Shown one piece after another: positions 1 through 64,000 of a stretch of 64,000 nucleotides of DNA. The translations under genes and the position numbers were made by a program. Under the pieces are notes generated by a model. It did no database searches. It saw nothing but the letters and a program-made list of their open reading frames with translations, and had not been told where the DNA came from. Source of the stretch: an uncultured Veillonellaceae bacterium (GTDB lineage Bacteria; Bacillota; Negativicutes; Veillonellales; Dialisteraceae); NCBI GenBank assembly GCA_949286115.1, contig CASEBK010000019.1:1-64000 (forward strand). The letters run 5' to 3'. Each line of letters starts with the position of its first letter. Position 1 is the first letter of the stretch.

Positions 1-1
1 C

Positions 2-739
2 CGCGTTCGCCAGATCGGTCTCGCAGAGTGCGTGTACGGCGCGATGGGGCAGGCCTTCTTCACTCTGAGCGTCGGCGTGGGCATGCTCGCCGTCTTCGGC
101 AGCCGCATCGACAAGTCCAGCTCCCTCACGGGGAGCGCCGTGTGCATGGCCGTGCTGGACACCCTCGTGGCCTTCATCTCCGGGCTCATCATCTTTCCGG
201 CATGCGCCAGCTTCGGCGTCGCCCCCGACAGCGGGCCGAACCTTCTCTTCATCACACTGCCGAACATCTTCAACATCATGGACGGCGGCCGCCTCTGGGG
301 GAGCCTCTTCTTCCTCTTCATGTGCTTCGCCGCCGTGTCCACCGTCATCGCCGTCATCGAAGCCATCGCCACGTGGCACATGGACTACAGCGGCTGGAGC
401 CGGAAAAAAGCGACAACCGTCGCAGCCGCCCTCCTCTCCGTGCTGTCCCTGCCGTGCATCCTGGGCTTCAACGTCTGGGCTGGTTTTGCGCCCCTCGGTC
501 CGGGGTCGAACGTGCTCGCCCTCGAAGACTTCATCATGAGCAACAATCTCCTCCCGCTGGGGAGCCTCGTCTTCCTCCTCTTCTGCACCCGCCGCAGCGG
601 CTGGGGCTGGGACAACTTCTACCGCGAAGCCTCCAGCGGCCGGGGGCTTCCCTACCCGCGCCGGGCCCGGGGATACGTCACCCACGTCCTCCCGGTGATC
701 CTCCTCGCCGTCCTCATCGGCGGCTACCTCGCCATGTGA
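2..739 (+). CDS. Sodium-dependent symporter, NSS/SNF family (5'-truncated)
   Basis: The C-terminal part of a multi-spanning membrane protein, open from the window edge to TGA at 737-739; its true start lies outside. The opening stretch (GAMGQAFFTLSVGVGMLAVFGS) and the following hydrophobic segments resemble the second half of bacterial neurotransmitter:sodium symporters (YocR-like), which import amino acids or related compounds with sodium. Four to five membrane segments are visible, separated by short loops, and the protein ends in a hydrophobic helix with no long tail. The substrate cannot be told. The next gene is convergent and shares a terminator with it. Family assignment is by recalled sequence pattern; a related Na-coupled carrier family is the alternative. 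Confidence 0.8.
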   Translation, partial: RVRQIGLAECVYGAMGQAFFTLSVGVGMLAVFGSRIDKSSSLTGSAVCMAVLDTLVAFISGLIIFPACASFGVAPDSGPNLLFITLPNIFNIMDGGRLWGSLFFLFMCFAAVSTVIAVIEAIATWHMDYSGWSRKKATTVAAALLSVLSLPCILGFNVWAGFAPLGPGSNVLALEDFIMSNNLLPLGSLVFLLFCTRRSGWGWDNFYREASSGRGLPYPRRARGYVTHVLPVILLAVLIGGYLAM

Positions 740-746
740 CCCACGA

Positions 747-790
747 AAAAAGGGCTTCCCCTCTCAGAGAGGAAGTCCTTTTCATTTTTC
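747..790. terminator. Bidirectional terminator
   Basis: A hairpin with arms AAGGGCTTCCCCTCT and AGAGGAAGTCCTT is flanked by an A-tract on the left and a T-tract on the right. It lies between two convergent genes and can end transcription from both sides. Confidence 0.75.
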
Positions 791-802
791 CCACAGAGCG
801 GC

Positions 803-3583
803 TCACGCCTCCGCCACGAGGCGCTCATAGAGGCGCATGAGCTCAGCCACGCAGTCCGTCTCGGTCATGCCCCGCCAGTTCCAGCCGTAGGCGGTCATGA
901 CGGCCTTGTCATTCTCCTGATGGGCCCGGCGCAGCTCCGGCGGCATGGTGAGCTCGTCGTAGAGATCGGCCAGGCTCGCCTCGGGATACTTCGCCCGCGC
1001 GTCGAGGATGCCCTGCGCGGTCCGCTCGATAGCCGCCCGCTGCTTCTCGTCCGGCTCGGGCCAGGGAAAATTGTTGTACACGATGTCTTTCGAGTAGCGG
1101 TACCGCATTTCCAGTCGTCCTGCTACGGCGCGCATCCATGCCATGTGCACATTAGATTCCAAGACGCCAAATTCGTATAAGCTGGCGTTTTCCAAAATTG
1201 TTGCTAAATTAGTCGGAATCGTATTTGAATCTAAAAATCCCATAGGAATATACCTTCTTTTTTCAGAAGAGGTTAATGGTACAAGGATATAGGATTGGGG
1301 ATTCTTTGTCTCTCTAAATAAAGCAGGGGTATCCGCCAACTTTTGTCTGTCTGGCGCTCCCTTTAATCGATTTTCTCTGCATTGACGTATTCTGTCCATG
1401 ACTTTTGGCATTCTGCGTAATTCCGTTGGGGATACGCCCACCAGCCATAAGCAATATCGCTTTTTCCCTTTGATAAATTCCTCTGACCCCGTTAAAAATT
1501 TGATATACTTTTTGGCTTCAGGCTCATCGTGAATAAACTGTTTATAATCATCTGATTCAATGATTAAACTGCCTCCATCAGCAGGTCGATTCCCGGTTGC
1601 CATTGGCAATACCGAACATAATGGCTTACTTCTGTTCGTAATGAATACGGTTGGTGCATCTATCAGATAAGGATTGATGTTCTGCGCTTCTTTTACGATA
1701 TTCCTGTCATAAATATATCTCGACCGTTTCGCCGTATCTGAACTGAACCCGACGATGACGCAGTGCACGTGCGCTTTCTCCGTGGATTCACTGTCCCACC
1801 GGAAGGTGCGCCACGCGAAGTCGATGTGAATGCCGAAGCGCTCAAAGAGCGGCTTCCATACGCCCGCTGCCTGCTCGCCCTGGGTGATGCTGTTCGTAGA
1901 AACAAAGGCCGCATGAATGGCCGTCCCCTGCATCATCACAGATGCTTTCAGAAACCACCCCCCCACATAGTCCACCTTACCTGCGGATTTATAGGGCTTT
2001 CCTTTTTCATCCACATAGAGCGCCAGAATATCCGACTTCTGCTCGCGGCTCTGAAGACTGTACCCCACAAAGGGCGGATTGCCCATGATGTACGAGAGAT
2101 GATCTTTCGGCGCGATGGATTCCCAGTCCATGCGGAGGGCGTTCCCTTCGTGGATGTAGGCGTTCGTCTTGAGGGGCAGGAAATCGAGAGGCATATGCAC
2201 GATGGCTTCCGTTTCCTTCATCATCTGGCTCTCGGCGATCCAGAGAGCGGTCTTCGCCACGGTGACGGCGAAGTCGTTGATCTCGATGCCGTAGAACTGG
2301 CTGATGGAGACGCGGATGGGGTCATCCAGCTCGCCTAAGACCATCTGGCCGCCGGTGAGCTCGTCGATGACCTGATTTTCCAGACGGCGGAGCGAGAGGT
2401 ACGTCTCAGTGAGGAAGTTGCCCGAGCCGCACGCCGGATCGAGGAAGGTAAGGCTCGCCAGTTTCTCCTGAAAGGCCCGGAGCCGCTCTGTCCGGGTCTT
2501 CTTCGTCTTCACGTTCTGCCGGATGTCCACGAGCTCCCGGCGGAGGTCATTCAGGAAGAGAGGGTCGATCACTTTGTGGATGTTCTCGATGGAGGTGTAG
2601 TGCATGCCCCCTTTCCGGCGGGTGTCGGGATTCAAGGTGCTCTCGAAGACGGCACCGAAGATGGTGGGGCTGATCTCGCTCCAGTCGAAGCCTTCGCTGC
2701 ATTCGTCCAGGAGGAGCGCCCGGATGGCATCGTCGAGGCGGGGGATGGTGATGTGCTCGTCGGAGAAGAGGCCCCCGTTCACATAGGGAAAGGCGAGCAG
2801 GTCTTCCCGCTCGTAGGGGTCACGGTCTTCTTCTTTCGTGTCGAGGATGTGGAAGAGGTCGATGAGGGCGGTGCGGAGGTTTTCCGGGCGGAAGCTCTCC
2901 AGATAGTCGTGGAACATGGCGCGCCCGCCGAAGATGCCCGCGTCTTCCGCGTAGAGGCAGAAGACGAGGCGCACGCAGAGGACGTTCAGGCTCTTCAGGG
3001 TGTCTTCGCTCTCCGGGTCGATGTATTTTCGGAGGAGCGCGTCGTAGAGGCGGCCCACGAGGCTCCCCGCCTGGACGGAGACTTCCAGTTCTTTTTGAAT
3101 GTGGTCGTCGCCGGTGTCGGCGAGGAACTGGAGGCGGTAGTATTCTTTCGGCAGGTCTTCGAGGCGGATCTCTTCCGGGTCGGCCTGGGGGTGCTCCATG
3201 TCGTACACGAGGAAGGTCTCGAAGTTGCACGTCACGATGTACCGGGGACGGCGGGAGTACGGCAGGCTCGCGGAGTAGCGGAGCGCCTGCTGGTACGGTG
3301 AGAGGAGCGTGCCGTCGGACTGGCGGATGGCTTTCCTGAGGTCTTTGCCCAGCTCTTTCTGCTCGATGAGCACGTGCGTCGAGGGGATCATGCCGTCGAT
3401 GAAGCTGGTGTGGTCGAGCATGACCCGGTCTTCAAATTCGATGACTTTCTCCGGCTCTTTCACGCCGTATACGTCCCGGAGGAGCGCGAGCCAGAAGGGC
3501 TGGCTCTCCCCTTTTTCATAGCCCCGTCCTTTCCAGTGGGCGGCGAACCGCTTTGCGGCGGTGCGCTGTTCTGCGTCTGTCAT
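803..3583 (-). CDS. Single-chain restriction-modification enzyme, MmeI/type IIL-like
   Basis: A 926-residue protein combining nuclease, adenine methyltransferase and target recognition in one chain. A PD-ExK-type nuclease motif is visible near the N-terminus (D63, then E74-Q-K76, close to the D-X9-ExK of MmeI). A helical linker follows, then methyltransferase motif I DPACGSGNF at 382-390 and catalytic NPPF at 502-505. The C-terminus (WMRAVAGRLEMRYRYSKDI) is typical of this family. The start was placed at ATG 3583 because AAGGAAGGG lies just upstream; upstream in-frame ATGs are weaker. Codons 615-815, the expected target-recognition domain, are markedly AT-rich compared with the rest of the gene. 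The two catalytic halves both look intact, so it probably both cuts and methylates; a methyltransferase-only role is the alternative. Confidence 0.88.
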   Translation of the reverse strand: MTDAEQRTAAKRFAAHWKGRGYEKGESQPFWLALLRDVYGVKEPEKVIEFEDRVMLDHTSFIDGMIPSTHVLIEQKELGKDLRKAIRQSDGTLLSPYQQALRYSASLPYSRRPRYIVTCNFETFLVYDMEHPQADPEEIRLEDLPKEYYRLQFLADTGDDHIQKELEVSVQAGSLVGRLYDALLRKYIDPESEDTLKSLNVLCVRLVFCLYAEDAGIFGGRAMFHDYLESFRPENLRTALIDLFHILDTKEEDRDPYEREDLLAFPYVNGGLFSDEHITIPRLDDAIRALLLDECSEGFDWSEISPTIFGAVFESTLNPDTRRKGGMHYTSIENIHKVIDPLFLNDLRRELVDIRQNVKTKKTRTERLRAFQEKLASLTFLDPACGSGNFLTETYLSLRRLENQVIDELTGGQMVLGELDDPIRVSISQFYGIEINDFAVTVAKTALWIAESQMMKETEAIVHMPLDFLPLKTNAYIHEGNALRMDWESIAPKDHLSYIMGNPPFVGYSLQSREQKSDILALYVDEKGKPYKSAGKVDYVGGWFLKASVMMQGTAIHAAFVSTNSITQGEQAAGVWKPLFERFGIHIDFAWRTFRWDSESTEKAHVHCVIVGFSSDTAKRSRYIYDRNIVKEAQNINPYLIDAPTVFITNRSKPLCSVLPMATGNRPADGGSLIIESDDYKQFIHDEPEAKKYIKFLTGSEEFIKGKKRYCLWLVGVSPTELRRMPKVMDRIRQCRENRLKGAPDRQKLADTPALFRETKNPQSYILVPLTSSEKRRYIPMGFLDSNTIPTNLATILENASLYEFGVLESNVHMAWMRAVAGRLEMRYRYSKDIVYNNFPWPEPDEKQRAAIERTAQGILDARAKYPEASLADLYDELTMPPELRRAHQENDKAVMTAYGWNWRGMTETDCVAELMRLYERLVAEA

Positions 3584-3680
3584 AGTGTTTCCCTTCCTTT
3601 GCATCGGTTCGTTTCTTTCGTCTATTGTAGCGAAAAAACGGCAAATCGGCCAGCGCCCGCGATGTCTGCCGGAAGGCATA

Positions 3681-3710
3681 AAAAAACAGCCTGCCCTGAG
3701 CAGACTGTTA
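3681..3710 (-). terminator. Terminator of the MATE gene
   Basis: On the minus strand, arms AACAG-CTGC pair around a short loop with one mismatch and are followed by TTTTTT. It separates the MATE gene from the restriction-modification gene downstream. Confidence 0.75.
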
Positions 3711-3723
3711 GGTCAAAGGATGT

Positions 3724-5061
3724 TTACGTCCGGCCGCGGCGGTGACGCCGCTCGATGACGAAGAGGCGGGCGGCGAGGAAGAGGGCGGAGCACCCCACGC
3801 CGATGTCGAGGCCCTGCCAGTAGGAGAGCGCTCCGTGGCCCGCGATGTGGTCGAGGGCGAGCCCCGTGGGGAAGCACACGCCCCAGTAGGCGGCCATCAT
3901 GAGCATGAAGGGCGTCTTCGCGTCTTTGTACCCGCGGAGGATGCCCTGGATGGGCGCGGCCACCGCATCGAAGCACTGCCACCCCGCGCAGTAGATGAGG
4001 AAGACGCCAGCGGCGGCGGCGACGCCCACGTCTTCCGTGTAGAGCCCGGCGATGGCCCCGCGAAGGCCGACGGTGGCCGCGGCGGTGAGGGACGCGCAGA
4101 AGAGGGCCCACCCGAGCCCAGCCCGGCGGAAGGCCCGCGCTGCTTCCCACCGCCCTGCCCCCACTTCCACGCCGGTGACGATGGTGAGGGCCATGGAGCA
4201 CGACAGGGGCAGCATGTAGATGACGCCGGAGAAGTTGATGGCCGCTTGATGGGCGGCGAGCACTTCCGTACCGAAGCGGGCGATGAAGATGACGATGAAG
4301 CCGAAGAGGCTCGACTCCATGAACATGCCGAGGCCGTTCGGCACGCCGATGCCGAGAAATTCCCGGAGCACCGGCCGGCGGATGCGCCAGCTCCCAAAGA
4401 CCGCCCGCCCCTGAAACTGCCGTTCCCGGAGCACCACGAGAAGAAAGAGCAGAAGGAGGATCATGTACGTGAGGAGGGTGGCGATGCCCGCGCCGATGCC
4501 GCCCATGCGGGGCGCGCCCCAGTGGCCGAAGATGAAGAGCCAGTTTAGAAACGCGTCGATGGGAAGGCCCAAGAGGAAGAGCCGCATGGAGATGGCCGTG
4601 CCGCCCACGGTGTCCGTGAGGCTCCGGAGGACCATCACCGGCGTTTCAAAGAAGACCGCCGCCGCCATGGCGAGGAGGTAGTATCTCGCGATGCGCTCCA
4701 CCTCCGGCTCGAGGCGCATCCCGGCGAGCACGCCGTCGACAGCGAGAGCATACGCCGCCGCAAAGAGGAGCGACAGCCCAAGGCCCACGTAGAGCCCGAC
4801 GCGCACCACGCCGGGGATCTCTTCCTGCGCCTTCTGCCCGAGGAGCTGGGCGATCATGGGCGTGGCCGCCGCGAGCACACCCGTGGTCGCCACGAGGATG
4901 GGCATGAAGAGGCTCGCCCCCACGGAGACGCCCGCAAGGTCTGCCTTCCCCGCGTGGCCGGACATGGCCGTGTCGAGAAAATTCATCCCCACCGTGGAGA
5001 GCTGCGCCACGAGGATGGGCAGCATCACCGCGATGAGTTTCCGAAGCGCTGCGAAGTGCAT
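3724..5061 (-). CDS. MATE family efflux transporter
   Basis: A 445-residue inner-membrane protein with about twelve hydrophobic segments in two similar halves, as expected for NorM/DinF-like multidrug and toxin extrusion transporters that export cationic compounds using a sodium or proton gradient. The N-terminal stretch (LPILVAQLSTVGMNFLDTAM) and the second-half GIPNGLGMFMESSLFG stretch are characteristic of the family. The start at 5061 is preceded by AGAAAGGAGG at ideal spacing, in preference to an upstream ATG without a ribosome site. It is transcribed alone, with a terminator directly downstream. The substrate is unknown; nearby genes give no hint. Confidence 0.9.
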   Translation of the reverse strand: MHFAALRKLIAVMLPILVAQLSTVGMNFLDTAMSGHAGKADLAGVSVGASLFMPILVATTGVLAAATPMIAQLLGQKAQEEIPGVVRVGLYVGLGLSLLFAAAYALAVDGVLAGMRLEPEVERIARYYLLAMAAAVFFETPVMVLRSLTDTVGGTAISMRLFLLGLPIDAFLNWLFIFGHWGAPRMGGIGAGIATLLTYMILLLLFLLVVLRERQFQGRAVFGSWRIRRPVLREFLGIGVPNGLGMFMESSLFGFIVIFIARFGTEVLAAHQAAINFSGVIYMLPLSCSMALTIVTGVEVGAGRWEAARAFRRAGLGWALFCASLTAAATVGLRGAIAGLYTEDVGVAAAAGVFLIYCAGWQCFDAVAAPIQGILRGYKDAKTPFMLMMAAYWGVCFPTGLALDHIAGHGALSYWQGLDIGVGCSALFLAARLFVIERRHRRGRT

Positions 5062-5091
5062 GGCGCCTCCTTTCTGAAAAACAGGCAAAAG

Positions 5092-5110
5092 AAAAAGGCG
5101 TCGCCGCCTC
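5092..5110 (-). terminator. Terminator of the aldolase gene
   Basis: On the minus strand AGGCG-GCGA-CGCCT forms a short GC-rich hairpin followed by TTTTTCTTTT. It lies between the aldolase gene stop and the MATE gene start. Confidence 0.7.
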
Positions 5111-5125
5111 TTTCTCCAGGTGCCT

Positions 5126-5773
5126 TTATTTCTGCTGCGCCGCTGCCCAGTCTGCTTTGAACCGCGCGATGCCCGCGTCGGTGAGGGGATGCTTCATGGC
5201 GTCCATGAGCACCTGATAGGGGACGGTGGCGATGTCCGCCCCGGCGAGGGCGCACTCCGTGATGTGCTGGGGCTTGCGGATGGAGGCGGCGATGATCTTC
5301 GTCTCGATGCCGTGGCGGTCGAAGATCTCCGCGATGGTCTCGATGAGCTCCACGCCGTTCCAGCCGATGTCATCGATGCGGCCCACGAAGGGACTCACGT
5401 AGGACGCGCCGGCCCGCGCCGCGAGGAGCGCCTGATTCGCCGAGAAGACGAGGGTCACATTCGTGGGGATGCCCAGCTTTTTGAGCTCGGCCACCGCCTT
5501 GAGCCCTTCCGCCGTCATGGGGATCTTCACCACGATGTGCGGTCCCAGCTTGACGAGCTCCTTCGCTTCGGCCACCATGCCTTCCGCGTCATCAGAGAGC
5601 ACTTCCGCGCTGATCGGCCCGTCTACAAAAGAGGAGATCTCCCGGATCACTTCGTGAAAATCGCGGCCTTCCTTCGCGACGAGCGACGGATTCGTGGTCA
5701 CGCCGGAGATGAAGCCCATGGCATACGCCTTGCGGATGGCTTCCACGTCCGCTGTATCGATGAAAAATTCCAT
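5126..5773 (-). CDS. Transaldolase / fructose-6-phosphate aldolase family protein
   Basis: A 215-residue cytosolic class I aldolase of the short transaldolase type (TalC/FSA/MipB-like). It begins [16 protein letters not shown], has GVTTNPSLV near residue 25, and carries the Schiff-base lysine K83 in VVKIPMT. Short members either transfer dihydroxyacetone units in the non-oxidative pentose phosphate pathway or cleave fructose 6-phosphate; sequence alone does not separate the two. ATG 5773 was chosen because AGGAAG lies upstream and the family starts with this motif. It is monocistronic, with a good promoter and its own terminator, and diverges from a LysR-type regulator that may control it. 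Confidence 0.9.
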
Positions 5774-5817
5774 ATCGAGTCTTCCTTTCCTATTTCTTTG
5801 GGTAGATACAACATTTA

Positions 5818-5846
5818 TATTTACCATGCGCCCCGGCGTTTGTCAA
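5818..5846 (-). promoter_or_regulatory. Promoter of the aldolase gene
   Basis: On the minus strand TTGACA (5846-5841) and TAAATA (5823-5818) are separated by exactly 17 bases, giving a leader of about 40 bases before the ATG at 5773. Confidence 0.65.
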
Positions 5847-5852
5847 ATCGCC

Positions 5853-5888
5853 CATAACATTGACGTTATGCTGCCGCTGTTTTATAAT
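5853..5888 (+). promoter_or_regulatory. lysR promoter with overlapping inverted repeat
   Basis: TTGACG at 5860-5865 and TATAAT at 5883-5888 are 17 bases apart, a near-consensus promoter reading into the LysR gene. A perfect inverted repeat, CATAAC (5853-5858) and GTTATG (5865-5870) with a 6-base centre, covers the -35 element. Its position suits a LysR-type regulator repressing itself and acting on the divergent aldolase gene; that role is inferred. Confidence 0.6.
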
Positions 5889-5935
5889 GTCTGCATTATA
5901 TGAGTCGTCCTGCTTTTGCAGAAAGAAAGGCCCCT

Positions 5936-6838
5936 ATGAAACCGACACTGCTCGCCCTGTCCTATTTCCAGAAGACCGCGGAGAAACAGCACCTCACCCG
6001 CGTGGCCGAGGAGCTCCACATCTCTCAGCCCTCTCTTTCGCGCACCATCAAGACGCTGGAGAACGATCTCGGCGTGCCCCTCTTCGAGCGGAGCGGCCGC
6101 AACATCGTCCTCACGCGATACGGCGAGATCCTCCTCCGCCACACGGAGCGCATCATGGACGAGCTCCACAGCGCCGAGCGGGAGATCGAAGAGATGAAAG
6201 GGGCGCAGCAGACGACGGTGTCCTTCTCTCTCTTCGCCGCGTCGAAGCTCATCCCGGGCTTCCTCATGGGCTTCCGCCGCCTCCACCCCCATGTGCATCT
6301 GGAGATCCTGCAGCAGAAGATCGACCACACGAAGAAGCAGGGCAACGGCGTGGACCTCTCGCTCTTCTCGTCCATCAACCCCATGGAGAACGAGTACTGC
6401 ACCACCCTCATGGAGGAAGAGATCCTCCTCGCCATGCCCGACACCGATCCCCACGCGAAGCTCCCGTCGGTGAAGCTCAAGGACTTCGCCGAGGCGGGCT
6501 TCATCCTCCTCCAGACGGGCAAGAGCCTCCGCGCCATCACCGACGTGTACTGCCACGCCGCAGGCTTCACGCCGCGCATTTCGCTGGAGAGCGACAGCCC
6601 CGACACGGTGCGCGAATTCATCCGCGCGGGCCTCGGCATCTCCTTCGTACCGAAGATCACCTGGCACGGCGTCTCCAGCAGCCACGTGGTGCTCGTGCCC
6701 ATCTCGACGCCCATCTGCCGCCGGAGCATCATCCTCTCCTGGCGGGCGGACATCGCAGACTCCCCGTCGGCGGTGCTCCTCCGGGACTACATGATCCAGA
6801 ACTTCGCCCGCTATGCTTACGCCCAGGCCGAGCAGTGA
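5936..6838 (+). CDS. LysR family transcriptional regulator
   Basis: A 300-residue DNA-binding regulator. The N-terminal 60 residues form the winged helix-turn-helix (LTRVAEELHISQPSLSRTIKTLENDLG), followed by a linker helix and a two-lobed effector-binding domain. ATG 5936 follows AGAAAGG; the upstream in-frame ATG at 5900 lacks such a site. It is divergent from the aldolase gene and has an inverted repeat over its own -35 region, so the aldolase gene is the obvious candidate target. The effector is unknown. A terminator follows about 130 bases downstream. Confidence 0.92.
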   Translation: MKPTLLALSYFQKTAEKQHLTRVAEELHISQPSLSRTIKTLENDLGVPLFERSGRNIVLTRYGEILLRHTERIMDELHSAEREIEEMKGAQQTTVSFSLFAASKLIPGFLMGFRRLHPHVHLEILQQKIDHTKKQGNGVDLSLFSSINPMENEYCTTLMEEEILLAMPDTDPHAKLPSVKLKDFAEAGFILLQTGKSLRAITDVYCHAAGFTPRISLESDSPDTVREFIRAGLGISFVPKITWHGVSSSHVVLVPISTPICRRSIILSWRADIADSPSAVLLRDYMIQNFARYAYAQAEQ

Positions 6839-6966
6839 GCGAAAAAGCGCCCGCCTGAGGTGAAAATGCGCCATGTTTCGCCTTCACCGTCTCGAATTTT
6901 CAGTATACACAAAAATAAGCTCTGATTTTTAATGAAAATTTTATGCAGAAAAGGAAGAAATGAGCA

Positions 6967-7010
6967 GCCCGCCCTTTCCTCACGGTGGGCCCTCGTTTTT
7001 TCTTTTTTTG
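6967..7010 (+). terminator. Terminator of the lysR gene
   Basis: GCCCGCC and GGTGGGC (one G-U pair) enclose a 10-base loop and are followed by a long T-rich tract. Confidence 0.7.
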
Positions 7011-7196
7011 CTGTATTTTAACTATATTTCCACACACAAAAAGCATGCGCCGCTCCGGATTTCCCTCTTACACCCCCCCCAGTTTCCTTTTTCCCTTCTT
7101 GCCCATGCGGCATGAGCTGACCGGCGTCCCATGTCCCCCGCGCATGTGCTGATATCTTTTGTATCTGGTTTCAAAAATCTCATCGCATATGAGCAT

Positions 7197-7225
7197 TTGT
7201 CATTTTCCTCATTTTCTGCTATCTT
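7197..7225 (+). promoter_or_regulatory. Candidate promoter of the XRE regulator gene
   Basis: TTGTCA (7197-7202) and TATCTT (7220-7225) are 17 bases apart in the AT-rich stretch upstream of the gene, leaving a leader of about 120 bases. Confidence 0.5.
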
Positions 7226-7350
7226 ATGGTACATAAACATAATATTTTAAGAGGAAATGCCGGTATGGTGATATACGATTGCAGGAAAAGATGTACGCAG
7301 AGCCGGCGGTATTTCCCGGTGTAGCAATGATTGGGAAGGAGATCCCCACT

Positions 7351-7761
7351 ATGAACTTGGGAATGAGAATTCGTCAGTTCCGCAACATGGCCGGCCTCAG
7401 CCAGGAAAAACTCGCATGGAAAGCCGGCATCGCTCCCGCGTTTCTCGGTCAGCTGGAACGCGGCCTAAAGAGCCCGACCGTCAAAACGCTGGAAAAGCTC
7501 ACCCGCGCCCTCGGCATTCCGATGGCTGAACTTTTCTCCGGCCCGGTAGACCTGTCCGATGAAAAAGACACGGCCATCAAACAGATCGTCTACCAGATCC
7601 GCGACCTGCCGGTGGAGAGCATCCAGAATCTCTCCGTCATCATCCAGCAGACCCGCGAGATGGCTTCCCGCCCGCTGCCCGCTGCTCCCAAGCCGGAAGT
7701 CGCTTCCGAAGAAAAACCGGCCGAAGCCCCGGCAGATCAGCCTGAAGAAACGAAAGAATAA
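7351..7761 (+). CDS. XRE/Cro-family helix-turn-helix regulator
   Basis: A 136-residue protein whose first 65 residues are a Cro/SinR-type helix-turn-helix domain (MRIRQFRNMAGLSQEKLAWKAGI, then LGQLERGLKSPTVKTLEKL). A short helical segment follows, and then a Pro/Ala/Glu-rich tail from about residue 105 that looks disordered. ATG 7351 follows GGGAAGGAG at suitable spacing; an in-frame ATG 23 bases upstream is possible but would put the ribosome site inside the gene. It is transcribed alone between terminators. SinR-like proteins of this size often control cell-surface or stationary-phase genes, but no target can be named here. Confidence 0.85.
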   Translation: MNLGMRIRQFRNMAGLSQEKLAWKAGIAPAFLGQLERGLKSPTVKTLEKLTRALGIPMAELFSGPVDLSDEKDTAIKQIVYQIRDLPVESIQNLSVIIQQTREMASRPLPAAPKPEVASEEKPAEAPADQPEETKE

Positions 7762-7773
7762 GACACACAGAAA

Positions 7774-7806
7774 GAGCCCGCTCCATCGAGGACGCGGGCT
7801 TTTTTC
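7774..7806 (+). terminator. Terminator of the XRE regulator gene
   Basis: AGCCCGC and GCGGGCT enclose a short loop and are followed by TTTTTT. Confidence 0.8.
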
Positions 7807-7840
7807 ATGCGCTTTACAGCGCTCTCTTCTCCGGCATGAC

Positions 7841-7867
7841 AAAAGCAGTCCCGCAGGACTGCCTTTT
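7841..7867 (-). terminator. Terminator of the ABC-AEC operon
   Basis: GCAGTCC-CGC-AGGACTGC is a perfect 7-bp hairpin with TTTT on the minus strand and TTTTATTTT on the plus strand, so it can work both ways between the convergent genes. Confidence 0.75.
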
Positions 7868-7895
7868 ATTTTGTATCAAATCCGCCTGTGCCGTT

Positions 7896-8843
7896 TCATG
7901 TGGCCAGCCAGTAGATGACCGGGTAGACCACGAAGAGAAAGACGAGGGTGGTGGTGAGGAAGGACGATTCCGCCAGATCTACATTGAGCCGGTAAAGCTG
8001 CGTGGCAGCGACGGCAAAGATGGCGGTGGGCGCGGCGGCGGCGAGGACAGCGCACCAGAAGATGGCCGGGTCGTCGGTGATGCACCGCGTGAGGAGCCCG
8101 ATGCAGACGGGAAGGTAGAGGAATTTCACAGGAAAGATGGGCCAGAGCTTCCACGCGTATTTTCTGACGCCCGCCAGGTCGAGGTCGTACCCCACGGGAA
8201 GCATGCCCATCCAGGCGCTTGCGTGGATGAGCACGTTGAAAAGGGTGCCCACTGCGTCGGGCCGGGGCACATCCATCGCGCTGAGCGCAAGACCGGCGAG
8301 GACGCACGCCGCGGGAAGCTGATTCCATGTGAGGAGCATCTCCCGAAGGCTCGCCTTCCTGTGGACGGAAGCGCCGCCGCTCGCCCAAAGATCGTAGTAG
8401 CGCTGCGCCAGCGGGAAGCAGAAGAGGACGATCACGAGGATCTGCGGCACGGCGATGAGCTGGATGTAGGCGAAGCCGGTCTCGCCGTAGAGGACGTACG
8501 AGCAGAGCCCGGCGAGGGTCCCGATGTTACCGAGCAGCATGGCGATGAGGTAGCTCCCCTGATCGCGCGGGTCGGAGAATCGCCGTTTCTCCACGAGATA
8601 AAACAGGGGCAGCGGCAGAAAGCAGATGGGCAGGATGGACACGGGGAGCCACAGGAGCTCCGCCGAGGCATGAAGGGACCAGAAGGAGATGAGGGAGAGA
8701 CCGGAGAGCACGCCCACCACGTTCAGCCGGATGAGGAGGCGCCCCCATTCGCGGGCGACGCCCCAGCGGCGAAGGTACCGCCCCAGCAGGAGCGGCACGA
8801 GGATGTCTACAAATACGATGAGAAACCGCGATGTCGATTCCAT
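7896..8843 (-). CDS. AEC (auxin efflux carrier) family transporter
   Basis: A 315-residue integral membrane protein with about ten hydrophobic segments arranged as two five-helix halves joined by a cytoplasmic loop near residue 160, the layout of AEC/bile-acid-type carriers. Bacterial relatives export or exchange organic acids such as malate. The match is by topology and weak motif resemblance (N-terminal VDILVPLLLGRYLRR; a mid-protein proline-rich helix), so the family call is moderate. It starts 7 bases after the stop of the ABC exporter gene, with GGAGGG in the end of that gene as ribosome site, so the two are cotranscribed. Confidence 0.7.
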   Translation of the reverse strand: MESTSRFLIVFVDILVPLLLGRYLRRWGVAREWGRLLIRLNVVGVLSGLSLISFWSLHASAELLWLPVSILPICFLPLPLFYLVEKRRFSDPRDQGSYLIAMLLGNIGTLAGLCSYVLYGETGFAYIQLIAVPQILVIVLFCFPLAQRYYDLWASGGASVHRKASLREMLLTWNQLPAACVLAGLALSAMDVPRPDAVGTLFNVLIHASAWMGMLPVGYDLDLAGVRKYAWKLWPIFPVKFLYLPVCIGLLTRCITDDPAIFWCAVLAAAAPTAIFAVAATQLYRLNVDLAESSFLTTTLVFLFVVYPVIYWLAT

Positions 8844-8850
8844 ATGTTTC

Positions 8851-10569
8851 TTATCCCTCCAGTGTGAGCGTGTCCGGGCGGATGCGGAGCTGCCTCTCGT
8901 GCCAGCCGTCCAGGGTGGACCGGTGGCCGATGCTCACGACGGTGACGCCGGAGAGGGCCGTGAGCCGCCCATACAGCCTCATTTCCATATCCTCATCCAT
9001 GGCGGAGGTGGCTTCGTCGAGGAAGACCCACCGGGGCCGCCGCAGAAAGATGCGCACGAAAGCGAGGCGCTGCTGCTCGCCCCGGGAGAGCACGTGGCTC
9101 CAATCTTTTTCTTCGTCGAGATGCGCCGCCAGATGAGAGAGGCCGCATTCGCGAAGGAGCGGCAGGAGCGCCTCATCACCCGCAGGCGCCGCCGGATAGG
9201 ACGCCGCTTCGCGAAGCGTCCCCATGGGCATGTACGGCCGCTGGGGAATGAACATGCACTCCGCCAACGGCGGCGCGATGAGGGTGCCCGACGCATAGGG
9301 CCAGAGCCCAGCCAGCACGCGAAGGAGCGTTGATTTCCCTGCGCCGGAAGGCCCTTTGATGAGCACCTTCTCCCCTGCGGTGATGAGGCAGCTCGCCCCG
9401 CGGAGGAGCATCCGCCCGCCGGGCAGGGAGATCGTCCCGCCGCGAAGCGCCACTTCTCCTTCTGCCGTCTCCCGATGGAGGTGCGACGCCGCGCGCTCCG
9501 TTTTCTCCTGGATCTCGCCGATGTGGTGGTCGAAGGACAGGAGACGGTCTGCGCAGGACTGCCACTCCGCCAGGCTCGCGTACACGTCCACGAAGTAGGA
9601 CATGGATTCCTGCACCTTGCCGAAGCAGTTGGCGATCTGCATGAGCCCGCCCAGAGAGATCTCTCTGCCGAGATAGCGCGGCGCGGCCACGGCGAAGGGG
9701 AAGATGATGGCGATCTGTCCGTAGCAGTTCGTGAGCCACGAGAGCTGCTTCTGCTTACGGATGATCTCTGTCATGTTCTGAAGGACGAGGCGGAACCGGC
9801 GCAGGAGGTACCCCCGCTCTTCTCTGGCTCCATCGTAGAAGGCCACGCTCTCGGCGGTGTCGCGGAGGCGCACCATGCCGAAGCGGAAGTCCGCCTCATA
9901 GCGCTGCTGCACGAAGTTCAGCCCCACCAGCCGGTGCCCCAGACGGTGCGTCACCCACGTACCAGCCGCTGAGTAGAGGAGCGCCGCCCACACGAGGTAG
10001 CCGTAGATGCGGACCTCCGTGCCAAAGAGCGTGACCGTGAGCGGCTCGGAGAGGTCCCACAGCACGAAGATGAAGCAGAGGATGGTCACCACCGCGCGGA
10101 GGATGCCCAGAAAGAAGGCAGGAGTCTGCGCCGTGAAGAGGCGGATGTCCTCGGAGATCCTCTGGTCCGGGTTATCCGCCGCGCCCTCGGAAAAGGTCTC
10201 CATGCGGTAGTACATCTGGCGGTCCGTCCATTTCGCCAGGTACGTCCGGGTCATCCAGTCCCGCCACCGGAGAGAGAGCTTCTGCTGCAGATAGTACGCA
10301 TACACGGAGAACGCGATGTGCGCGAAGGCCAGCCCGGTGAAGGTGAAGAAGGAATGATACACTGCGTCCGCGTCGTAGTCCTGAAGCGCGCTGTAAAACG
10401 AATTATACCAGTCATTCAGAAGGAGCGTCATGTACACCGCCGCCAAGGTGAGCCCCACCATCCCCAGAAGGTAGAGCCACGCCGCCCTCCGGTCTTCGCT
10501 CCTCCAATACGTGCCGATCAGCCCGAAGAGCTGCCGCCGCCACACGCGCCGCGCCGTTTCCATCTCCAT
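8851..10569 (-). CDS. ABC exporter, SbmA/BacA/YddA-like fused permease-ATPase
   Basis: A 572-residue half-transporter with an N-terminal membrane domain of the SbmA/BacA-related type (residues about 1-330, including NDWYNSFYSALQDYD and DNPDQRISEDIRLF) and a C-terminal ATPase. Visible ATPase parts are Walker A GPSGAGKST near 400, signature LSRGEQQR and Walker B WVFLDEATSAMD, followed by a switch histidine (IGHRSTL). Such proteins act as dimers and move vitamin B12, peptides or very-long-chain acyl groups in different organisms. ATG 10569 follows AGAGGAGG. It heads a two-gene operon with an AEC carrier and diverges from the cobalamin adenosyltransferase gene; a cobalamin-related role is possible but unsupported beyond that proximity. 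Confidence 0.85.
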   Translation of the reverse strand: MEMETARRVWRRQLFGLIGTYWRSEDRRAAWLYLLGMVGLTLAAVYMTLLLNDWYNSFYSALQDYDADAVYHSFFTFTGLAFAHIAFSVYAYYLQQKLSLRWRDWMTRTYLAKWTDRQMYYRMETFSEGAADNPDQRISEDIRLFTAQTPAFFLGILRAVVTILCFIFVLWDLSEPLTVTLFGTEVRIYGYLVWAALLYSAAGTWVTHRLGHRLVGLNFVQQRYEADFRFGMVRLRDTAESVAFYDGAREERGYLLRRFRLVLQNMTEIIRKQKQLSWLTNCYGQIAIIFPFAVAAPRYLGREISLGGLMQIANCFGKVQESMSYFVDVYASLAEWQSCADRLLSFDHHIGEIQEKTERAASHLHRETAEGEVALRGGTISLPGGRMLLRGASCLITAGEKVLIKGPSGAGKSTLLRVLAGLWPYASGTLIAPPLAECMFIPQRPYMPMGTLREAASYPAAPAGDEALLPLLRECGLSHLAAHLDEEKDWSHVLSRGEQQRLAFVRIFLRRPRWVFLDEATSAMDEDMEMRLYGRLTALSGVTVVSIGHRSTLDGWHERQLRIRPDTLTLEG

Positions 10570-10660
10570 CGCCGTCCTCCTCTGTGAAAGAATATTTGTA
10601 TTATATCACCTGCCGCCCCAGCCATTGTATAATGAAGAAAAACAGAAACAGGAGGCACCT

Positions 10661-11242
10661 ATGACACAGCGCGGCTATATCGAAGTCTACACGGGCAACG
10701 GCAAGGGCAAGACCACCGCCGCCATCGGCCTGGCGGTGCGCGCCGCCGGCGCAGGCAAAAAAGTATGCATCATCCAGTTCATGAAGTCCCTCGCCTATTC
10801 GGAGCAGAAGGTCCTGCAGACCATCCCAGGCATCACCCTCATCACCTGCGGCAAGCCCTACTTCATCGCCAAGGAAGGGATGCTCACGAAAGAGCAGCTC
10901 GCCGCATGGGGCGATGCGGTGACGGTCTATCCCGCGGGGCATCCCCCGGCAGACTACCGCGCGCTCATCGAAGCGGGCGTAGAGCAGGCAGTCAGCGCCG
11001 TCTCCGGCGGCTACGACGTGGTCATCCTCGACGAGTACAACATGGCCTGCTGGTACGATCTCGCCACGGCGGAGGACACGGCGCGCATCCTCGCCGCGCG
11101 GCGGCCGGAGGTGGAGCTCGTCGTGACAGGACGCAACGCGCCGCAGCAGCTTCTCGACGCGGCAGACCTCATCACGGAGATGAAAAAGATCCGCCACTAT
11201 TTCGACAAAGGCGTGGAGGCCCGCAAAGGCATCGAAGACTGA
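10661..11242 (+). CDS. cobO: Cob(I)yrinic acid a,c-diamide adenosyltransferase
   Basis: A 193-residue P-loop enzyme that attaches the 5'-deoxyadenosyl group from ATP to reduced corrinoids, the last activating step for adenosylcobalamin. The family's modified P-loop GNGKGKTT lies at residues 12-19, followed by AAIGLAVRAAGAGKKV, with VVILDEYN as the Walker B-like strand and an arginine/glycine-rich VVTGRNAPQ motif. Length equals the BtuR/CobO family. ATG 10661 follows GGAGG; TATAAT at 10628-10633 is a likely -10 element, but no good -35 was seen. No other cobalamin genes occur in the window, so it probably serves salvage or is regulated separately. Confidence 0.93.
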   Translation: MTQRGYIEVYTGNGKGKTTAAIGLAVRAAGAGKKVCIIQFMKSLAYSEQKVLQTIPGITLITCGKPYFIAKEGMLTKEQLAAWGDAVTVYPAGHPPADYRALIEAGVEQAVSAVSGGYDVVILDEYNMACWYDLATAEDTARILAARRPEVELVVTGRNAPQQLLDAADLITEMKKIRHYFDKGVEARKGIED

Positions 11243-11250
11243 ACGCACGC

Positions 11251-11287
11251 AAAAAGCACGGTCCGCTTGGGATCGTGCTTCTTTTCA
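11251..11287. terminator. Bidirectional terminator
   Basis: AGCACGGTCC and GGGATCGTGCT form a hairpin flanked by AAAAA on the left and TTCTTTT on the right, between convergent cobO and the thioesterase gene. Confidence 0.75.
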
Positions 11288-11292
11288 TTGTC

Positions 11293-11745
11293 TTACCAGT
11301 TTTTCGGGATCTCCGGGAAATGGCCGATGATCATCATGGATGCGAGGATGTTCGACATGAGCTTTCCATCCTCGTCCCGCAGCTCGGCCGCGATGGACAT
11401 GGTGGTGCGGCCGCAGTGCTTCACATGGCTCGTGACGGACATGGACTTTCCCGGCGTGATGTTTCGGATGTAGTCGAGGGTCATGCTCACGGTGACCACC
11501 ATGCAGCCCATGCTCGCGCCGGTCACGCCCGTGACGGAGTCCGCCAGCGCCGCTATGACGCCGCCGTGGATGACGCCCCGATGGTTCGTGTGCTTCGCCG
11601 GATCGGTACGCAGACTCACGGTGACGCTGCCACAGTGGATCTCATCGATGGAAATGCCGAAATAATCCATCATAAAATGATTGGGCTTGTAGATCTCGCG
11701 GATCCTGGCCACGATCTCTTCCGGAGATGTGAGCGTCTCTGCCAT
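11293..11745 (-). CDS. PaaI/YbgC-like hotdog thioesterase
   Basis: A 150-residue single hotdog-fold protein with the PaaI signature NHRGVIHGGVIAALADSVTGV (residues about 54-74), in which the Asn/His-Gly-Gly and Asp residues bind and hydrolyse acyl- or aryl-CoA thioesters. It begins 22 bases after rnc with ACGGAGG as ribosome site and appears to be the last gene of the fatty-acid synthesis operon. That placement suggests an acyl-CoA or acyl-ACP housekeeping role, but phenylacetyl-CoA-type substrates are equally typical for the family. Confidence 0.87.
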   Translation of the reverse strand: MAETLTSPEEIVARIREIYKPNHFMMDYFGISIDEIHCGSVTVSLRTDPAKHTNHRGVIHGGVIAALADSVTGVTGASMGCMVVTVSMTLDYIRNITPGKSMSVTSHVKHCGRTTMSIAAELRDEDGKLMSNILASMMIIGHFPEIPKNW

Positions 11746-11766
11746 ACTTGCCTCCGTTCCGGGCGG

Positions 11767-12519
11767 TCACTCCTTCACGGTAGGCGGATAAGTCTCCCCT
11801 CCGTGAAGGCGCTCGATGGCCTCTTTGGCCGCGAGCTGCGCCGCTTCTTTTTTGCTCTTGCCTACGCCGCGTCCCATGTGCTTCCCATTGATGGAGAGCT
11901 CCATCCAGATGGTCTTGTCATGGTCCGGCCCTTCGTCGCGGACGACTTCGTACCGGATGTCCACGTCGCCGTGCCGCTGCACGAGCTCCTGCAGATCGGA
12001 TTTGTAATCCCGGTCGTAGTCGCCGCGGTCGATGCGGTCGAGAAATTTCTTCATATGGCCCAGGATGAACCGGGCCGCCACTTCATAATCGTTGTCGAGA
12101 TAGATCGCGCCGATGACCGCTTCGAAAGCGTCTCCCAGGATGGAGATCCGCGTCCGGCCGCCGCTCATCTCTTCGCCTTTGCCAAGGCGCATATAGTCGC
12201 CGATGCGGAACTTCGCCGCGCACTCCGCGCAGGCGGGCTTGCACACGGCGCTCGCCTTGGCCCGGGTGAGCTCCCCTTCCGGCCAGTTCGGGAAGCGGAG
12301 GAAAAGGTATTCCCCTACCACGAGGTCCAGCACGGCGTCCCCCAGAAATTCCAGCCGCTCGTTGTCGTGGATCACTTCATTTTTGTGCTCGTTCGCGTAG
12401 GACGTGTGCGTGAGCGCCGTATTCAGGAGCTGGATGTTCTGTACGGGGATGTTGTTGTCGTCGGCAAAGCGCCGCAACTCGGCCAGACGGAGCTTCCGCC
12501 TGTTTTCCGCCGTGCTCAT
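11767..12519 (-). CDS. rnc: Ribonuclease III
   Basis: A 250-residue double-strand-specific endoribonuclease that processes rRNA precursors and structured mRNAs. The catalytic motif NERLEFLGDAVLD lies near residue 53-65, a second acidic site GDAFEAVIGAIYLD near 128-141, and a C-terminal double-stranded RNA-binding domain ends in GKSKKEAAQLAAKEAIE. The first four bases overlap the fabF stop (ATGA), so translation is coupled. Placement after fabF in the fab cluster is common in Firmicutes and relatives. Confidence 0.97.
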   Translation of the reverse strand: MSTAENRRKLRLAELRRFADDNNIPVQNIQLLNTALTHTSYANEHKNEVIHDNERLEFLGDAVLDLVVGEYLFLRFPNWPEGELTRAKASAVCKPACAECAAKFRIGDYMRLGKGEEMSGGRTRISILGDAFEAVIGAIYLDNDYEVAARFILGHMKKFLDRIDRGDYDRDYKSDLQELVQRHGDVDIRYEVVRDEGPDHDKTIWMELSINGKHMGRGVGKSKKEAAQLAAKEAIERLHGGETYPPTVKE

Positions 12520-13760
12520 TCGCTGTAGCGCTTCAGGACGATGACGGCGTTATGGCCGCCGAAGCCGAAGGAATTGGACATGGCCACGTCGATCTTCACG
12601 TCCCGCGGACCTTCGGTCACGTAGTCGAGGTCGCAGGCGGGATCTCTTTCCTTCAGATTGATCGTGGGATGGACTTTATTGTGTTCCATGGAGAGGACGC
12701 ACACCACCGCTTCCACCGCGCCGGCCGCGCCGAGAAGGTGGCCCGTCATGGACTTCGTGGAGTTCATGACGATCTCGTAGGCATGCTTGCCGAGGAGCTC
12801 TTTCACCGCCGCGGTCTCGCTCATGTCGTTCAGGTGGGTGGACGTGCCGTGCGCGTTGATGTAGTCCACGTCTTCCGGTGCGACGCCTGCATCGGCGAGG
12901 GCGTTCTTCATGCACTGGAGCTGGGTCGTGCCGTCCGGACGGGGCGCGGTGATGTGGTAGGCGTCGCCGTTTGTGCCGTAGCCCACCACTTCCGCATAGA
13001 TGCGGGCGCCGCGCTTCTTCGCGTGTTCCAGTTCTTCGAGAATGACGACGCCGCTGCCTTCGCCGAGGACGAAGCCGTCGCGCCGCGCGTCAAAGGGGCA
13101 GGACGCTTCTTCCGGCGGGCAGTCCCGGGAGGAGAGCGCTTTCATCGCCGCGAATCCCGCCATGGGGCTGGGGCAGACCGCCGCTTCCGTGCCGCCGGCA
13201 AACATCACGTCCGCATCGCCGTACTGGATCATGCGGGTGGCCTGGCCGATGGCGTTCGTGCCGGATGCGCAGGCGGTGACGTCCGTGAGGACCGGGCCCT
13301 GCAGGCCGAAGTGGATGGACACGTGAGCGGACGCCATGTTCGCGATCATCATCGGTACAGCGAAGGGACTCACCTTGCCCGGGCCGCGCGCTTCGATCTT
13401 GCGGACGGTCTCTTCCATCATGGCAATGCCGCCGATGCCGGTGCCGATGATCGTCCCCGCGCGGGCCGGATCTTCCGCCGCCATGTCGATCTTCGCATCT
13501 TCCGCCGCCATGCGGGCCGCCGCCACGGCGAACTGCGCGTTCCGGTCCATGTGGCGGACCATCTTCCGGTCGCCCACGTACTGGACGGGGTCGAAATCCT
13601 TCACTTCGCCGGCGATCTTCACGGGGAAGTCCGATGCATCGAACTGGGTGATGGGGCCGATGCCGGATCTCCCCTCCAGGAGGTGGTTCCAGAAATCTTC
13701 TACTCCGATGCCTACGGGCGATACGACGCCGATCCCGGTGATCACTACTCTTCTTTTCAT
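12516..13760 (-). CDS. fabF: 3-oxoacyl-ACP synthase II
   Basis: A 414-residue condensing enzyme for chain elongation in type II fatty acid synthesis. The active-site cysteine lies in VTACASGTNAIG, and the two histidines in NAHGTSTHLND and KSMTGHLLGAAG, the complete Cys-His-His triad. ATG 13760 (MKRRVVITG) was chosen because GAAAGGTG precedes it; a GTG 12 bases upstream is the alternative. It follows acpP by 217 bases that contain two hairpins, so its expression may be set apart from the upstream genes, and it overlaps rnc by four bases. Confidence 0.97.
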   Translation of the reverse strand: MKRRVVITGIGVVSPVGIGVEDFWNHLLEGRSGIGPITQFDASDFPVKIAGEVKDFDPVQYVGDRKMVRHMDRNAQFAVAAARMAAEDAKIDMAAEDPARAGTIIGTGIGGIAMMEETVRKIEARGPGKVSPFAVPMMIANMASAHVSIHFGLQGPVLTDVTACASGTNAIGQATRMIQYGDADVMFAGGTEAAVCPSPMAGFAAMKALSSRDCPPEEASCPFDARRDGFVLGEGSGVVILEELEHAKKRGARIYAEVVGYGTNGDAYHITAPRPDGTTQLQCMKNALADAGVAPEDVDYINAHGTSTHLNDMSETAAVKELLGKHAYEIVMNSTKSMTGHLLGAAGAVEAVVCVLSMEHNKVHPTINLKERDPACDLDYVTEGPRDVKIDVAMSNSFGFGGHNAVIVLKRYSE

Positions 13761-13873
13761 ACGCTGCAACACCTTTCTCTTACTTTCAGAAGCCCCGAAG
13801 AGGCAGCCCCGCCTCCTCCGCTTCTTTTATGATCCGATGAAATTTCCTGTGAGGACTCTCTGTGACAATACCT

Positions 13874-13962
13874 CAAAAAAACGGGCAGTCTCAGGACGTC
13901 CGCTTTTTTGAAGCATTTTCTCAGTCTGTAATGGCTGCAGGGGAATGGACCTCCCATTCCCC
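13874..13962 (-). other. Two hairpins in the acpP-fabF gap
   Basis: GGGGAATGG (13940-13948) and CCATTCCCC (13954-13962) form a perfect 9-bp hairpin just after the acpP stop, without a T-tract. Further down, a weaker hairpin at 13880-13903 is followed on the minus strand by a run of seven T. They could stabilise the abundant acpP message end, or reduce read-through into fabF. Function is inferred. Confidence 0.5.
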
Positions 13963-13977
13963 CCGCCATTCCAGCTC

Positions 13978-14214
13978 TTATTTCTGGAGCTGATTGTCGA
14001 TGTAGTCCACTGCGTCGCGTACAGTTTTGATCTTTTCTGCCGCGTCATCCGGAATTTCGATCTCGAATTCTTCTTCAAATGCCATGATCAGTTCAACGAT
14101 ATCCAAAGAATCTGCGCCGAGGTCGTCAATGAAAGTGGAGTCGATCTGTACGTCAGCTTCGTTGACGCCCAGCTGATCGACGACGATCTTCTTGACTCTG
14201 TCGAAAGTGCTCAT
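13978..14214 (-). CDS. acpP: Acyl carrier protein
   Basis: A 78-residue acidic carrier that holds growing acyl chains on a 4'-phosphopantetheine arm attached to S36 in [10 protein letters not shown]. Length, charge and four-helix layout fit exactly. It lies between fabG and fabF in the fab operon. Confidence 0.98.
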
Positions 14215-14260
14215 CCGTAATTCACCACCTTTCCATGATAATCAATACACATTGATTATA

Positions 14261-15004
14261 TTACATTACCATTCCACCGTCTACCTTCAAAACCTGTCCG
14301 GTGATGTAAGATGCTTCATCGGATGCGAGGAAGCACACCGCATTGGCGACATCTTCCGCCTGCCCCATGCGGCCAAGCGGAATGGAATGGATCATGCCTT
14401 CTTTGATCTTCTCCGGGATGACGTCCGTCATGGACGTGGCGATGAATCCCGGAGCGACGGCGTTCACGCGAACGCCGCGGGCCGCAAGCTCTCTGGCCGC
14501 GGTCTTCGTCATGCCGATCACGCCCGCTTTGGCTGCGGAGTAGTTGATCTGGCCGACGTTGCCCATGATGCCCACGACGGAGGCGATATTGATGATGGCC
14601 CCTTTTCTCTGCTTCATCATGAGCGGAGCCGCCGCTTTCATGGTGAGGAAGCCGCTCTTCAGATCGGTGTCGATGACGGCGTCCCAATTCTCTTCCTTCA
14701 GACGGAGCATGAGGCTGTCTCTGGTGATGCCCGCATTATTGACGAGCACGTCGAGGCGGCCGAATTCTTTTTTGATCTCTCCGAAGACGCGGTCCACGTC
14801 TTCCGCTTTGGACACGTCGCCCTGGATGACGATGGCCCGGCCCCCTTCGGCTTCGATGGCCGCTTTCACTTCTTCAGCGGCGGCCTGGCTGCCGGCGTAA
14901 TTCACGGCGACCACATAGCCTTCCCTGGCGAGTTTGATCGCGATGGCGCGGCCGATGCCGCGGGAAGCGCCGGTGACGAGCGCTGCTTTCTCTACGTTTT
15001 CCAT
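14261..15004 (-). CDS. fabG: 3-oxoacyl-ACP reductase
   Basis: A 247-residue short-chain dehydrogenase that reduces 3-oxoacyl-ACP with NADPH. The cofactor motif TGASRGIG lies at 11-18, NNAG at 89-92, and the catalytic residues are S142, Y155 and K159 (YSAAK). The C-terminus YITGQVLKVDGGMVM is typical. Its ATG shares one base with the fabD stop (TGATG), so the two are translationally coupled. Confidence 0.97.
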   Translation of the reverse strand: MENVEKAALVTGASRGIGRAIAIKLAREGYVVAVNYAGSQAAAEEVKAAIEAEGGRAIVIQGDVSKAEDVDRVFGEIKKEFGRLDVLVNNAGITRDSLMLRLKEENWDAVIDTDLKSGFLTMKAAAPLMMKQRKGAIINIASVVGIMGNVGQINYSAAKAGVIGMTKTAARELAARGVRVNAVAPGFIATSMTDVIPEKIKEGMIHSIPLGRMGQAEDVANAVCFLASDEASYITGQVLKVDGGMVM

Positions 15005-15945
15005 CAGTTTTCCCCCTTGATCTTTTTCACTACGTCTTCGATGGTCGGGATGTCTTCGGCGTGCATCGCGGTCTGCGTCCGGTCGATCTTCCGCATGAAG
15101 CCGGAAAGCACCGTGCCCGGGCCGGCTTCCACGAAGGTGTCGTACCCTTCGGCGATCATGTGGCGCACCGATTCTTCCCAGTGCACGGGATGAGCCGCCT
15201 GCATGATGAGGTTCTCCCGGATCTCGTCCGCCTTCATCTCTTCTTTCGCGTTCACGTTCGCGATGACGGGGATGGCCGCGTCATGGATATCGATGCCGTC
15301 CAGCACTTCTTTGAGGCGCGCCGCCGCCGGTTCCATCAGAGTGGAGTGGAAGGGGGCCGAGACTTTCAGCATGAGAGCGCGCTTGGCGCCGGCCGCCTTG
15401 AGAGCGGTGCACGCTTCTTCTACGGCTTTCGTCGCGCCGGCGATGACCGTCTGTCCGGGGCAGTTGAAGTTGACCGCCTGCACGGGGCCCGCTTTTTCCG
15501 CGACTTCGCTGCACACTTCGACGATCTTGTCCGGCTCAAGGCCGATGACCGCCGCCATGCCGCCTTCGCCGAGCGGCACTGCCTCCTGCATGAATTTCCC
15601 GCGGAGATGCACGGTCTTCACCGCGTCGGCAAAGGAGAGCGCCCCCGCCGCGACGAGCGCGGAGTATTCGCCCAGGCTGTGACCGGCGGCCGCTTCGGGC
15701 AGGACGCCGTGCTCGCCCAGCACTTTCCAGCAGGCCACGCTGGCCGTGAGGATCGCCGGCTGGGTAAATTCGGTCTTCATGAGCTCCGTATCGGGCCCTT
15801 CGAACATCATCTGAGAGATGGAGAAGCCCAGCGCGTCGTCCGCTTCATGGATGAGCGCTTTCACGGAATCGTACTGTTCGTACAGGTCTTTCACCATGCC
15901 CACTTTCTGCGAGCCCTGTCCGGGGAAAAGAAATACTGTCTTCAA
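15004..15945 (-). CDS. fabD: Malonyl-CoA:ACP transacylase
   Basis: A 313-residue enzyme that loads malonyl groups onto ACP. The substrate loop FPGQGSQ lies at 7-13 and the nucleophile S90 in GHSLGEYSAL; a conserved Arg/His pair follows further on. The start is unusual: a TTG at 15945 lies eight bases after a near-perfect GAGGTGAT ribosome site and gives the family-typical KTVFLFPGQ N-terminus. The alternative GTG at 15954 would sit inside that ribosome site and add three residues. Start confidence is moderate, function is firm. Confidence 0.94.
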   Translation of the reverse strand: MKTVFLFPGQGSQKVGMVKDLYEQYDSVKALIHEADDALGFSISQMMFEGPDTELMKTEFTQPAILTASVACWKVLGEHGVLPEAAAGHSLGEYSALVAAGALSFADAVKTVHLRGKFMQEAVPLGEGGMAAVIGLEPDKIVEVCSEVAEKAGPVQAVNFNCPGQTVIAGATKAVEEACTALKAAGAKRALMLKVSAPFHSTLMEPAAARLKEVLDGIDIHDAAIPVIANVNAKEEMKADEIRENLIMQAAHPVHWEESVRHMIAEGYDTFVEAGPGTVLSGFMRKIDRTQTAMHAEDIPTIEDVVKKIKGEN

Positions 15946-16002
15946 ATGGATCACCTCGTCTGAATTTTATCTACTTTATACTTTATGTATATCTGCTGCA
16001 GT

Positions 16003-16995
16003 TCAGCACCATTTCAGTACGACGGAGCCCCAGGTGAGGCCCGCGCCGAAGCCGGTGAGCACCAGGTAGTCACCTTTCTTGAGGCGGCCCTCTGCGACCG
16101 CTTCGTCCAGAGCGATGCCCACGGAGGCTGCGGAGGTGTTGCCGTATTTATTGACGTTCACATACACTTTTTCTTCTGGCACGCCGAGCTTCTTCGCCGT
16201 GGCGTGGATGATGCGGTAGTTCGCCTGGTGAGCGATGAAGAGGGCCACGTCGTCGATGGTGATATCCGCTTTCTTCATGACCGCTTCCGTGGTCGCCTCC
16301 ATATGGCGCACGGCGTGCTTGAATACTTCCGAGCCTTCCATGTGGATGTAGATACGGCCGGAGTCGATGGCACGGTGAGTCACCGGTTCAGCGATGCCGC
16401 TGGCGGGGATATTGAGGATGCCTCCAAGGCTGCCGTCGCTGCCGAGCTCGGAGGCAATGTAGCCGTAGCCGTCCTCCACCGGGCCCATGATGGCCGCGCC
16501 GGCGCCGTCGCCGAAGAGGATGCACGTGGAGCGGTCCGCCCAGTTCACGAGGCGGGAGAGCACCTCCGCGCCGATGACGAGCACGTGCTTATAGAGGCCG
16601 CTCCGGATGAACTGGGACGCGAGCGTCACGCCGTAGATGTAGCCGGAGCATCCGGCGGAGAAATCCATCGCTCCGGCGTGGGTCGCGCCGAGCTTCGACT
16701 GCACGAGGCACGCCGTGGAGGGGACCACGTAGTCCGGGGACGCCGTGCCCACCATGATGAAATCGATGTCGTCCGGAGTGAGGCCCGCTTTTTCAAGAGC
16801 CGCCTCGGCCGCGTGGACGCACAGGTCCGATGTGTCTTCGCTGTCGGCGGCGATGTGCCGCGTCTCGATGCCCGTGCGGGTGCGGATCCAGTCGTCGGAG
16901 GTGTCTACCATCCGTTCCAGATCTGCATTGGTGAGAAGTTTCTTCGGTGCGTAGTGGCCGGTCGCCAGAATGCCTGCGGATACCATGTCTGCCAT
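16003..16995 (-). CDS. fabH: 3-oxoacyl-ACP synthase III
   Basis: A 330-residue condensing enzyme that starts fatty acid chains from acyl-CoA and malonyl-ACP. The nucleophile C116 lies in DFSAGCSGYIYG, with His in AHQANYRI and Asn in YGNTSAAS. The N-terminal DDWIRTRTGIETRHIA stretch is diagnostic. A ribosome site AAAGGAATG precedes ATG 16995. It sits between plsX and fabD, with 37 and 57 bases between stop and start codons. Confidence 0.97.
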   Translation of the reverse strand: MADMVSAGILATGHYAPKKLLTNADLERMVDTSDDWIRTRTGIETRHIAADSEDTSDLCVHAAEAALEKAGLTPDDIDFIMVGTASPDYVVPSTACLVQSKLGATHAGAMDFSAGCSGYIYGVTLASQFIRSGLYKHVLVIGAEVLSRLVNWADRSTCILFGDGAGAAIMGPVEDGYGYIASELGSDGSLGGILNIPASGIAEPVTHRAIDSGRIYIHMEGSEVFKHAVRHMEATTEAVMKKADITIDDVALFIAHQANYRIIHATAKKLGVPEEKVYVNVNKYGNTSAASVGIALDEAVAEGRLKKGDYLVLTGFGAGLTWGSVVLKWC

Positions 16996-17033
16996 ACTGT
17001 CATTCCTTTCTGTACAACGCGATACGTTCTATG

Positions 17034-18083
17034 TCAGTCTTCGTCTTTCATTTCTTCGAGGTCCGCCACAGCGAGCGACTCGCCTTTGAGCGCATCCGCC
17101 ACGAGCTCGGGGATGTGCTCACTGGCGATCTGCTCCGCCGCGCGGATGGCATTGCGGATCGCCCACGCCTTCGAAGCGCCGTGGCAGATGACGAGACCGC
17201 CCCGGAGCCCCAGGAGCGGCGCGCCGCCGTATTCCGAGTAGTCGATGCGCTTCATCATGTACTGCTTCAGCGCCGGTTTCAGAAGGAGCGCCCCAAGCTT
17301 TGCCCGAAGGCCGCCCTTGTAGACCGCGTCCTTCAGGAGCTCAAAGAAGAGCCCTCCCACACCTTCGCCGAACTTCAGCACCACGTTGCCCGTGAAGCCG
17401 TCCGTGACGACCACGTCGAAGTCGCCTGTGGGAATGTCTCTACCTTCGCAGTTTCCGGCGAAGGTGAAAAGATGCTGCTTTTCCAGAAGCTCGTACACTT
17501 CCGCCACGAGGGGGCTCCCCTTCGTGCTCTCCGTACCGATATTGAGGAGGCCGATCTTCGGGTCCTCGATGTGCTGCACCCGCTTGGCGTACCAGTAGCC
17601 GAGCACGGCGTTCTGCACGAGATTCACCGCTTTCGCCTGGGCGCTCGCGCCGGAGTCGATGAGGTAGGTGTAGCTTCCTTTTTTATTGGGGATCGGCGTC
17701 AGGATCGCCGGGCGCTCGATGCCGCGGATGCGGCCGATGCCGAAAAGCCCTGCCGTCACCGCCGCGCCGGTCGAACCCGGAGCGACGAGCGCGCCGCATT
17801 CGCCGCTCCGCACCAGCCGCGCCCCCACCGAGACGGAGGCGTCTCTCTTTTTCCGGTACGCCATGCCGGGATGCTCGTCCATGGCGATCACCTGCGATGC
17901 ATGATGCACCGTGATGAGCGGGTCTTTATCCGCTCCGTTCTTTTCCAGGATCGGCCGGATCTGGTCCTCTGCGCCGACCAGCACCACGGGGATGTGGAAA
18001 TCTCTCACCGCCTGTATGGCGCCGAGGACGATCTCCAGAGGGGCGAAATCTCCGCCCATCGCATCAACCGCTATTTTTTCCAT
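17034..18083 (-). CDS. plsX: Phosphate acyltransferase
   Basis: A 349-residue enzyme that makes acyl-phosphate from acyl-ACP for phospholipid synthesis. It starts MEKIAVDAMGGDFAPLEIV, contains DSGASAQAKAVNLVQNAVLG and VTDGFTGNVVLKFGEG, the family hallmarks. ATG 18083 follows AAGGAGA; longer upstream options start without a site. It overlaps the end of fapR by 20 bases, so the regulator and the first committed phospholipid enzyme are made together. Confidence 0.97.
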   Translation of the reverse strand: MEKIAVDAMGGDFAPLEIVLGAIQAVRDFHIPVVLVGAEDQIRPILEKNGADKDPLITVHHASQVIAMDEHPGMAYRKKRDASVSVGARLVRSGECGALVAPGSTGAAVTAGLFGIGRIRGIERPAILTPIPNKKGSYTYLIDSGASAQAKAVNLVQNAVLGYWYAKRVQHIEDPKIGLLNIGTESTKGSPLVAEVYELLEKQHLFTFAGNCEGRDIPTGDFDVVVTDGFTGNVVLKFGEGVGGLFFELLKDAVYKGGLRAKLGALLLKPALKQYMMKRIDYSEYGGAPLLGLRGGLVICHGASKAWAIRNAIRAAEQIASEHIPELVADALKGESLAVADLEEMKDED

Positions 18084-18642
18084 CAGTATCTCCTTCATCC
18101 TCTTCGAGGACATTCATGATAAATTTGGCACGGAAGATCTCTCTGTCCTTCGTGGTGATCTGTACGTAGATGTACTGCTTCCGGCCGTGCATGTGCGCGA
18201 CCTTCGCCTTCACCACCAGCTGCACGCCGCTGCCGCAGGGCTCCTTGTACTTGATATTGCCTACCTGCGTCGGCGCGAAAGGCTCGTCCGCCACGGTCTG
18301 CGCGAGCTCCGCCGCCATGCCGTAGAGCTTCGACGCCGGGACGATGCCTGCGGCGTCCGTCATCTCTTCCGTCGTGCGGACGAGAGCGAGCCCTTCTCTG
18401 CCTTTGTCCAGAGAAATGATCTCCAGGTCATGGAGCGATTCGCCCGCCGCGCTCTGCACGGCCCGCTCCAGACGATTTCTCATCTGCGGAATGCCGAGCA
18501 TCTTCCGGTCGAGCCGCACCGTCGCCACAGACACGCCAAAGGCCTCGGCCAGATCGCGGTCGGTCTTGCCGGGATCGTGATGCAGCATCGCTGCCATGCG
18601 TTCTCGTCTCGTGTCCTTGTCCAGACGGCGTTTCGTCTCCAT
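18064..18642 (-). CDS. fapR: Fatty acid/phospholipid synthesis repressor FapR
   Basis: A 192-residue repressor with an N-terminal DeoR-like helix-turn-helix (TDRDLAEAFGVSVATVRLDRKMLGI, residues 27-51) and a C-terminal hotdog domain that binds malonyl-CoA in known FapR proteins, releasing DNA when substrate is plentiful. It heads the fab operon, as in Bacillus. The ribosome site CAGGTGAT overlaps an imperfect palindrome that could be its own operator. Length and domain order fit the family. Confidence 0.93.
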   Translation of the reverse strand: METKRRLDKDTRRERMAAMLHHDPGKTDRDLAEAFGVSVATVRLDRKMLGIPQMRNRLERAVQSAAGESLHDLEIISLDKGREGLALVRTTEEMTDAAGIVPASKLYGMAAELAQTVADEPFAPTQVGNIKYKEPCGSGVQLVVKAKVAHMHGRKQYIYVQITTKDREIFRAKFIMNVLEEDEGDTDGKNSG

Positions 18643-18644
18643 AA

Positions 18645-18692
18645 ATTATCACCTGCTGCTAATACTATATCACAATCTTTTCCCCCTGCCTA
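18645..18692 (-). promoter_or_regulatory. Candidate fapR promoter and operator
   Basis: TATAGT at 18669-18664 is a plausible -10, with a weak TAGGCA 17 bases upstream. From 18663 down to 18645 lies an imperfect 19-base palindrome (ATTAG at one end, TAAT at the other, CA/TG inside) resembling FapR boxes; part of it is also the fapR ribosome site. A repressor here would block the whole fab operon. Operator identity is inferred. Confidence 0.4.
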
Positions 18693-18911
18693 CCGTCCGC
18701 CTTCCCTGCATGACAGAAGCGCCTTCTGCCTCTTTTATTTCATTTACTATATATATGACCGCTCCGTTTCCGCTTTTTTCTCCGCACTGCCATATAGCGG
18801 TCTCAAAGGACCGCCCCGTGCCATTCTTTTTCCCTATGGAAGACCGCTGCGAAATGACCGCGAAAAACGGTCCCGATCCGCCGCCCCGCAGTGCGGCCGC
18901 TCCGAAAAGTA

Positions 18912-18940
18912 TTGATATCTGGCCCGATTTAGAGTAGACT
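18912..18940 (+). promoter_or_regulatory. Promoter of the FabK-like gene
   Basis: TTGATA (18912-18917) and TAGACT (18935-18940) are 17 bases apart; the leader is about 95 bases. Confidence 0.5.
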
Positions 18941-19040
18941 ATGAAATGAAGTTTTTCTACAAAAAAATCATCGCATCAAGACATCCACTCATCACGAGAG
19001 AAAATACACGGCAGGGACCCCTGTCATAAAGGAGACTTGT

Positions 19041-20105
19041 ATGAACCTTCCAGAACTCAAAATCGGCGATCTCACCGCACGCTTTCCCATCGTCCAGGGC
19101 GGGATGGGCATCGGCATCAGCCTCTCCGGACTGGCGGGCGCCGTAGCGAAAGAAGGCGGCGTCGGCATCATCTCCGCCGCACAGCCCGGCTTCAATGAGC
19201 CGGACTTCTTCAATAACAGTTTCGGCGCGAACTGCCGCGTCCTCGGGCAGGAGCTCAAAAAGGCGCGGGCCATTGCTCCCAACGGCATCATCGGCGTCAA
19301 TATCATGTCCCGCGGCTACTATTACGATGACTATGTGAAATGCGCGGTCGAAGGCGGCGCGGACCTCATCGTCTCCGGCGCAGGCCTTCCGATGGACCTC
19401 CCGGCGCTCGTGGAGGGCACGAACGTGAAGATCGCCCCCATCGTCTCTTCGGCAAAAGCGGCGCGGGTGCTCCTCAACGTGTGGGCGCGCCATCACAAGC
19501 GCACCGCCGACATGGTGGTCATCGAAGGACCGAAAGCAGGGGGCCATCTCGGCTACACCCGCGAGCAGGTCGCCGCTCATGAAAACGACGGCTATGAAAA
19601 AGAGATCACGGAGATCCTCGCCGTAGTCCACACCTTTGAAGAAAAATTCCAGCGGAAGATCCCCGTCGTCTTCGGCGGCGGCGTCTTCGACCGGAAAGAC
19701 ATCGAACACTACCTCTCTCTCGGCCTTTCGGGCGTGCAGATGGCCACCCGCTTCGTGGCGACCTACGAATGCGACGCCGCGCCGGCTTTCAAAGAGATGT
19801 ATGTGAATGCGAAGAAAGAGGACATCACCCTCGTGAACAGCCCCGTGCACATGGTGGGCCGCGCCCTCAGAAATCCCTTCGTGAAACACATCGAAGTGGA
19901 GCGCGTCGCTCCGGAGACCTGCTTCCACTGCCTCAAGACGTGCGATCCCCGCACGACGCAGTACTGCATCTCCATGGCCCTCATCCGTGCCGCCCGCGGC
20001 GATGTGGATCACGCCCTCATCTTCTGCGGGGCGAACGCATGGCGCGTCGAAAAGATCGTCTCCGTGCACGACCTCATGATGGAGCTCACCGGCGGCGAAG
20101 AATGA
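19041..20105 (+). CDS. FabK / nitronate monooxygenase family flavoprotein
   Basis: A 354-residue FMN TIM-barrel protein. The N-terminal FPIVQGGMGIGIS and GGVGIISAA motifs, the substrate-loop GPKAGGHLGYT near 165 and the phosphate-binding VVFGGGVFDRKDI near 215 define the nitronate monooxygenase/2-nitropropane dioxygenase superfamily, which includes the enoyl-ACP reductase FabK. It diverges from the fab operon, which lacks any enoyl reductase in this window, so a FabK role is attractive. Against that, it is longer than typical FabK (about 310-320) and has a C-terminal cysteine-rich segment (CFHCLKTCDP, then C) seen in other subfamilies. AAAGGAGA precedes ATG 19041. It is monocistronic. Confidence 0.75.
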   Translation: MNLPELKIGDLTARFPIVQGGMGIGISLSGLAGAVAKEGGVGIISAAQPGFNEPDFFNNSFGANCRVLGQELKKARAIAPNGIIGVNIMSRGYYYDDYVKCAVEGGADLIVSGAGLPMDLPALVEGTNVKIAPIVSSAKAARVLLNVWARHHKRTADMVVIEGPKAGGHLGYTREQVAAHENDGYEKEITEILAVVHTFEEKFQRKIPVVFGGGVFDRKDIEHYLSLGLSGVQMATRFVATYECDAAPAFKEMYVNAKKEDITLVNSPVHMVGRALRNPFVKHIEVERVAPETCFHCLKTCDPRTTQYCISMALIRAARGDVDHALIFCGANAWRVEKIVSVHDLMMELTGGEE

Positions 20106-20112
20106 CATACGA

Positions 20113-20143
20113 AAACAGGCTCAGCAGGGCCTGTTTTTTTGTG
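20113..20143 (+). terminator. Terminator of the FabK-like gene
   Basis: AACAGGC and GCCTGTT enclose an 8-base loop, followed by TTTTTT. Confidence 0.8.
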
Positions 20144-20234
20144 CCTGTGCGCCTTTTCTGAGAAATATGCATCCCGTTTCTTTCCTCCGGCGCCTCCATT
20201 TCCTCTATCAGCCATCTCTTCAATGCGCACACAA

Positions 20235-20262
20235 AAAAGACAGCCCGCAAGAGCTGTCTTTT
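20235..20262 (-). terminator. Terminator of pyrF-pyrE
   Basis: AAGACAGC and GCTGTCTT form an 8-bp hairpin followed on the minus strand by TTTT; also usable from the plus side. Confidence 0.75.
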
Positions 20263-20273
20263 CGTTTGTCTTT

Positions 20274-20861
20274 TTATTTCTTCAGGTGATGGCTGCCCCG
20301 TTCCGTGATGGGGATGCCCGCTTTGCAGAGAGGGCATTCTTCCGGCTTGTAGGTCGGCACGGAGAGGTGGAGCAGCGGATAGACTTTTTCCTTCGGCACG
20401 CCGAAGTCCGCAGTGCCGCCGGAGCGGTCCACGAAGAGGCCCACGCCCACGATGTCGCCCTGCTGAGCGTTCACTGCATTGACCACTTCTTTGATGGAGC
20501 TGCCCGTGGTGACCACGTCTTCCACGATGAGCACCTTTTCGCCCGGTTCCAGATGGAAGCCCCGGCGGAAGGTCATGACGCCGTTCTCCCGCTCGGTGAA
20601 GATGGAGCGCACGCCCAGGAGGCGGGCCGTCACCTGCGAGAGGATGATGCCCCCCGTGGCCGGACCGACGACGGTCTCGATGCCCATATCTTTGAAGTGT
20701 TCTGCAAATTCCGCGCAGAGCTTTTCCGTGTATTCCGGATGCTGGAGCACATTGAACTTCTCTACATAGAGCCCGCTGTGCAGGCCGGAGGTGAGCAGGA
20801 AATGGCCTTCGAGAATGGCTTTCGTTTCTTTCAGTAAGGATTCGACTTCTTTTTCATTCAT
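20274..20861 (-). CDS. pyrE: Orotate phosphoribosyltransferase
   Basis: A 195-residue type I phosphoribosyltransferase that joins orotate to PRPP to give OMP in pyrimidine synthesis. The PRPP-binding motif VLIVEDVVTTGSS lies near residue 110-122 and the N-terminal GHFLLTSGLHSGLYVEKF binds orotate. A C-terminal CPLCKAG cysteine pair is present, as in the longer clade of this family. It overlaps the end of pyrF by eight bases, so the two successive steps are coupled. Confidence 0.96.
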   Translation of the reverse strand: MNEKEVESLLKETKAILEGHFLLTSGLHSGLYVEKFNVLQHPEYTEKLCAEFAEHFKDMGIETVVGPATGGIILSQVTARLLGVRSIFTERENGVMTFRRGFHLEPGEKVLIVEDVVTTGSSIKEVVNAVNAQQGDIVGVGLFVDRSGGTADFGVPKEKVYPLLHLSVPTYKPEECPLCKAGIPITERGSHHLKK

Positions 20862-21597
20862 GAGCAGGTTCCCTCATTTCTTCCAAAATCAGACGGACCG
20901 CCGCTTTCGGATCTACCGCGCGGGTGATCGGGCGTCCGATGACGAGCTGAGACGATCCGTCGGCGAGCGCTTCCGACGGCGTGGCGATACGCCGCTGGTC
21001 GTCGGTCTGGGCGAAGGCCGGACGGATGCCCGGCGTAACGATCATGAAATCTTCGCCGCAGAGCTCCCGGATGGCCGCCGCTTCCCGCGGGGAGGCGATA
21101 ACGCCGTCCACGCCGGAGTCCTTCGCAAGCTTCGCCAGGCGCAGCACGTGCTCCTGGATGGGCAGGTGCCCGCCGATCTCTTCCCAGCCTTTGTCGTCGA
21201 AGCTGGTGAGGACCGTCACAGCGAGGATCTTCGGGCGCTCCACGCCGAGCTCTTCGGCGGTGATCCATGCGGAGCGCGCCGCCGCTTCCATCATGGCCCG
21301 GCCGCCCTGGGCGTGTACCGTGAGGAGATTCACGCCGAGGCGCGTCACGGAGGCCACGCTGTGCCCCACTGTATTCGGGATGTCGTGCAGCTTCAGGTCG
21401 AGGAAAATCTTCTTCCCGTTCTCCCGCAGGTAGCGCACAGTCTTCCGGCCTGCGCCATAGTAGAGCTCCATGCCGACTTTGTAAAAGGAAATGCTGTCGC
21501 CCAGCTGCTCCACGAGCGCTGTCATTTTGTCGAACGTGTCCACGTCCAGCGCGACGATGAGCCGGTCGTCTGCGATGATCGGTCTTTTTTCCTCCAT
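20854..21597 (-). CDS. pyrF: Orotidine-5'-phosphate decarboxylase
   Basis: A 247-residue TIM-barrel enzyme making UMP from OMP. The catalytic Asp-Lys-Asp set is in IFLDLKLHDIPNTV, and the phosphate site near the end is VIGRPITRAVDP. ATG 21597 follows AAGGAGG at six bases, in preference to an upstream in-frame ATG without a site. Together with pyrE it forms the two-gene end of the pyrimidine pathway; the earlier pyr genes are elsewhere. Confidence 0.96.
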   Translation of the reverse strand: MEEKRPIIADDRLIVALDVDTFDKMTALVEQLGDSISFYKVGMELYYGAGRKTVRYLRENGKKIFLDLKLHDIPNTVGHSVASVTRLGVNLLTVHAQGGRAMMEAAARSAWITAEELGVERPKILAVTVLTSFDDKGWEEIGGHLPIQEHVLRLAKLAKDSGVDGVIASPREAAAIRELCGEDFMIVTPGIRPAFAQTDDQRRIATPSEALADGSSQLVIGRPITRAVDPKAAVRLILEEMREPAHE

Positions 21598-21699
21598 ATC
21601 CGCCCTCCTTCTCACAGCAAAAAGGCAAAGAATCTGGACTTCTTCAAACTCTCTGCGCTCTCTGGTCATCTAAAAATTCATAGGTGTATGAGCTAATTT

Positions 21700-21728
21700 A
21701 TTATAGCGTAAAACGAACGGCCGGGCAA
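21700..21728 (-). promoter_or_regulatory. Promoter of pyrF-pyrE
   Basis: TTGCCC (21728-21723) and TATAAT (21705-21700) on the minus strand are 17 bases apart, giving a leader of about 95 bases with no clear attenuator hairpin. Confidence 0.55.
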
Positions 21729-21769
21729 TGAAATCTTTCCCTCCTGCGAGCGCAGAGAAAGTCCTCCGC

Positions 21770-21799
21770 AGCAAAAAAGCGGCGCCCCGCAGGGCACCG
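21770..21799 (-). terminator. Terminator of the envelope operon
   Basis: On the minus strand GGTGCCC and GGGCGCC (one T-G pair) enclose a tetraloop, followed by GCTTTTTTGC. Confidence 0.7.
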
Positions 21800-21808
21800 T
21801 TTCTCTGT

Positions 21809-22741
21809 TTATTTCTTTGCCGCCGCGCCGCTCTGAGCCGCCGCTTCCTGGATCATGTGGACGGTGACGGTGTCGAAATCAATGGGAGCCGCCGGCGCGC
21901 CCACCTTTTCAAAGCCCACGCCGAGCTTGCCCGTGTAGTATTCCACCGCTTCGCCGCGGCTGTTCACGCGGGCCGCGTAGATGGTCTTGTCCTGCGCCAC
22001 GTCCACCAGGCGGAACCGCCCCGGCGGGGAGATGATGCGCCAGCTGCTGGTGTCGCCGTTGAAGGTGTACATCACGCCGTCTTCCGTATCATCGTAGAAG
22101 AGGCGGTCCTCGTCGTAGAAGACGGCGATCTTCCCGATGTTGGCGGTCTGCACATAGATACGCCGCGTGTCGTAGTTCGCATCCGTCCGGTAGATGCGGT
22201 AGAGCCCGCCGCGGACGCGCATCTTCATGTACACTGCGTTCGTCGCGGTGGAGTACGCCACGTCCACGATCCGGCTGTCCCGCGGAAGGTCTTCGATGGG
22301 CGCGTCCGACTCGTGCACTGTCGCCTCCGGGTTGTACCGGGCGAGCGTCACGTCCCACTGGCCGCCTTTCCAGTGAATGGGATAGAGCGCCATGAGCGCC
22401 AGATTCCGGTCGGGCATCCATTCGAAGAAGGATACCCCCTGCCCTTTGAGATCCACCCGCTGGGGATCATCCACATCGTCGGCGCGGTAGATGGTGACCG
22501 CGTCTTCCGCCACGTCTGCCATGTACGCGTTGTCATAGGAATAGTGCGCCTTCCCGCGGAGCCGCACGTCTTTGTAGGCGTCCCGGTCAGCGCCCGATGC
22601 CGCGGCGGGCTTCTCCACATCCGACACGTTGTACTCCGCCGTGGTAGAGAAGAGCACCTGGTCGAGGTAGAGATAGGCCCCCGCCTGCACGGCGAGTCCC
22701 GCTCCGAAAAAGAGTAAGACCTGCTTTAACTGTTTCTTCAT
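21809..22741 (-). CDS. Exported or membrane-anchored protein of unknown function
   Basis: A 310-residue protein with a short basic start, one hydrophobic segment (residues about 8-30) and no lipobox, so it is either secreted or held by an N-terminal anchor. The rest is rich in beta-strand-like stretches with repeated aromatic/aspartate turns (for example YNPEA, YRTDANYDT, YDEDRLFYDD), suggestive of a beta-propeller or similar repeat fold, but no family was recognised. A Gln/Ala-rich tail ends in AAAKK. It is the third gene of an operon with a polysaccharide deacetylase and a phosphodiester glycosidase, nine bases after the latter, which points to a role in cell-surface glycan handling. That role is an inference from neighbours. 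Confidence 0.8.
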   Translation of the reverse strand: MKKQLKQVLLFFGAGLAVQAGAYLYLDQVLFSTTAEYNVSDVEKPAAASGADRDAYKDVRLRGKAHYSYDNAYMADVAEDAVTIYRADDVDDPQRVDLKGQGVSFFEWMPDRNLALMALYPIHWKGGQWDVTLARYNPEATVHESDAPIEDLPRDSRIVDVAYSTATNAVYMKMRVRGGLYRIYRTDANYDTRRIYVQTANIGKIAVFYDEDRLFYDDTEDGVMYTFNGDTSSWRIISPPGRFRLVDVAQDKTIYAARVNSRGEAVEYYTGKLGVGFEKVGAPAAPIDFDTVTVHMIQEAAAQSGAAAKK

Positions 22742-22750
22742 GTGCGCCCC

Positions 22751-23698
22751 TTACTTCACCACAAACGCCGTGGGGATCATGCGCTCGCCCAGAAGGTCTG
22801 CCGGTTTGTTGACCACCTTGCCGTTGTAATAGAGAGTCGTGCTGGAGCCCCCGTCCAGATTGGCTGCGGTGTAGGCCCCCTGCTCATAGAGGATGTTCTG
22901 CATATCCGCCAGCGTGGCGCCGATGCTGTACCCCGGCTGTCGGCCGTCGATGACAAGGAAGAGGATGGTGCCGTCCCGCTTCTGTCCGATGGCCGAGCGC
23001 GGGCTGATGCCCCAGCCGCCGTCGCCGCTCTTGATCATCTTCTCGCCGTTCACGATGATCGGCGGGCCGAAGGTGAGCCCCTCCACCGCGCCGAGCTCGC
23101 GGAGCTCCCGCTTATTGTACTGCCCGGCGATGAGACTGCCGTTCTTCGTCATGCCGATGAAGTCCACCCGCTCCTCGTCGCCCACCTGCTCGCCCAGGAG
23201 GTACTTCCCTTCGTGGAGGATGAAACCGTAGGGGAGACGTCCCGTGCCCGTGCCGTTCGGGTCGTAGAAGCCGCCCCCGTTGATGGCCGCCACCGCGTCC
23301 ACCCGGCGGGCGATGTTGCTCGTGGTGTCTCCCTTCTCATTGATGTCCTCCGCCGTCGCCACCTGGATGCGCTTCGGATTCGGGATCTCCAGAAGGTATC
23401 CCACGAAGCGGTTCGACTCGATCTTCTGCATGCGGATGGTAGAATCTGTACGAGCGGTGAATTTCAGCAGTTTCTGCTCCGGCACGTGGGACACACCGCC
23501 CAGGATCTGGTCCAGCTGCTCCTGATCGAAGAGCCACGTGATGTACTGAGGGTGGCGGGAGCGCATGATGGCCCCCACCACGGCGCGCCGCAGATTGCCG
23601 AAGGGTCCGAAGAGCACGATAAAAGGCGATGTCACGATGAAGAAGATCAGCGTGACCACCGCAAACTTAAAGAGCGTATGCTGCCAAAGCCGTTTCAT
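22751..23698 (-). CDS. Phosphodiester glycosidase (NAGPA-domain) family protein
   Basis: A 315-residue protein with an N-terminal membrane anchor (residues 10-35) and an extracytoplasmic domain of the NAGPA type, known from the enzyme that uncovers mannose 6-phosphate by removing GlcNAc. The recognisable parts are VAAINGGGFYDPNG near 134, the ISPRSAIGQKRDGTILFLVIDGR block near 230 and NLDGGSSTTLYYNGKVVN near 283. Bacterial relatives act on phosphodiester-linked sugars in the wall or on teichoic or capsular material. It lies 29 bases after the deacetylase gene and 9 before the unknown exported gene. Confidence 0.88.
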   Translation of the reverse strand: MKRLWQHTLFKFAVVTLIFFIVTSPFIVLFGPFGNLRRAVVGAIMRSRHPQYITWLFDQEQLDQILGGVSHVPEQKLLKFTARTDSTIRMQKIESNRFVGYLLEIPNPKRIQVATAEDINEKGDTTSNIARRVDAVAAINGGGFYDPNGTGTGRLPYGFILHEGKYLLGEQVGDEERVDFIGMTKNGSLIAGQYNKRELRELGAVEGLTFGPPIIVNGEKMIKSGDGGWGISPRSAIGQKRDGTILFLVIDGRQPGYSIGATLADMQNILYEQGAYTAANLDGGSSTTLYYNGKVVNKPADLLGERMIPTAFVVK

Positions 23699-23727
23699 TC
23701 TGTCTCCTGTAGGAATCGGACCATCCC

Positions 23728-24600
23728 TCAGATGATCGTATAGTCGTCACGGGTGAGGCGCTCTTTGAAATGCGCCTCGTCCACCTGATTGCCGATCCAC
23801 ACGCGGTGCAGCTCGTAGGGATAGCTCCCCGCATGAACGCGGCCCGAATCGGTGGTGACGGCGATGCGGATGCCCGCCTGCCGGGCGATCTCGTCCACCG
23901 TCTCATCGTAGTCGCCGTAGGGATAGGCGATCCACGGGTTCGTGATGCCCAGATGTTCTTTGAGCGCCTGCTGCGCCCCTTCGATCTCTGCCCGCACTTC
24001 GTCGGGGGGAAGATTGTGCAGCCGCGGATGGGTCACGGTGTGGCTCGCGATGGTCACCGCCTGGCTCCCCGCCATTTCATCCAGCTGCTCCCAGGTCATG
24101 CGGTTCGGCTGTCCCACACTTCCCGTGATGACGAAGACCGTCCAGGGAAATCCAAACTCTTTCATCATCGGATAGACGATGGTGTAATTGTCTTCATAGC
24201 CATCGTCAAAGGTGATGCACACCGGCTTCTCCGGCAGGGGCGCGCCCTTCGTCACGTAGTCTGCCAGCTCCTGCATCGTGATGGGGTGATAGCCGTTGTC
24301 CCGGAGGTACGTCATCTGCCGGCGCAGGTGTTCCGCGCTCATGATGGCGTCGTTTCCCTTTTCGCTGCCGATCATGTGGTACATCAGCACCGACACCCCT
24401 TCGGGCACGGAGTACTTCACGTCCGGAGCGCGGCGGACCGCTGCCTGTCCCCGGGGCACCGACGGGTCCTTCGCCGGCGCGGGCGCTTCCGCCTGTGCCA
24501 CGGCCGCCTTCGGCGCGGGCTCCTCTTCCCCGCACCCTGCAAGGCCGAGGCATCCCGCCGCAAGGAGCGCCGCTCCCAATATCCAGCATCGTTTCTTCAT
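23728..24600 (-). CDS. Polysaccharide deacetylase lipoprotein
   Basis: A 290-residue lipoprotein: signal peptide with lipobox LAGC near residue 23, an Ala/Pro-rich linker to about 50, then a carbohydrate esterase family 4 domain. Motif 1 FDDGYEDN (metal and base Asp), motif 2 SHTVTHPRLH (metal His), and the later YPYGDYDETV motif are visible, so the active site looks complete. Family members remove N-acetyl groups from GlcNAc-containing glycans. ATG 24600 follows AGGAG at seven bases. It is the first gene of a three-gene operon on surface glycan metabolism. Confidence 0.9.
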   Translation of the reverse strand: MKKRCWILGAALLAAGCLGLAGCGEEEPAPKAAVAQAEAPAPAKDPSVPRGQAAVRRAPDVKYSVPEGVSVLMYHMIGSEKGNDAIMSAEHLRRQMTYLRDNGYHPITMQELADYVTKGAPLPEKPVCITFDDGYEDNYTIVYPMMKEFGFPWTVFVITGSVGQPNRMTWEQLDEMAGSQAVTIASHTVTHPRLHNLPPDEVRAEIEGAQQALKEHLGITNPWIAYPYGDYDETVDEIARQAGIRIAVTTDSGRVHAGSYPYELHRVWIGNQVDEAHFKERLTRDDYTII

Positions 24601-24912
24601 GGTCATTCTCCTGTGCGCGCGTGCGCGTTCATATGTTTTTTTATTGTACTACACACCGCCGCTCCCCTGCAATTCTCCGCTCTTTCCCGTCCCGCCCGGC
24701 GCATCAGCCTCCGCAGGCAGGAGCGGTCCCTCTCCGATGGGCACAGAGAAAATAGCCGCGCCGTTTCTTTTTCCGCAGAAAAAATAAAAATGCGCGCCCG
24801 CCGCGCGCAAAAAAAGCGGCCCGCCCGGAGACCGCTTTGACAGCCATTCCATAGAATGCTATATTAGTGATACGCTGTTTTGCATTTTCTTTTTACTATA
24901 TAAGAGGCGCTT
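24601..24912. other. Divergent region with tandem minus-strand hairpins
   Basis: Between the deacetylase gene and the amidase gene lie two hairpins read on the minus strand: AAGCGG/CCGCTT ending in TTTTTTT (24811-24838) and a GCGCGC/GCGCGC pair followed by ATTTTTATTTTTT (24782-24810). Both look like terminators but no minus-strand gene ends here. They may end a short leader or small RNA, or shield the deacetylase operon from upstream transcripts. The amidase promoter abuts them. Confidence 0.55.
24837..24865 (+). promoter_or_regulatory. Promoter of the amidase gene
   Basis: TTGACA (24837-24842) and TATATT (24860-24865) are exactly 17 bases apart, 47 bases before the amidase ATG. Confidence 0.7.
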
Positions 24913-26001
24913 ATGAAAAAATTCTTTCTCATCTTCGCGGCCCTGCTGGCGCTCCTCGCCGCACCGCTTTCTGTCTCCGCGGCGGAAGTGACGGCCCTCC
25001 GCACCGCCGCACGCACCGACGGGGACCCGCCCTTCGTGCGCATCGTCCTCGACCTCTCCGCCAGCGTGAAGGCCGTGGCCTCTCTGGACAAATCGGGCGA
25101 CACCCTCTCCGTCACCCTGAAAGACGCCGTCCCCGCATCCTCCGCCGCGAAAGACTACGCGGTGAACGCGCAGAACGTGCGCTCCGTCTCCCTCGAAAAG
25201 GACGGAAGCGACGCCCTCCTCACGGTGAACATGAAGAACGAGACCGCCATGAGCGACATCAAAGTCTTCGCCCTCAAGGCGAACGGCAGCCTCCCCCAGC
25301 GGCTCGTGGTAGATGTGCCCTCCGTTTCCAAGAGCGCTTCCTCGAAGAGCTCCTCCGGCGTGAAGGGCTCTGCAGCGAAGAGCTCTTCCTCGGCCTCTTC
25401 CGCCGACAAGAAGATCCTGAAGGGCAAAGTCATCTGCATCGACGCCGGGCACGGCGGCTCCGACGTGGGCGCCATCGGCACGCTAAGCGGCCGGTCCGTC
25501 TACGAGAAGGACATCACTCTCTCCATCGCCAAGCCCCTCCGAGACATGCTCCAGAGCGCCGGCGCGAAAGTCGTCATGACCCGCAGCACCGATAAAGACG
25601 TGGCCCGGGCCTACGCCGGCGACGCCGAAGAGCTCCAGGCGCGGTGCGACGTGGCGAACAAGGCAAAGGCGGACATCTTCCTCTCCATCCACATCGACTC
25701 CTTCTCCAACGCGAGCGTCGACGGCACCACCGCCTACTACTACCCGAAGACCGGCCGCGATCTCCTCCTCGCGCGGGCCCTCCACCAGTCCATGATGACG
25801 AACATGGCCATCCCCGACCGGGGCGTCCGCTCGAACGACCTCTACGTGAACGTCCACACCAACATGCCCGCCACCCTCATGGAGATGGGCTTCATCAGCA
25901 ACACCCACCGCCTGTCCATGCTCACCTCCTCGTGGGGACCCAAGCGCATCGCCGAGAGCATGTACCAGGGCATCATCGATTATTTCAAGCAGATCAGCTA
26001 A
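24913..26001 (+). CDS. N-acetylmuramoyl-L-alanine amidase with AMIN domain
   Basis: A 362-residue exported wall hydrolase. Residues 1-24 are a signal peptide ending VSAAE, about 25-135 an AMIN domain that targets wall or septal sites, 138-165 a Ser/Lys-rich linker, and the rest an amidase_3 domain that cuts between muramic acid and L-alanine using zinc. Zinc and catalytic residues are visible in IDAGHGG (His), EKDITLS (Glu), FLSIHIDS (His) and LMEMGFISN (Glu). It is followed by a GerMN lipoprotein gene ten bases downstream, with which it shares a terminator; a role in cell separation or spore-like wall remodelling is typical. Confidence 0.93.
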   Translation: MKKFFLIFAALLALLAAPLSVSAAEVTALRTAARTDGDPPFVRIVLDLSASVKAVASLDKSGDTLSVTLKDAVPASSAAKDYAVNAQNVRSVSLEKDGSDALLTVNMKNETAMSDIKVFALKANGSLPQRLVVDVPSVSKSASSKSSSGVKGSAAKSSSSASSADKKILKGKVICIDAGHGGSDVGAIGTLSGRSVYEKDITLSIAKPLRDMLQSAGAKVVMTRSTDKDVARAYAGDAEELQARCDVANKAKADIFLSIHIDSFSNASVDGTTAYYYPKTGRDLLLARALHQSMMTNMAIPDRGVRSNDLYVNVHTNMPATLMEMGFISNTHRLSMLTSSWGPKRIAESMYQGIIDYFKQIS

Positions 26002-26011
26002 GGAGTCTCCC

Positions 26012-26554
26012 ATGAAAAAAGCAATGCTCCTCGCAGCCGGCCTCCTCGTCCTCGCCGTGCTCCCCGGCTGCGGCGAAGTCCCACAGGAAGCACCCCGCCA
26101 GACCGTCCCCGCGGCGACAGAGACCTTCCCTGCCCAGCAGGAAGCCACCCTCACCGTGTATGTCTCTGACAGCGACGGCATGCACGTTGTCCCCCGGACC
26201 CTCAAAGTCGCCGCGCGGGACAAGACCGTCAAAAACGCTCTCTTTCAAATGATCCAGCTCGACCGCGCTTCCCAGTACCGCGTCCTCCCGACGGGCCTCT
26301 CCGTGCTGGGCGTGGACGTGAAGGACGGCACCTGCGTGATCGACCTCTCGAAAGAAGCGAAGAACTTCTCCGGGGGCACCACCATGGAGAACCTCTTCCT
26401 CGCCATGTTCGTCAACACCGCCACCGAATTTCCCAACGTGAAAGAAGTCACTTTCCGCGTGGAAGGAAAAGAGCTCACCAAATTCGCCGGCCACTACGAC
26501 ATGACGCTCCCCTACAAGCGGGACGAGAGCCTCATCCGCATGGAAAAGAAATAA
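26012..26554 (+). CDS. GerMN-domain lipoprotein
   Basis: A 180-residue lipoprotein: lipobox LPGC near residue 20, a Pro/Thr/Ala/Gln-rich linker to about 45, then one GerMN domain (TVYVSDSDGMHVVP, AALFQMIQ-like helix, VLGVDVKDGTCVIDLS and the MAMFVNTATEFPNVKEVTF-like core). GerMN domains occur in GerM and in LpqB-like wall-associated proteins and are thought to act with wall hydrolases. It directly follows the amidase gene, supporting a shared job in peptidoglycan remodelling. Confidence 0.85.
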   Translation: MKKAMLLAAGLLVLAVLPGCGEVPQEAPRQTVPAATETFPAQQEATLTVYVSDSDGMHVVPRTLKVAARDKTVKNALFQMIQLDRASQYRVLPTGLSVLGVDVKDGTCVIDLSKEAKNFSGGTTMENLFLAMFVNTATEFPNVKEVTFRVEGKELTKFAGHYDMTLPYKRDESLIRMEKK

Positions 26555-26562
26555 CGCACGAA

Positions 26563-26593
26563 AAAAGAGGAAGGACATCTCCTTCCCCTTTTT
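26563..26593. terminator. Bidirectional terminator
   Basis: GAGGAAGG and CCTTCCCC with flanking A and T tracts form a hairpin usable from both sides; it ends the amidase-GerMN operon and the small gene opposite. Confidence 0.75.
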
Positions 26594-26601
26594 CATTGCG
26601 C

Positions 26602-26727
26602 TCATTTCCCGGCGGCGGCCACGCACGCCTCGATGATCGCCCGAAGCTCCTCGTCGGTGAACTCCGCGTCGGAAAAACGCCAGATCAGCGCCCGCAGCGC
26701 CTGAAGCTGTTCCTTTTGGATCGTCAT
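26602..26727 (-). CDS. Small protein candidate, 41 residues
   Basis: A 41-codon frame starting MTIQKEQLQALRALIWRF and ending CVAAAGK. Evidence that it is real: a ribosome site AAAGGATG eight bases before the ATG, a TATAAT at 26793-26788 about 60 bases upstream, a terminator directly after the stop, and codon use like the neighbouring genes (G or C in most third positions). It is predicted to form two amphipathic helices with an acidic middle (DAEFTDEELRAII). No family is recognised and no function can be proposed. Confidence 0.55.
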   Translation of the reverse strand: MTIQKEQLQALRALIWRFSDAEFTDEELRAIIEACVAAAGK

Positions 26728-26895
26728 ACGCCATCATCCTTTCTTCGATACCCAAACCATGCCGCCTGCCCTGCGGCTCATGTCTGTATTATACGGATGG
26801 GCAATGACACCCTTTGTCCTTCCCCATCCTCTTCACCGGGATTTAGAAATATTTTATATTTTAGGCGTTCTGCCTCACTGCCCGAAAGAGACAAA

Positions 26896-26930
26896 CGAAA
26901 AGAGCCGTGCTTTCGTACACGACTCTTTTA
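26896..26930 (-). terminator. Terminator of the aminotransferase gene
   Basis: AAAAGAGCCGTG and CACGACTCTTTT pair around an 8-base loop with one mismatch; T-tracts occur on both sides. Confidence 0.75.
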
Positions 26931-26938
26931 TATTTCTT

Positions 26939-28183
26939 TTATAATTGTCCTTCTGCTTCCATGGCGGCTTTGATCTTTGCCGCCAGGCCCACCATCTTCG
27001 CTTTCGGGATGGAGCACACGGCGACGCGGACGCCTGCCTTGAGGGGCACGAGGTACACGTGGTCTTCGTGGAGGCGGGCGCACACGGCGGCGGAGTCCGG
27101 CGAGGGGATGCTCAGGAAGAAGCCCGCCTGATAGGGCAGCATGGGCAGGCCGCACTCTTTCGCCTCACGGACGAAGATGGCGGCGCGCTCCTGGATGAGG
27201 CGGTAGTACTGCTGCTGTTCTTCTTTCCACTGACGGCGGAGGTCCGGGTCTTCCCAGATGCGCACGAGGCAGGCCATGCCGCCGCGGCAGTTGTTCGACC
27301 AGGTGGCGCGGTTCGTATATTCGTTCACGTCCGCAAATTCCTGCGCGATCGTCTCGGAGGAGGAGATGCCGATCATCGCGCCGATGCGGAGGCCATAGAG
27401 GGTGAAGCTCTTGGACATGCTGAAGGCGGCCACCACGAGGATCTCCGGCGGCAGGCCCTCGAATTTCCGGAAGAACTGCCGCGCATCCGGGCCGGCGTAG
27501 TCGATGTAGGAGACGTCCACGAGGAGGGCGATCTTCTTTCCCTTTTCCACGAGCCCTTTTAGGAAGGAGAGGACCCGGTCCCAGTCGGAGCCGGTGAGGC
27601 CGTAGCCGGTGGGATTGTGCGCCGGGGTATTGAGGATGACCGCCAGGTGCTCCTGCCGCTCTGCCATGGCGGAGAGCTGGCGCTCGAAGTCTTCGTGGTC
27701 AAAGGCGTTGTCCGCGCCGAGCATGTGGAAGGTGCGGAGGGTCCGGCCCGCGTCTACGCAGAGCATGTTGTAGGCGCTCCAGTACCAGTCGCTGGTGAGG
27801 ACTTCGTCGCCGGGCTCTGTGTAGTTGTGGATGAGGTGATGGATGACCCCGGTGCCGCCTGTGGTGGCCACGGCGGCGGTGTAGACGCCTTCGGGCCGGC
27901 AGTCGCCGAAGCAGCACGCCTCCACGTCCCGCAGGTAGTCCGGCAGGCCCTTCACGGGCGCGTAAGCGGTGAGCGCCGTCATGGGCAGGGACCGGTAGGC
28001 TCTCTCCACTGCGGGGAGGCACACGAGATTTCCTTCCTCGTCCTGAATGACGCCGGAGGTGCCGTTCACCACCGCGTCTTTTCCGTTCTTTGCGATGTCC
28101 GCCTGAGCGGCGCTGGACGCGCCGAAGATGGCGTCGTGGGCTTTCTTGCCCCGCGCCTGCGGAGCGGTCATGCTCTCTGTCAT
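26939..28183 (-). CDS. Aminotransferase class I/II, aspartate/aromatic type
   Basis: A 414-residue PLP enzyme. The lysine that binds PLP lies in AFSMSKSFTLYGLRIGAMIG near residue 250, the PLP-ring Asn in ILNTPAHNPTGYG and the substrate carboxylate Arg near the C-terminus (CSIPKAK replaces the more usual R motif, so this residue was not located with certainty). The sequence resembles the AspC/TyrB group, which moves amino groups between aspartate or aromatic amino acids and 2-oxoglutarate. ATG 28183 follows AGGGGG; a TATAAT lies at 28240-28235. It stands alone between terminators. Confidence 0.87.
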   Translation of the reverse strand: MTESMTAPQARGKKAHDAIFGASSAAQADIAKNGKDAVVNGTSGVIQDEEGNLVCLPAVERAYRSLPMTALTAYAPVKGLPDYLRDVEACCFGDCRPEGVYTAAVATTGGTGVIHHLIHNYTEPGDEVLTSDWYWSAYNMLCVDAGRTLRTFHMLGADNAFDHEDFERQLSAMAERQEHLAVILNTPAHNPTGYGLTGSDWDRVLSFLKGLVEKGKKIALLVDVSYIDYAGPDARQFFRKFEGLPPEILVVAAFSMSKSFTLYGLRIGAMIGISSSETIAQEFADVNEYTNRATWSNNCRGGMACLVRIWEDPDLRRQWKEEQQQYYRLIQERAAIFVREAKECGLPMLPYQAGFFLSIPSPDSAAVCARLHEDHVYLVPLKAGVRVAVCSIPKAKMVGLAAKIKAAMEAEGQL

Positions 28184-28262
28184 GGAAATTCCCCCTTCAG
28201 ATGTTTGAAATGTCTGAAACGATGCGTCATGTATATTATACCGCGCTTTGCCCGCGGCAAAA

Positions 28263-28286
28263 GAAAAAGCGCGAAGATCCGCGCTC
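28263..28286 (-). terminator. Terminator of rluD-pgeF
   Basis: On the minus strand GCGCG-GATCTT-CGCGC is followed by TTTTTCTTTT. Confidence 0.75.
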
Positions 28287-28288
28287 AT

Positions 28289-29101
28289 TTACAGCAGCAT
28301 CGCCGCCGCCATGTGCCGTCCCGTCTTTCCGCCGGACTTCCGGTAGGAGAAGAAGAGATCGTCCCGGCAGTACGTGCAGAGACCGCACGATTCGATGTGG
28401 TGCGGCAGGAGGCCCGCCCGGAGGAGGAGCCGCCGGTTCGCCTCGGGAAGGTCGAAGAGGTATTTCCCGCCGCCCCGGGGCCGGGCGAGCGTTTCCATGT
28501 CCGCCCGGTCAAAGAGGGTCTCGAAGGCACCGATCACGTCTTCCCCCACTTCGAAAGAACAGCCGCCGATGGCAGGGCCGATGCCGGCAAGGAGCTCCGC
28601 CGGGTCCGTGCCGTAGCGCTCGGTCATGCGCCGCACCATCTTCCCGGCGATGTCGCCTGCGGCGCCCCGCCATCCGCCGTGGGCCACCGCCGCGGCGTGA
28701 TGGGCCTTGTCGTAGAAGAGGAGGGGCGTGCAGTCGGCGAAATTCATAGTGAGGGGCACGCCCTTTTCGTTCGTCATGAGGCCGTCCGTCTCCGGGAGGG
28801 CGCTCTCCGCATCCAGCGCGCCGCGCCCCCGGTCCGCCGCGCCCACTTCTTCGATGTGCGTGCCGTGCACCTGATGGCAGCTCACGATGTCCTCCGGCGG
28901 GATGTGGAGGAGCGATAGGAAGCGCCGCCGGTTCTCCCGCACGTCCTCCGGCGCATCGCCGGTGGAAAAGCTCATGTTCAGCGCATCGAAGGGTGCGCAG
29001 GAGACGCCCCCTCTGCGGGACGCCACAGCCGCCGCAAGGCCCCCCGCCTTCTGAAACAGGGAAAAAGTCACGAAGGGAATGCCGTTTCTGATCTCGATCA
29101 T
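28289..29101 (-). CDS. pgeF: Peptidoglycan editing factor (laccase-domain) protein
   Basis: A 270-residue protein of the YfiH/YlmD family, long annotated as a polyphenol oxidase and now known in E. coli to remove wrongly placed L-serine from UDP-MurNAc precursors; related proteins also act on purine nucleosides. The metal-binding set is visible in SCHQVHGTHI (His), FADCTPLLFYD (Cys) and AVAHGGWRGAAGDI (His). ATG 29101 follows GAGGAGG, in preference to an upstream start without a site. It is downstream of rluD by 10 bases, an arrangement found in many bacteria. Confidence 0.9.
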   Translation of the reverse strand: MIEIRNGIPFVTFSLFQKAGGLAAAVASRRGGVSCAPFDALNMSFSTGDAPEDVRENRRRFLSLLHIPPEDIVSCHQVHGTHIEEVGAADRGRGALDAESALPETDGLMTNEKGVPLTMNFADCTPLLFYDKAHHAAAVAHGGWRGAAGDIAGKMVRRMTERYGTDPAELLAGIGPAIGGCSFEVGEDVIGAFETLFDRADMETLARPRGGGKYLFDLPEANRRLLLRAGLLPHHIESCGLCTYCRDDLFFSYRKSGGKTGRHMAAAMLL

Positions 29102-29111
29102 CGCTGCCTCC

Positions 29112-29993
29112 TCAGGGAATGCGCACCATGGCGCGGACAAGGCGCGCCATATCTTCGGGGAACGGCGCGGCAAAGGTCACGGGCTCGCCCGTTTCAGGAT
29201 GGCGGAAAGACACGTCCGCCGCGTGGAGGGCCTGCCGCGTGATGGCTCCCGTCGGCCCGCCGTAGAGGTCGTCCCCGAGGAGCGGATGTCCCAGATGGGC
29301 CATGTGCACGCGGATCTGATGGGTGCGGCCGGTGTAGAGCCGGAGCCGGAGGAGGTCGCAGTCCTCCCCGCGGGCGAGCACCTGCCAGCGGGTCCGGGCG
29401 GGCCGGCCGTCTTTCCGGACGGTCCACTCCACGATGCTTCCGTCCTTTCTCCCGATGGGCGCATCCACTTCCCCTTCCATTTCCTCAAAATGTCCCGAAG
29501 AAATGGCGAGGTAGTGCCTGGTGATCTGATCGTGGCTCCGGGAGAGGTCCCACTGGACCTTCGCAGACTTCGCCACCACCACGAGGCCCGTGGTGTTCCG
29601 ATCCAGCCGATACACAGGGTGGATGCCCGCTGCCTCACCCTTCCGCGCGAAGTATCCCGCCACGGCGTTCACGAGGCTGTCGTGGAGCGCCTTGTGGGTG
29701 GGATGGATGATCATGCCCGGCCCTTTGTCCACGATGAGGAGCGCGTCGTCTTCATACACGATGGAGAGCGGAATGTCCGCGGGCACGATGTCCGACGTCT
29801 CGTCCCACTCGCAGACCACCACGTCTCCCGCGCGGACGACGGTGCGCGCGTCGTGCACTTCTTCGCCGTTCACAGTGCACCGGCCGTTCCATTTCACCCG
29901 TTTCCACAACGATGCCGAGAGGCCGCCGTAGCGCCGCACGAACTGGCGGAGCATCGTCTCCGTGCCGTCCGGCGCCGTCCATGTGAGCTTCAT
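29112..29993 (-). CDS. rluD: RluA/RluD family pseudouridine synthase
   Basis: A 293-residue rRNA pseudouridine synthase. An S4-like RNA-binding segment covers about residues 15-60, followed by the catalytic domain with the family motif PVYRLDRNTTGLVVVAKS (catalytic Asp in RLDR, near 130) and RTHQIRVHMAHLGHPLLGD. RluD modifies the helix 69 loop of 23S rRNA, RluC and RluA other sites; the close relatives cannot be separated surely here, so the symbol is tentative. It heads a two-gene unit with pgeF. Confidence 0.82.
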   Translation of the reverse strand: MKLTWTAPDGTETMLRQFVRRYGGLSASLWKRVKWNGRCTVNGEEVHDARTVVRAGDVVVCEWDETSDIVPADIPLSIVYEDDALLIVDKGPGMIIHPTHKALHDSLVNAVAGYFARKGEAAGIHPVYRLDRNTTGLVVVAKSAKVQWDLSRSHDQITRHYLAISSGHFEEMEGEVDAPIGRKDGSIVEWTVRKDGRPARTRWQVLARGEDCDLLRLRLYTGRTHQIRVHMAHLGHPLLGDDLYGGPTGAITRQALHAADVSFRHPETGEPVTFAAPFPEDMARLVRAMVRIP

Positions 29994-30046
29994 CGCCCCC
30001 TCCTTTCTGTGCTCTTATTATATCGGGCGGAGAAATTTTGCGCAAA

Positions 30047-30075
30047 GAAAAAGAGCCTCTCCGAAGAAAGGCTCC
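30047..30075 (-). terminator. Terminator of the feo operon
   Basis: GAGCCTT and AGGCTC pair around a 10-base loop on the minus strand, followed by TTTTTCTTT. Confidence 0.7.
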
Positions 30076-30094
30076 CGCCGACAGAGGGCCGGCC

Positions 30095-30439
30095 TTACCG
30101 GGCCCGATGGCCCGCGCTCTTTTCATCCCGAAGGGCTTCACAGGCGGGACATGTGTCCCGTGCGGCTCCGCGGTCCGCGCAGGCAGGACAGGAAGCGCGC
30201 GCCGCTCCGCGACGCTCTCGCCGCGCTTCTTCCCGGATGGCCCGCCAGGCCTCTCCCGCCTGCCGCCGCTCCTTCGCAGTGGTCTCTTCTTTCGTGCAGC
30301 AGGCGCATTCGGGGCCAGCGCCGCCGCAGCAGTCGCTCTCGCCGCCTGCGAAATTTCGCCAGAGGTGCACGAGGCCGCGCCAGAAGGCGGCCGCGATCAC
30401 CGCCGCCAGCGCCCATGTGATGATATCGCCGGACGTCAT
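30095..30439 (-). CDS. FeoB-associated Cys-rich membrane protein, C-terminally extended
   Basis: A 114-residue protein with one membrane segment (residues 5-25) followed by a Cys cluster (GESDCCGG near 34-40, ECACC near 44-48), the pattern of the small FeoB-associated protein encoded after feoB in many anaerobes. Family members are about 45-70 residues. Here an Arg/Glu/Ala-rich helical stretch and two CPAC motifs extend it to the end, giving about nine cysteines in all, which suits metal binding or redox work at the membrane. It lies six bases after the feoB stop. Confidence 0.72.
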   Translation of the reverse strand: MTSGDIITWALAAVIAAAFWRGLVHLWRNFAGGESDCCGGAGPECACCTKEETTAKERRQAGEAWRAIREEARRERRGAARASCPACADRGAARDTCPACEALRDEKSAGHRAR

Positions 30440-30445
30440 GGCGCC

Positions 30446-32341
30446 TCACAGACCCGCCGCGCGGGCGATCCAATAGACCACAAGGGACACGGCCCAAGCG
30501 ATGGCGAACTGGGAGACCGCGGCGAATCCCATCCAGTACCAGCTCGCCGTCTCTTTTTTGATCGTGCCGAGAGCGGTCATGCACGGCGTATACAGCTGGG
30601 AGAAGACCATGAAGGCCAACGCGGACGCGGCGGTGAACGCCGCAGCGAGGCCCGACCCGGCCGCCGCAGCGGCCATTTCCGCCTCCTCCATATCCGGGGA
30701 AAGGTCCGGGAGCCCGTAGAGGATGCCCATGGTGGAGACCACCGCTTCTTTCGCCATGATGCCGGAGAGGACCGCCGAGCCCGCTTCCCACGTATCGAAG
30801 CCGTGGAAGGTGAAGAGGACGCTCATCCAGCCGCCGATGGCGGCGAGGAAGCTCTCGGACATGTCGTCCACCGGGCCGGAAGCGCCATAACTCGCCAAGA
30901 ACCAGATGAGGACAGACATGGCGAGGATGATCGTCCCCGCTTTCACGAGGTACCCTTTGCCCTTGTCCCACGTTTCCAAAAGGACCGTCTTCCTATCGGG
31001 CCAGCGGTACGGCGGCAGCTCCAGCACGAAGCTGGCGTCATCATTTTTGAAGAGGGTCTTCGCATAGAGGGCGGACGCGCCCATCGCGCCGAGGATCCCC
31101 AGGATGTACATGGAAAAGACCACGTTTGCCGCCCCGCTCCCGAAGAAGACCGCCCCGAAGAGCGCCAGCACGGGGAGCTTCGCCCCGCAGGTGAGGAAGG
31201 GCGTCACGAGGATGGTGATCATCCGGTCCCGCTGGGAATCGAGAGCCCGCGCGCCCATGATGCCCGGCACCGCACAGCCGAAGCCGCACATGATGGGCAT
31301 GAGCGCCTTGCCCGACAGGCCCACACGGCGCATCACCGGGTCGAGGACGAAGGCCACCCGCGCCATGTAGCCCGTGCCGTCCAGGAAGGACAGGCAGAAG
31401 AAGAGCGTGAAGATGAGCGGCACGAAGGTCATGATACCTCCCACGCCGGCGATGATGCCATCACAGATGAGGGACTGCATCCACTCCGCCACGCCGAGAG
31501 AAATGAGCGTCTCCTGCGCCCATGCCATGAAGTCTTCATTGATGAGCACGTCCAGAAAGTCGGCGATAGGCTGGCCGATCCAGGTGAACGTGATCTGAAA
31601 CGTCAAGTACAGCATGAGGAGCAGCACCGCAATGGAAAACACGCCGTTTGCCAGGACCCTGTCGATCTTCTCCGATGTGTCCACGTCGGCCGTCCGGAAA
31701 GTGACCGTCTCGGCGACGATCCGGTCGATGAAATCGTACCGCGCCTCCATCACCGCCTCTTCCCGGGCCTGCGGGTCCGTCACGGTGCGGCGGATCTCTT
31801 CGATGCGGGCGATGTGCCGCTCCACTTCGGGAGAATTGCGGTGGTCCGCCATCACCGTGGAAGTGAAGACGTCCAGGAGCTTTCGCACGCTCTCCCCGCT
31901 CCGCCCGACGGTCTCCACGACGGGCATCCCCAGGAACCGGCCGAGCTTTGCCGCGGAGATGTCCACGCCCCGTTTCTTCGCCTCGTCCTGCATGTTGAGA
32001 TCGATCAGCACAGGGATGCGGTGCTCCAGCAGCTGGAGGCAGAGGAAAAGATTGCGGTCGATGTTCGACGCGTCAATCACGTCGACCACGATGTCCGGCC
32101 GCTCCTTCGTGAGATACTGCTCCACGATCTTTTCTTCCGGCGAGCGGGCATTGATGCTGTACGTGCCGGGCAGGTCCATCACAGCGATGGCCCGGCCTTT
32201 GTAGTTCGTGTAGCCCTGTTTCTTATCGATGGTGACGCCCGGCCAGTTGCCGATCTTCTGGCGGATGCCCGTCAATTCGTTGAAAATGGTGGATTTGCCC
32301 GTGTTCGGATTGCCCGTCAGGGCGACGGATACCATGCCCAT
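30446..32341 (-). CDS. feoB: Ferrous iron transporter B
   Basis: A 631-residue protein with an N-terminal G domain and about eight membrane segments that carry ferrous iron inward. The nucleotide-binding parts are GNPNTGKST at 10-18, the switch-region NWPGVTIDKKQGY, DLPGTYS and VIDASN, and the channel GxG-like cores follow after residue 280 (for example CGFGCAVPGIMGAR, CGAKLPVLAL). Three in-frame ATGs sit close together; the second (32341) has AAGGAGG at seven bases and was chosen. It follows feoA by 13 bases. Total length is slightly short for the family (about 650-770) but all parts are present. Confidence 0.96.
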   Translation of the reverse strand: MGMVSVALTGNPNTGKSTIFNELTGIRQKIGNWPGVTIDKKQGYTNYKGRAIAVMDLPGTYSINARSPEEKIVEQYLTKERPDIVVDVIDASNIDRNLFLCLQLLEHRIPVLIDLNMQDEAKKRGVDISAAKLGRFLGMPVVETVGRSGESVRKLLDVFTSTVMADHRNSPEVERHIARIEEIRRTVTDPQAREEAVMEARYDFIDRIVAETVTFRTADVDTSEKIDRVLANGVFSIAVLLLMLYLTFQITFTWIGQPIADFLDVLINEDFMAWAQETLISLGVAEWMQSLICDGIIAGVGGIMTFVPLIFTLFFCLSFLDGTGYMARVAFVLDPVMRRVGLSGKALMPIMCGFGCAVPGIMGARALDSQRDRMITILVTPFLTCGAKLPVLALFGAVFFGSGAANVVFSMYILGILGAMGASALYAKTLFKNDDASFVLELPPYRWPDRKTVLLETWDKGKGYLVKAGTIILAMSVLIWFLASYGASGPVDDMSESFLAAIGGWMSVLFTFHGFDTWEAGSAVLSGIMAKEAVVSTMGILYGLPDLSPDMEEAEMAAAAAGSGLAAAFTAASALAFMVFSQLYTPCMTALGTIKKETASWYWMGFAAVSQFAIAWAVSLVVYWIARAAGL

Positions 32342-32354
32342 ATCCATGCCTCCT

Positions 32355-32579
32355 TCATACCGTCTCCGTGACGGAGATCTTCGCCGCGTCAGAGAGCCGC
32401 ACGGCCATCTTGAACGAACGGACCAGCAGGGCAAGGGGATCGCCCATCGGCCCCGTGCGCAGGACTTTCACCTTCGTCCCTTTCACCAGTCCCATGCTCA
32501 TGAGACGCGTCTTGAGTTCCGACGCTTCAATGCCCTCGATCCGAACCGTCATGCCCGGCTTCGCTTCGCTCAGTTTCAT
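32355..32579 (-). CDS. feoA: Ferrous iron transport protein A
   Basis: A 74-residue SH3-like protein that assists FeoB at the cytoplasmic side. The pattern is typical: N-terminal LSEAKPGMTVRIEGIE, central RLMSMGLVKGTKVKVL, and a RTGPMGDPLALLVRSFKMAVRLSDAAKISV core. AAGGGGG precedes ATG 32579. It heads the feo operon, and the promoter region upstream carries two kinds of iron-type regulator site. Confidence 0.95.
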   Translation of the reverse strand: MKLSEAKPGMTVRIEGIEASELKTRLMSMGLVKGTKVKVLRTGPMGDPLALLVRSFKMAVRLSDAAKISVTETV

Positions 32580-32646
32580 AGTCCCCCTTCTTTCTGTGCG
32601 CTGCTTTTATATAGACTCACAAATAATTGCAGCGCATCGACTTTCA

Positions 32647-32728
32647 AAATTAGATACTCCTAATTTCAAAATTATCATAGTCTACTCCTCTGCCTCTGTC
32701 AAGGTTTTTGAGAATGATTTTCATTTTA
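32647..32728 (-). promoter_or_regulatory. feo promoter with Fur-like box and palindrome
   Basis: TTGACA (32702-32697) and TATGAT (32679-32674) on the minus strand are 17 bases apart. A Fur-like box (GAGAATGATTTTCATTTTA, 14 of 19 positions matching the usual consensus) lies at 32710-32728, just upstream of the -35. A perfect palindrome, AAATTAG and CTAATTT with a 6-base centre, covers the expected transcription start at 32647-32666. The 11-base string TTTCAAAATTA is repeated at 32642 and 32664, two helix turns apart. Both sites suit iron-responsive repression; which regulator uses which is unknown. Confidence 0.7.
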
Positions 32729-32739
32729 TTGAAATCTTT

Positions 32740-33103
32740 CGATATGTCCTGGAAACGCCTGCGCTGCCGTCCCCATGGGAAACGGATAGACGCCCCGCGC
32801 GGCCGGTGAGGGCCTCTCCCTTTCGTCCCTGCCGTCCCGGAGACCGCCAAGCCCGACTTTATGCCGCGGCGAAAAAGCACTGCGCCGCCGAAAGGCGTCT
32901 CCGATGGTTCACGCCCCATCTGCCTCGCCGCACGCTTCCGCCGCCTCCCGCTGCCGCCGCGATGACTGCCGTCTCCGCCGATCTGCCCGTCTGCCGCCGC
33001 GGCGCACCTTGCCTCCCGTCCCTTCCGCCGCACTCGCCGCCGCTGAAAAAGGGCGCGAAAAAAACGCCCATGCATGCATGAGCGCTGTTTGCCATCGGTG
33101 TAT
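32740..33103. other. Intergenic region (about 360 bases)
   Basis: GC-rich and arginine/glycine-heavy in every frame, without ribosome sites. Only a weak terminator (33046-33073) was recognised. Confidence 0.5.
33046..33073 (-). terminator. Probable terminator of the relQ-two-component operon
   Basis: On the minus strand GGGCG and CGCCC enclose a T-rich loop and are followed by TTTTT. The stem is short. Confidence 0.45.
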
Positions 33104-34363
33104 TCAGTTCAGTTCCACCCGGAAGGTGATGATCCCTTTTTCCCAGCGGACAGAGATGCGACCCTTCATGAGCTTCGTCAGGTCTTCCGCCATGGAGAGA
33201 CCGATGCCGTATCCTTCTTTTCCGCTGCTGTGAGAGGTGTCGCCCCGGTAGAACCGCTCGAAGAAGCGGCTGTAGTCCACGCGGGCCCCGTCTTTGTAGT
33301 CGTTCGACACGGCGAGCACCGCCCCTTTGCCATTCTTCTTCGCAGCAAGGCGGATGCATATGACGCCGCCGTCATCACAGTACTTCGCCGCGTTGTCCAC
33401 GAGGATGTTCACCAGCTCGCCGAAGAAGCGCGGCTCCGCCTTCGCCGTGACGCCTTCGGCCACGTCCGTCTCGACGGTCTTCCCCGCGTCAGCGATGACC
33501 GGGCGGAACGCGTCCGCCGCCGACCGCACCGCCATCGTGAGGTCTACATCGGTGAGCGTCACGTCCCGCGGCGCGGTCTCGCCCACTTTCGAGAGAGTGA
33601 TGAGATCGTTGATGAGTTTAGAGAGGCGCTTCACCTGAGCGAGGATATTGTCCGTCCACTCGCTCTTCCCGCTGATGAGTGCCAGCGCTTCGGCGTTCGC
33701 CGAGATGATGGCCACCGGCGTCTTCAGCTCGTGCCCGGCGTTCGTGATGAAGCGCTTCTGATTCTCCGCGTTGCGGATGAAGGGGCGGATGGCCCGCTTC
33801 GAGAGCACCGCCACGATGACCACGAAAAGGAGGACGCACAGCGCGCCGAAAAGGGCGGAATATTTCAGGATGGTATTCACCACCGCCATGTCCCGCGTGC
33901 AGTCGAGGATGACCACGAGCGTGCCCTCCCGTGTGTCCGCCACGGTATAGGCGTAGCTCGCCTTGTCTTTTTTGAAGAAGCCTTCCGACTGGCCGTGGGC
34001 GGCGGCCTCCACGGCGGTCTCCATCGCCTCTTTCGCATTGAACGCGGCGATCTGGTTGATGTTCACCACTTTGGCGGAGCCTTCCGCATCGAAGAGGACG
34101 GAGAAATACCGCGTCTGATAGACGAACTCCGGCGTGTCGTCCATCCAGCTCCCGCCGGAGAGCCACCCTTCTGCGGCGGGGCGGCGAGTGCTGCTCACGG
34201 TGCCGCCGTTATTGACGATGTAAGCCATGACGGAGCGGATCTCATCATGCACGAGGTAGTAGATGACTCCATTGAGCACGCCCAGCGCGACGGCGGCGAT
34301 GAGGATGGTCGCCGCGGTGGCGATGAGGATGAACTGTCGGTGGAGCCTGCGGATCATATCCAT
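33104..34363 (-). CDS. Sensor histidine kinase
   Basis: A 419-residue membrane sensor. Membrane segments lie at about 10-35 and 168-188, framing an extracytoplasmic domain of about 130 residues without recognised family. The dimerisation/phosphoacceptor region has H211 in NAGHELKTPVAII, and the ATPase domain shows NILVDNAAKYC (N box), RFYRGDTSHSSGKEGYGIGLSMAE (F and G boxes). Its response regulator gene is immediately upstream, and the pair shares an operon with a small alarmone synthetase. The signal is unknown. Confidence 0.93.
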   Translation of the reverse strand: MDMIRRLHRQFILIATAATILIAAVALGVLNGVIYYLVHDEIRSVMAYIVNNGGTVSSTRRPAAEGWLSGGSWMDDTPEFVYQTRYFSVLFDAEGSAKVVNINQIAAFNAKEAMETAVEAAAHGQSEGFFKKDKASYAYTVADTREGTLVVILDCTRDMAVVNTILKYSALFGALCVLLFVVIVAVLSKRAIRPFIRNAENQKRFITNAGHELKTPVAIISANAEALALISGKSEWTDNILAQVKRLSKLINDLITLSKVGETAPRDVTLTDVDLTMAVRSAADAFRPVIADAGKTVETDVAEGVTAKAEPRFFGELVNILVDNAAKYCDDGGVICIRLAAKKNGKGAVLAVSNDYKDGARVDYSRFFERFYRGDTSHSSGKEGYGIGLSMAEDLTKLMKGRISVRWEKGIITFRVELN

Positions 34364-34381
34364 GGGGACCTCCCCTGCGCC

Positions 34382-35056
34382 TTACTGCGCGCCCGCGCGG
34401 AACGTGAAGGGCCCCTCTTCCGCCCCGGTGATGGCGGCGCCTGCGCGGACGGATTCCATCTTTTCCCGGAGATAGCACACGTACATCCACACCACCTCCG
34501 GCCCGGCATCCGGCTCGTCTTTCCACACGTGCCCCAGGATCTCCCGGGCGGTGAGCGCTTTCCCTTCATTCAGCAGGAAGAGCTTCATGAGCTTCGTCTC
34601 CTTGCTGCCCAGGCGGACCGCGCTCTTCGCGGAGAGCTCCTGCTCCTCCACGTCGAGAGTGAGGCCGCCCGCGGTGAGGCGGCTCGGGGTGAAGGTCCCC
34701 GCGCGGCGCGTGAGAGAGCGGATACGCGCCAGAAGCTCTCCCATGGCGAAGGGCTTCGTGAGATAGTCGTCCGCCCCCGCGTCGAGACCGGTGATGCGGT
34801 CATCCACCTCGGCTTTCGCTGTGAGCATGAGCACCGGCGTCACGTCCCCTCCAGCGCGGATGCGGGAGAGCGCTTCGATGCCGTCCATGCGGGGCATCAT
34901 CACGTCGAAGATCATGCAGTCGTACACATTGTCCCGCACCTTCTCCAGCGCGGCGAGGCCGTCGGGCACGGCGTCTACTTCATAGCCGAAATGTCGGAGC
35001 ACCGCCGCGAGCGCGTCCGCCATGGCCTTTTCATCTTCTGCGAGCAGGATCTTCAC
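34382..35056 (-). CDS. Response regulator, OmpR/PhoB type
   Basis: A 224-residue two-domain regulator. The receiver has the acidic pair E7-D8, phosphorylation site D51 in IFDVMMPRMDG, and Thr and Lys switch residues (MLTAKAE and LTKPFAMGELLARI). The C-terminal winged helix runs from about 130 (RLGSKETKLMKLFLLNEGKALTAREIL). The GTG start at 35056 overlaps the stop of the alarmone synthetase gene (GTGA) and has AGGAGG eight bases upstream. It pairs with the histidine kinase encoded 18 bases downstream. Confidence 0.93.
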   Translation of the reverse strand: MKILLAEDEKAMADALAAVLRHFGYEVDAVPDGLAALEKVRDNVYDCMIFDVMMPRMDGIEALSRIRAGGDVTPVLMLTAKAEVDDRITGLDAGADDYLTKPFAMGELLARIRSLTRRAGTFTPSRLTAGGLTLDVEEQELSAKSAVRLGSKETKLMKLFLLNEGKALTAREILGHVWKDEPDAGPEVVWMYVCYLREKMESVRAGAAITGAEEGPFTFRAGAQ

Positions 35057-35688
35057 TTCGTTTCCTCCTTTTCCTTCGCCGGACTCCTGCGGATGAGGTT
35101 CCGGATGGTCTGCATGGAAATATCGCACGAGGCGAGCTCGTCGGCACAGCGCTTCAGCTCCCGCCCGATGAGCTCAGGATTCTCCACATGATGCTTGTAG
35201 CGCATATCGTGCTCGAGGGCCGCCCACGAATCCATGGCGATGGTGCGGAGCTGTACCTCCACGAAGAACTGTCCGGGCTCCTTCCCGTCGGGGTCGCGGA
35301 AGGGCGCCTCCGCCGAGAGGATCATGTGGTAGCTCCGATAGCCGTTGGGCTTCACCTGACGGATGTAGTCCTTCTCCTCCACCACGGACGTGCCGGGCAG
35401 CGCCCGGATACGGGCGGCGTTCTCGTAGATGTCATCGATGAAGCGGCACACGATGCGGAATCCCACCGCGTCCCGCACGCTGCGGAGCGCCGACTCCGCC
35501 GTGAGCGGCAGCCCCCGCTGACGGAGCTTGCCCTCCATGCTCTCTTCCGATTTCAGGCGGTACCGGAGATGCTCGTAGAGCGACTCTCCCGCCGCTTCCT
35601 GCGCCGCCGCGCCGTACGCGCGGATCTGGCCGGCGATGCGGTCCATCACCGCCTCCAGCGCGGGGCGGTACGTTCCATAAATGTCCAT
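35053..35688 (-). CDS. Small alarmone synthetase (RelQ/YjbM-like)
   Basis: A 211-residue single-domain (p)ppGpp synthetase. The synthetase motifs are recognisable: RSVRDAVGFRIVCRFIDDIY near 90-110, KPNGYRSYHMIL near 132-144 and FFVEVQLRTIAMDSWAALEHDMRYKH near 160-186. The hydrolase domain of long Rel enzymes is absent, so it should only make alarmone, often under cell-wall stress. ATG 35688 was chosen (AGAGGAAG upstream, family-like length); in-frame ATGs up to 93 bases upstream lack sites. It is the first gene of an operon with a two-component system, with a four-base overlap. Confidence 0.88.
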   Translation of the reverse strand: MDIYGTYRPALEAVMDRIAGQIRAYGAAAQEAAGESLYEHLRYRLKSEESMEGKLRQRGLPLTAESALRSVRDAVGFRIVCRFIDDIYENAARIRALPGTSVVEEKDYIRQVKPNGYRSYHMILSAEAPFRDPDGKEPGQFFVEVQLRTIAMDSWAALEHDMRYKHHVENPELIGRELKRCADELASCDISMQTIRNLIRRSPAKEKEETK

Positions 35689-35780
35689 TGCGTCTTCCTC
35701 TGTCAAAAAGCCCGGCCGGGGCGGCATCGCCCGCCGGACGCGATCATATGAATCGATCATATTAATTATAACATACAGCA

Positions 35781-35803
35781 AAAAAGGGGCCTTTGCCCCT
35801 CTT
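35781..35803 (-). terminator. Terminator of the panE-truA-fructokinase unit
   Basis: On the minus strand GGGGC-AAAG-GCCCC is followed by TTTTTT. Confidence 0.8.
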
Positions 35804-35811
35804 TCCTTTAT

Positions 35812-36722
35812 TTATAATCCCGCTTCGAGCCGCTCTCTGAAATGCGCGGGATAGTCCGGCATCGCGCCCTCGCAGGTGCACACGTACGCCGCCAGCTCTG
35901 CCGCGAAGGCGTGGGCCTTCCGCAGCGGCGCGCCCCGCACGAGCGCCGCCACGAGACCGGCAGTGAACGCATCCCCCGCGCCCACCGTATCTGCGACCTC
36001 GACCATCGGCGTCGCGAGAACGGACACCTCGCCGTCCTGGAAGACGCTGCTCTGCCGCTCCCCTTCGGTGTAGAGGAAGTACTGCACGCCTTCGCGCCGA
36101 AGAAAGGCCGCATAGGCCGCAGGCTCCGCCGCGCAGCCTGCATACGCCGCCAGCACGGGAAGCTCATCTTCATTGCACTTCACCGCGTCCGCCATGCCGA
36201 TGGACTCCCGGACGATCTCTTCGTCGTAGAAATGGCCGCGGAGATTCACATCGTACACGCGAAGGCTTCCTTCGGGCATGGCGCGGAGAAAGGCCCGGAC
36301 CGTCTCGCGGGACACGCGCCCCCACTGAGCGAGCGTGCCGAAAGAGACCACAGCCGTGCGCGCCGCGACGGCCGCCAGTTCCTCCGTCCACGGCACCGCC
36401 TCATACGCCGGACAGGGGGCGAACGCATAGGATGGCACGCCCCCCGGGGAGAGCGTCACCTCCACGTGGCCCGTCGCCCGGGGCACCGAGGGCAGCAGCG
36501 CCGGCAGGCCCTTGTCCTCCAGCAGCCGCCGCGCCTTACGGCCGAGCGCGTCTTCTCCCACAGCGGAGACGAGAGCGACGGAAGCCCCAGCGCCCGCGCC
36601 GCGCAGGCAAAGTTCGCCGGCGCGCCTCCGAGCCGCGCCCCGCCCGGCAGCAGGTCGAACAGAACCTCTCCCAGACCGACGCAGAGCGGCCCTTCGTTTC
36701 CTTTATCCTTCCTCTCTGTCAT
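35812..36722 (-). pseudogene. Fructokinase-like PfkB sugar kinase, frameshifted
   Basis: A PfkB/ribokinase-family gene in two frames. The first 50 codons from ATG 36722 give GEVLFDLLPGG and RLGGAPANFACAARALGLPS, the fructokinase N-terminus with the sugar-binding GG. The rest continues in another frame from about 36577 (ALVSAVGEDALGRKA) through the ATP-site DTVGAGDAFTAGL, with catalytic Asp, to the stop. Adding one base at about 36577-36580 joins the frames into an about 303-residue protein of normal length, with both active-site ends intact. It is therefore either a recently broken gene or a sequence error. It shares one base with the truA stop. Confidence 0.85.
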
Positions 36723-37474
36723 CAGAACGCGACCGTCTCCCCGTACGACACGGACCGGAGGACGAGCCCCTGCGGCGGAGCAGTGAATCCCGCGGTGCTC
36801 CGGTCCTTCGCGGCGAGCACGGCGGTCATGCTCCCGGGCTCCCTTTTCCCTTCGCCCACTTCGACGAGCGTCCCCGTGAGGATGCGCGCCATCCCCTGCA
36901 GGAAACCGTTTCCGGTGTAGTCGATGATAAGCTCCCCGTCCTCTTCGTGAAGACGGATGACGGAGACCGTCCGCACCGCCGACTTTTTCATTTTCTTATT
37001 GGCGCAGAAGCTCGTGAAATCGTGCGTCCCCGCAAGGAGCTTCGCCGCCCGGCCCATGGCGGGGACGTCGAGGGGCTTTCCGTACTGCCACACGAAGCGC
37101 CGCTCGAAGACCTTCTTCGCCGCGCCCGTACGGATGCGGTAGCGGTAGGTCTTCTCCACGGCGGAGAACCGGCTGTGGAACCGCTCGTCCGCTTCGGTGA
37201 GCGCGAAGACGGCGATGTCGTCCGGCAGCGCCCGGTTCAGCGCCTCTTCGAGCGACTTTTCATCCCGCCGCTCTTTCAGATGGAAATTCGCCGTCTGCCC
37301 CTCCGCGTGGACCCCCGCGTCCGTGCGGCCCGCGCCGATGACCTGCGCCGCCTCGCCTGTCACAGCGAGCACCGCCGCCTCGAGACGGCCCTGGATGGTC
37401 TCCGCCGTGCGGGTCTGCCGCTGCCATCCTTCGTAGCGCGTGCCGTCGTACTGTACGATCATGCGGTAATTCAT
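36722..37474 (-). CDS. truA: tRNA pseudouridine(38-40) synthase
   Basis: A 250-residue enzyme that makes pseudouridine in the anticodon arm of many tRNAs. The catalytic D52 lies in the invariant GAGRTDAGVHA motif; the N-terminal VQYDGTRYEGWQRQ and later FLQGMARILTGTLVEVGEGK are diagnostic. Its start overlaps the panE stop by four bases and its stop overlaps the fructokinase start by one, so three genes are translationally linked. Confidence 0.97.
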   Translation of the reverse strand: MNYRMIVQYDGTRYEGWQRQTRTAETIQGRLEAAVLAVTGEAAQVIGAGRTDAGVHAEGQTANFHLKERRDEKSLEEALNRALPDDIAVFALTEADERFHSRFSAVEKTYRYRIRTGAAKKVFERRFVWQYGKPLDVPAMGRAAKLLAGTHDFTSFCANKKMKKSAVRTVSVIRLHEEDGELIIDYTGNGFLQGMARILTGTLVEVGEGKREPGSMTAVLAAKDRSTAGFTAPPQGLVLRSVSYGETVAF

Positions 37475-38385
37475 CCCTGCGCCTCCATCCGGCGGATCAG
37501 CCGGTAAAGCAGATCGTTCACCGGCGTCGCCACGCAGTGTTCTTTACCGAGACGGCAGATGGTGCCCGCAAAGAGCTCCACCTCCGTCTTCCGCCCGGCG
37601 AGAAGATCCTGCCGCATGGACGTCATGCCGTCATCGTCAAACTGCTCCGCCAGGTCCAGCCAGTATGCGATGTCGTCGTCCGTGAGCGCGATGCCCACGG
37701 CGTTGGCCACCGCCTTCGTCTCCTTCATGGCGGCGATCATCACGTCCCGCGCCTCGCCGGGACGCTTCACGCCGCCGTAGCCCGTCTCATACACCGCCGT
37801 GGCCTGATTGATGCCCACGTTCAGCATGAGCTTCCGCCACAGCCGCAGTGGCATGTCGCCCTCGACCTCGCACTCGATATCCGCCCGGCGAAGGAAATCC
37901 GCCGCCGCGCGGGCGATCTCCTCCTGTCCCGCTTCCCGCGGTCCCAGCCAGAGGCTGCCCGTGTGGGTGTAGCGCGTGTCGTTTCCAAAGCGCGTGGCGT
38001 CCATCCCCTGGGCCGTGCAGAGGAGCACCCCCGCGCCGCCGAAGCGCTCCGCCAGGATCTCCTCGCTGGTGACACCGTTCATCACCGAGAGGATCACCGT
38101 GTGGCCGCCCACGAGAGGCGCCGCCTCCTCCATCGCCGCCGAAAGGCCGCCGAATTTCACCGCGAAAATGACCAGGTCACAGGGCTCCGCCGCTTCCGTC
38201 CCGTCGAAATAGGAAAAGGAGCAGAGCTCCCCGTTCGCCCGCACCCCGTCCTTTCTGTACCTTGCGGCCCGCGCCGCATCCGTCACGACCGTCACCGCGT
38301 CCCATCCAAGCGCCGTGCCGATCGCGTGGCCGTACATCGTGCCGAGCGCTCCGGCGCCGACCACCGCCGCCTTTCTGATCTCCAT
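37471..38385 (-). CDS. panE: Ketopantoate reductase family protein
   Basis: A 304-residue NADPH-dependent reductase with an N-terminal Rossmann motif AAVVGAGALGTMYGHAIG and a C-terminal helical domain; catalytic Lys is expected in LWRKLMLNVGINQATAV (near 185). Ketopantoate reductase makes pantoate for coenzyme A; several similar 2-oxo-acid reductases share this fold, so the exact substrate is probable rather than certain. ATG 38385 follows GGAGGACAGT at six bases. It heads the unit with truA and the fructokinase-like gene. Confidence 0.8.
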   Translation of the reverse strand: MEIRKAAVVGAGALGTMYGHAIGTALGWDAVTVVTDAARAARYRKDGVRANGELCSFSYFDGTEAAEPCDLVIFAVKFGGLSAAMEEAAPLVGGHTVILSVMNGVTSEEILAERFGGAGVLLCTAQGMDATRFGNDTRYTHTGSLWLGPREAGQEEIARAAADFLRRADIECEVEGDMPLRLWRKLMLNVGINQATAVYETGYGGVKRPGEARDVMIAAMKETKAVANAVGIALTDDDIAYWLDLAEQFDDDGMTSMRQDLLAGRKTEVELFAGTICRLGKEHCVATPVNDLLYRLIRRMEAQG

Positions 38386-38486
38386 ACTGTCCTCCATTCC
38401 GCGGCCCCCCGGCCGCCTGTTGATATTTTCTCATTGTAGCACAGGGCGGAAGAAATCGCCCGCGCCGGAAAGCGGTCTTTCCCCGC

Positions 38487-38592
38487 GAAAGTCCTCTTTC
38501 TTTTGAAAGTTCTCTTTGCCGACGAAGCCCCTTTCCCTCCGAAAGTCCTCTTTGCCGTCAAAGTCCCTTTTGCCCATGAAAGTCCTCCTTCC
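38487..38592. repeat. Degenerate 18-bp tandem repeat, about six units
   Basis: Units with consensus GAAAGTCCTCTTTGCC plus two to three bases start at 38487, 38505, 38524, 38541, 38559 and 38578, so the period is 17-19 bases. The third unit is the most diverged. The last unit is the beginning of the 39-bp repeat found also after hsdS. Confidence 0.8.
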
Positions 38593-38616
38593 TTTTTCCG
38601 CCCTCTTTCCTCCCCG
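38578..38616 (+). repeat. Left copy of a 39-bp direct repeat bracketing the hsd locus
   Basis: Begins GAAAGTCCT and ends CCTCTTTCCTCCCCG; 33 of 39 positions match the copy at 44114-44152 with no gaps. It lies 110 bases before hsdR. Confidence 0.8.
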
Positions 38617-38726
38617 CCGGAGCGGCCGGCCACATGCTTTGGGCCGCTCTTCCTTGAGCCCCCGTCCGGTCTGTGATATGCTGAAATCATAAAAATCTTT
38701 TTCTCTTTAAAAAGAAGGGCTCCGCC

Positions 38727-41057
38727 ATGAAACCGATCCTCAAGAAACAGCAGATGTCCGAAGAAGACATCAAACTGCAATACATCACGCCGGCCATTCT
38801 GGCCGCATGGCCCAAAGAAAAAATCACCATGGAGACCGCCGTCACCGACGGGCGCATTGATCTCCACGGCCCCATGGTCTCTCGGCAGCGGCCGAAAAAA
38901 GCGGACTACCTTCTGTATCTGTCCGCCAATCATCCCATCGCCGTCGTCGAAGCGAAAGACAATAAACACCCCGTCTCCTACGGCCTCCAACAGGCCAAAG
39001 CCTATGCAGAGATGCTCGACCTGCCCTTCGCCTACAGTTCCAACGGCGACGGTTTCGCGGAGTTCGATTTCTTCACCGGCCGGGAACGCTCCCTCTCTCT
39101 GGACGAATTTCCCACGGAAGCGGAGCTCGCCGCCCGCTGGGAGAAAAATCAAAACGGCGGCAAAGGGCTCTCGGAAGAAGAAAAAGCGATCCTCCGCCAG
39201 CCCTACTACTCCGGTGAGGGCGTCTTTTCTCCGCGCTACTACCAGCGCATCGCCATCAACCGCGCCGTGGACGCCGTCGCCCGCGGCAGGAAACGGCTCC
39301 TCCTCGTCATGGCCACCGGCACTGGCAAGACCTACACCGCCTTCCAGATCGTATACCGCCTTCTCGAGAGCGGCCTCATCCGCAAAGTCCTCTACCTCGC
39401 CGACAGAAACATCCTCGTCGACCAGACCATCCAGCAAGACTTCGCCCCGCTTCAGAGAGTCATCCACAAAGTGCAGACCGCCAGAGAAGACCCGGCGACG
39501 CTCTCCTCCTATCAGGTGTATTTCTCCCTGTACCAGCAGCTCGTGGGCGACGACGACACCGAGCACTTCCGCGAGCTCTTCCGCCCGGACTTCTTCGATC
39601 TCGTCATCGTCGACGAGTGTCACCGCGGCTCGGCGAAAGAAGACAGCCGCTGGCGGCGCATCCTCGACTACTTCTGCGGCGCCGTCCAGCTCGGCATGAC
39701 CGCCACGCCCAAAGAGACGGCCTACGCCTCCAACGCGACCTACTTCGGAGACCCCATCTACACCTACAGCCTCAATGCGGGCATCCAGGACGGATTCCTC
39801 GCGCCTTTCCGCATCTTCCAGATCCGCACCAACATCGGCGACGGCTGGCGGCCCCGGAAAGGCCAGCGAGACATCAACGGAGAGCTCATCCCGGACCGCG
39901 AATATCAAAACCGCGACTACGACAGTTCCATCGTCATTCTGGACCGCACCCGCGAAGTGGCCCGGCGCATCACCGACCACCTGAAAGCCACCGACCGCAT
40001 GGCCAAGACCATCGTCTTCTGTCCCACCGAAGACGCGGCGGAACGCATGCGGAGCGAGCTCGCCCGGCAAAACGCCGACATGATGAAGAAATACCCAGAC
40101 TACGTGGTGCGCATCACCGGCGGCGACAAATTCGGCAAAGCGAAGCTGGACTACTTCATCTCTGTCAGCGCCCCCACGCCGGTCATCGCCACCACGTCCA
40201 AGCTCCTCTCCACCGGCGTGGACTGCAAGATGGTGAAGCTCATCGTCATCGACAAATGGATCACCTCCATGACCGAATTCAAGCAGATCATCGGCCGGGG
40301 CACGCGCCTCCGCGAAGCGGACGGCAAGACCCACTTCGACGTGATGGACTTCCGGGACGTGTCCCACTTCTTCACCGACCCCCACTGGGACGGGCCTGTG
40401 GAAGTCATCTACGACCCCACCGCGACCCAGCCGCCAAAAGGGAAAGGAGACGCCCCGGATGGAGACGGAGACGGCGATGGCGAGCCGCCGAAGCCCGTCG
40501 TCGGCTCCGACGGCTGCCGCGTGGAGATCGTCGGCGAATCCGTCTCCGTGTACGCCCCCGGCGCGAAGCTTCTCCGGCAGGAGAGCCTCATCGACTACAC
40601 GCGGAAAAATATCCGCGGAGAGTACGCCTCTCTGGAGAAATTCATCCGCAAATGGTCAGAAGAGGATAAAAAAGCCGCCATCACCGAGACGCTCCGCGCC
40701 GCCTACGGCATCGATCTCGCCGCCATGAAAAAGGCAATGGCCATGGAAGACGTAGACGACTTCGACTTCATCTGCTACGCCGCCTGGGGCGAGAAGCCCC
40801 TCACCCGGAAAGAACGGGCCGCGAAAGTGAAAAAAGAATTCTTTGAGAAATACAGCGAACCCGCCCGGGCCGTCCTCGAAGCCCTTCTCGATAGGTACAA
40901 AGACTACGGCATCAGCGAGATCGAAAAAACAGACGTCCTCCTCCTCGAGCCGTTCCGCCGCATCGGCAAGCCCGCGAAGATCCAGAAGATCTTCGGCGGC
41001 AAGGGAAATTTCCAGCAGGCCCTGAAAGAATTAGAAGACCAGCTTTACATCGGATAA
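38727..41057 (+). CDS. hsdR: Type I restriction enzyme, R subunit (EcoEI-like)
   Basis: A 776-residue motor-nuclease subunit that pulls DNA past the complex and cuts at a distance. The nuclease motif is D60 with E75-A-K77 (VVEAKDNK), the helicase Walker A ATGTGKT at 196-202 and DECH box at 296-299, followed by TATP and the later GRGTRLRE helicase motif. A glycine/aspartate-rich linker (GDAPDGDGDGDGEPP) separates motor and the EcoEI-type C-terminal domain. Length fits the EcoEI group (about 780-810). It is the first gene of an R-M-S operon with 12 bases to hsdM. Confidence 0.95.
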   Translation: MKPILKKQQMSEEDIKLQYITPAILAAWPKEKITMETAVTDGRIDLHGPMVSRQRPKKADYLLYLSANHPIAVVEAKDNKHPVSYGLQQAKAYAEMLDLPFAYSSNGDGFAEFDFFTGRERSLSLDEFPTEAELAARWEKNQNGGKGLSEEEKAILRQPYYSGEGVFSPRYYQRIAINRAVDAVARGRKRLLLVMATGTGKTYTAFQIVYRLLESGLIRKVLYLADRNILVDQTIQQDFAPLQRVIHKVQTAREDPATLSSYQVYFSLYQQLVGDDDTEHFRELFRPDFFDLVIVDECHRGSAKEDSRWRRILDYFCGAVQLGMTATPKETAYASNATYFGDPIYTYSLNAGIQDGFLAPFRIFQIRTNIGDGWRPRKGQRDINGELIPDREYQNRDYDSSIVILDRTREVARRITDHLKATDRMAKTIVFCPTEDAAERMRSELARQNADMMKKYPDYVVRITGGDKFGKAKLDYFISVSAPTPVIATTSKLLSTGVDCKMVKLIVIDKWITSMTEFKQIIGRGTRLREADGKTHFDVMDFRDVSHFFTDPHWDGPVEVIYDPTATQPPKGKGDAPDGDGDGDGEPPKPVVGSDGCRVEIVGESVSVYAPGAKLLRQESLIDYTRKNIRGEYASLEKFIRKWSEEDKKAAITETLRAAYGIDLAAMKKAMAMEDVDDFDFICYAAWGEKPLTRKERAAKVKKEFFEKYSEPARAVLEALLDRYKDYGISEIEKTDVLLLEPFRRIGKPAKIQKIFGGKGNFQQALKELEDQLYIG

Positions 41058-41069
41058 AAGGAAACTCTC

Positions 41070-42542
41070 ATGACCAATCTGTCAGGATTCATCAAACGCC
41101 TCCGGGACATCATGCGCCAAGACCCGGGCATCAACGGCGACGCCCAGCGCATCGAGCAGATCGCCTGGCTCCTCTTCCTCAAAGTGTACGACGCGAAAGA
41201 AGAAGACTGGGCCTTCATGGAAGACGACTACCGCTCCGTCATCCCGGACGACTGCCGCTGGCAGGCCTGGGCCGCCGACGACGGCAGCGGCCGCGTCATG
41301 ACCGGCCCCGCCCTCATCGACTTCGTCGACCGCACCCTCTTCCCCGCGCTGAAGCGCATCCCCGTCACGGCAGAGACCCCCATGCGGCAGGCCATCGTCC
41401 CCGCCGTCTTCGCCGACGCGAACAACTACATGAAAGACGGCGTCCTTCTCCGGCAGGTGGTGAACGTCATCGACGAGCTCGACCTCTCCGACAGCGAAGA
41501 GAGCCACGCCTTCGGCGACATCTACGAGACCATCCTCCGCACCCTCCAGAGCGCCGGGAGCGCCGGCGAATTTTACACCCCCCGCGCCGTGACCGACTTC
41601 ATGGCCCACATGATCCGCCCCCGCCTCGGCGAGCGCATGGCCGACTACGCCTGCGGCACCGGCGGCTTCCTCATAAGCTGGCTGAAAGAGCTCGCCCCGC
41701 AGGTGCGCACCGCCGACGACCCGCGCCTCCTCTCCCGCTCCGTCTACGGCATCGAAAAGAAACAGTTCCCCTACATGCTCTGCATCACGAACCTCCTCCT
41801 CCACGACGTGGAAGACCCCGACGTGCACCATGCGAACGCCCTCACCCGGGACCTCCTGAACTACACCGACCGGGACGCCGCCGACGTCATCCTCATGAAT
41901 CCGCCCTACGGCGGCAGCGAGAAAGACGACGTGAAGAGCCACTACCCCGCGGACCTTGCGAGCAGCGAGACCGCGGACCTCTTCATGGCGGTCATCCTCT
42001 ACCGCCTGCGGAAAGGCGGCCGCGCCGCCGTCGTCCTTCCGGACGGCTTCCTCTTCGGCGCGGACACCGCAAAGCTCAATCTCAAGAAAAAACTCCTCGA
42101 AGAGTTTGACCTCCACACCGTCATCCGCCTGCCGGGGAGCGTCTTTGCCCCATATACCTCCATCACCACGAACATCCTCTTCTTCGACCGCACCGGCCCC
42201 ACGAAAGACGTGTGGTTCTACCGCCTCGACATGCCCGAAGGGTACAAACACTTCAGCAAGACCCGCCCCATGAAGCGGGAGCACTTTGCCCCCGCCGAAG
42301 CGTGGTGGCAGGGCCGCCGGGAGATCATCGAAGACGGCCACCCGAAAGCAAAGAAATTCACTGCCGCCGAGCTCGCCGCCCTCGGGTACAACTTCGACCA
42401 ATGCGGCATCCCCCACGAGGAAGAGGAGATCCTCCCGCCGAGGAAACTCATCCGCCGCTACGAAGAAGAACGCGCCGCCCTGAACGGTGATATCGACCGC
42501 ATTCTCGCCGAGTTGACGAAGCGCCTCGGAGGTGCGTCATGA
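41070..42542 (+). CDS. hsdM: Type I restriction enzyme, M subunit
   Basis: A 490-residue N6-adenine methyltransferase. The N-terminal helical domain (residues 1-140) is followed by the SAM site DYACGTGGFL near 190-199, and the catalytic NPPYGG near 270. The C-terminal helix region contacts HsdS. GGAAAC lies before the ATG. It overlaps hsdS by four bases (ATGA), as in other type I operons, and protects or flags host DNA depending on methylation state. Confidence 0.96.
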   Translation: MTNLSGFIKRLRDIMRQDPGINGDAQRIEQIAWLLFLKVYDAKEEDWAFMEDDYRSVIPDDCRWQAWAADDGSGRVMTGPALIDFVDRTLFPALKRIPVTAETPMRQAIVPAVFADANNYMKDGVLLRQVVNVIDELDLSDSEESHAFGDIYETILRTLQSAGSAGEFYTPRAVTDFMAHMIRPRLGERMADYACGTGGFLISWLKELAPQVRTADDPRLLSRSVYGIEKKQFPYMLCITNLLLHDVEDPDVHHANALTRDLLNYTDRDAADVILMNPPYGGSEKDDVKSHYPADLASSETADLFMAVILYRLRKGGRAAVVLPDGFLFGADTAKLNLKKKLLEEFDLHTVIRLPGSVFAPYTSITTNILFFDRTGPTKDVWFYRLDMPEGYKHFSKTRPMKREHFAPAEAWWQGRREIIEDGHPKAKKFTAAELAALGYNFDQCGIPHEEEEILPPRKLIRRYEEERAALNGDIDRILAELTKRLGGAS

Positions 42543-44041
42543 CCTTGCAGGAACTGAGAAACAGCATTTTACAGCTTGCCATGCAAGGCAAGCTGGTAGA
42601 GCAGCGACCTGAGGAAGGTACCGCTGAGGAGCTCTTTGCTCAAATTCAGGAAAAAAAGCAACAGCTCATTAAAGAGGGAAAGATCAAGAAGGAGAAGTCC
42701 CTGCCTGAAATCACCGAAGATGAAAAACCGTTTGAGCTTCCAGAAAGTTGGATGTGGTGTAGGTTTGGACACATAGTAAACATTGTATCCGCAAGAAGAG
42801 TCCACAAAGAGGATTGGCAAACAAGTGGCATACCATTTTATCGCGCCCGAGAAATAGCAAAATTAGCTGATTATGGATTTGTCGACAATGAATTATTTAT
42901 TTCCGAAAAGCTATATGATGAATTTTCAAAATCGGGGATACCACATCCAGGAGATTTGATGGTTACAGCTGTTGGTACTTTAGGAAAGTGTTACATCATC
43001 AAAAAGGGCGATAAATTTTACTATAAAGATGCAAGCGTCATTTGTTTAGAAAATTATGCCCAATTATTACCAGACTACCTCAAATTTATAATGCAATCAG
43101 AAATGCTATTGAGGCAAATCCGAAGCAATTCCAGCGGTACAACTGTGGCTACATTAACAATCGTAAGAATGGCCCAATACTTGCTCCCTCTTCCGCCTCT
43201 GGCTGAGCAAGAGCGCATCGTGGCGAAGCTCGAGGAGCTGCTGCCCCTCGTGGATGCCTACGGGGAAGCGGCGGCGCGGCTGGACGCGCTGGAGGCGCGC
43301 TTCCCCGGCGACCTGCGGAAGTCTCTCCTTCAGGAAGCCGTCTCGGGCCACCTCGTTCCCCAGCGCGCGGAAGACGGCACGGCGGACGCCCTCTATGCAG
43401 AGATCCAGCAGGAGAAAGCCCGCCTCATCGCTGAGAAGAAGATCAAAAAAGAAAAGCCCCTCCCGCCCGTCACGGACGAAGAGAAGCCCTTCGACATTCC
43501 AAAGAGTTGGATATGGTGCAGGCTTAATGATATTGTTATAAAGACAATTAAACGCGGAAAATCACCAACATATACAAAGGAAAGCAATATTCTTGTTTTT
43601 GCACAGAAGTGCAATACCAAAGCAGGATATATTGATCTATCCCTGGCTCAATATTTGGATGAAACAAAGCTCAGCAAATATCCCGAAGAAGAATTTATGG
43701 TGAACAATGATATCGTCCTAAACTCTACTGGGCAAGGTACACTTGGTAGAATCGGGATATACCATAGCAGCGATAATCCTAATGCTTATCCAGTTGTGCC
43801 GGATTCGCATGTCACCATAATAAGGGTAAATCCTCATATTTCCATCAAATTTGTCTTTTACTTTTTGAAATACTGTCAACCCTACATGGAAAAGCTTGGT
43901 TCAGGTTCTACAAAGCAGACAGAATTAAGCGCAGGCGTTGTAAAAGCATTCCCTTTCCCTCTTCCACCTCTGGCGGAGCAGGAACGCATCGTGGCGAAGC
44001 TGGAAGAGCTGCTGCCTCTCACAGAGCGCCTTGCGCGCTGA
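42539..44041 (+). CDS. hsdS: Type I restriction enzyme, specificity subunit
   Basis: A 500-residue protein with two target-recognition domains (residues about 65-215 and 325-475) and conserved spacer helices between and after them. The repeat LPPLAEQERIVAKLEELLPL occurs twice, near 218 and 480, and a second repeat (KKEKxLP...EKPF..P.SWxWCR) precedes each recognition domain, as expected of two half-site modules. The recognition domains are AT-rich while the spacers have the GC-rich composition of the host, so the domains were probably exchanged by recombination. The DNA target cannot be read from sequence. Confidence 0.94.
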   Translation: MTLQELRNSILQLAMQGKLVEQRPEEGTAEELFAQIQEKKQQLIKEGKIKKEKSLPEITEDEKPFELPESWMWCRFGHIVNIVSARRVHKEDWQTSGIPFYRAREIAKLADYGFVDNELFISEKLYDEFSKSGIPHPGDLMVTAVGTLGKCYIIKKGDKFYYKDASVICLENYAQLLPDYLKFIMQSEMLLRQIRSNSSGTTVATLTIVRMAQYLLPLPPLAEQERIVAKLEELLPLVDAYGEAAARLDALEARFPGDLRKSLLQEAVSGHLVPQRAEDGTADALYAEIQQEKARLIAEKKIKKEKPLPPVTDEEKPFDIPKSWIWCRLNDIVIKTIKRGKSPTYTKESNILVFAQKCNTKAGYIDLSLAQYLDETKLSKYPEEEFMVNNDIVLNSTGQGTLGRIGIYHSSDNPNAYPVVPDSHVTIIRVNPHISIKFVFYFLKYCQPYMEKLGSGSTKQTELSAGVVKAFPFPLPPLAEQERIVAKLEELLPLTERLAR

Positions 44042-44042
44042 G

Positions 44043-44071
44043 GGCCGTCCCTTCGGGGGCGGTCTTTTTTT
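44043..44071 (+). terminator. Terminator of the hsd operon
   Basis: GGCCGTCCC and GGGGCGGTC form a hairpin directly after the hsdS stop, followed by TTTTTTT. Confidence 0.8.
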
Positions 44072-44113
44072 CGTTCCTTCTGCGGCGGACGCCTCTTCCG
44101 CCCTTTTTGCGCC

Positions 44114-44152
44114 GAAAGTCCTTTTTCATTTCTTCGGCCTCTTTCCTCCCCG
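44114..44152 (+). repeat. Right copy of the 39-bp direct repeat bracketing the hsd locus
   Basis: Matches the left copy at 38578-38616 in 33 of 39 positions, including the first nine and the last fifteen bases. It sits between the hsd terminator and the promoter of the next gene. Confidence 0.8.
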
Positions 44153-44299
44153 GTGATGACTTTCCTCTCCGCTGGCCCTTTTCATTCCCTCCGCGCCGGA
44201 TGCGCGTTTCCTTTCGGCGCGGGCGGTCTCTCTGTACCCGTCTTTCGGGCGAGGCGGAAAAGTTTTCTTTCTTTTTATGGATTCCCCGGTGGAAATTTT

Positions 44300-44327
44300 T
44301 TGTGTCGCATGTGTGGTATGTTATAAT
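44300..44327 (+). promoter_or_regulatory. Promoter of the exported-protein/apeB operon
   Basis: TATAAT at 44322-44327 carries a TG one base upstream (extended -10 type); TTGTGT lies 16 bases before it. The leader is about 50 bases. Confidence 0.6.
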
Positions 44328-44383
44328 ATTAACATCAAACATTTGAGGAATACGTTCGTATTTCCGGAAAGAGAGTGAACAGC

Positions 44384-44767
44384 ATGAAGAAAACCATCAT
44401 TGCCCTGGGGCTGGCCGCAGCGGCGCTCTGCTCCACCATGACTGTCTCCGCAGAGCGGCTCTGGCAGTATAACGACGCGCTCACCATCAATGTGGGCGAG
44501 GCGGACCTCAAGGTAGACAAGAACGGCCATCAGATCCTCACCTTCACCGGCGTGGAGAAGATCGAAGGCGGCACGAACACCATGACCTATGTGTACGATA
44601 TGACGGCGCGCACCATCCAGATCAAGGAGTTCGAGCAGGAGACGCCGAAGATCCACTACACCACGTCGTTCAACCCCGCGCCCATCGATTCGCCGAACCC
44701 GGTCATCCAGGAGCGTGCGGCCATGGCGCAGAAGGTGTATGAGATGGTCATGGAGAAAAAGAAATAA
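44384..44767 (+). CDS. Small exported protein of unknown function
   Basis: A 127-residue protein with a clear signal peptide (residues 1-23, ending TVSAE after an Ala/Leu core) and a 100-residue mature part with alternating beta-like stretches (TFTGVEKIEGGTNTMTYVYDMTARTIQI). No family was recognised; it is probably periplasmic or secreted. ATG 44384 was chosen as it begins the signal peptide; GTG 44375 is also in frame. The next gene, an aminopeptidase, starts three bases after its stop with only a weak ribosome site, so the two are coupled. Confidence 0.85.
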   Translation: MKKTIIALGLAAAALCSTMTVSAERLWQYNDALTINVGEADLKVDKNGHQILTFTGVEKIEGGTNTMTYVYDMTARTIQIKEFEQETPKIHYTTSFNPAPIDSPNPVIQERAAMAQKVYEMVMEKKK

Positions 44768-44770
44768 TCC

Positions 44771-46054
44771 ATGGCGGAAAACGAAACCGTATTTGAGGAG
44801 ATCTCCCGCGATCTCCTCCATTTTATAAGCAAAAGTCCGTCTCCGTACCACGCGGCGCGGGGCATCAAAGCGGCCTTCGTCTACGACCGGGCGATGGAGC
44901 TCCGCGAGGAGGATGACTGGACGCTCGAGCGGGGTCAGAAGTATGTGGTGACGCGGAACGGCTCGGCGGTGATCGCCTTCACCATTCCGCAGGAGGAGGC
45001 GCGGGACTTCCGCATCGTGGCGGTGCACAGCGACTCTCCTACGTTCCGCATCAAGGAGTCGCCGGAGATCGCCGACGGGCCTTATGTGCGGCTCAATGTG
45101 GAGCAGTACGGCGGCATGATCATGAGCACGTGGATGGACCGGCCTCTCTCCATGGCGGGAAGGGTCATCGTCTATGAGAACGGGCATCTCGTGCCGAAGC
45201 TCATCGCGCCGGGGCGGCCGCTCTTCGTCATCCCGTCGCTGGCGATCCATATGAACCGCGAAGTGAACGGGGGCTACGCGTGGAACGTGCAGAAGGATCT
45301 GCTGCCGCTCTTTGCCATGAAGGGCGGGCCGATCTCATTCATGGACGTGGTGGCCGCCGAGGCTCACTGCAAAAAGGAGGACATCTACGGCCACGATCTG
45401 TCTCTCGTCTCGCTCGTGCCGGGCACGGTGTGGGGCGCGGACAGCTCTTTCGTCTCCGCGCCGCGTCTGGACGATCTGCAGTGCGCCTTCGCCGCGTTCC
45501 GGGGCTACACCATGGGCGCGAAGGAACAGCACATCTCTGTGTACGCGCTCTTCGACAATGAAGAGGTGGGAAGCGGCACCCGCCAGGGCGCGGGGGGCAC
45601 GTTCCTCCATGACACGCTCGTGCGCATCGCCGAGGCGCTGGGCCTCTCGGAGGCAAAGCTCCTCGCCATGCTCTCCCGGAGCTTCATGATCTCTGCGGAC
45701 AATGCCCACGCGGTGCACCCGAACTACGCGTCCGAGTCGGACCCGGTGAACCGGCCCACGCTGAACGGCGGCATCGTCATCAAGTACAACGCCCAGCAGA
45801 AGTACTGCACGGACGGCTGGACGGCGGCGGTCTTCCGCAGGCTCTGCGAGGAGGCGAAGGTGCCCGTGCAGGTCTTCACGAACCGCAGCGACCGCCTCGG
45901 CGGCTCCACTCTCGGGAACATCTCCATCCAGAAGGTGCCGGTGCCCACGGTGGACGTGGGGCTCCCGCAGCTTGCGATGCACTCGTCCTACGAGACGGCA
46001 GGCATCCTCGACACGGCGTACTTCGTGACGGCGGCGGCGAAGTTCTTCGAATGA
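44771..46054 (+). CDS. apeB: M18 family aminopeptidase
   Basis: A 427-residue cytosolic zinc aminopeptidase (aspartyl/leucyl type). Metal and catalytic residues are visible in AVHSDSPTFRIK (His, Asp), FDNEEVGSG (catalytic Glu pair), MISADNAHAVHPNY (Asp) and MHSSYETAG (His). Length matches bacterial M18 enzymes. The natural role is peptide turnover. It follows a small exported-protein gene and is ended by a terminator at 46063. Confidence 0.93.
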   Translation: MAENETVFEEISRDLLHFISKSPSPYHAARGIKAAFVYDRAMELREEDDWTLERGQKYVVTRNGSAVIAFTIPQEEARDFRIVAVHSDSPTFRIKESPEIADGPYVRLNVEQYGGMIMSTWMDRPLSMAGRVIVYENGHLVPKLIAPGRPLFVIPSLAIHMNREVNGGYAWNVQKDLLPLFAMKGGPISFMDVVAAEAHCKKEDIYGHDLSLVSLVPGTVWGADSSFVSAPRLDDLQCAFAAFRGYTMGAKEQHISVYALFDNEEVGSGTRQGAGGTFLHDTLVRIAEALGLSEAKLLAMLSRSFMISADNAHAVHPNYASESDPVNRPTLNGGIVIKYNAQQKYCTDGWTAAVFRRLCEEAKVPVQVFTNRSDRLGGSTLGNISIQKVPVPTVDVGLPQLAMHSSYETAGILDTAYFVTAAAKFFE

Positions 46055-46062
46055 GACGAACG

Positions 46063-46095
46063 AAAAAAGGCTCCCTTGGGGGCCTTTTCTTTTTG
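46063..46095 (+). terminator. Terminator of the apeB operon
   Basis: AAAAGGCTCCC and GGGGGCCTTTT form a hairpin followed by CTTTTT. Confidence 0.75.
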
Positions 46096-46115
46096 CAGAT
46101 CTCACATATTTCCAA

Positions 46116-46158
46116 AGAAAAAGCAGGCTCTCTTCGGAGCGCCCGCTTCTTTTTTTAT
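46116..46158 (-). terminator. Terminator of the amt-P-II operon
   Basis: AAGCGGGC and GCCTGCTT with inner CTC/GAG pairs form a hairpin on the minus strand followed by TTTTTC. Confidence 0.7.
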
Positions 46159-46164
46159 GTGCCT

Positions 46165-46533
46165 TCAGGGCTGGTAGTCGATGACGGCGTCGCCGCCCAT
46201 CTCGCCGGTGCGGATCTTCACCGCCGTGGTGAGTTCGGATACGAAGATCTTCCCGTCGCCCACGTGGCCGGAGCAGCAGACGCTCCGGATGGTGTCGATA
46301 AGCTTCTGGAGCGGCGTCTCGAAGATGACGATCTCCACTTTCGTCTTCGGCATGAGATTCACCGGCAGCTCTTTGCCGCGGAAGATCTCCGACTGGCCTC
46401 GGGTGAGGCCGCAGCCATACACATCGGATACGGTCATGCCCGTGACTTTGATGGCAAAGAGCGCATCTTTCAGTTCGTCCAGCTTTTCCGGACGGATGAT
46501 CGCTTCTACTTTGTATATCTTGTTCGTCTCCAT
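46165..46533 (-). CDS. P-II family nitrogen regulator
   Basis: A 122-residue trimeric signal protein of nitrogen supply, here next to amt, where GlnK-like proteins block the channel. The core KVEAIIRPEKLDELKDAL, the T-loop region CGLTRGQSEIFRGKELPVNLMPKTKVEIVI and the ATP/2-oxoglutarate segment GHVGDGKIFVSELTTAVKIRTGE are all present. In the T-loop the uridylylation Tyr51 of enteric proteins is replaced by Leu and Tyr46 by Phe, so it is unlikely to be uridylylated and probably responds to ADP/ATP and 2-oxoglutarate alone. It lies 11 bases after the amt stop. Confidence 0.93.
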   Translation of the reverse strand: METNKIYKVEAIIRPEKLDELKDALFAIKVTGMTVSDVYGCGLTRGQSEIFRGKELPVNLMPKTKVEIVIFETPLQKLIDTIRSVCCSGHVGDGKIFVSELTTAVKIRTGEMGGDAVIDYQP

Positions 46534-46544
46534 GTTTGTCCTCC

Positions 46545-47849
46545 TTAGAGCTTATTATACGCCCGCTCGCCGTGTTCGATCATGTCGAGGCCCTGCGCTT
46601 CTTCCGAAGGCGTCGCCCGGAGCTGCATCACCGCGCCGACGATCTTCACGAGGATGGCCGTCACGACCACCGCCATGACGATGCCGGTAACGACGCCCGT
46701 CGCCTGGGGGATCATCTGGGCGGGATTGCCTGCGAGCACGCCGTCTGCCCCGGCCGCGTTCACCGCGGTGGTGCAGAAGACGCCCGTCATGAGCGCGCCC
46801 CACACGCCGCCCATACCGTGGCAGCCGAAGACGTCCAGCGCGTCGTCATACTGGAATTTCGCTTTCACATAGGCGATGAAGAAGTAGCAGATGCACGGCG
46901 TGGTGAGGCCGATGAAGAAGGCCGCCTGGCTGTCCACGAAACCCGCGCCGGGAGTAATGCCCACGAGACCGGCGATGACGCCCGTCATGAAGCCCACCGT
47001 GGTGACTTTCCGATGGAGGAATTTATCGAGGACCGCCCACACGAGACCGGCCGTGCAGGAGGCGATGCCCGTATTGGCGAGCGCCTGGGCCATCACGTCG
47101 GAGGAAGTGAGGCCCGCTCCGGAATTGAAGCCGAACCAGCCGAGCCAGAGGAAGCTCGCCCCGAGGCAGACGTAGGGCACGTTGTGCGGCCGAATGGCGG
47201 CGGTGCCGAAGTCTTTGCGCTTCCCGATGAGGATAGCCGCGGTGAGGGCGGAGAAGCCGCTGGTCACGTGGATGACCGTGCCGCCTGCAAAGTCAAGAGC
47301 GCCCATATTGCGGATGATGCCGCCGTCGCCCCAGACCATGTGGCACATGGGGTCATAGACGAGCGTCCCCCAGAGGAAGATGAAAAGGCAGTACGCCGGG
47401 AAGCGGGTACGCTCCACGATGCCCCCGGATACGATGGCCGGCGTGAGGATCGCGAACGCCATCTGGAACATGCAGAAGAGGATGTGCGGGATGGTCGCCG
47501 AGTAGGTGGGATTGGCCGTCATGCCTACGCCGGAGAGGAAGGCCCAGTCGAAATTGCCGATGACCCCGCCCACGTCCGGACCGAAGGAGAGGGAATACCC
47601 GAAGAGGAACCACTGCACGGTGAAGATTGCCAAGCAGATGAAGGACATCATCATCGTATTGAGCGTATTTTTGCGGCGCACCAGACCGCCGTAGAAGAAT
47701 CCCAGCGCCGGCGTCATGATGAGCACCAGGAGGGTCGCCACCGCCACATAGGCCATGTCGCCCGCATTGAGCTCCGCGGCCGGCTCGGCGGCAAAGGCGG
47801 CCATCGGCATGAGCGCCGCCGGGAGAGCAAAGAGTACAGATCGTTTCAT
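46545..47849 (-). CDS. amt: Ammonium transporter
   Basis: A 434-residue membrane protein with a signal-like start and eleven membrane segments, of the Amt/MEP family that imports ammonium. Recognisable parts are the N-terminal TPALGFFYGGLVRRKN, the DFAGGTVIHVTSGFSAL block with the first pore His, LGWFGFNSGA, and FGCHGMGGVWGA with the second pore His. GGAAGAAG precedes ATG 47849. A P-II gene follows, the standard pairing for regulated uptake. Two hairpins lie in the upstream region and may attenuate expression. Confidence 0.96.
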   Translation of the reverse strand: MKRSVLFALPAALMPMAAFAAEPAAELNAGDMAYVAVATLLVLIMTPALGFFYGGLVRRKNTLNTMMMSFICLAIFTVQWFLFGYSLSFGPDVGGVIGNFDWAFLSGVGMTANPTYSATIPHILFCMFQMAFAILTPAIVSGGIVERTRFPAYCLFIFLWGTLVYDPMCHMVWGDGGIIRNMGALDFAGGTVIHVTSGFSALTAAILIGKRKDFGTAAIRPHNVPYVCLGASFLWLGWFGFNSGAGLTSSDVMAQALANTGIASCTAGLVWAVLDKFLHRKVTTVGFMTGVIAGLVGITPGAGFVDSQAAFFIGLTTPCICYFFIAYVKAKFQYDDALDVFGCHGMGGVWGALMTGVFCTTAVNAAGADGVLAGNPAQMIPQATGVVTGIVMAVVVTAILVKIVGAVMQLRATPSEEAQGLDMIEHGERAYNKL

Positions 47850-48198
47850 TTTCTTCTTCCTTTCTTTTCATACAGCCAGATTGTCGTCATGCCGACCGGC
47901 GCTGTCGCTCGAAATTCCATTTCATCACCTGTCATTCCCCTTTCTGTCCACGGACCGTCCGGAAATACAGAAAAGCCGCTTCGGGCATCCCCCCAAAGCG
48001 GCTCCATTGCGCGTACGCATTTCCGGAAACGAAAAAGCCCGCTCGTCTGAGCAGGCTCCGTTGTCTCGTATGAACTTAATGTATGACAACAGTATACACA
48101 GTACCGGCCGCTTCCGCAAGCCTTTTTCCTGTGCTTTCTCTGCAATGATGATTTTCTTTTCCTCATAAGGCCGTCATCCATGCCTCGCCGTCATGGCC
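47850..48198. other. Region upstream of amt (about 350 bases)
   Basis: Contains two hairpins (47971-48057) and a possible promoter (TTGCGG and TATACT, 17 apart, about 48090-48120 on the minus strand). A 12-codon frame beginning near 47925 (MKWNFERQ...) overlaps an AGGTG site and is not convincing. No other gene was seen. Confidence 0.5.
47971..48057 (-). promoter_or_regulatory. Tandem terminator-like hairpins before amt
   Basis: On the minus strand AGCC.GCTC/GAGC.GGCT followed by TTTTTCG (48057-48032), then AGCCGCTT/AAGCGGCT followed by TTTTC (48003-47971). They could be tandem terminators of the previous operon or attenuators in an amt leader; a promoter upstream of both, if real, would favour attenuation. 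Confidence 0.5.
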
Positions 48199-48900
48199 TC
48201 ACGACAGCACTTCGGCAAGCACGGCCTCCGCGTTCGCTCCGGTCTTCTCATCCACATGTTTCGCAAGCAGCGCCGTGAGCGCGCGGAGCTCCTCCGCGGT
48301 GACGCCGTTGTGCATGGCCACGCCCATGTGCGAGCGGAGCTGCGCGTTCACATTGCCGATGCCGGCGAGCATGGACACGGTGGCGAGTTCCCGCTCCCGC
48401 CAGGTGAAGCGGCCCCGGGAGAAGACGTCGCAAAAGAGATGCTCCCGGAGGAACGTATTCAGCACCGGCGCGAAGTCATACATGCCGCCGCCCACGCGCC
48501 GCCCGGTGAGCTCCGTCTGGACCCGCTCGCCGTACGCTTCTCTGTCCGTCCCCGCAGGGAGCGCCTCTGGCTCTGCGCCGATCTCATCGGAAAGGCCCGC
48601 GGCTTTCCGCTCATTCACCACGTTCATCACAGCGGTCATGCCGTTCAGTCCGCGGGGAAATCCGGCGTAGGCGTAGAGCTGCACCATGAGCTCCTTTTCT
48701 TCATTCACGGTAAGTCCCCGGTCGAGCCCTTCGGCGAGCGCGCCCCGGAGCCCATCCATGTCTCCTTTCGCGGCCAGCGCGGAAATGACGGCGATGGACG
48801 ATTCGCGGGCAGAGAGCGGCGCCTCCGCCGCCCGGGCCGTGCTCCCGCCGAAAAGGAACAGGGCGATCATGCCCAAAAGAAGAAGCAGTTTCCTTTTCAT
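48199..48900 (-). CDS. Carboxymuconolactone decarboxylase family protein, exported
   Basis: A 233-residue protein with a signal peptide (residues 1-22) and two CMD-like helical segments, as in the AhpD/CMD superfamily; typical parts are ELMVQLYAYAGFPRGLNGMTAV and ELATVSMLAGIGNVNAQLRSHMGVAMHNG. No CxxC redox pair was seen, so an AhpD-like peroxidase partner role is unlikely. ATG 48900 follows GGGAGG. It is the last gene of the MerR-controlled operon. Confidence 0.85.
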   Translation of the reverse strand: MKRKLLLLLGMIALFLFGGSTARAAEAPLSARESSIAVISALAAKGDMDGLRGALAEGLDRGLTVNEEKELMVQLYAYAGFPRGLNGMTAVMNVVNERKAAGLSDEIGAEPEALPAGTDREAYGERVQTELTGRRVGGGMYDFAPVLNTFLREHLFCDVFSRGRFTWRERELATVSMLAGIGNVNAQLRSHMGVAMHNGVTAEELRALTALLAKHVDEKTGANAEAVLAEVLS

Positions 48901-49014
48901 ACATACCTCCCTTATGACCGGCCTTTCGGCCCTGATGCTGTTTCCCTTCTGCATGGCAGCAGAGGAAATGGCCAATATCCCTTCCCCATCGTCTTCCATG
49001 TGCTTCCCGCATGG

Positions 49015-49877
49015 TCACGGCCGGAGATGGCGCTCCTGCACCATCTCGTAGAACCACTCCACCATGGCTGGGTCGTAATGGGAGAAGAAGAGGCTGTCCT
49101 TCTCATCGAGCCCTTCGATCTTCCGCATTTCTTCCGCAGAGAGCATGAAGTCAAATACGTCCAGATTCTGTTCCATCCTGTCCCTGTGGACGGACTTGGG
49201 GATGACCACCACGTCTTTCTGCAGGAGGAAGCGCAGCGCCGTCTGCGCCGCAGTCTTGCCGTGCGCCGCGCCGATGCCGGTCAGCACAGGATTCGTGAAG
49301 AGGTCGCCCCGGCCCTCCGCAAAAGGCGCCCACGCTTCGTGAACGATGCCATAGCGCCGCATGATCTCGTGGAGCTCTTTCTGCTGATGGAAGACGTGGG
49401 TCTCCACTTCATTCACCGCGGGCCGGATATCCACATTGTGGCATAGGTCGATGAGCCGGTCCGCAAAGAAATTGGACACGCCGATGGCGCGGAGCTTCCC
49501 CGTACGGCAGGCCTCCTCCATGGCACGGTATGTGCGTAATAATCTCCGAACGGCTGATGGATAAGCATGAGATCCACGTAGTCCGTCCCGAGGCGGCGGA
49601 GCGAATCATCGATGGACTGTTTCGCCCGCTCGTAGCCGCTGTTTGCGAGCCAGATCTTCGTGGTGAGAAAGATATCTTCCCGGCGCACGGAGGAGCGCCG
49701 CATCGCCTCGCCCACTTCATATTCGTTATCATAGGACTGGGCGGTATCGAGAAGGCGATAGCCCGCATCGAGCGCGTCCATGACGCAACGCACACAGTCT
49801 TTCGGCGCGATCTGATACACGCCGAATCCGATCTTCGGCATGACCATGCCATTATTCAAAGTGATCGTTTCCATCAT
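49015..49877 (-). pseudogene. Aldo/keto reductase, frameshifted
   Basis: An aldo/keto reductase gene in two frames. The first part from ATG 49877 carries NNGMVMPKIGFGVYQI, the catalytic Asp and Tyr (LLDTAQSYDNEYEVG), the Lys (LTTKIWL) and DLMLIHQPFGDYY; the second frame resumes as YRAMEEACRTGKLRAIGVSNF, with the NADPH-binding PKSVHRDRMEQNLDVFDF end. One base is missing between GATTATTAC and TACCGTGCC, near 49535; restoring it gives an about 287-residue protein of normal length. Either a recently inactivated gene or a sequencing slip. It follows the hydrolase gene by 13 bases. Confidence 0.85.
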
Positions 49878-49890
49878 CGCACTTCCTTTC

Positions 49891-50973
49891 TCACACAAGG
49901 CCTTTCTCTTTCATCCATGCTTCCAGTATGTCCGCCACATCCCGGTTATTGAGATCGGACATGAGAAAATGGGTATTGCCCCGGAGGCCTTTGTCCAGGA
50001 GCGAGAGCACCGTCACGTCCCCGCCGCGGCGGTTCACCGTCTCCGCCCAGGCCCGGGCCAGATGGAGGCGCACCCGCCAGTTGTCTAGTCCCCAGACTTC
50101 GGTGCGCTCTTCGGGAATATTGTCGCCGAAGACGACCAGAATGGGGATCTTCGTGAGGCGGAGAAATTCCTCCATGGAGACGTCTTCCCCTGCCGCCGGG
50201 AAGGGGCTGGATGTCTCCTCTGCGGGCGGCTCTTCGCCTTTCGGGAACGGGAACGTCCCCGGCTCGAGGGCGATGACGCCCTTCACGTGAGGGCTCGCCA
50301 TGGCCGCTGCCCATCCGGGCCCGCCGCCTTGCGAATGGGTAACGAGCACGCCGTCCCCTGCCCGCTCGAAGACAGCGGTCATGGCCCGAGCGATGACTGC
50401 TTCATCATACGCGCCCGTATTGGGCGTCATCTGCCGGAAGAACTGGTCCCGCCAGGCCGCGTCGTCAGGAACGGCTGCGCCGGGAAGCGTCTCCGGCCAC
50501 ACGCCGATGCGGAAATTGTTGTACCAGAGCTGATCGTCCGGCACGGCGGAAAGGGTCTCCGGCACGGAGGAGCGCCCCGCCCGGTCTCTTCGGGGCTGAT
50601 CCACCACATAGGTGGCGTAGCCTTTTTCGAGGAAGATATTCTGGAAGCCGTCCCGCCCGTCGGGCGTGGTCTCCCAAGTCTTCCCAGACTGGCCCGCCCC
50701 GTGGAGGAAGACCAGCGCCGGGCCGTGAACATCTGCCGGTCTCTGCCAGAACACGTAGGCGTGATCGCCGTGGAGCGTCTCCCCGGCAAGGTCGCAGGGA
50801 GCTTCGTTCCCGCGATAGGCCCCTTCGGCGGTCCGCACGGTCCCTCCGGCGAAGAAGCTCCCCTGATCCGCCAGCAGCACCGGATGCATCGCCATGGACG
50901 GCCCCGCCAGAGCGAGCGCCGCCAGCAGTGCTACAAGAGCCGAACCTCTGCCTTTACGAAATATGGCCTTCAT
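49891..50973 (-). CDS. Exported alpha/beta hydrolase
   Basis: A 360-residue protein with a signal peptide (1-28) and an alpha/beta hydrolase domain. The oxyanion region LVFLHGAGQSGKTW and the nucleophile elbow VTHSQGGGPGW (Ser) are clear; the acid is probably in VFGDNIPEE and the base His in RGNTHFLMSDLNN. It overlaps the upstream cupin gene by 20 bases. Substrate unknown; the operon context (cupin, aldo/keto reductase, CMD protein) suggests small organic molecule detoxification. Confidence 0.85.
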   Translation of the reverse strand: MKAIFRKGRGSALVALLAALALAGPSMAMHPVLLADQGSFFAGGTVRTAEGAYRGNEAPCDLAGETLHGDHAYVFWQRPADVHGPALVFLHGAGQSGKTWETTPDGRDGFQNIFLEKGYATYVVDQPRRDRAGRSSVPETLSAVPDDQLWYNNFRIGVWPETLPGAAVPDDAAWRDQFFRQMTPNTGAYDEAVIARAMTAVFERAGDGVLVTHSQGGGPGWAAAMASPHVKGVIALEPGTFPFPKGEEPPAEETSSPFPAAGEDVSMEEFLRLTKIPILVVFGDNIPEERTEVWGLDNWRVRLHLARAWAETVNRRGGDVTVLSLLDKGLRGNTHFLMSDLNNRDVADILEAWMKEKGLV

Positions 50974-51439
50974 TTCTTTCTCCTTTCGGGTACTGCGCTT
51001 CCGAGACGGGTTCCAGCCATACCACCGGTTCGCCCCGCTGAGAGATGGCGATGTGCGTCATGGCCGTCTTCGGCCCCGCGCCGTGCCAGTGTTTCACCCC
51101 CGGCGGGCACCATACGGTATCCCCCGCCCGGAGAGCGACCGGTTCTTCGCCCCACGCCGCGGTGTAGCCTGCGCCGGACGTGACGAGGAGCACCTGCCCT
51201 TCGGGATGGATGTGCCAGTGGGTGCGCGCCCCCGGTTCGAAGGTCACGCTCGCCCCATAGGCCCGGAAGTCCCCTTCCGCACCGAAGAGCGTTTCCGTCC
51301 GCACGCGGCCCGTGAAATGGGCCGTCCCCGCGGAGACGGACACCGCGGCCGAAGCAGGGGTGATCGTCTGCTGCGACGCGAGCGTCCCCGCCGGAAGGAG
51401 CAGAGCCGCCGACAGCGCCGCCGTGAGGATGCGTTTCAT
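50954..51439 (-). CDS. Exported cupin protein
   Basis: A 161-residue protein with a signal peptide (1-20) and one cupin domain: VTFEPGARTHWHIHPEGQVLLVTSG carries the HxH...E metal motif and GDTVWCPPGVKHWHGA the second His motif, so a metal site is present. ATG 51439 follows AAGGAGG. It lies between two hydrolase genes and overlaps the second by 20 bases. Confidence 0.9.
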   Translation of the reverse strand: MKRILTAALSAALLLPAGTLASQQTITPASAAVSVSAGTAHFTGRVRTETLFGAEGDFRAYGASVTFEPGARTHWHIHPEGQVLLVTSGAGYTAAWGEEPVALRAGDTVWCPPGVKHWHGAGPKTAMTHIAISQRGEPVVWLEPVSEAQYPKGERNEGHIS

Positions 51440-51449
51440 CACGGCCTCC

Positions 51450-52619
51450 TTATCTTTCCAGATTCGTCTGGAAGAACGACGCGAGCTTATTCCCGATCGT
51501 TTCCACATACTCTTTCACCCAGTAGGTCTGGATGTGCGTCGCCCCGGGCACGAGGAAGAGCTCTTTATGTTTCGTCCCCGTCGCCTTGGCGAAGGCATCC
51601 TCCGTCATGTAGAGGGAGTCCGCCCGGCTCCCGGCGATCATGAGGAGCGGCTGGGTGATGAGATCCATATTCTGCGCCGCGTCAAAGGCCGCCAGATCCA
51701 TGAGGCTCTCCGTGGTGTAAGAGAAGGTGCAGTACGGATGATGGTAATCTTTTCCGTAATAGTAGTAGCCTTCCCGATAGAGATCGAAGGGCAGCTTGTC
51801 CGCCTCTTCCGGCGTGAGCGTCTCCGTCATGTTCGGCGTGAGGTCGATCACGCCGGTCTCCACGCGCTTCTGCCGGGCCGCCGCTGCCTGAGCGAGCGTC
51901 TTCTGCGCCACCTCCGGCGCGGCGGTCATCGTGCCGTATCCGTATTTCCGGACCACGCCGCTGTTGAACATGGAGAGCGTGGCCACCGCCTTCACGCGGG
52001 GATCGGTCTCCACCGCGGCCAGCGTATATCCGCCGCCCCCGCAGATGCCGAGCGCGCCGATGCGTTCCTTATCCACGCCGGGATAGCGGGAAATGATGTC
52101 CACCATGCCGTGGATGTCCTCGATGCGGTAGGCGGGCTTATCGGTATGGCGCGGCTCGCCGCCGCTCGCTCCCTGATAGGACGCGTCCGCCGCGATGGTG
52201 ATGAATCCCGCTTCGGCCAGGCGCTGCGCGTAGAGCCCCGCCACCTGCTCTTTCGTGCCGCCGTTCGGATGGGCCACCACGACCGCCGCGTAGGAGCCGT
52301 GCGGATCGTAATTCGCCGGGGTATAGACATTCGCCCGGACCGCCACACCGTGAAGATCATACGTGATGGGGTGGATATTCACTTTCCCCCGCTGATTCTC
52401 CCGGATCGCGCCGTCATAGACGAGCCCCCACGGATTTTCCTTGTACGCCAGAATGTCCTCCTGCGGGACGTCTTTCCATGTCATTCCTGTCATTGCTGCT
52501 GCCTCCTTCGTCTGTACGGCCGGGATGGCCCCCGGCTCTGCCGCGCTGACCGACGCGGCGCTTCCCATGATGGCCGATACCGCCAAAGCGGCGATGGCCA
52601 GCTTTTTCCAATGTGTCAT
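51450..52619 (-). CDS. Exported dienelactone-hydrolase-like protein (YcjY-type)
   Basis: A 389-residue protein with a signal peptide (1-27) and an alpha/beta hydrolase fold. The nucleophile elbow is GALGICGGGGYT, with Cys at the nucleophile position as in dienelactone hydrolases; HPNGGTKEQ gives the oxyanion turn, and AGSRADS and ATHIQTYW hold the likely acid and His. ATG 52619 follows AAAGGAGA. It is the first gene of the MerR-controlled operon. Confidence 0.82.
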   Translation of the reverse strand: MTHWKKLAIAALAVSAIMGSAASVSAAEPGAIPAVQTKEAAAMTGMTWKDVPQEDILAYKENPWGLVYDGAIRENQRGKVNIHPITYDLHGVAVRANVYTPANYDPHGSYAAVVVAHPNGGTKEQVAGLYAQRLAEAGFITIAADASYQGASGGEPRHTDKPAYRIEDIHGMVDIISRYPGVDKERIGALGICGGGGYTLAAVETDPRVKAVATLSMFNSGVVRKYGYGTMTAAPEVAQKTLAQAAAARQKRVETGVIDLTPNMTETLTPEEADKLPFDLYREGYYYYGKDYHHPYCTFSYTTESLMDLAAFDAAQNMDLITQPLLMIAGSRADSLYMTEDAFAKATGTKHKELFLVPGATHIQTYWVKEYVETIGNKLASFFQTNLER

Positions 52620-52671
52620 GGCGCTTCTCCTTTCCCGCGGCCGACTCGTTCAAGAGAAGGGCCCCGGCCGC

Positions 52672-52700
52672 TTGTCTCTCCCGTTCTCTTCTGCTATACT
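52672..52700 (+). promoter_or_regulatory. Promoter of the merR gene
   Basis: TTGTCT (52672-52677) and TATACT (52695-52700) are 17 bases apart. The start site would fall near the MerR dyad, fitting autoregulation. Confidence 0.55.
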
Positions 52701-52701
52701 G

Positions 52702-52732
52702 AGCATAAATCTTCGAGTTCACCCGAAGTCAA
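52702..52732 (-). promoter_or_regulatory. MerR-type promoter with 19-base spacer and dyad
   Basis: On the minus strand TTGACT (52732-52727) and TATGCT (52707-52702) are separated by 19 bases, the long spacer that MerR proteins correct by twisting DNA. An 18-base near-perfect dyad, CTTCGAGT and ACCCGAAG (one mismatch in the arms), fills the spacer at 52711-52728. It drives the hydrolase-cupin operon and diverges from merR. Confidence 0.8.
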
Positions 52733-52771
52733 GCATTTTTTTGAAAAATTTTTTGAAGAGGAGGAAACGTC

Positions 52772-53206
52772 ATGGAATACACCATCGGAGAGCTGGCAAA
52801 AAAGATGCACCTCACTACGCACACCCTCCGCTATTACGACGACGAAGGGCTCCTGCGCCATGTGAAGCGCGCTCCCAACGGCCGCCGGGTCTTCACCGAG
52901 CGGGACGTGGTGATGCTCAATACCATCGAATGCCTCAAGCACGCCGGGATGAGCATTCAGGACATCCGTCAGTACATCGACTGGTGCGATGAAGGGTTCT
53001 CTTCCGTACAGAAGCGCTATGAGCTCTTCGCAAAGAAAGAAGCGGACGTCCTGGCGCAGATGGAGGAGCTGAAAAAAGTGCTCGCCACGGTGCAGTGGAA
53101 GAAGAAATTTTACAAACAGTGTCTGGATGACGGAGAGATCCGCTTCTGCGACGAGGACCGTCTGAAAATGGCGGAGATCATCCTCCGCGGAGAGAAGCTG
53201 GAATGA
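52772..53206 (+). CDS. MerR family transcriptional regulator
   Basis: A 144-residue regulator with the MerR winged helix (YTIGELAKKMHLTTHTLRYYDDEGLL, residues 3-28), RRVFTERDVVMLNTIECLKHAGMSIQDIRQYI, and a C-terminal coiled coil ending in a short effector tail with one Cys (C116). No paired cysteines of the metal-sensing type were seen, so it more likely senses organic or carbonyl compounds, as related regulators next to aldo/keto reductases do. It diverges from the operon it probably activates through the 19-base-spaced promoter. Confidence 0.9.
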   Translation: MEYTIGELAKKMHLTTHTLRYYDDEGLLRHVKRAPNGRRVFTERDVVMLNTIECLKHAGMSIQDIRQYIDWCDEGFSSVQKRYELFAKKEADVLAQMEELKKVLATVQWKKKFYKQCLDDGEIRFCDEDRLKMAEIILRGEKLE

Positions 53207-53217
53207 GCGCAGCAAAA

Positions 53218-53256
53218 AAGCCCTGCCCTCCGGCAGAGCTTCTCCGGCCTTTTTAG
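53218..53256 (+). terminator. Terminator of merR
   Basis: AAGCCCTGCC and GGCAGAGCTT pair with one mismatch and are followed within 20 bases by CTTTTTAG. Confidence 0.55.
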
Positions 53257-53280
53257 AGGCCGACGGAAAACATGCATGCG

Positions 53281-53317
53281 AAAAGGCCCGAGGGCATGTG
53301 CCCGCGGGCCTTTTTAT
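53281..53317. terminator. Terminator of cdaA-cdaR-glmM
   Basis: AAGGCCCG and CGGGCCTT enclose an inner GGCA/TGCC pair; T-tract on the plus side and TTTT on the minus side, so it is probably bidirectional. Confidence 0.75.
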
Positions 53318-53332
53318 GTTCTTTTATCGACG

Positions 53333-54688
53333 TTACTTGCCGTTCACGCCGAGCTCCTGCTCGACCACGGAGGCGATGTCGTCTACGATGCGTTCGAGCT
53401 GCTCTTCCGAGGGGCCTTCGCCCATGACGCGGATGAGAGGCTCGGTGCCGGAGGCGCGCACGAGGATGCGCCCTTCGCTGCCCAGCTCTTCCTTGCCCGC
53501 TTCGATGGCCGCGGAGATGAGCTCGTTCTCTTCCCAGCCGTTCTTGCTGTACACTTCCACGTTCTTCAGGATCTGCGGATAGTCAGTCATGAGAGCGCCC
53601 AGCGCAGAGAGAGGCTTTTCTTCCGCGCGGAGCACGGACAGGGTCTGCACGGCGGTGATGAGGCCGTCGCCGGTGGTGTTGAATTCGGAGAAGATGATGT
53701 GACCGGACTGTTCGCCGCCGATGGAGTAGCCGTGCTTCCGCATTTCTTCGAGAACATAGCGGTCGCCCACCTGAGTGGCTACGGTGCGGCAGCCGAACTG
53801 CGCGAGGGCCTTGCCGAAGCCGAGGTTGCTCATGACGGTGCCCACCACCATGTCGTCGGCAAGACGCCCTTCCTGCTTCATGCGGAGCGCGTTGATGACC
53901 ATGAGGTGGTCACCGTCCAGCACTTCGCCCTTTTCGTCCACGAAGAGGCACCGGTCCGCGTCGCCGTCGTTGGCGATGCCGCAGTCTGCGCCGAGGCGCA
54001 CCACTTCCGCCTGCAGGTGCTCGATATGGGTGGAGCCGCAGTCATTGTTGATGTTCGTGCCGTTCGGCGTGCACGAGAGCGCCGTCACGTCTGCGCCGAG
54101 CTCGCGGAGGATGCCCGGCAGGAAAGCGCTGGCCGCGCCGTTTGCCGAGTCGGTGACGATCTTCATGCCGGAGAAGTCGGTCTTCACCGTGGAGAGCACG
54201 TACGCCCGGTATTCTTCCGCCAGCTCCGGCACGCTGCGGATCTCGCCGATCTCCGCGCCGGTGGGACGGGGGATGTCCGGGCCGTCCACGTGGCGCAGGA
54301 GGTCTTCGATCTCTTCCTCCGTCGCGTCGGGGAGCTTGTACCCGTGGCCATCGAAGAATTTGATGCCGTTATCCGGGAAGGGGTTGTGCGAGGCGGAGAT
54401 GACGACGCCTGCGTCATAGTCCTTCGTGCGGGTGAGGTACGCCACGCCCGGCGTGGGGATGACGCCCACCAGGTCCACGGAGACGCCGGACGAGCAGAGG
54501 CCCGCGGCGAGCGCCGCTTCGATCATGCCGCCGGAGATGCGGGTATCCCGGCCGATGAGGAACCGGCGGGACCCGCCGGCGCGGCAGAAATACGCCCCCG
54601 CCGCACGCCCCATCTGATATGCCAGCTCCGGCATGAGGGTCGAATTCACCACGCCGCGCACGCCGTCCGTACCAAATAATCTAACCAT
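53333..54688 (-). CDS. glmM: Phosphoglucosamine mutase
   Basis: A 451-residue enzyme converting glucosamine 6-phosphate to the 1-phosphate for wall precursor synthesis. The phosphoserine S100 lies in GVVISASHNPFPDNGIKFF, the metal loop in IANDGDADRCLFVDEKG, the sugar loop in GGEQSGHIIF and the phosphate loop in RASGTEPLIRVM. ATG 54688 has GGGAGG at six bases; an ATG six bases upstream is too close to that site. It is third in the cdaA-cdaR-glmM operon, the arrangement by which CdaR and GlmM modulate c-di-AMP synthesis. Confidence 0.97.
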   Translation of the reverse strand: MVRLFGTDGVRGVVNSTLMPELAYQMGRAAGAYFCRAGGSRRFLIGRDTRISGGMIEAALAAGLCSSGVSVDLVGVIPTPGVAYLTRTKDYDAGVVISASHNPFPDNGIKFFDGHGYKLPDATEEEIEDLLRHVDGPDIPRPTGAEIGEIRSVPELAEEYRAYVLSTVKTDFSGMKIVTDSANGAASAFLPGILRELGADVTALSCTPNGTNINNDCGSTHIEHLQAEVVRLGADCGIANDGDADRCLFVDEKGEVLDGDHLMVINALRMKQEGRLADDMVVGTVMSNLGFGKALAQFGCRTVATQVGDRYVLEEMRKHGYSIGGEQSGHIIFSEFNTTGDGLITAVQTLSVLRAEEKPLSALGALMTDYPQILKNVEVYSKNGWEENELISAAIEAGKEELGSEGRILVRASGTEPLIRVMGEGPSEEQLERIVDDIASVVEQELGVNGK

Positions 54689-54781
54689 GTCCATCCTCCC
54701 TGTTCTGTACTTTCTCTATTTTCTGTTTATGTGCGATATGACGAAAAAATCATACCGCCGCGGGGCGTTTCCGTCAAGGCG

Positions 54782-55702
54782 TCACTCCGCGGTGACCGGC
54801 ACCGTGACAGACGCCGTCTGCGGCACCGCCTCGGCCCCTTCGGGGAGCGGTACCGGCAGCGTCACCGACACGTCACCCGTTGCGCCCGTCACGTCCACTT
54901 CACCCAGATTGATGCTCTTCAGGTGATCCAGGACGCTTCCCGGCGCGGTGACCGTCGCCACGAGCGGCATCACGATGGGGGTGCCCGCCTTGTACCCTGC
55001 GGCCGGCGTGCCCTTCACCCGCGTCGCGAGCGGGACGTTCGCGGTCTTTTTCTCCTCCGTCACATCCACGGCCACCCGCACCTGGGTGGGCATGATGTCG
55101 ATGCCCGTCACGGTATTGCCGTCGGCGTCCATCACGCTGATGGAGTCAAACTCGGTAAAGCTCTGCGTCTTGCCCGCCAGATTGACCGAAGCCACCGCCC
55201 GGTCCACCGCCGCCACACTGGAGCTGCTCCCGGCGATGGTGAGGCCCTGCGGCGTAGTGGAGCGGAGATTCGCCCTGTACCCTTCGGGCAGATCGCCGAA
55301 GAAGGACACCGTGATGGGGAGCGACTTCACCGCGTACGGATCGATGGTGAGGTCGAAATACGTCGGCGTCACCGACACCGCCTCGCCGTCTCCCGGCACG
55401 GACACGCTGATCTTCGTATTCGGATACGAGCCGTCCGTCACGTTCTGCAGGTCCACATAGGCGTGGATGTCGTCGCTCCGGAGGCGCATCAGATTGTTCC
55501 GGCTCATGCTCACGTCCACCCGGACCGACTTCGGCACATTGAGCGCCACGAGGGACCGGTCCAGATTCCGCACCTCCACCGGCACGGTGTACGTGGACGT
55601 CATGATGGGATTCTGCTCATTCATCACGTAGAGCCAGAAAGCGCACGCCGCGATGAGGCAGAGCACCTTTGGCAGCCACCAGTGAAATTTCGCGTATTTC
55701 AT
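54782..55702 (-). CDS. cdaR: CdaA regulator with YbbR repeats
   Basis: A 306-residue protein with one N-terminal membrane anchor (residues 9-27) and about three extracytoplasmic YbbR-like repeats (for example VPVEVRNLDRSLVALNVPKSVRVDVS, LPITVSFFGDLPEGYR, VPLATRVKGTPAAGYK). CdaR binds and tunes the diadenylate cyclase CdaA. ATG 55702 follows GGAGGG and overlaps the cdaA stop by four bases. Confidence 0.93.
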   Translation of the reverse strand: MKYAKFHWWLPKVLCLIAACAFWLYVMNEQNPIMTSTYTVPVEVRNLDRSLVALNVPKSVRVDVSMSRNNLMRLRSDDIHAYVDLQNVTDGSYPNTKISVSVPGDGEAVSVTPTYFDLTIDPYAVKSLPITVSFFGDLPEGYRANLRSTTPQGLTIAGSSSSVAAVDRAVASVNLAGKTQSFTEFDSISVMDADGNTVTGIDIMPTQVRVAVDVTEEKKTANVPLATRVKGTPAAGYKAGTPIVMPLVATVTAPGSVLDHLKSINLGEVDVTGATGDVSVTLPVPLPEGAEAVPQTASVTVPVTAE

Positions 55703-56532
55703 TTCTGAGCCCTCCATTTCTGGAACATGTCGTTCACCACGCTGGTGTGGCTCCGGTTTATCATCATGAACGACCGGAGCCGGTTCCGCAGGGTCTCGCC
55801 GTCGATGTGACGGTAGATATGGCCGCCGTACGTGTAGGAGATGGTGCCCGTTTCTTCGCTCACCACCACCACCACGCAGTCGGACATTTCAGAAATGCCT
55901 ATGGCCGCCCGGTGGCGCGTGCCCAGCTCGGACGAGAGCGACCGGTCCCGCGTGAGCGGCAGGAGGCACCCCGCCGCCATGACCCGGTCGTCCCGGATGA
56001 TGACCGCCCCGTCGTGGAGCGGCGTATTCACGATGAAGATATTGCCGAGGAGCTCCTTGGAAACGATGCCCTCGATGCGGATGCCCGTGTCGATATAGTC
56101 GTCAAGGCCCGTCGAGCGTTCGAACACGATGAGCGCGCCGATGCGGTTCTTCGACATCACCTCCGCAGCGTCCGTCACATTGTCGATCACCGCCGAGCGG
56201 TCCACGTCGCTGGCCAAGCTCGACGCCACGTAGAACTTGCCCCGGCCGATCTGCTCCAGTGCCCGGCGCAGCTCCGGCTGGAACACCACCGGCAGCGCCA
56301 CGATGAGCATCGTCATGAGCTTCTCCAATATCCACGACACCGCGTGGAGCTGGAGCCAGCCCGATGCGAGCGTGAGCGCCCCGAGCACCGCCATGCCCTT
56401 CACCAGCGCCGTGGCGCGGGTATTGCGGATGAGCATGTACAGGCGGTACAGGAAAAAAGCCACCACCAGAATATCGAGGATATCCCAGAGGCGCATGGTC
56501 ATGAACAGGCCCTGGATCTGTGTGAGAATCAT
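55699..56532 (-). CDS. cdaA: Diadenylate cyclase
   Basis: A 277-residue membrane enzyme that makes c-di-AMP from two ATP. Three N-terminal membrane segments (to about residue 85) are followed by the DAC domain with the metal and catalytic DGA motif (TPLHDGAVIIRDD) and the RHR motif (GTRHRAAIGISE). AGAGGAG precedes ATG 56532. Conserved operon with cdaR and glmM, controlling osmolyte and wall homeostasis. Confidence 0.96.
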   Translation of the reverse strand: MILTQIQGLFMTMRLWDILDILVVAFFLYRLYMLIRNTRATALVKGMAVLGALTLASGWLQLHAVSWILEKLMTMLIVALPVVFQPELRRALEQIGRGKFYVASSLASDVDRSAVIDNVTDAAEVMSKNRIGALIVFERSTGLDDYIDTGIRIEGIVSKELLGNIFIVNTPLHDGAVIIRDDRVMAAGCLLPLTRDRSLSSELGTRHRAAIGISEMSDCVVVVVSEETGTISYTYGGHIYRHIDGETLRNRLRSFMMINRSHTSVVNDMFQKWRAQK

Positions 56533-57008
56533 GTTGTCTCCTCTTTTATATGAAATACATCGCGTGTAAGATTCTATATTCTTTTATTGTACCATGGCCC
56601 GCCCAGTGCGCGGCGAAAAAAATCGCACCGTCCAACGCCACGATGAAAAACAGGCCTCTCTGCCCATACAGGCACCGCGCCCGCGAGCACAGTGCAGGAC
56701 TCCTACCGCCATGCAGAGAAGACGGGGCGCAAATGTGTTCCATACACGAGAGCCCCAAAGCAGGCTCCGCGCAGTGAGGACCGCGCCGCCTGCCGCTTTG
56801 GAGTCGCATCAAGACAGAGCCCCGCACGGAGAGCGTCGCGATCCTTCGCGCCGTAATGCAGGGCCGCATCCTCATGAACGGACGCGTCTTACTGCGCGCA
56901 AAAAAAGCGCAGGCGCCGCACGCCGCCGCGGCCCCGTGCTTCCCAAAAGCGTTCCTCTCCGTTTCACGGCAAACGAAAGCAGCCCCGGGCCATCCCGAAG
57001 CTGCTTTT
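56533..57008. other. Region upstream of cdaA (about 475 bases)
   Basis: Holds the terminator of the upstream genes (56972-57006), a second terminator-like hairpin with a seven-T run on the minus strand (56897-56922) and a hairpin with T-tract near 56650. GC-rich, with a ribosome-site-like GGAGAGG near 56960 but no matching gene. A promoter TACAAT-like -10 for cdaA lies at about 56585-56595. Possibly contains small RNA, but none was identified. Confidence 0.45.
56972..57006 (-). terminator. Terminator of the lysR-coiled-coil unit
   Basis: AGCAGC..CGGG and CCCG..GCTGCT form a hairpin on the minus strand followed by TTCGTTT. Confidence 0.65.
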
Positions 57009-57296
57009 TCATTTGCCGTATACATCCCACTCCACCTGCATGAGCCGCCACTCCTGGTCGGCGCTCTTCTTTTGCAGATGGTAGATGTCCTTGTCGTATT
57101 CTTCCATCTTTTCATCCACGGTGCTCGCGTGCCAGTAGAGATTCGTCAGCTGGTCGTCGTACCGCGAGGCCTCCACATGCATCATGCGCTCCTGAAGGTC
57201 TGCGATCTGCGTCTCCTGCCAGGAGATGAACGCGATGAGCGCCGCGATGACCGCGAGGAAGATGCGGTTCTCCTTTCGGCGGAAGAAGTCCTTCAT
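57009..57296 (-). CDS. Small membrane protein with coiled coil
   Basis: A 95-residue protein: basic start, one membrane segment (residues 11-26), then a charged helix with heptad pattern (ETQIADLQERMMHVEASRY...DEKMEEYDKDIYHLQKKS). Similar small single-span proteins are common and their function is mostly unknown. Its ATG starts three bases after the LysR stop with a weak ribosome site, so it is coupled to that regulator. Confidence 0.75.
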   Translation of the reverse strand: MKDFFRRKENRIFLAVIAALIAFISWQETQIADLQERMMHVEASRYDDQLTNLYWHASTVDEKMEEYDKDIYHLQKKSADQEWRLMQVEWDVYGK

Positions 57297-57299
57297 GGA

Positions 57300-58211
57300 T
57301 CACACTTCGTAGGGCTTGTCCGCGTTGAGGATCGCCAGGTGCCCCTTCGTGAATTCGATCCACAGGCGCGCCGCCCGGGAGAGGTAGCGTCCCTTCTTCC
57401 AGATGGCGTAGAGGTGATGGGTCATTTCCGGCTCGGTAAGGCGGCGCACCACCACGGGGCTCTCGTCGGAATTTTTCGGACAGAGACGGCTCGGCAGAAG
57501 CGCCACTCCCAGACCGGAGGAGACCGTCTGGATCATAAGCTCGCGCTGGCTCGTCTCGAAGACCACCTTCGGCGAAAAGCCGATCTTGCTGCACGTGTTG
57601 AGGATATCGTCGTGCATATTGAAATCGTCCCGGTAGAGCACGAGCGGATAGTCCGCGAGGAGCTTCATGGGCACCGTCTTGTGCTCGGCGAGCGGGCAGT
57701 CCCGCGGCATGACGACGCACACTTCGTCGTTGGACAGGAAGAACGATTCAAACTCCTTGTTCGGAATGGTGCAGATGATGCCCACATCGATGATGCCTTC
57801 CTGCACGGAGGACTCCACGATCTTCGAGCCGTGCTCGTAGAGCTTGATCTCGATCTGCGGATAGGTCTTCTTGAATTCGCCGAGGAGCTTGGCGAAGACG
57901 TGCGCGTCCGTGATGGGCGGCAGGCCGATCTCGATGGTGTCCTGCTTCAGATTGAATTCGTTTTCAAAATCGGATTTCAGATGTTCGAAGGAAAAGACGC
58001 AGCGCTTCGCGTAGTTCAGGAAGATCGTCCCCGGAGCGGTGAGTTCCACGGTCTTCGCATTGCGGATGAAGAGCGTCACGCCGATCTCGTCTTCCAGCGA
58101 TTTGATCATGCGGCTGATCGCCGACTGGGAGATGTGGAGGTTCCGCGCCGCCTTGCTGAAGCTTTTCTGCGAAGCCACTTCCAGGAAGTATTTCAAGTGT
58201 CTGTAATCCAT
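57300..58211 (-). CDS. LysR family transcriptional regulator
   Basis: A 303-residue regulator with the LysR winged helix (FLEVASQKSFSKAARNLHISQSAISRMIKSLEDEIG, residues 9-43) and a two-lobed effector domain (IEIGLPPITDAHVFAKLLGEF, later GLGVALLPSRLCPKN). ATG 58211 follows GAGGGG; upstream in-frame starts lack sites. It diverges from the pyruvate:ferredoxin oxidoreductase gene across a perfect palindrome, and that gene is the likely target. The effector is unknown. Confidence 0.92.
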   Translation of the reverse strand: MDYRHLKYFLEVASQKSFSKAARNLHISQSAISRMIKSLEDEIGVTLFIRNAKTVELTAPGTIFLNYAKRCVFSFEHLKSDFENEFNLKQDTIEIGLPPITDAHVFAKLLGEFKKTYPQIEIKLYEHGSKIVESSVQEGIIDVGIICTIPNKEFESFFLSNDEVCVVMPRDCPLAEHKTVPMKLLADYPLVLYRDDFNMHDDILNTCSKIGFSPKVVFETSQRELMIQTVSSGLGVALLPSRLCPKNSDESPVVVRRLTEPEMTHHLYAIWKKGRYLSRAARLWIEFTKGHLAILNADKPYEV

Positions 58212-58264
58212 TCCGTTCCCCTCTTTCCAAAAACGCAGGCTCCTCTCCGCCGCCCGTCCGTTCC

Positions 58265-58302
58265 TTGTGCATTCACGCCCCATCCCTTATAATATAAGGG
58301 AT
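58265..58302 (+). promoter_or_regulatory. 21-bp palindrome and promoter between lysR and the PFOR gene
   Basis: A perfect palindrome with arms ATCCCTTATA (58282-58291) and TATAAGGGAT (58293-58302) around a single central base. It contains TATAAT (58288-58293), and TTGTGC lies 17 bases upstream at 58265-58270, so the palindrome covers a promoter reading toward the oxidoreductase gene. It fits the T-N11-A spacing of LysR boxes (CTTATAATATAAG). Confidence 0.65.
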
Positions 58303-58458
58303 TACAGCATGGATTGGGCTGCCGCAGAGCTTCATTTTTCTTATTTTTGATGAAATAATTTGGAGCTTCTATGCGAATTTATCATACACTCATTGTACCC
58401 AATTTCTACTGTATTCGCAAATATTTTGAGTAAAGAAATCAAAGAGGTGGTTTTTTCC

Positions 58459-61400
58459 ATGAGACAAATGAAGACCATGGACGGCAACACCGCGGCGGCG
58501 TACATCTCCTACGCGTTCACCGAAGTCGCTGCCATCTACCCGATCACCCCGTCTTCTCCGATGGCCGAGTCCGTCGATGAATGGGCGGCGCACGGGCGGA
58601 AGAACATTTTCGGAGACACGGTCCGCGTCGTAGAGATGCAGGCCGAAGGCGGCGCAGCCGGCGCGTTCCACGGCTCGCTCCAGAGCGGCGCGCTCACCAC
58701 GACGTACACCGCGTCTCAGGGCATGCTGCTCATGATCCCGAACATGTACAAGGTGGCAGGCGAGCTCCTGCCGGGCGTGTTCCACATCGCGGCGCGCGCC
58801 CTGGCGAACCACGCCCTCTCCATCTTCGGCGATCATCAGGACGTGATGAGCGCCCGTGCTACGGGCTGCGCGATGCTGGCCGAAGCGAACGTCCAGGAGA
58901 TCATGGACCTGGCCGCGGTGGCGCATCTCTCCGCGATCCGCGGCCGCGTGCCATTCATCAATTTCTTCGACGGCTTCCGCACGAGCCACGAGATCCAGAA
59001 AGTGGAAGTGCTCGGCTACGACGAGCTCGCCCCTCTCATCGATCAGAAAGCCCTTGCGAAGTTCCGCGCGCGGGCGCTCTCGCCGAACCACCCGGTCATC
59101 CGCGGCACGGCGGAGAACCCGGACATCTATTTCCAGCACTGTGAAGCGGCGAACCCCTACTATGAAGCGCTCCCTGCCATCGTCCAGGGCTACATGGATG
59201 AGATCGCCAAGCTCACCGGCCGGCAGTACCATCTCTTCGACTACTACGGTGCCGAAGACGCCGAACGGGTCATCATCGCCATCGGCTCCGTCACGGACAT
59301 CGCAAAAGACGTGGCGGACGCGCTCAATGCGCACGGCGAAAAGGTGGGCCTCGTGAACGTTCACCTCTACCGTCCGTTCTCTGTGAAAGACTTCATCGCG
59401 TCCCTGCCGAAGACGGTGAAGAAAGTGGCCGTCCTCGACCGCACCCGCGAGCCCGGGGCGCTCGGCGAACCGCTCTACCTCGACGTACAGAGCGCCATCG
59501 CCGCCACCGGCCTCGACATCCGCGTCTGCGGCGGCCGCTACGGTCTCGGCTCGAAGGACGTGGTGCCGGAAGACATCATGGCCGTGTATGAGCACCTGAA
59601 AGCGGACGCTCCGCGGCACAATTTCACCCTCGGCATCAAGGACGACGTGACGAATCTCTCCCTTGATCCCGTGGCCGTGCCGGATATGCCCGACCGCACC
59701 GTATCCTGCAAATTCTGGGGCTTTGGCTCGGACGGCACCGTTGGCGCGAACAAGAACGCCATCAAGATCATCGGCGACCACACGGACATGTACGCCCAGG
59801 GGTACTTCGCCTACGATTCGAAGAAATCCGGCGGCGTCACCATCTCCCACCTGCGCTTCGGCCCGGACCCGATCCGTCGGCCCTACCTCATCCGCAAGGC
59901 GGACTACATCGCCTGCCACCGCCCGTCGTACGTGTATAAATACGACCTGCTCCGCGGATTCAAAGACGGCGGCGTGTTCCTTCTGAACTGCCAGTGGAAG
60001 CCCGAAGAGCTGGACGCGATGCTCCCGGCGATGATGAAGCGCAAGATCGCCAAGCTGCACGCGAAGTTCTACATCATGGACGCCTTCAAGATCGCCGAAG
60101 ACATCGGCCTCGGCAGCCGCATCAACATGATCATGCAGTCCGCCTTCTTCGCCCTCACGAAGATCATCCCCGTGGAAGACGCGGTGAAATATCTGAAAGA
60201 AGCGAACCAGCACTCCTACGGCCGCAAGGGCCAGGACGTGGTGGACATGAACAACGCCGCCGTCGATGCGGGCATCTCCGCCCCCATCGAAGTTGCGGTG
60301 CCTGAAGAATGGGCGCACGCCACCACCGGCGGCTCCCGCGAAGTCATCGAGCGTCCCGACTTCATCGCCGATGTGTGCGACGTGATGAACCGCCAGGAAG
60401 GGGACGACCTCCCCGTTTCCACCTTCAAGGGCATCGAAGACGGCACCTTCCCCACGGGCACCTCGAAGTACGAGCGCCCCACGGCGGCCATCAGCGTGCC
60501 GGAATGGATCCCGGAAAACTGCATCCAGTGCAACCAGTGCGCCGCCTCCTGCCCGCACGCCACCATCCGTCCGATCCTTGCGACGGAAGAAGAAGTGGAA
60601 AAAGCACCGGAAGGCTTCATCGTCCGCGATTTCCAAGGCCCGGTGAAGGGACTCAAGTTCCGCATCGTCATCGACCCGCAGGACTGCTACGGCTGCGGCA
60701 TCTGCGTCAACACCTGCCCGGCGCGGAACAAAGCTCTCGTGATGAAGCCCATCGAGACCCAGCTTGAAAAGCAGAAGCTCTGGGACTATGCCATGAGCCT
60801 GCCCCGGAAAGAAAATCCGGTGAACAAGAACACCATCCGCGGCGCCATGTTCGAACCGACCTACTTCGAATTCTCCGGCGCATGCGCCGGCTGCGGCGAG
60901 ACGCCCTACGTGCACCTCGTGACCCAGCTCTTCGGCGACCGCATGAACATCGCCAACGCCACGGGCTGCTCCTCCATCTACGGCGCGAGCGCCCCGTCCA
61001 TGCCGTACACCACGAACGCCGACGGCTGCGGCCCGGCGTGGGCAAACTCCCTCTTTGAAGACAATGCGGAATTCGGCCTGGGCATGCACCTTGGCGAGAC
61101 GAAGCTCCGCGACCGCCTCGCGGCGAAAGTGGAAGAGCTCCTCCCCGCGGCAGACGACGAAACGAAAGCGGCCATGCAGGAATGGCTCGATAAGAAAGAG
61201 ATCGGCGAAGGCACCCGCGCCCGGGCGCAGAAGTTCGAAGCGGCCCTCCGCGCAGAAGTGGCGGCGCATCCCGAATACAAAGAGCTCCTCGACCTCAAGG
61301 ATCACTTCGTGAAGCGCAGCCAGTGGATCTTCGGCGGCGATGGCTGGGCCTACGACATCGGCTTCGGCGGTCTCGACCAGGTGCTCGCCTCCGGCGAAGA

Positions 61401-62007
61401 CGTGAACGTCCTCGTCCTCGACACCGAAGTCTACTCCAATACCGGCGGCCAGTCCTCCAAATCTACCCCGGCGGCAGCCATCGCGAAATTCGCGGCCTCC
61501 GGCAAGAAGACGAAGAAGAAAGACCTCGGCATGATCGCCGTATCCTACGGCTACATCTACGTGGCACAGATCGCCCTCGGCGCAGATATGAATCAGGCCA
61601 TCAAAGCCATCACCGAAGCGGAAGCCTATCCGGGCCCGTCCCTCATCATCGCCTACTCCCCGTGCATCAACCACGGTCTCAAAGCCGGCATGGGCAAGAG
61701 CCAGGATGAGGAGAAACGCGCCGTGGAGTGCGGCTACTGGTGCAACTGGCGGTACAACCCGGCTCTCCTCGAGCAGGGCAAGAACCCCTTCCACCTCGAC
61801 AGCCGTCCGCCGAAAGGAAACTTCCGCGACTATCTCATGGGCGAAGTCCGCTTCGCCAGCCTTGCGACTCTCTTCCCGGACAAAGCGGAAGAGCTCTTCG
61901 AAAAGACCGAGCGAGATGCGAAGGAACGCCGTGAAAATTACGTGCGCATCCAGAAGTCTTATGACGATATGCTGAAAGCGAAGAAAGAAGAAGAAGCGGC
62001 GAAATGA
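58459..62007 (+). CDS. nifJ: Pyruvate:ferredoxin (flavodoxin) oxidoreductase, homodimeric
   Basis: An 1182-residue single-chain enzyme that converts pyruvate and CoA to acetyl-CoA and CO2 while reducing ferredoxin, central to anaerobic energy metabolism. Domain I begins KTMDGNTAAAYISYAF with the YPITPSSPM loop; a double [4Fe-4S] ferredoxin-like domain has CIQCNQCAASCPH near 688 and CYGCGICVNTCPA near 743; another cluster motif CAGCGE lies near 811; and the thiamine site GDGWAYDIGFGGLDQVLASGEDVNV...TEVYSNTGGQ is near 960-1000. ATG 58459 follows AGAGGTGG. Monocistronic, with a divergent LysR regulator. Confidence 0.97.
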   Translation: MRQMKTMDGNTAAAYISYAFTEVAAIYPITPSSPMAESVDEWAAHGRKNIFGDTVRVVEMQAEGGAAGAFHGSLQSGALTTTYTASQGMLLMIPNMYKVAGELLPGVFHIAARALANHALSIFGDHQDVMSARATGCAMLAEANVQEIMDLAAVAHLSAIRGRVPFINFFDGFRTSHEIQKVEVLGYDELAPLIDQKALAKFRARALSPNHPVIRGTAENPDIYFQHCEAANPYYEALPAIVQGYMDEIAKLTGRQYHLFDYYGAEDAERVIIAIGSVTDIAKDVADALNAHGEKVGLVNVHLYRPFSVKDFIASLPKTVKKVAVLDRTREPGALGEPLYLDVQSAIAATGLDIRVCGGRYGLGSKDVVPEDIMAVYEHLKADAPRHNFTLGIKDDVTNLSLDPVAVPDMPDRTVSCKFWGFGSDGTVGANKNAIKIIGDHTDMYAQGYFAYDSKKSGGVTISHLRFGPDPIRRPYLIRKADYIACHRPSYVYKYDLLRGFKDGGVFLLNCQWKPEELDAMLPAMMKRKIAKLHAKFYIMDAFKIAEDIGLGSRINMIMQSAFFALTKIIPVEDAVKYLKEANQHSYGRKGQDVVDMNNAAVDAGISAPIEVAVPEEWAHATTGGSREVIERPDFIADVCDVMNRQEGDDLPVSTFKGIEDGTFPTGTSKYERPTAAISVPEWIPENCIQCNQCAASCPHATIRPILATEEEVEKAPEGFIVRDFQGPVKGLKFRIVIDPQDCYGCGICVNTCPARNKALVMKPIETQLEKQKLWDYAMSLPRKENPVNKNTIRGAMFEPTYFEFSGACAGCGETPYVHLVTQLFGDRMNIANATGCSSIYGASAPSMPYTTNADGCGPAWANSLFEDNAEFGLGMHLGETKLRDRLAAKVEELLPAADDETKAAMQEWLDKKEIGEGTRARAQKFEAALRAEVAAHPEYKELLDLKDHFVKRSQWIFGGDGWAYDIGFGGLDQVLASGEDVNVLVLDTEVYSNTGGQSSKSTPAAAIAKFAASGKKTKKKDLGMIAVSYGYIYVAQIALGADMNQAIKAITEAEAYPGPSLIIAYSPCINHGLKAGMGKSQDEEKRAVECGYWCNWRYNPALLEQGKNPFHLDSRPPKGNFRDYLMGEVRFASLATLFPDKAEELFEKTERDAKERRENYVRIQKSYDDMLKAKKEEEAAK

Positions 62008-62023
62008 TCGCCCCTCTTCGTGA

Positions 62024-62057
62024 AAGGTCCCCGAGATCTATCGGGGATCTTTTTTTG
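62024..62057 (+). terminator. Terminator of the PFOR gene
   Basis: GGTCCCCGA and TCGGGGATC form a hairpin followed by TTTTTTT. Confidence 0.85.
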
Positions 62058-62352
62058 CGCCTGTTTCCGCAGGCCCTTCTCTCATCGTTCCGTTCCGCCC
62101 TGCGAAGCGGCGCGGTCTCACGACGTGGATCACAGGCGACTTGCCCGCCGCAGAAGCGCCTTTCCCTGTGAAGACGACCGCTCATTTCATCGAAGAGTGG
62201 CAGAAGCCCTTTCCGGGCAGAGCCCTATTACCGCGTAAATGCCCGTTTGATTTTTGACAGGGCTTCGCACCATGAGACGGAGCGGCTTCCCTCGTGCCGT
62301 TCTCCTTCTTCCCGTTTTCTTTATTTCTTTTCCGTAAAAAAGCGCTGACCCA

Positions 62353-62381
62353 TTGACGTCCCCTCTGACGCATGGTATAGT
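62353..62381 (+). promoter_or_regulatory. Promoter of the T-box-like leader
   Basis: TTGACG (62353-62358) and TATAGT (62376-62381) are exactly 17 bases apart; transcription should start near 62388, at the first bases of the leader. Confidence 0.75.
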
Positions 62382-62387
62382 GAGTAA

Positions 62388-62646
62388 AAATTCTACAGAC
62401 GTGCTGAGAAAGAATAGAGTACTCATTCCGAAGCCGCCGCAGAGAGTCCCGCCAGGTGAGAAGGGATGCGGCTGGAGTGACGAAGTGCATTCCGGAGCAT
62501 GGCAGGCTGAACGTAAGTAGGCCTTCCCGGCGCCGCCCGATACGCGGTGAGTCACAGACTCGCAGAGGCCGGCCGCGGCGACGCGGCGGCGAAATTGGGT
62601 GAGAATCACGGAACTCCTGTCCCTTTATGGACGGGAGTTTTTTTTG
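62388..62646 (+). ncRNA. T-box-like leader (tRNA-sensing riboswitch)
   Basis: Stem I landmarks of T-box RNAs are visible: base pairs GTGCT (62401) with AGCAT (62496), GAAT with ATTC, a loop with GAA then GTGCA (candidate codon TGC, Cys, at 62486-62488), the AGAGA bulge at 62441 and apical loop GGTGAGA at 62455, and the later GAAC...AGTAGG element at 62509-62521. At the 3' end GGG (62597) pairs with CCC (62621), and a strong terminator (62613-62638) with seven T follows. The seven-base bulge that normally reads UGGNACC is UGAGAAU here. It precedes an amino-acid symporter gene. The overall assignment is by motif order and has not been tested by alignment. Confidence 0.72.
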
Positions 62647-62785
62647 TTGCTGGCATGCCAGCACGTCCGGTATTGCGGCATGACCGCAGAAGAAAGGGGG
62701 AACCATATGCACAGCGCATCCATCGGCGGCACGGGCCGCCCTGCTCGGGAGGATCGGCGATGTTGCCGGGAAAGCGCAGCACCTA

Positions 62786-62815
62786 TTCCCATTTCTTCTC
62801 GATATATGATATAAT
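62786..62815 (+). promoter_or_regulatory. Possible second promoter before the symporter gene
   Basis: TATAAT at 62810-62815 with TTCCCA 18 bases upstream could start transcription downstream of the T-box terminator, bypassing it. Confidence 0.4.
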
Positions 62816-62890
62816 ATCATCACAGATTGAAGTATATTTCTTCTTCCATTTCTCCAAATTAATGTATGCTGAAAGAAAAGAGGTATATCC

Positions 62891-64000
62891 ATGAATCCTA
62901 CGCAAGATCAGAACAATGTGCGCGAGACCGCGCAGGAAGCCCTGCGGCAGAACAGGCCGAAGAATCAGGGCCGTCAGTTTGCCCTGTGGTTCGGGGCACT
63001 CATCCTGGGGGGCATCCTCGGGTGGCTGGGCATTCAGCCGCTTAATGAGCTCTTCAATTTCATCGCCACCGTATTCACGCGGCTCTTCCAGTTCATCGCC
63101 ATCCCGACGATCTTCCTGGCCGTCATCACGACGCTCGCCGAGCTGGGCGGCAACAAGGAAACGGGGCGCATCTTCATGCACGCCGTCACCTACACGCTCC
63201 TCACCACCATCTGCGCCGCTGCCATCGGCCTGGGGCTCTATCTCTACGTCGCGCCGGGCAATCTGCCCATCGAGCTTCTGAACGAAGGCCAGTCCGCCGT
63301 GCCGATGCAGAATTTCAAATCTCTCTCCTACTACGACCACATCCTCTCGGTCATCCCGAATAACGTCCTCCTGCCCTTCACCACGGGCAACGTGCTCTCC
63401 GTCATGATCATCGCCGCGGCGACGGGCCTCGCACTGGCCTTCATGCCCCGTACGGAGAACCGGGAGCAGCTCATGAAAGTCATCCAGGGGCTGCAGGAGC
63501 TCGCCTTCACCCTCATCCGGGCGCTCCTGGCCGTCCTGCCCGTAGGCATCATCGCCTTCGCGGGCCAGCTCTCCGCCCAGATCGAAGCGGGCGTCATCGT
63601 GGGCGCCCTCGGAAAATACACCCTCGTCGTCCTCGGCGGCAACGCTATCCAGATCTTCCTCATCCTCCCGCTCATCCTCGTGCTCCGCGGCCTCAACCCG
63701 CTCACCGTCTTCCGCAAGATGGCCCCGGCTCTCGCGGTCGCCCTCTTCACGAAGAGCTCCGCGGGGACGCTCCCGGTGACGCTCGCCTGCTCTGAGCAGA
63801 ATCTCAAGGTGAATCCGAAAGTCTCCCGGTTCGTCCTCCCCATCTGCACCACCATCAACATGAACGGCTGCGCCGCCTTCATCCTCGTGACCTCCCTCTT
63901 CGTCATGCAGAACGCGGGCATGGAGCTCACCATGGGCACCATGATCACCTGGCTCTTCATCGCCGTGCTCGCCGCCATCGGCAACGCCGGCGTCCCCATG
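62891..64000 (+). CDS. Dicarboxylate/amino acid:cation symporter (DAACS), 3'-truncated
   Basis: The first 370 codons of a membrane transporter of the glutamate/serine/cystine symporter family (GltP, SstT, TcyP relatives). After a hydrophilic start, seven to eight membrane segments are visible, then the conserved serine-rich loop ALFTKSSAGTLPVT near residue 288 and the NMNGCAAF motif near 322, which bind substrate and sodium. The coding sequence continues past the window. GAGGT precedes ATG 62891. Substrate cannot be fixed; the T-box-like leader upstream with a possible Cys codon would suit a cystine or serine carrier. Confidence 0.9.
   Translation, partial: MNPTQDQNNVRETAQEALRQNRPKNQGRQFALWFGALILGGILGWLGIQPLNELFNFIATVFTRLFQFIAIPTIFLAVITTLAELGGNKETGRIFMHAVTYTLLTTICAAAIGLGLYLYVAPGNLPIELLNEGQSAVPMQNFKSLSYYDHILSVIPNNVLLPFTTGNVLSVMIIAAATGLALAFMPRTENREQLMKVIQGLQELAFTLIRALLAVLPVGIIAFAGQLSAQIEAGVIVGALGKYTLVVLGGNAIQIFLILPLILVLRGLNPLTVFRKMAPALAVALFTKSSAGTLPVTLACSEQNLKVNPKVSRFVLPICTTINMNGCAAFILVTSLFVMQNAGMELTMGTMITWLFIAVLAAIGNAGVPM

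Follow-up and report, generated by a model that had tools for sequence, protein, structure and literature searches.

The UGG/UGGN sequence which pairs with the tRNA acceptor end is normally invariant in T-box switches. This tetranucleotide, UGGN, is extracted by TBDB for its entries (PMC7778990), and it has been reported that tRNA binding stabilises helix A1 of the antiterminator (PMC7583486). Symporter-type transporters under the control of a Cys T-box have precedents, among them cysP2 of C. perfringens (PMC2940859). The locus described here resembles this class I transcriptional T-box (RF00230) of the Cys type in its promoter, stem I, UGC specifier, antiterminator, terminator and symporter-type cyst(e)ine transporter target, but it differs in having an acceptor bulge of 8 nt in which UGG is interrupted, and a second promoter located after the terminator. 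The window is the whole stretch of 64,000 nucleotides which was analysed (contig CASEBK010000019.1, positions 1 to 64,000, forward strand), and it belongs to the genome of an uncultured Veillonellaceae bacterium, here called G000.

Layout of the leader and its gene

Judged by its sequence, the leader is a transcriptional T-box riboswitch of the Cys type, in which every tested feature fits except the bulge. The covariance model RF00230 matched the + strand at 62397-62627 over all 219 of its positions (1-219), with 68.7 bits and an E-value of 9.7e-15, and the expected landmarks were found. This agrees with the earlier note, which had proposed a T-box from the stem I landmarks and the antiterminator/terminator pair, and which had regarded a missing covariance match as an argument to the contrary. 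The score lies below the Rfam gathering score of 93, and a search at the gathering threshold misses the leader; 14 of the 20 T-boxes of the source genome are likewise under that score. The AGUA-type, AG and GNUG motifs of stem I and the specifier codon are all present, and the features are arranged as follows.

62353-62381, + strand: leader promoter, TTGACG, 17-nt spacer, TATAGT (both hexamer regions recognisable in the congener G002)
62397-62499, + strand: stem I (Rfam alignment, invariant columns of the leader alignments)
62416-62421, 62441-62446 and 62455-62459, + strand: stem I landmarks AGAGTA, AGAGAG and distal loop GGUGA
62486-62488, + strand: specifier UGC (Cys) within GAAG-UGC-AUUC (sequence, leader alignments, tRNA-Cys(GCA))
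62500-62528, + strand: stem II hairpin with GAA and AGUA, the latter at 62516-62519 (Rfam and leader alignments)
62526-62543, + strand: stem IIA/B region with CCCGAUAC at 62536-62543 (Rfam and leader alignments)
62564-62594, + strand: stem III, capped by a GCGA tetraloop and flanked by the purine stretches AGAGG and GAAA (covariation)
62597-62599, + strand: 5' strand of helix A1, GGG, partner CCC at 62621-62623 (helix fitting, covariation)
62600-62607, + strand: variant 8-nt acceptor bulge UGAGAAUC (Rfam alignment, helix fitting, related leaders)
62602, + strand: extra A, splitting the UGGA acceptor complement (Rfam and related-leader alignments)
62608-62623, + strand: helix A2 (ACGG 62608-62611 with CUGU 62617-62620) and 3' strand of A1, CCC 62621-62623 (helix fitting, covariation)
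62610-62646, + strand: intrinsic terminator, at 62610-62641, and U run, mutually exclusive with the antiterminator (-19.2 kcal/mol)
62786-62815, + strand: second promoter, TTCCCA, 18 nt, TATAAT, extended -10 (-10 region conserved in the congeners G001 and G002)
62891-64000, + strand: SDF-family symporter gene, 443-aa open frame extending beyond the window (PF00375, E 7e-77)

Stem III covaries at seven of its eight pairs, and 98% of its cells are paired; compensatory changes are also seen in A1 and A2. The alignment comprises 15 related Cys leaders, a sample for which shuffles serve as a guide only. A GNGA tetraloop caps stem III in all 15. The specifier UGC designates Cys, not Ser or Val; it is invariant in the aligned related leaders, including all six with an interrupted UGG, and the selection of tRNA-Cys by stem I through this codon is supported.

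PF00375 is the sodium:dicarboxylate symporter family, and its match downstream bears out the amino-acid transporter that had been suggested as the target. Since orthologues of the symporter in several relatives also lie behind Cys T-boxes, its substrate is probably cyst(e)ine. The second promoter sits downstream of the terminator and upstream of the symporter gene, and each of the three species of the genus, including the congener G001, from which the leader has been lost, has TATGATATAAT between terminator and gene or ahead of the gene. In this genus, the conserved second promoter would partly bypass the switch. A perfect palindrome, ATGATATAATATCAT (62806-62820), covers its -10 box, is identical in G001 and has one change in G002; it is a possible operator. 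Furthermore, an RBS-like AGAAAGGGGG lies behind the terminator (window 62690-62815), followed by an ATG at 62708 and 35 codons; a similar RBS-like site is kept in G002, but the reading frame there is unrelated.

Conservation of the interrupted UGG

Fitting of helices A1 and A2 leaves eight bases between them, namely UGAGAAUC. Rfam's own alignment treats one A of the bulge as an insertion, and alignment with related Cys leaders carrying UGGAAUC places a single extra A at 62602, with no substitution. The bulge thus reads as the canonical UGGAAUC interrupted after UG by A62602. A 7-nt bulge with an uninterrupted UGGN beside A1 is absent from the leader; UGGG is present at 62596-62599. The anomaly noticed in the earlier note is therefore real, but its form is not the substituted 7-nt UGAGAAU described there, as both helix fitting and the alignments give 8 nt and a one-base insertion.

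Bulges of the form UG(A/U)GAAUC occur in six full leaders, from five species and three genera of the source organism's family. The same UGAGAAUC is carried by the symporter leaders of G000, its congener G002, G003 and G006 (a different genus), the last being the cultured Allisonella histaminiformans DSM 15230, in which a second leader with UGAGAAUC precedes a small ORF; the bulge of the G009 symporter leader is UGUGAAUC. TTGGGTG-N-GAATCACG is invariant in the six leaders save that N is A or U, and the leader alignment shows that the landmarks of stem I and IIA/B are kept in them. In G002 the antiterminator is identical to that of the window and the gene order is the same. G000 and G002 agree at 34 of 34 positions of 62592-62625, but only at 66 of 130 (51%) past the terminator; the third codon positions of the symporter gene are 73% identical. 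The bulge is accordingly described, on these alignments, as a conserved, lineage-specific exception.

A sequencing or assembly error is ruled out by the occurrence of the same bulge in G002, in G003, where it lies on a single contig, and in Allisonella DSM 15230, and its recurrence in genomes independent of one another rules out a chance origin. The local sequence error that had been envisaged as an explanation is thereby refuted, relatives carrying UGAG as well (G002, G003, G006), and the UGAG bulge is conserved in the alignment of related leaders. In a tree of the Cys leaders, a single origin of the insertion could not be told from several.

Proposed pairing with tRNA-Cys and competing readings

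The tRNA-Cys(GCA) of the source genome ends in GCCGCC-U73-CCA, so UGGA is the expected acceptor complement. The UG and GA which complement UCCA are both kept, with one base, A62602, skipped between them; for an isolated UCCA duplex, the inserted base is computed to cost about 3.8 kcal/mol (from -3.5 to +0.3). An altered acceptor end fitting UGAG is ruled out, since tRNA-Cys ends in UCCA. Nor does a second tRNA-Cys explain the bulge: G003 and G006 have one, yet with the same UCCA end, and extra partial tRNA-Cys matches in G000 and G002 are tRNA-Gln. These second tRNA-Cys(GCA) genes, beside a normal copy in each genome (L070:1603-1677 in G003, L072:1612-1686 in G006), have C instead of U at position 33, an altered T arm and the UCCA end, and could encode a specialised tRNA.

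The explanation that we favour, and hold to be reasonably probable, is that of a Cys-specific transcriptional T-box in a lineage-specific variant, which still captures the uncharged UCCA end with A62602 extruded, while the second promoter supplies basal expression. Stem I would select tRNA-Cys through the specifier UGC, and the discriminator would pair with the uncharged end through U62600-A76, G62601-C75, G62603-C74 and A62604-U73, A62602 being extruded between the two halves. By analogy with the family, acceptor capture would stabilise A1/A2, so that the terminator does not form, and scarcity of charged tRNA-Cys would lead to read-through into the symporter gene. The extra base would weaken the acceptor pairing and raise the induction threshold, more uncharged tRNA being needed; acceptor sensing is probably less tight as a result. 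In the window's genus, the second promoter below the terminator would provide basal expression, as its sequence suggests. Evidence counted for this explanation comprises the T-box match, the invariant UGC, the complementarity of UG and GA to UCCA, the retention of the bulge, the covarying helices and the placement of the G003 gene. Counted against it are the cost of about 3.8 kcal/mol, the loss of the leader in G001, the second promoter and a stem-I-less element in G002.

The same observations bear on the suggestion of a defective sensor, in which a leader deaf to tRNA would act as a constitutive attenuator and the symporter would be expressed from the second promoter. The conservation of that promoter in all three congeners and the absence of the leader from G001 agree with such a decay, as do the weakened acceptor pairing predicted for the insertion and the G002 ABC-operon element, which has the same bulge without stem I. 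Decay does not sit well, however, with a UG(A/U)GAAUC bulge retained in six leaders of three genera, where stem I and specifier are intact and the discriminator helices covary, with the survival of the four tRNA-complementary bases, or with an antiterminator identical between G000 and G002 next to a flank of 51% identity. Moreover, in G003 the symporter gene begins directly behind the terminator of the interrupted-UGG leader, leaving no room for a second promoter, so that some read-through must be allowed there. Simple decay is consequently judged unlikely, although the suggestion is partly borne out by the conserved second promoter of this genus and the leader loss in G001.

Pairing in a shifted register with the UGGG at 62596-62599, to which attention had been drawn earlier (U-A76, G-C75, G-C74 and a G-U73 wobble), would draw on a sequence present in all six interrupted leaders, and its isolated duplex, at -2.6 kcal/mol, is better than the split pairing. 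The sequence is there, but its use as acceptor partner would use up the A1 strand, the very helix that tRNA binding should stabilise (PMC7583486); A1 requires the GGG, and the G009 leader ahead of a substrate-binding protein gene (SBP) has a compensatory A-U at this place, which makes such a register highly improbable. We find it hardly credible that the discriminator has been re-purposed for something other than the 3' end of uncharged tRNA-Cys: the broken UGG and the stem-I-less derivative with the same bulge ahead of an amino-acid ABC operon in G002 could be read in this way, but no base complementary to UCCA has been lost, the six full leaders retain an intact stem I and specifier, and the target genes are in keeping with cysteine supply, with no other ligand indicated. 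Also rejected was the idea that the extra A reinforces an OFF-state hairpin, GUGA-GAA-UCAC: this hairpin and the canonical form are separated by no more than about 0.6 kcal/mol, and its fourth pair is missing in the UGUG leader.

Most likely, then, sensing of uncharged tRNA-Cys persists in the interrupted-UGG leader, one base being extruded from the pairing. We regard as evenly balanced the broader proposal that a naturally selected discriminator reads the tRNA 3' end by a split heteroduplex (UG and GA around a flipped-out base), that aminoacylation sensing can do without a 7-nt bulge and without an uninterrupted UGGN, and that the added base adjusts the threshold at which genes for cysteine uptake are induced. 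A conserved exception of this kind is a natural experiment on the requirements of aminoacylation sensing, and sister leaders of the family with a 7-nt bulge allow a direct comparison with the interrupted form. Tools which extract a four-base UGGN would misread the interrupted leaders.

Distribution of bulge forms and related elements

Twelve genomes of the source organism's family yielded 269 T-box matches, about 159 of which were read, three duplicate and two cut entries being set aside by hand; UGG is unbroken in all of them save the six interrupted leaders. Other departures in length leave UGG intact. An 8-nt UGGUAAUC occurs in the symporter leaders of G008 and G010 (L262, L177) and in one leader of G009; the former two share gene and specifier with the window, but their extra base is found one position later. 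A 6-nt bulge, UGGAAC, is found in some Cys leaders of the same family; apparent cases are L202, L221, L233 and L253, which come from other family genomes. Within this family, Cys transport leaders seem to have an unusually unconstrained bulge. The Cys T-box of the symporter orthologue in G011 (L051) has the same gene, specifier and UGGAAUC-type background, with a 7-nt, uninterrupted UGGAAUC, and the cysS-type T-box of the source genome (L012, assigned by eye from the first residues) shares the specifier UGC but has an intact UGG (UGGAAUA).

Outside the family, no interrupted-UGG T-box was found in the class (380 genomes), in a phylum sample (398) or in GTDB pattern scans, the patterns of which require particular flanks and could let other interrupted forms escape; the leftover matches resemble coding or 16S rRNA sequence, as judged by eye. 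An interrupted UGG was not found described in the literature searched, with subscription papers largely outside it.

The stem-I-less derivative with the UGAGAAUC bulge is L264 (G002:C2:235100-235700, about 225-360). Besides antiterminator and terminator sequence it retains parts resembling IIA/B and stem III; it has a promoter-like TTGCCG-17-TACAGT just upstream and precedes genes for an ABC ATPase, an SBP_bac_3 protein and two permeases. A similar binding protein is encoded in G009, where its gene follows a full leader whose bulge is canonical. Cys T-boxes also precede a conserved ORF of about 36-42 aa in G006 (L082, L228) and in G008 and G010 (L024, L025, L035); its product ends near GIS.PAFHQF and has no Pfam match.
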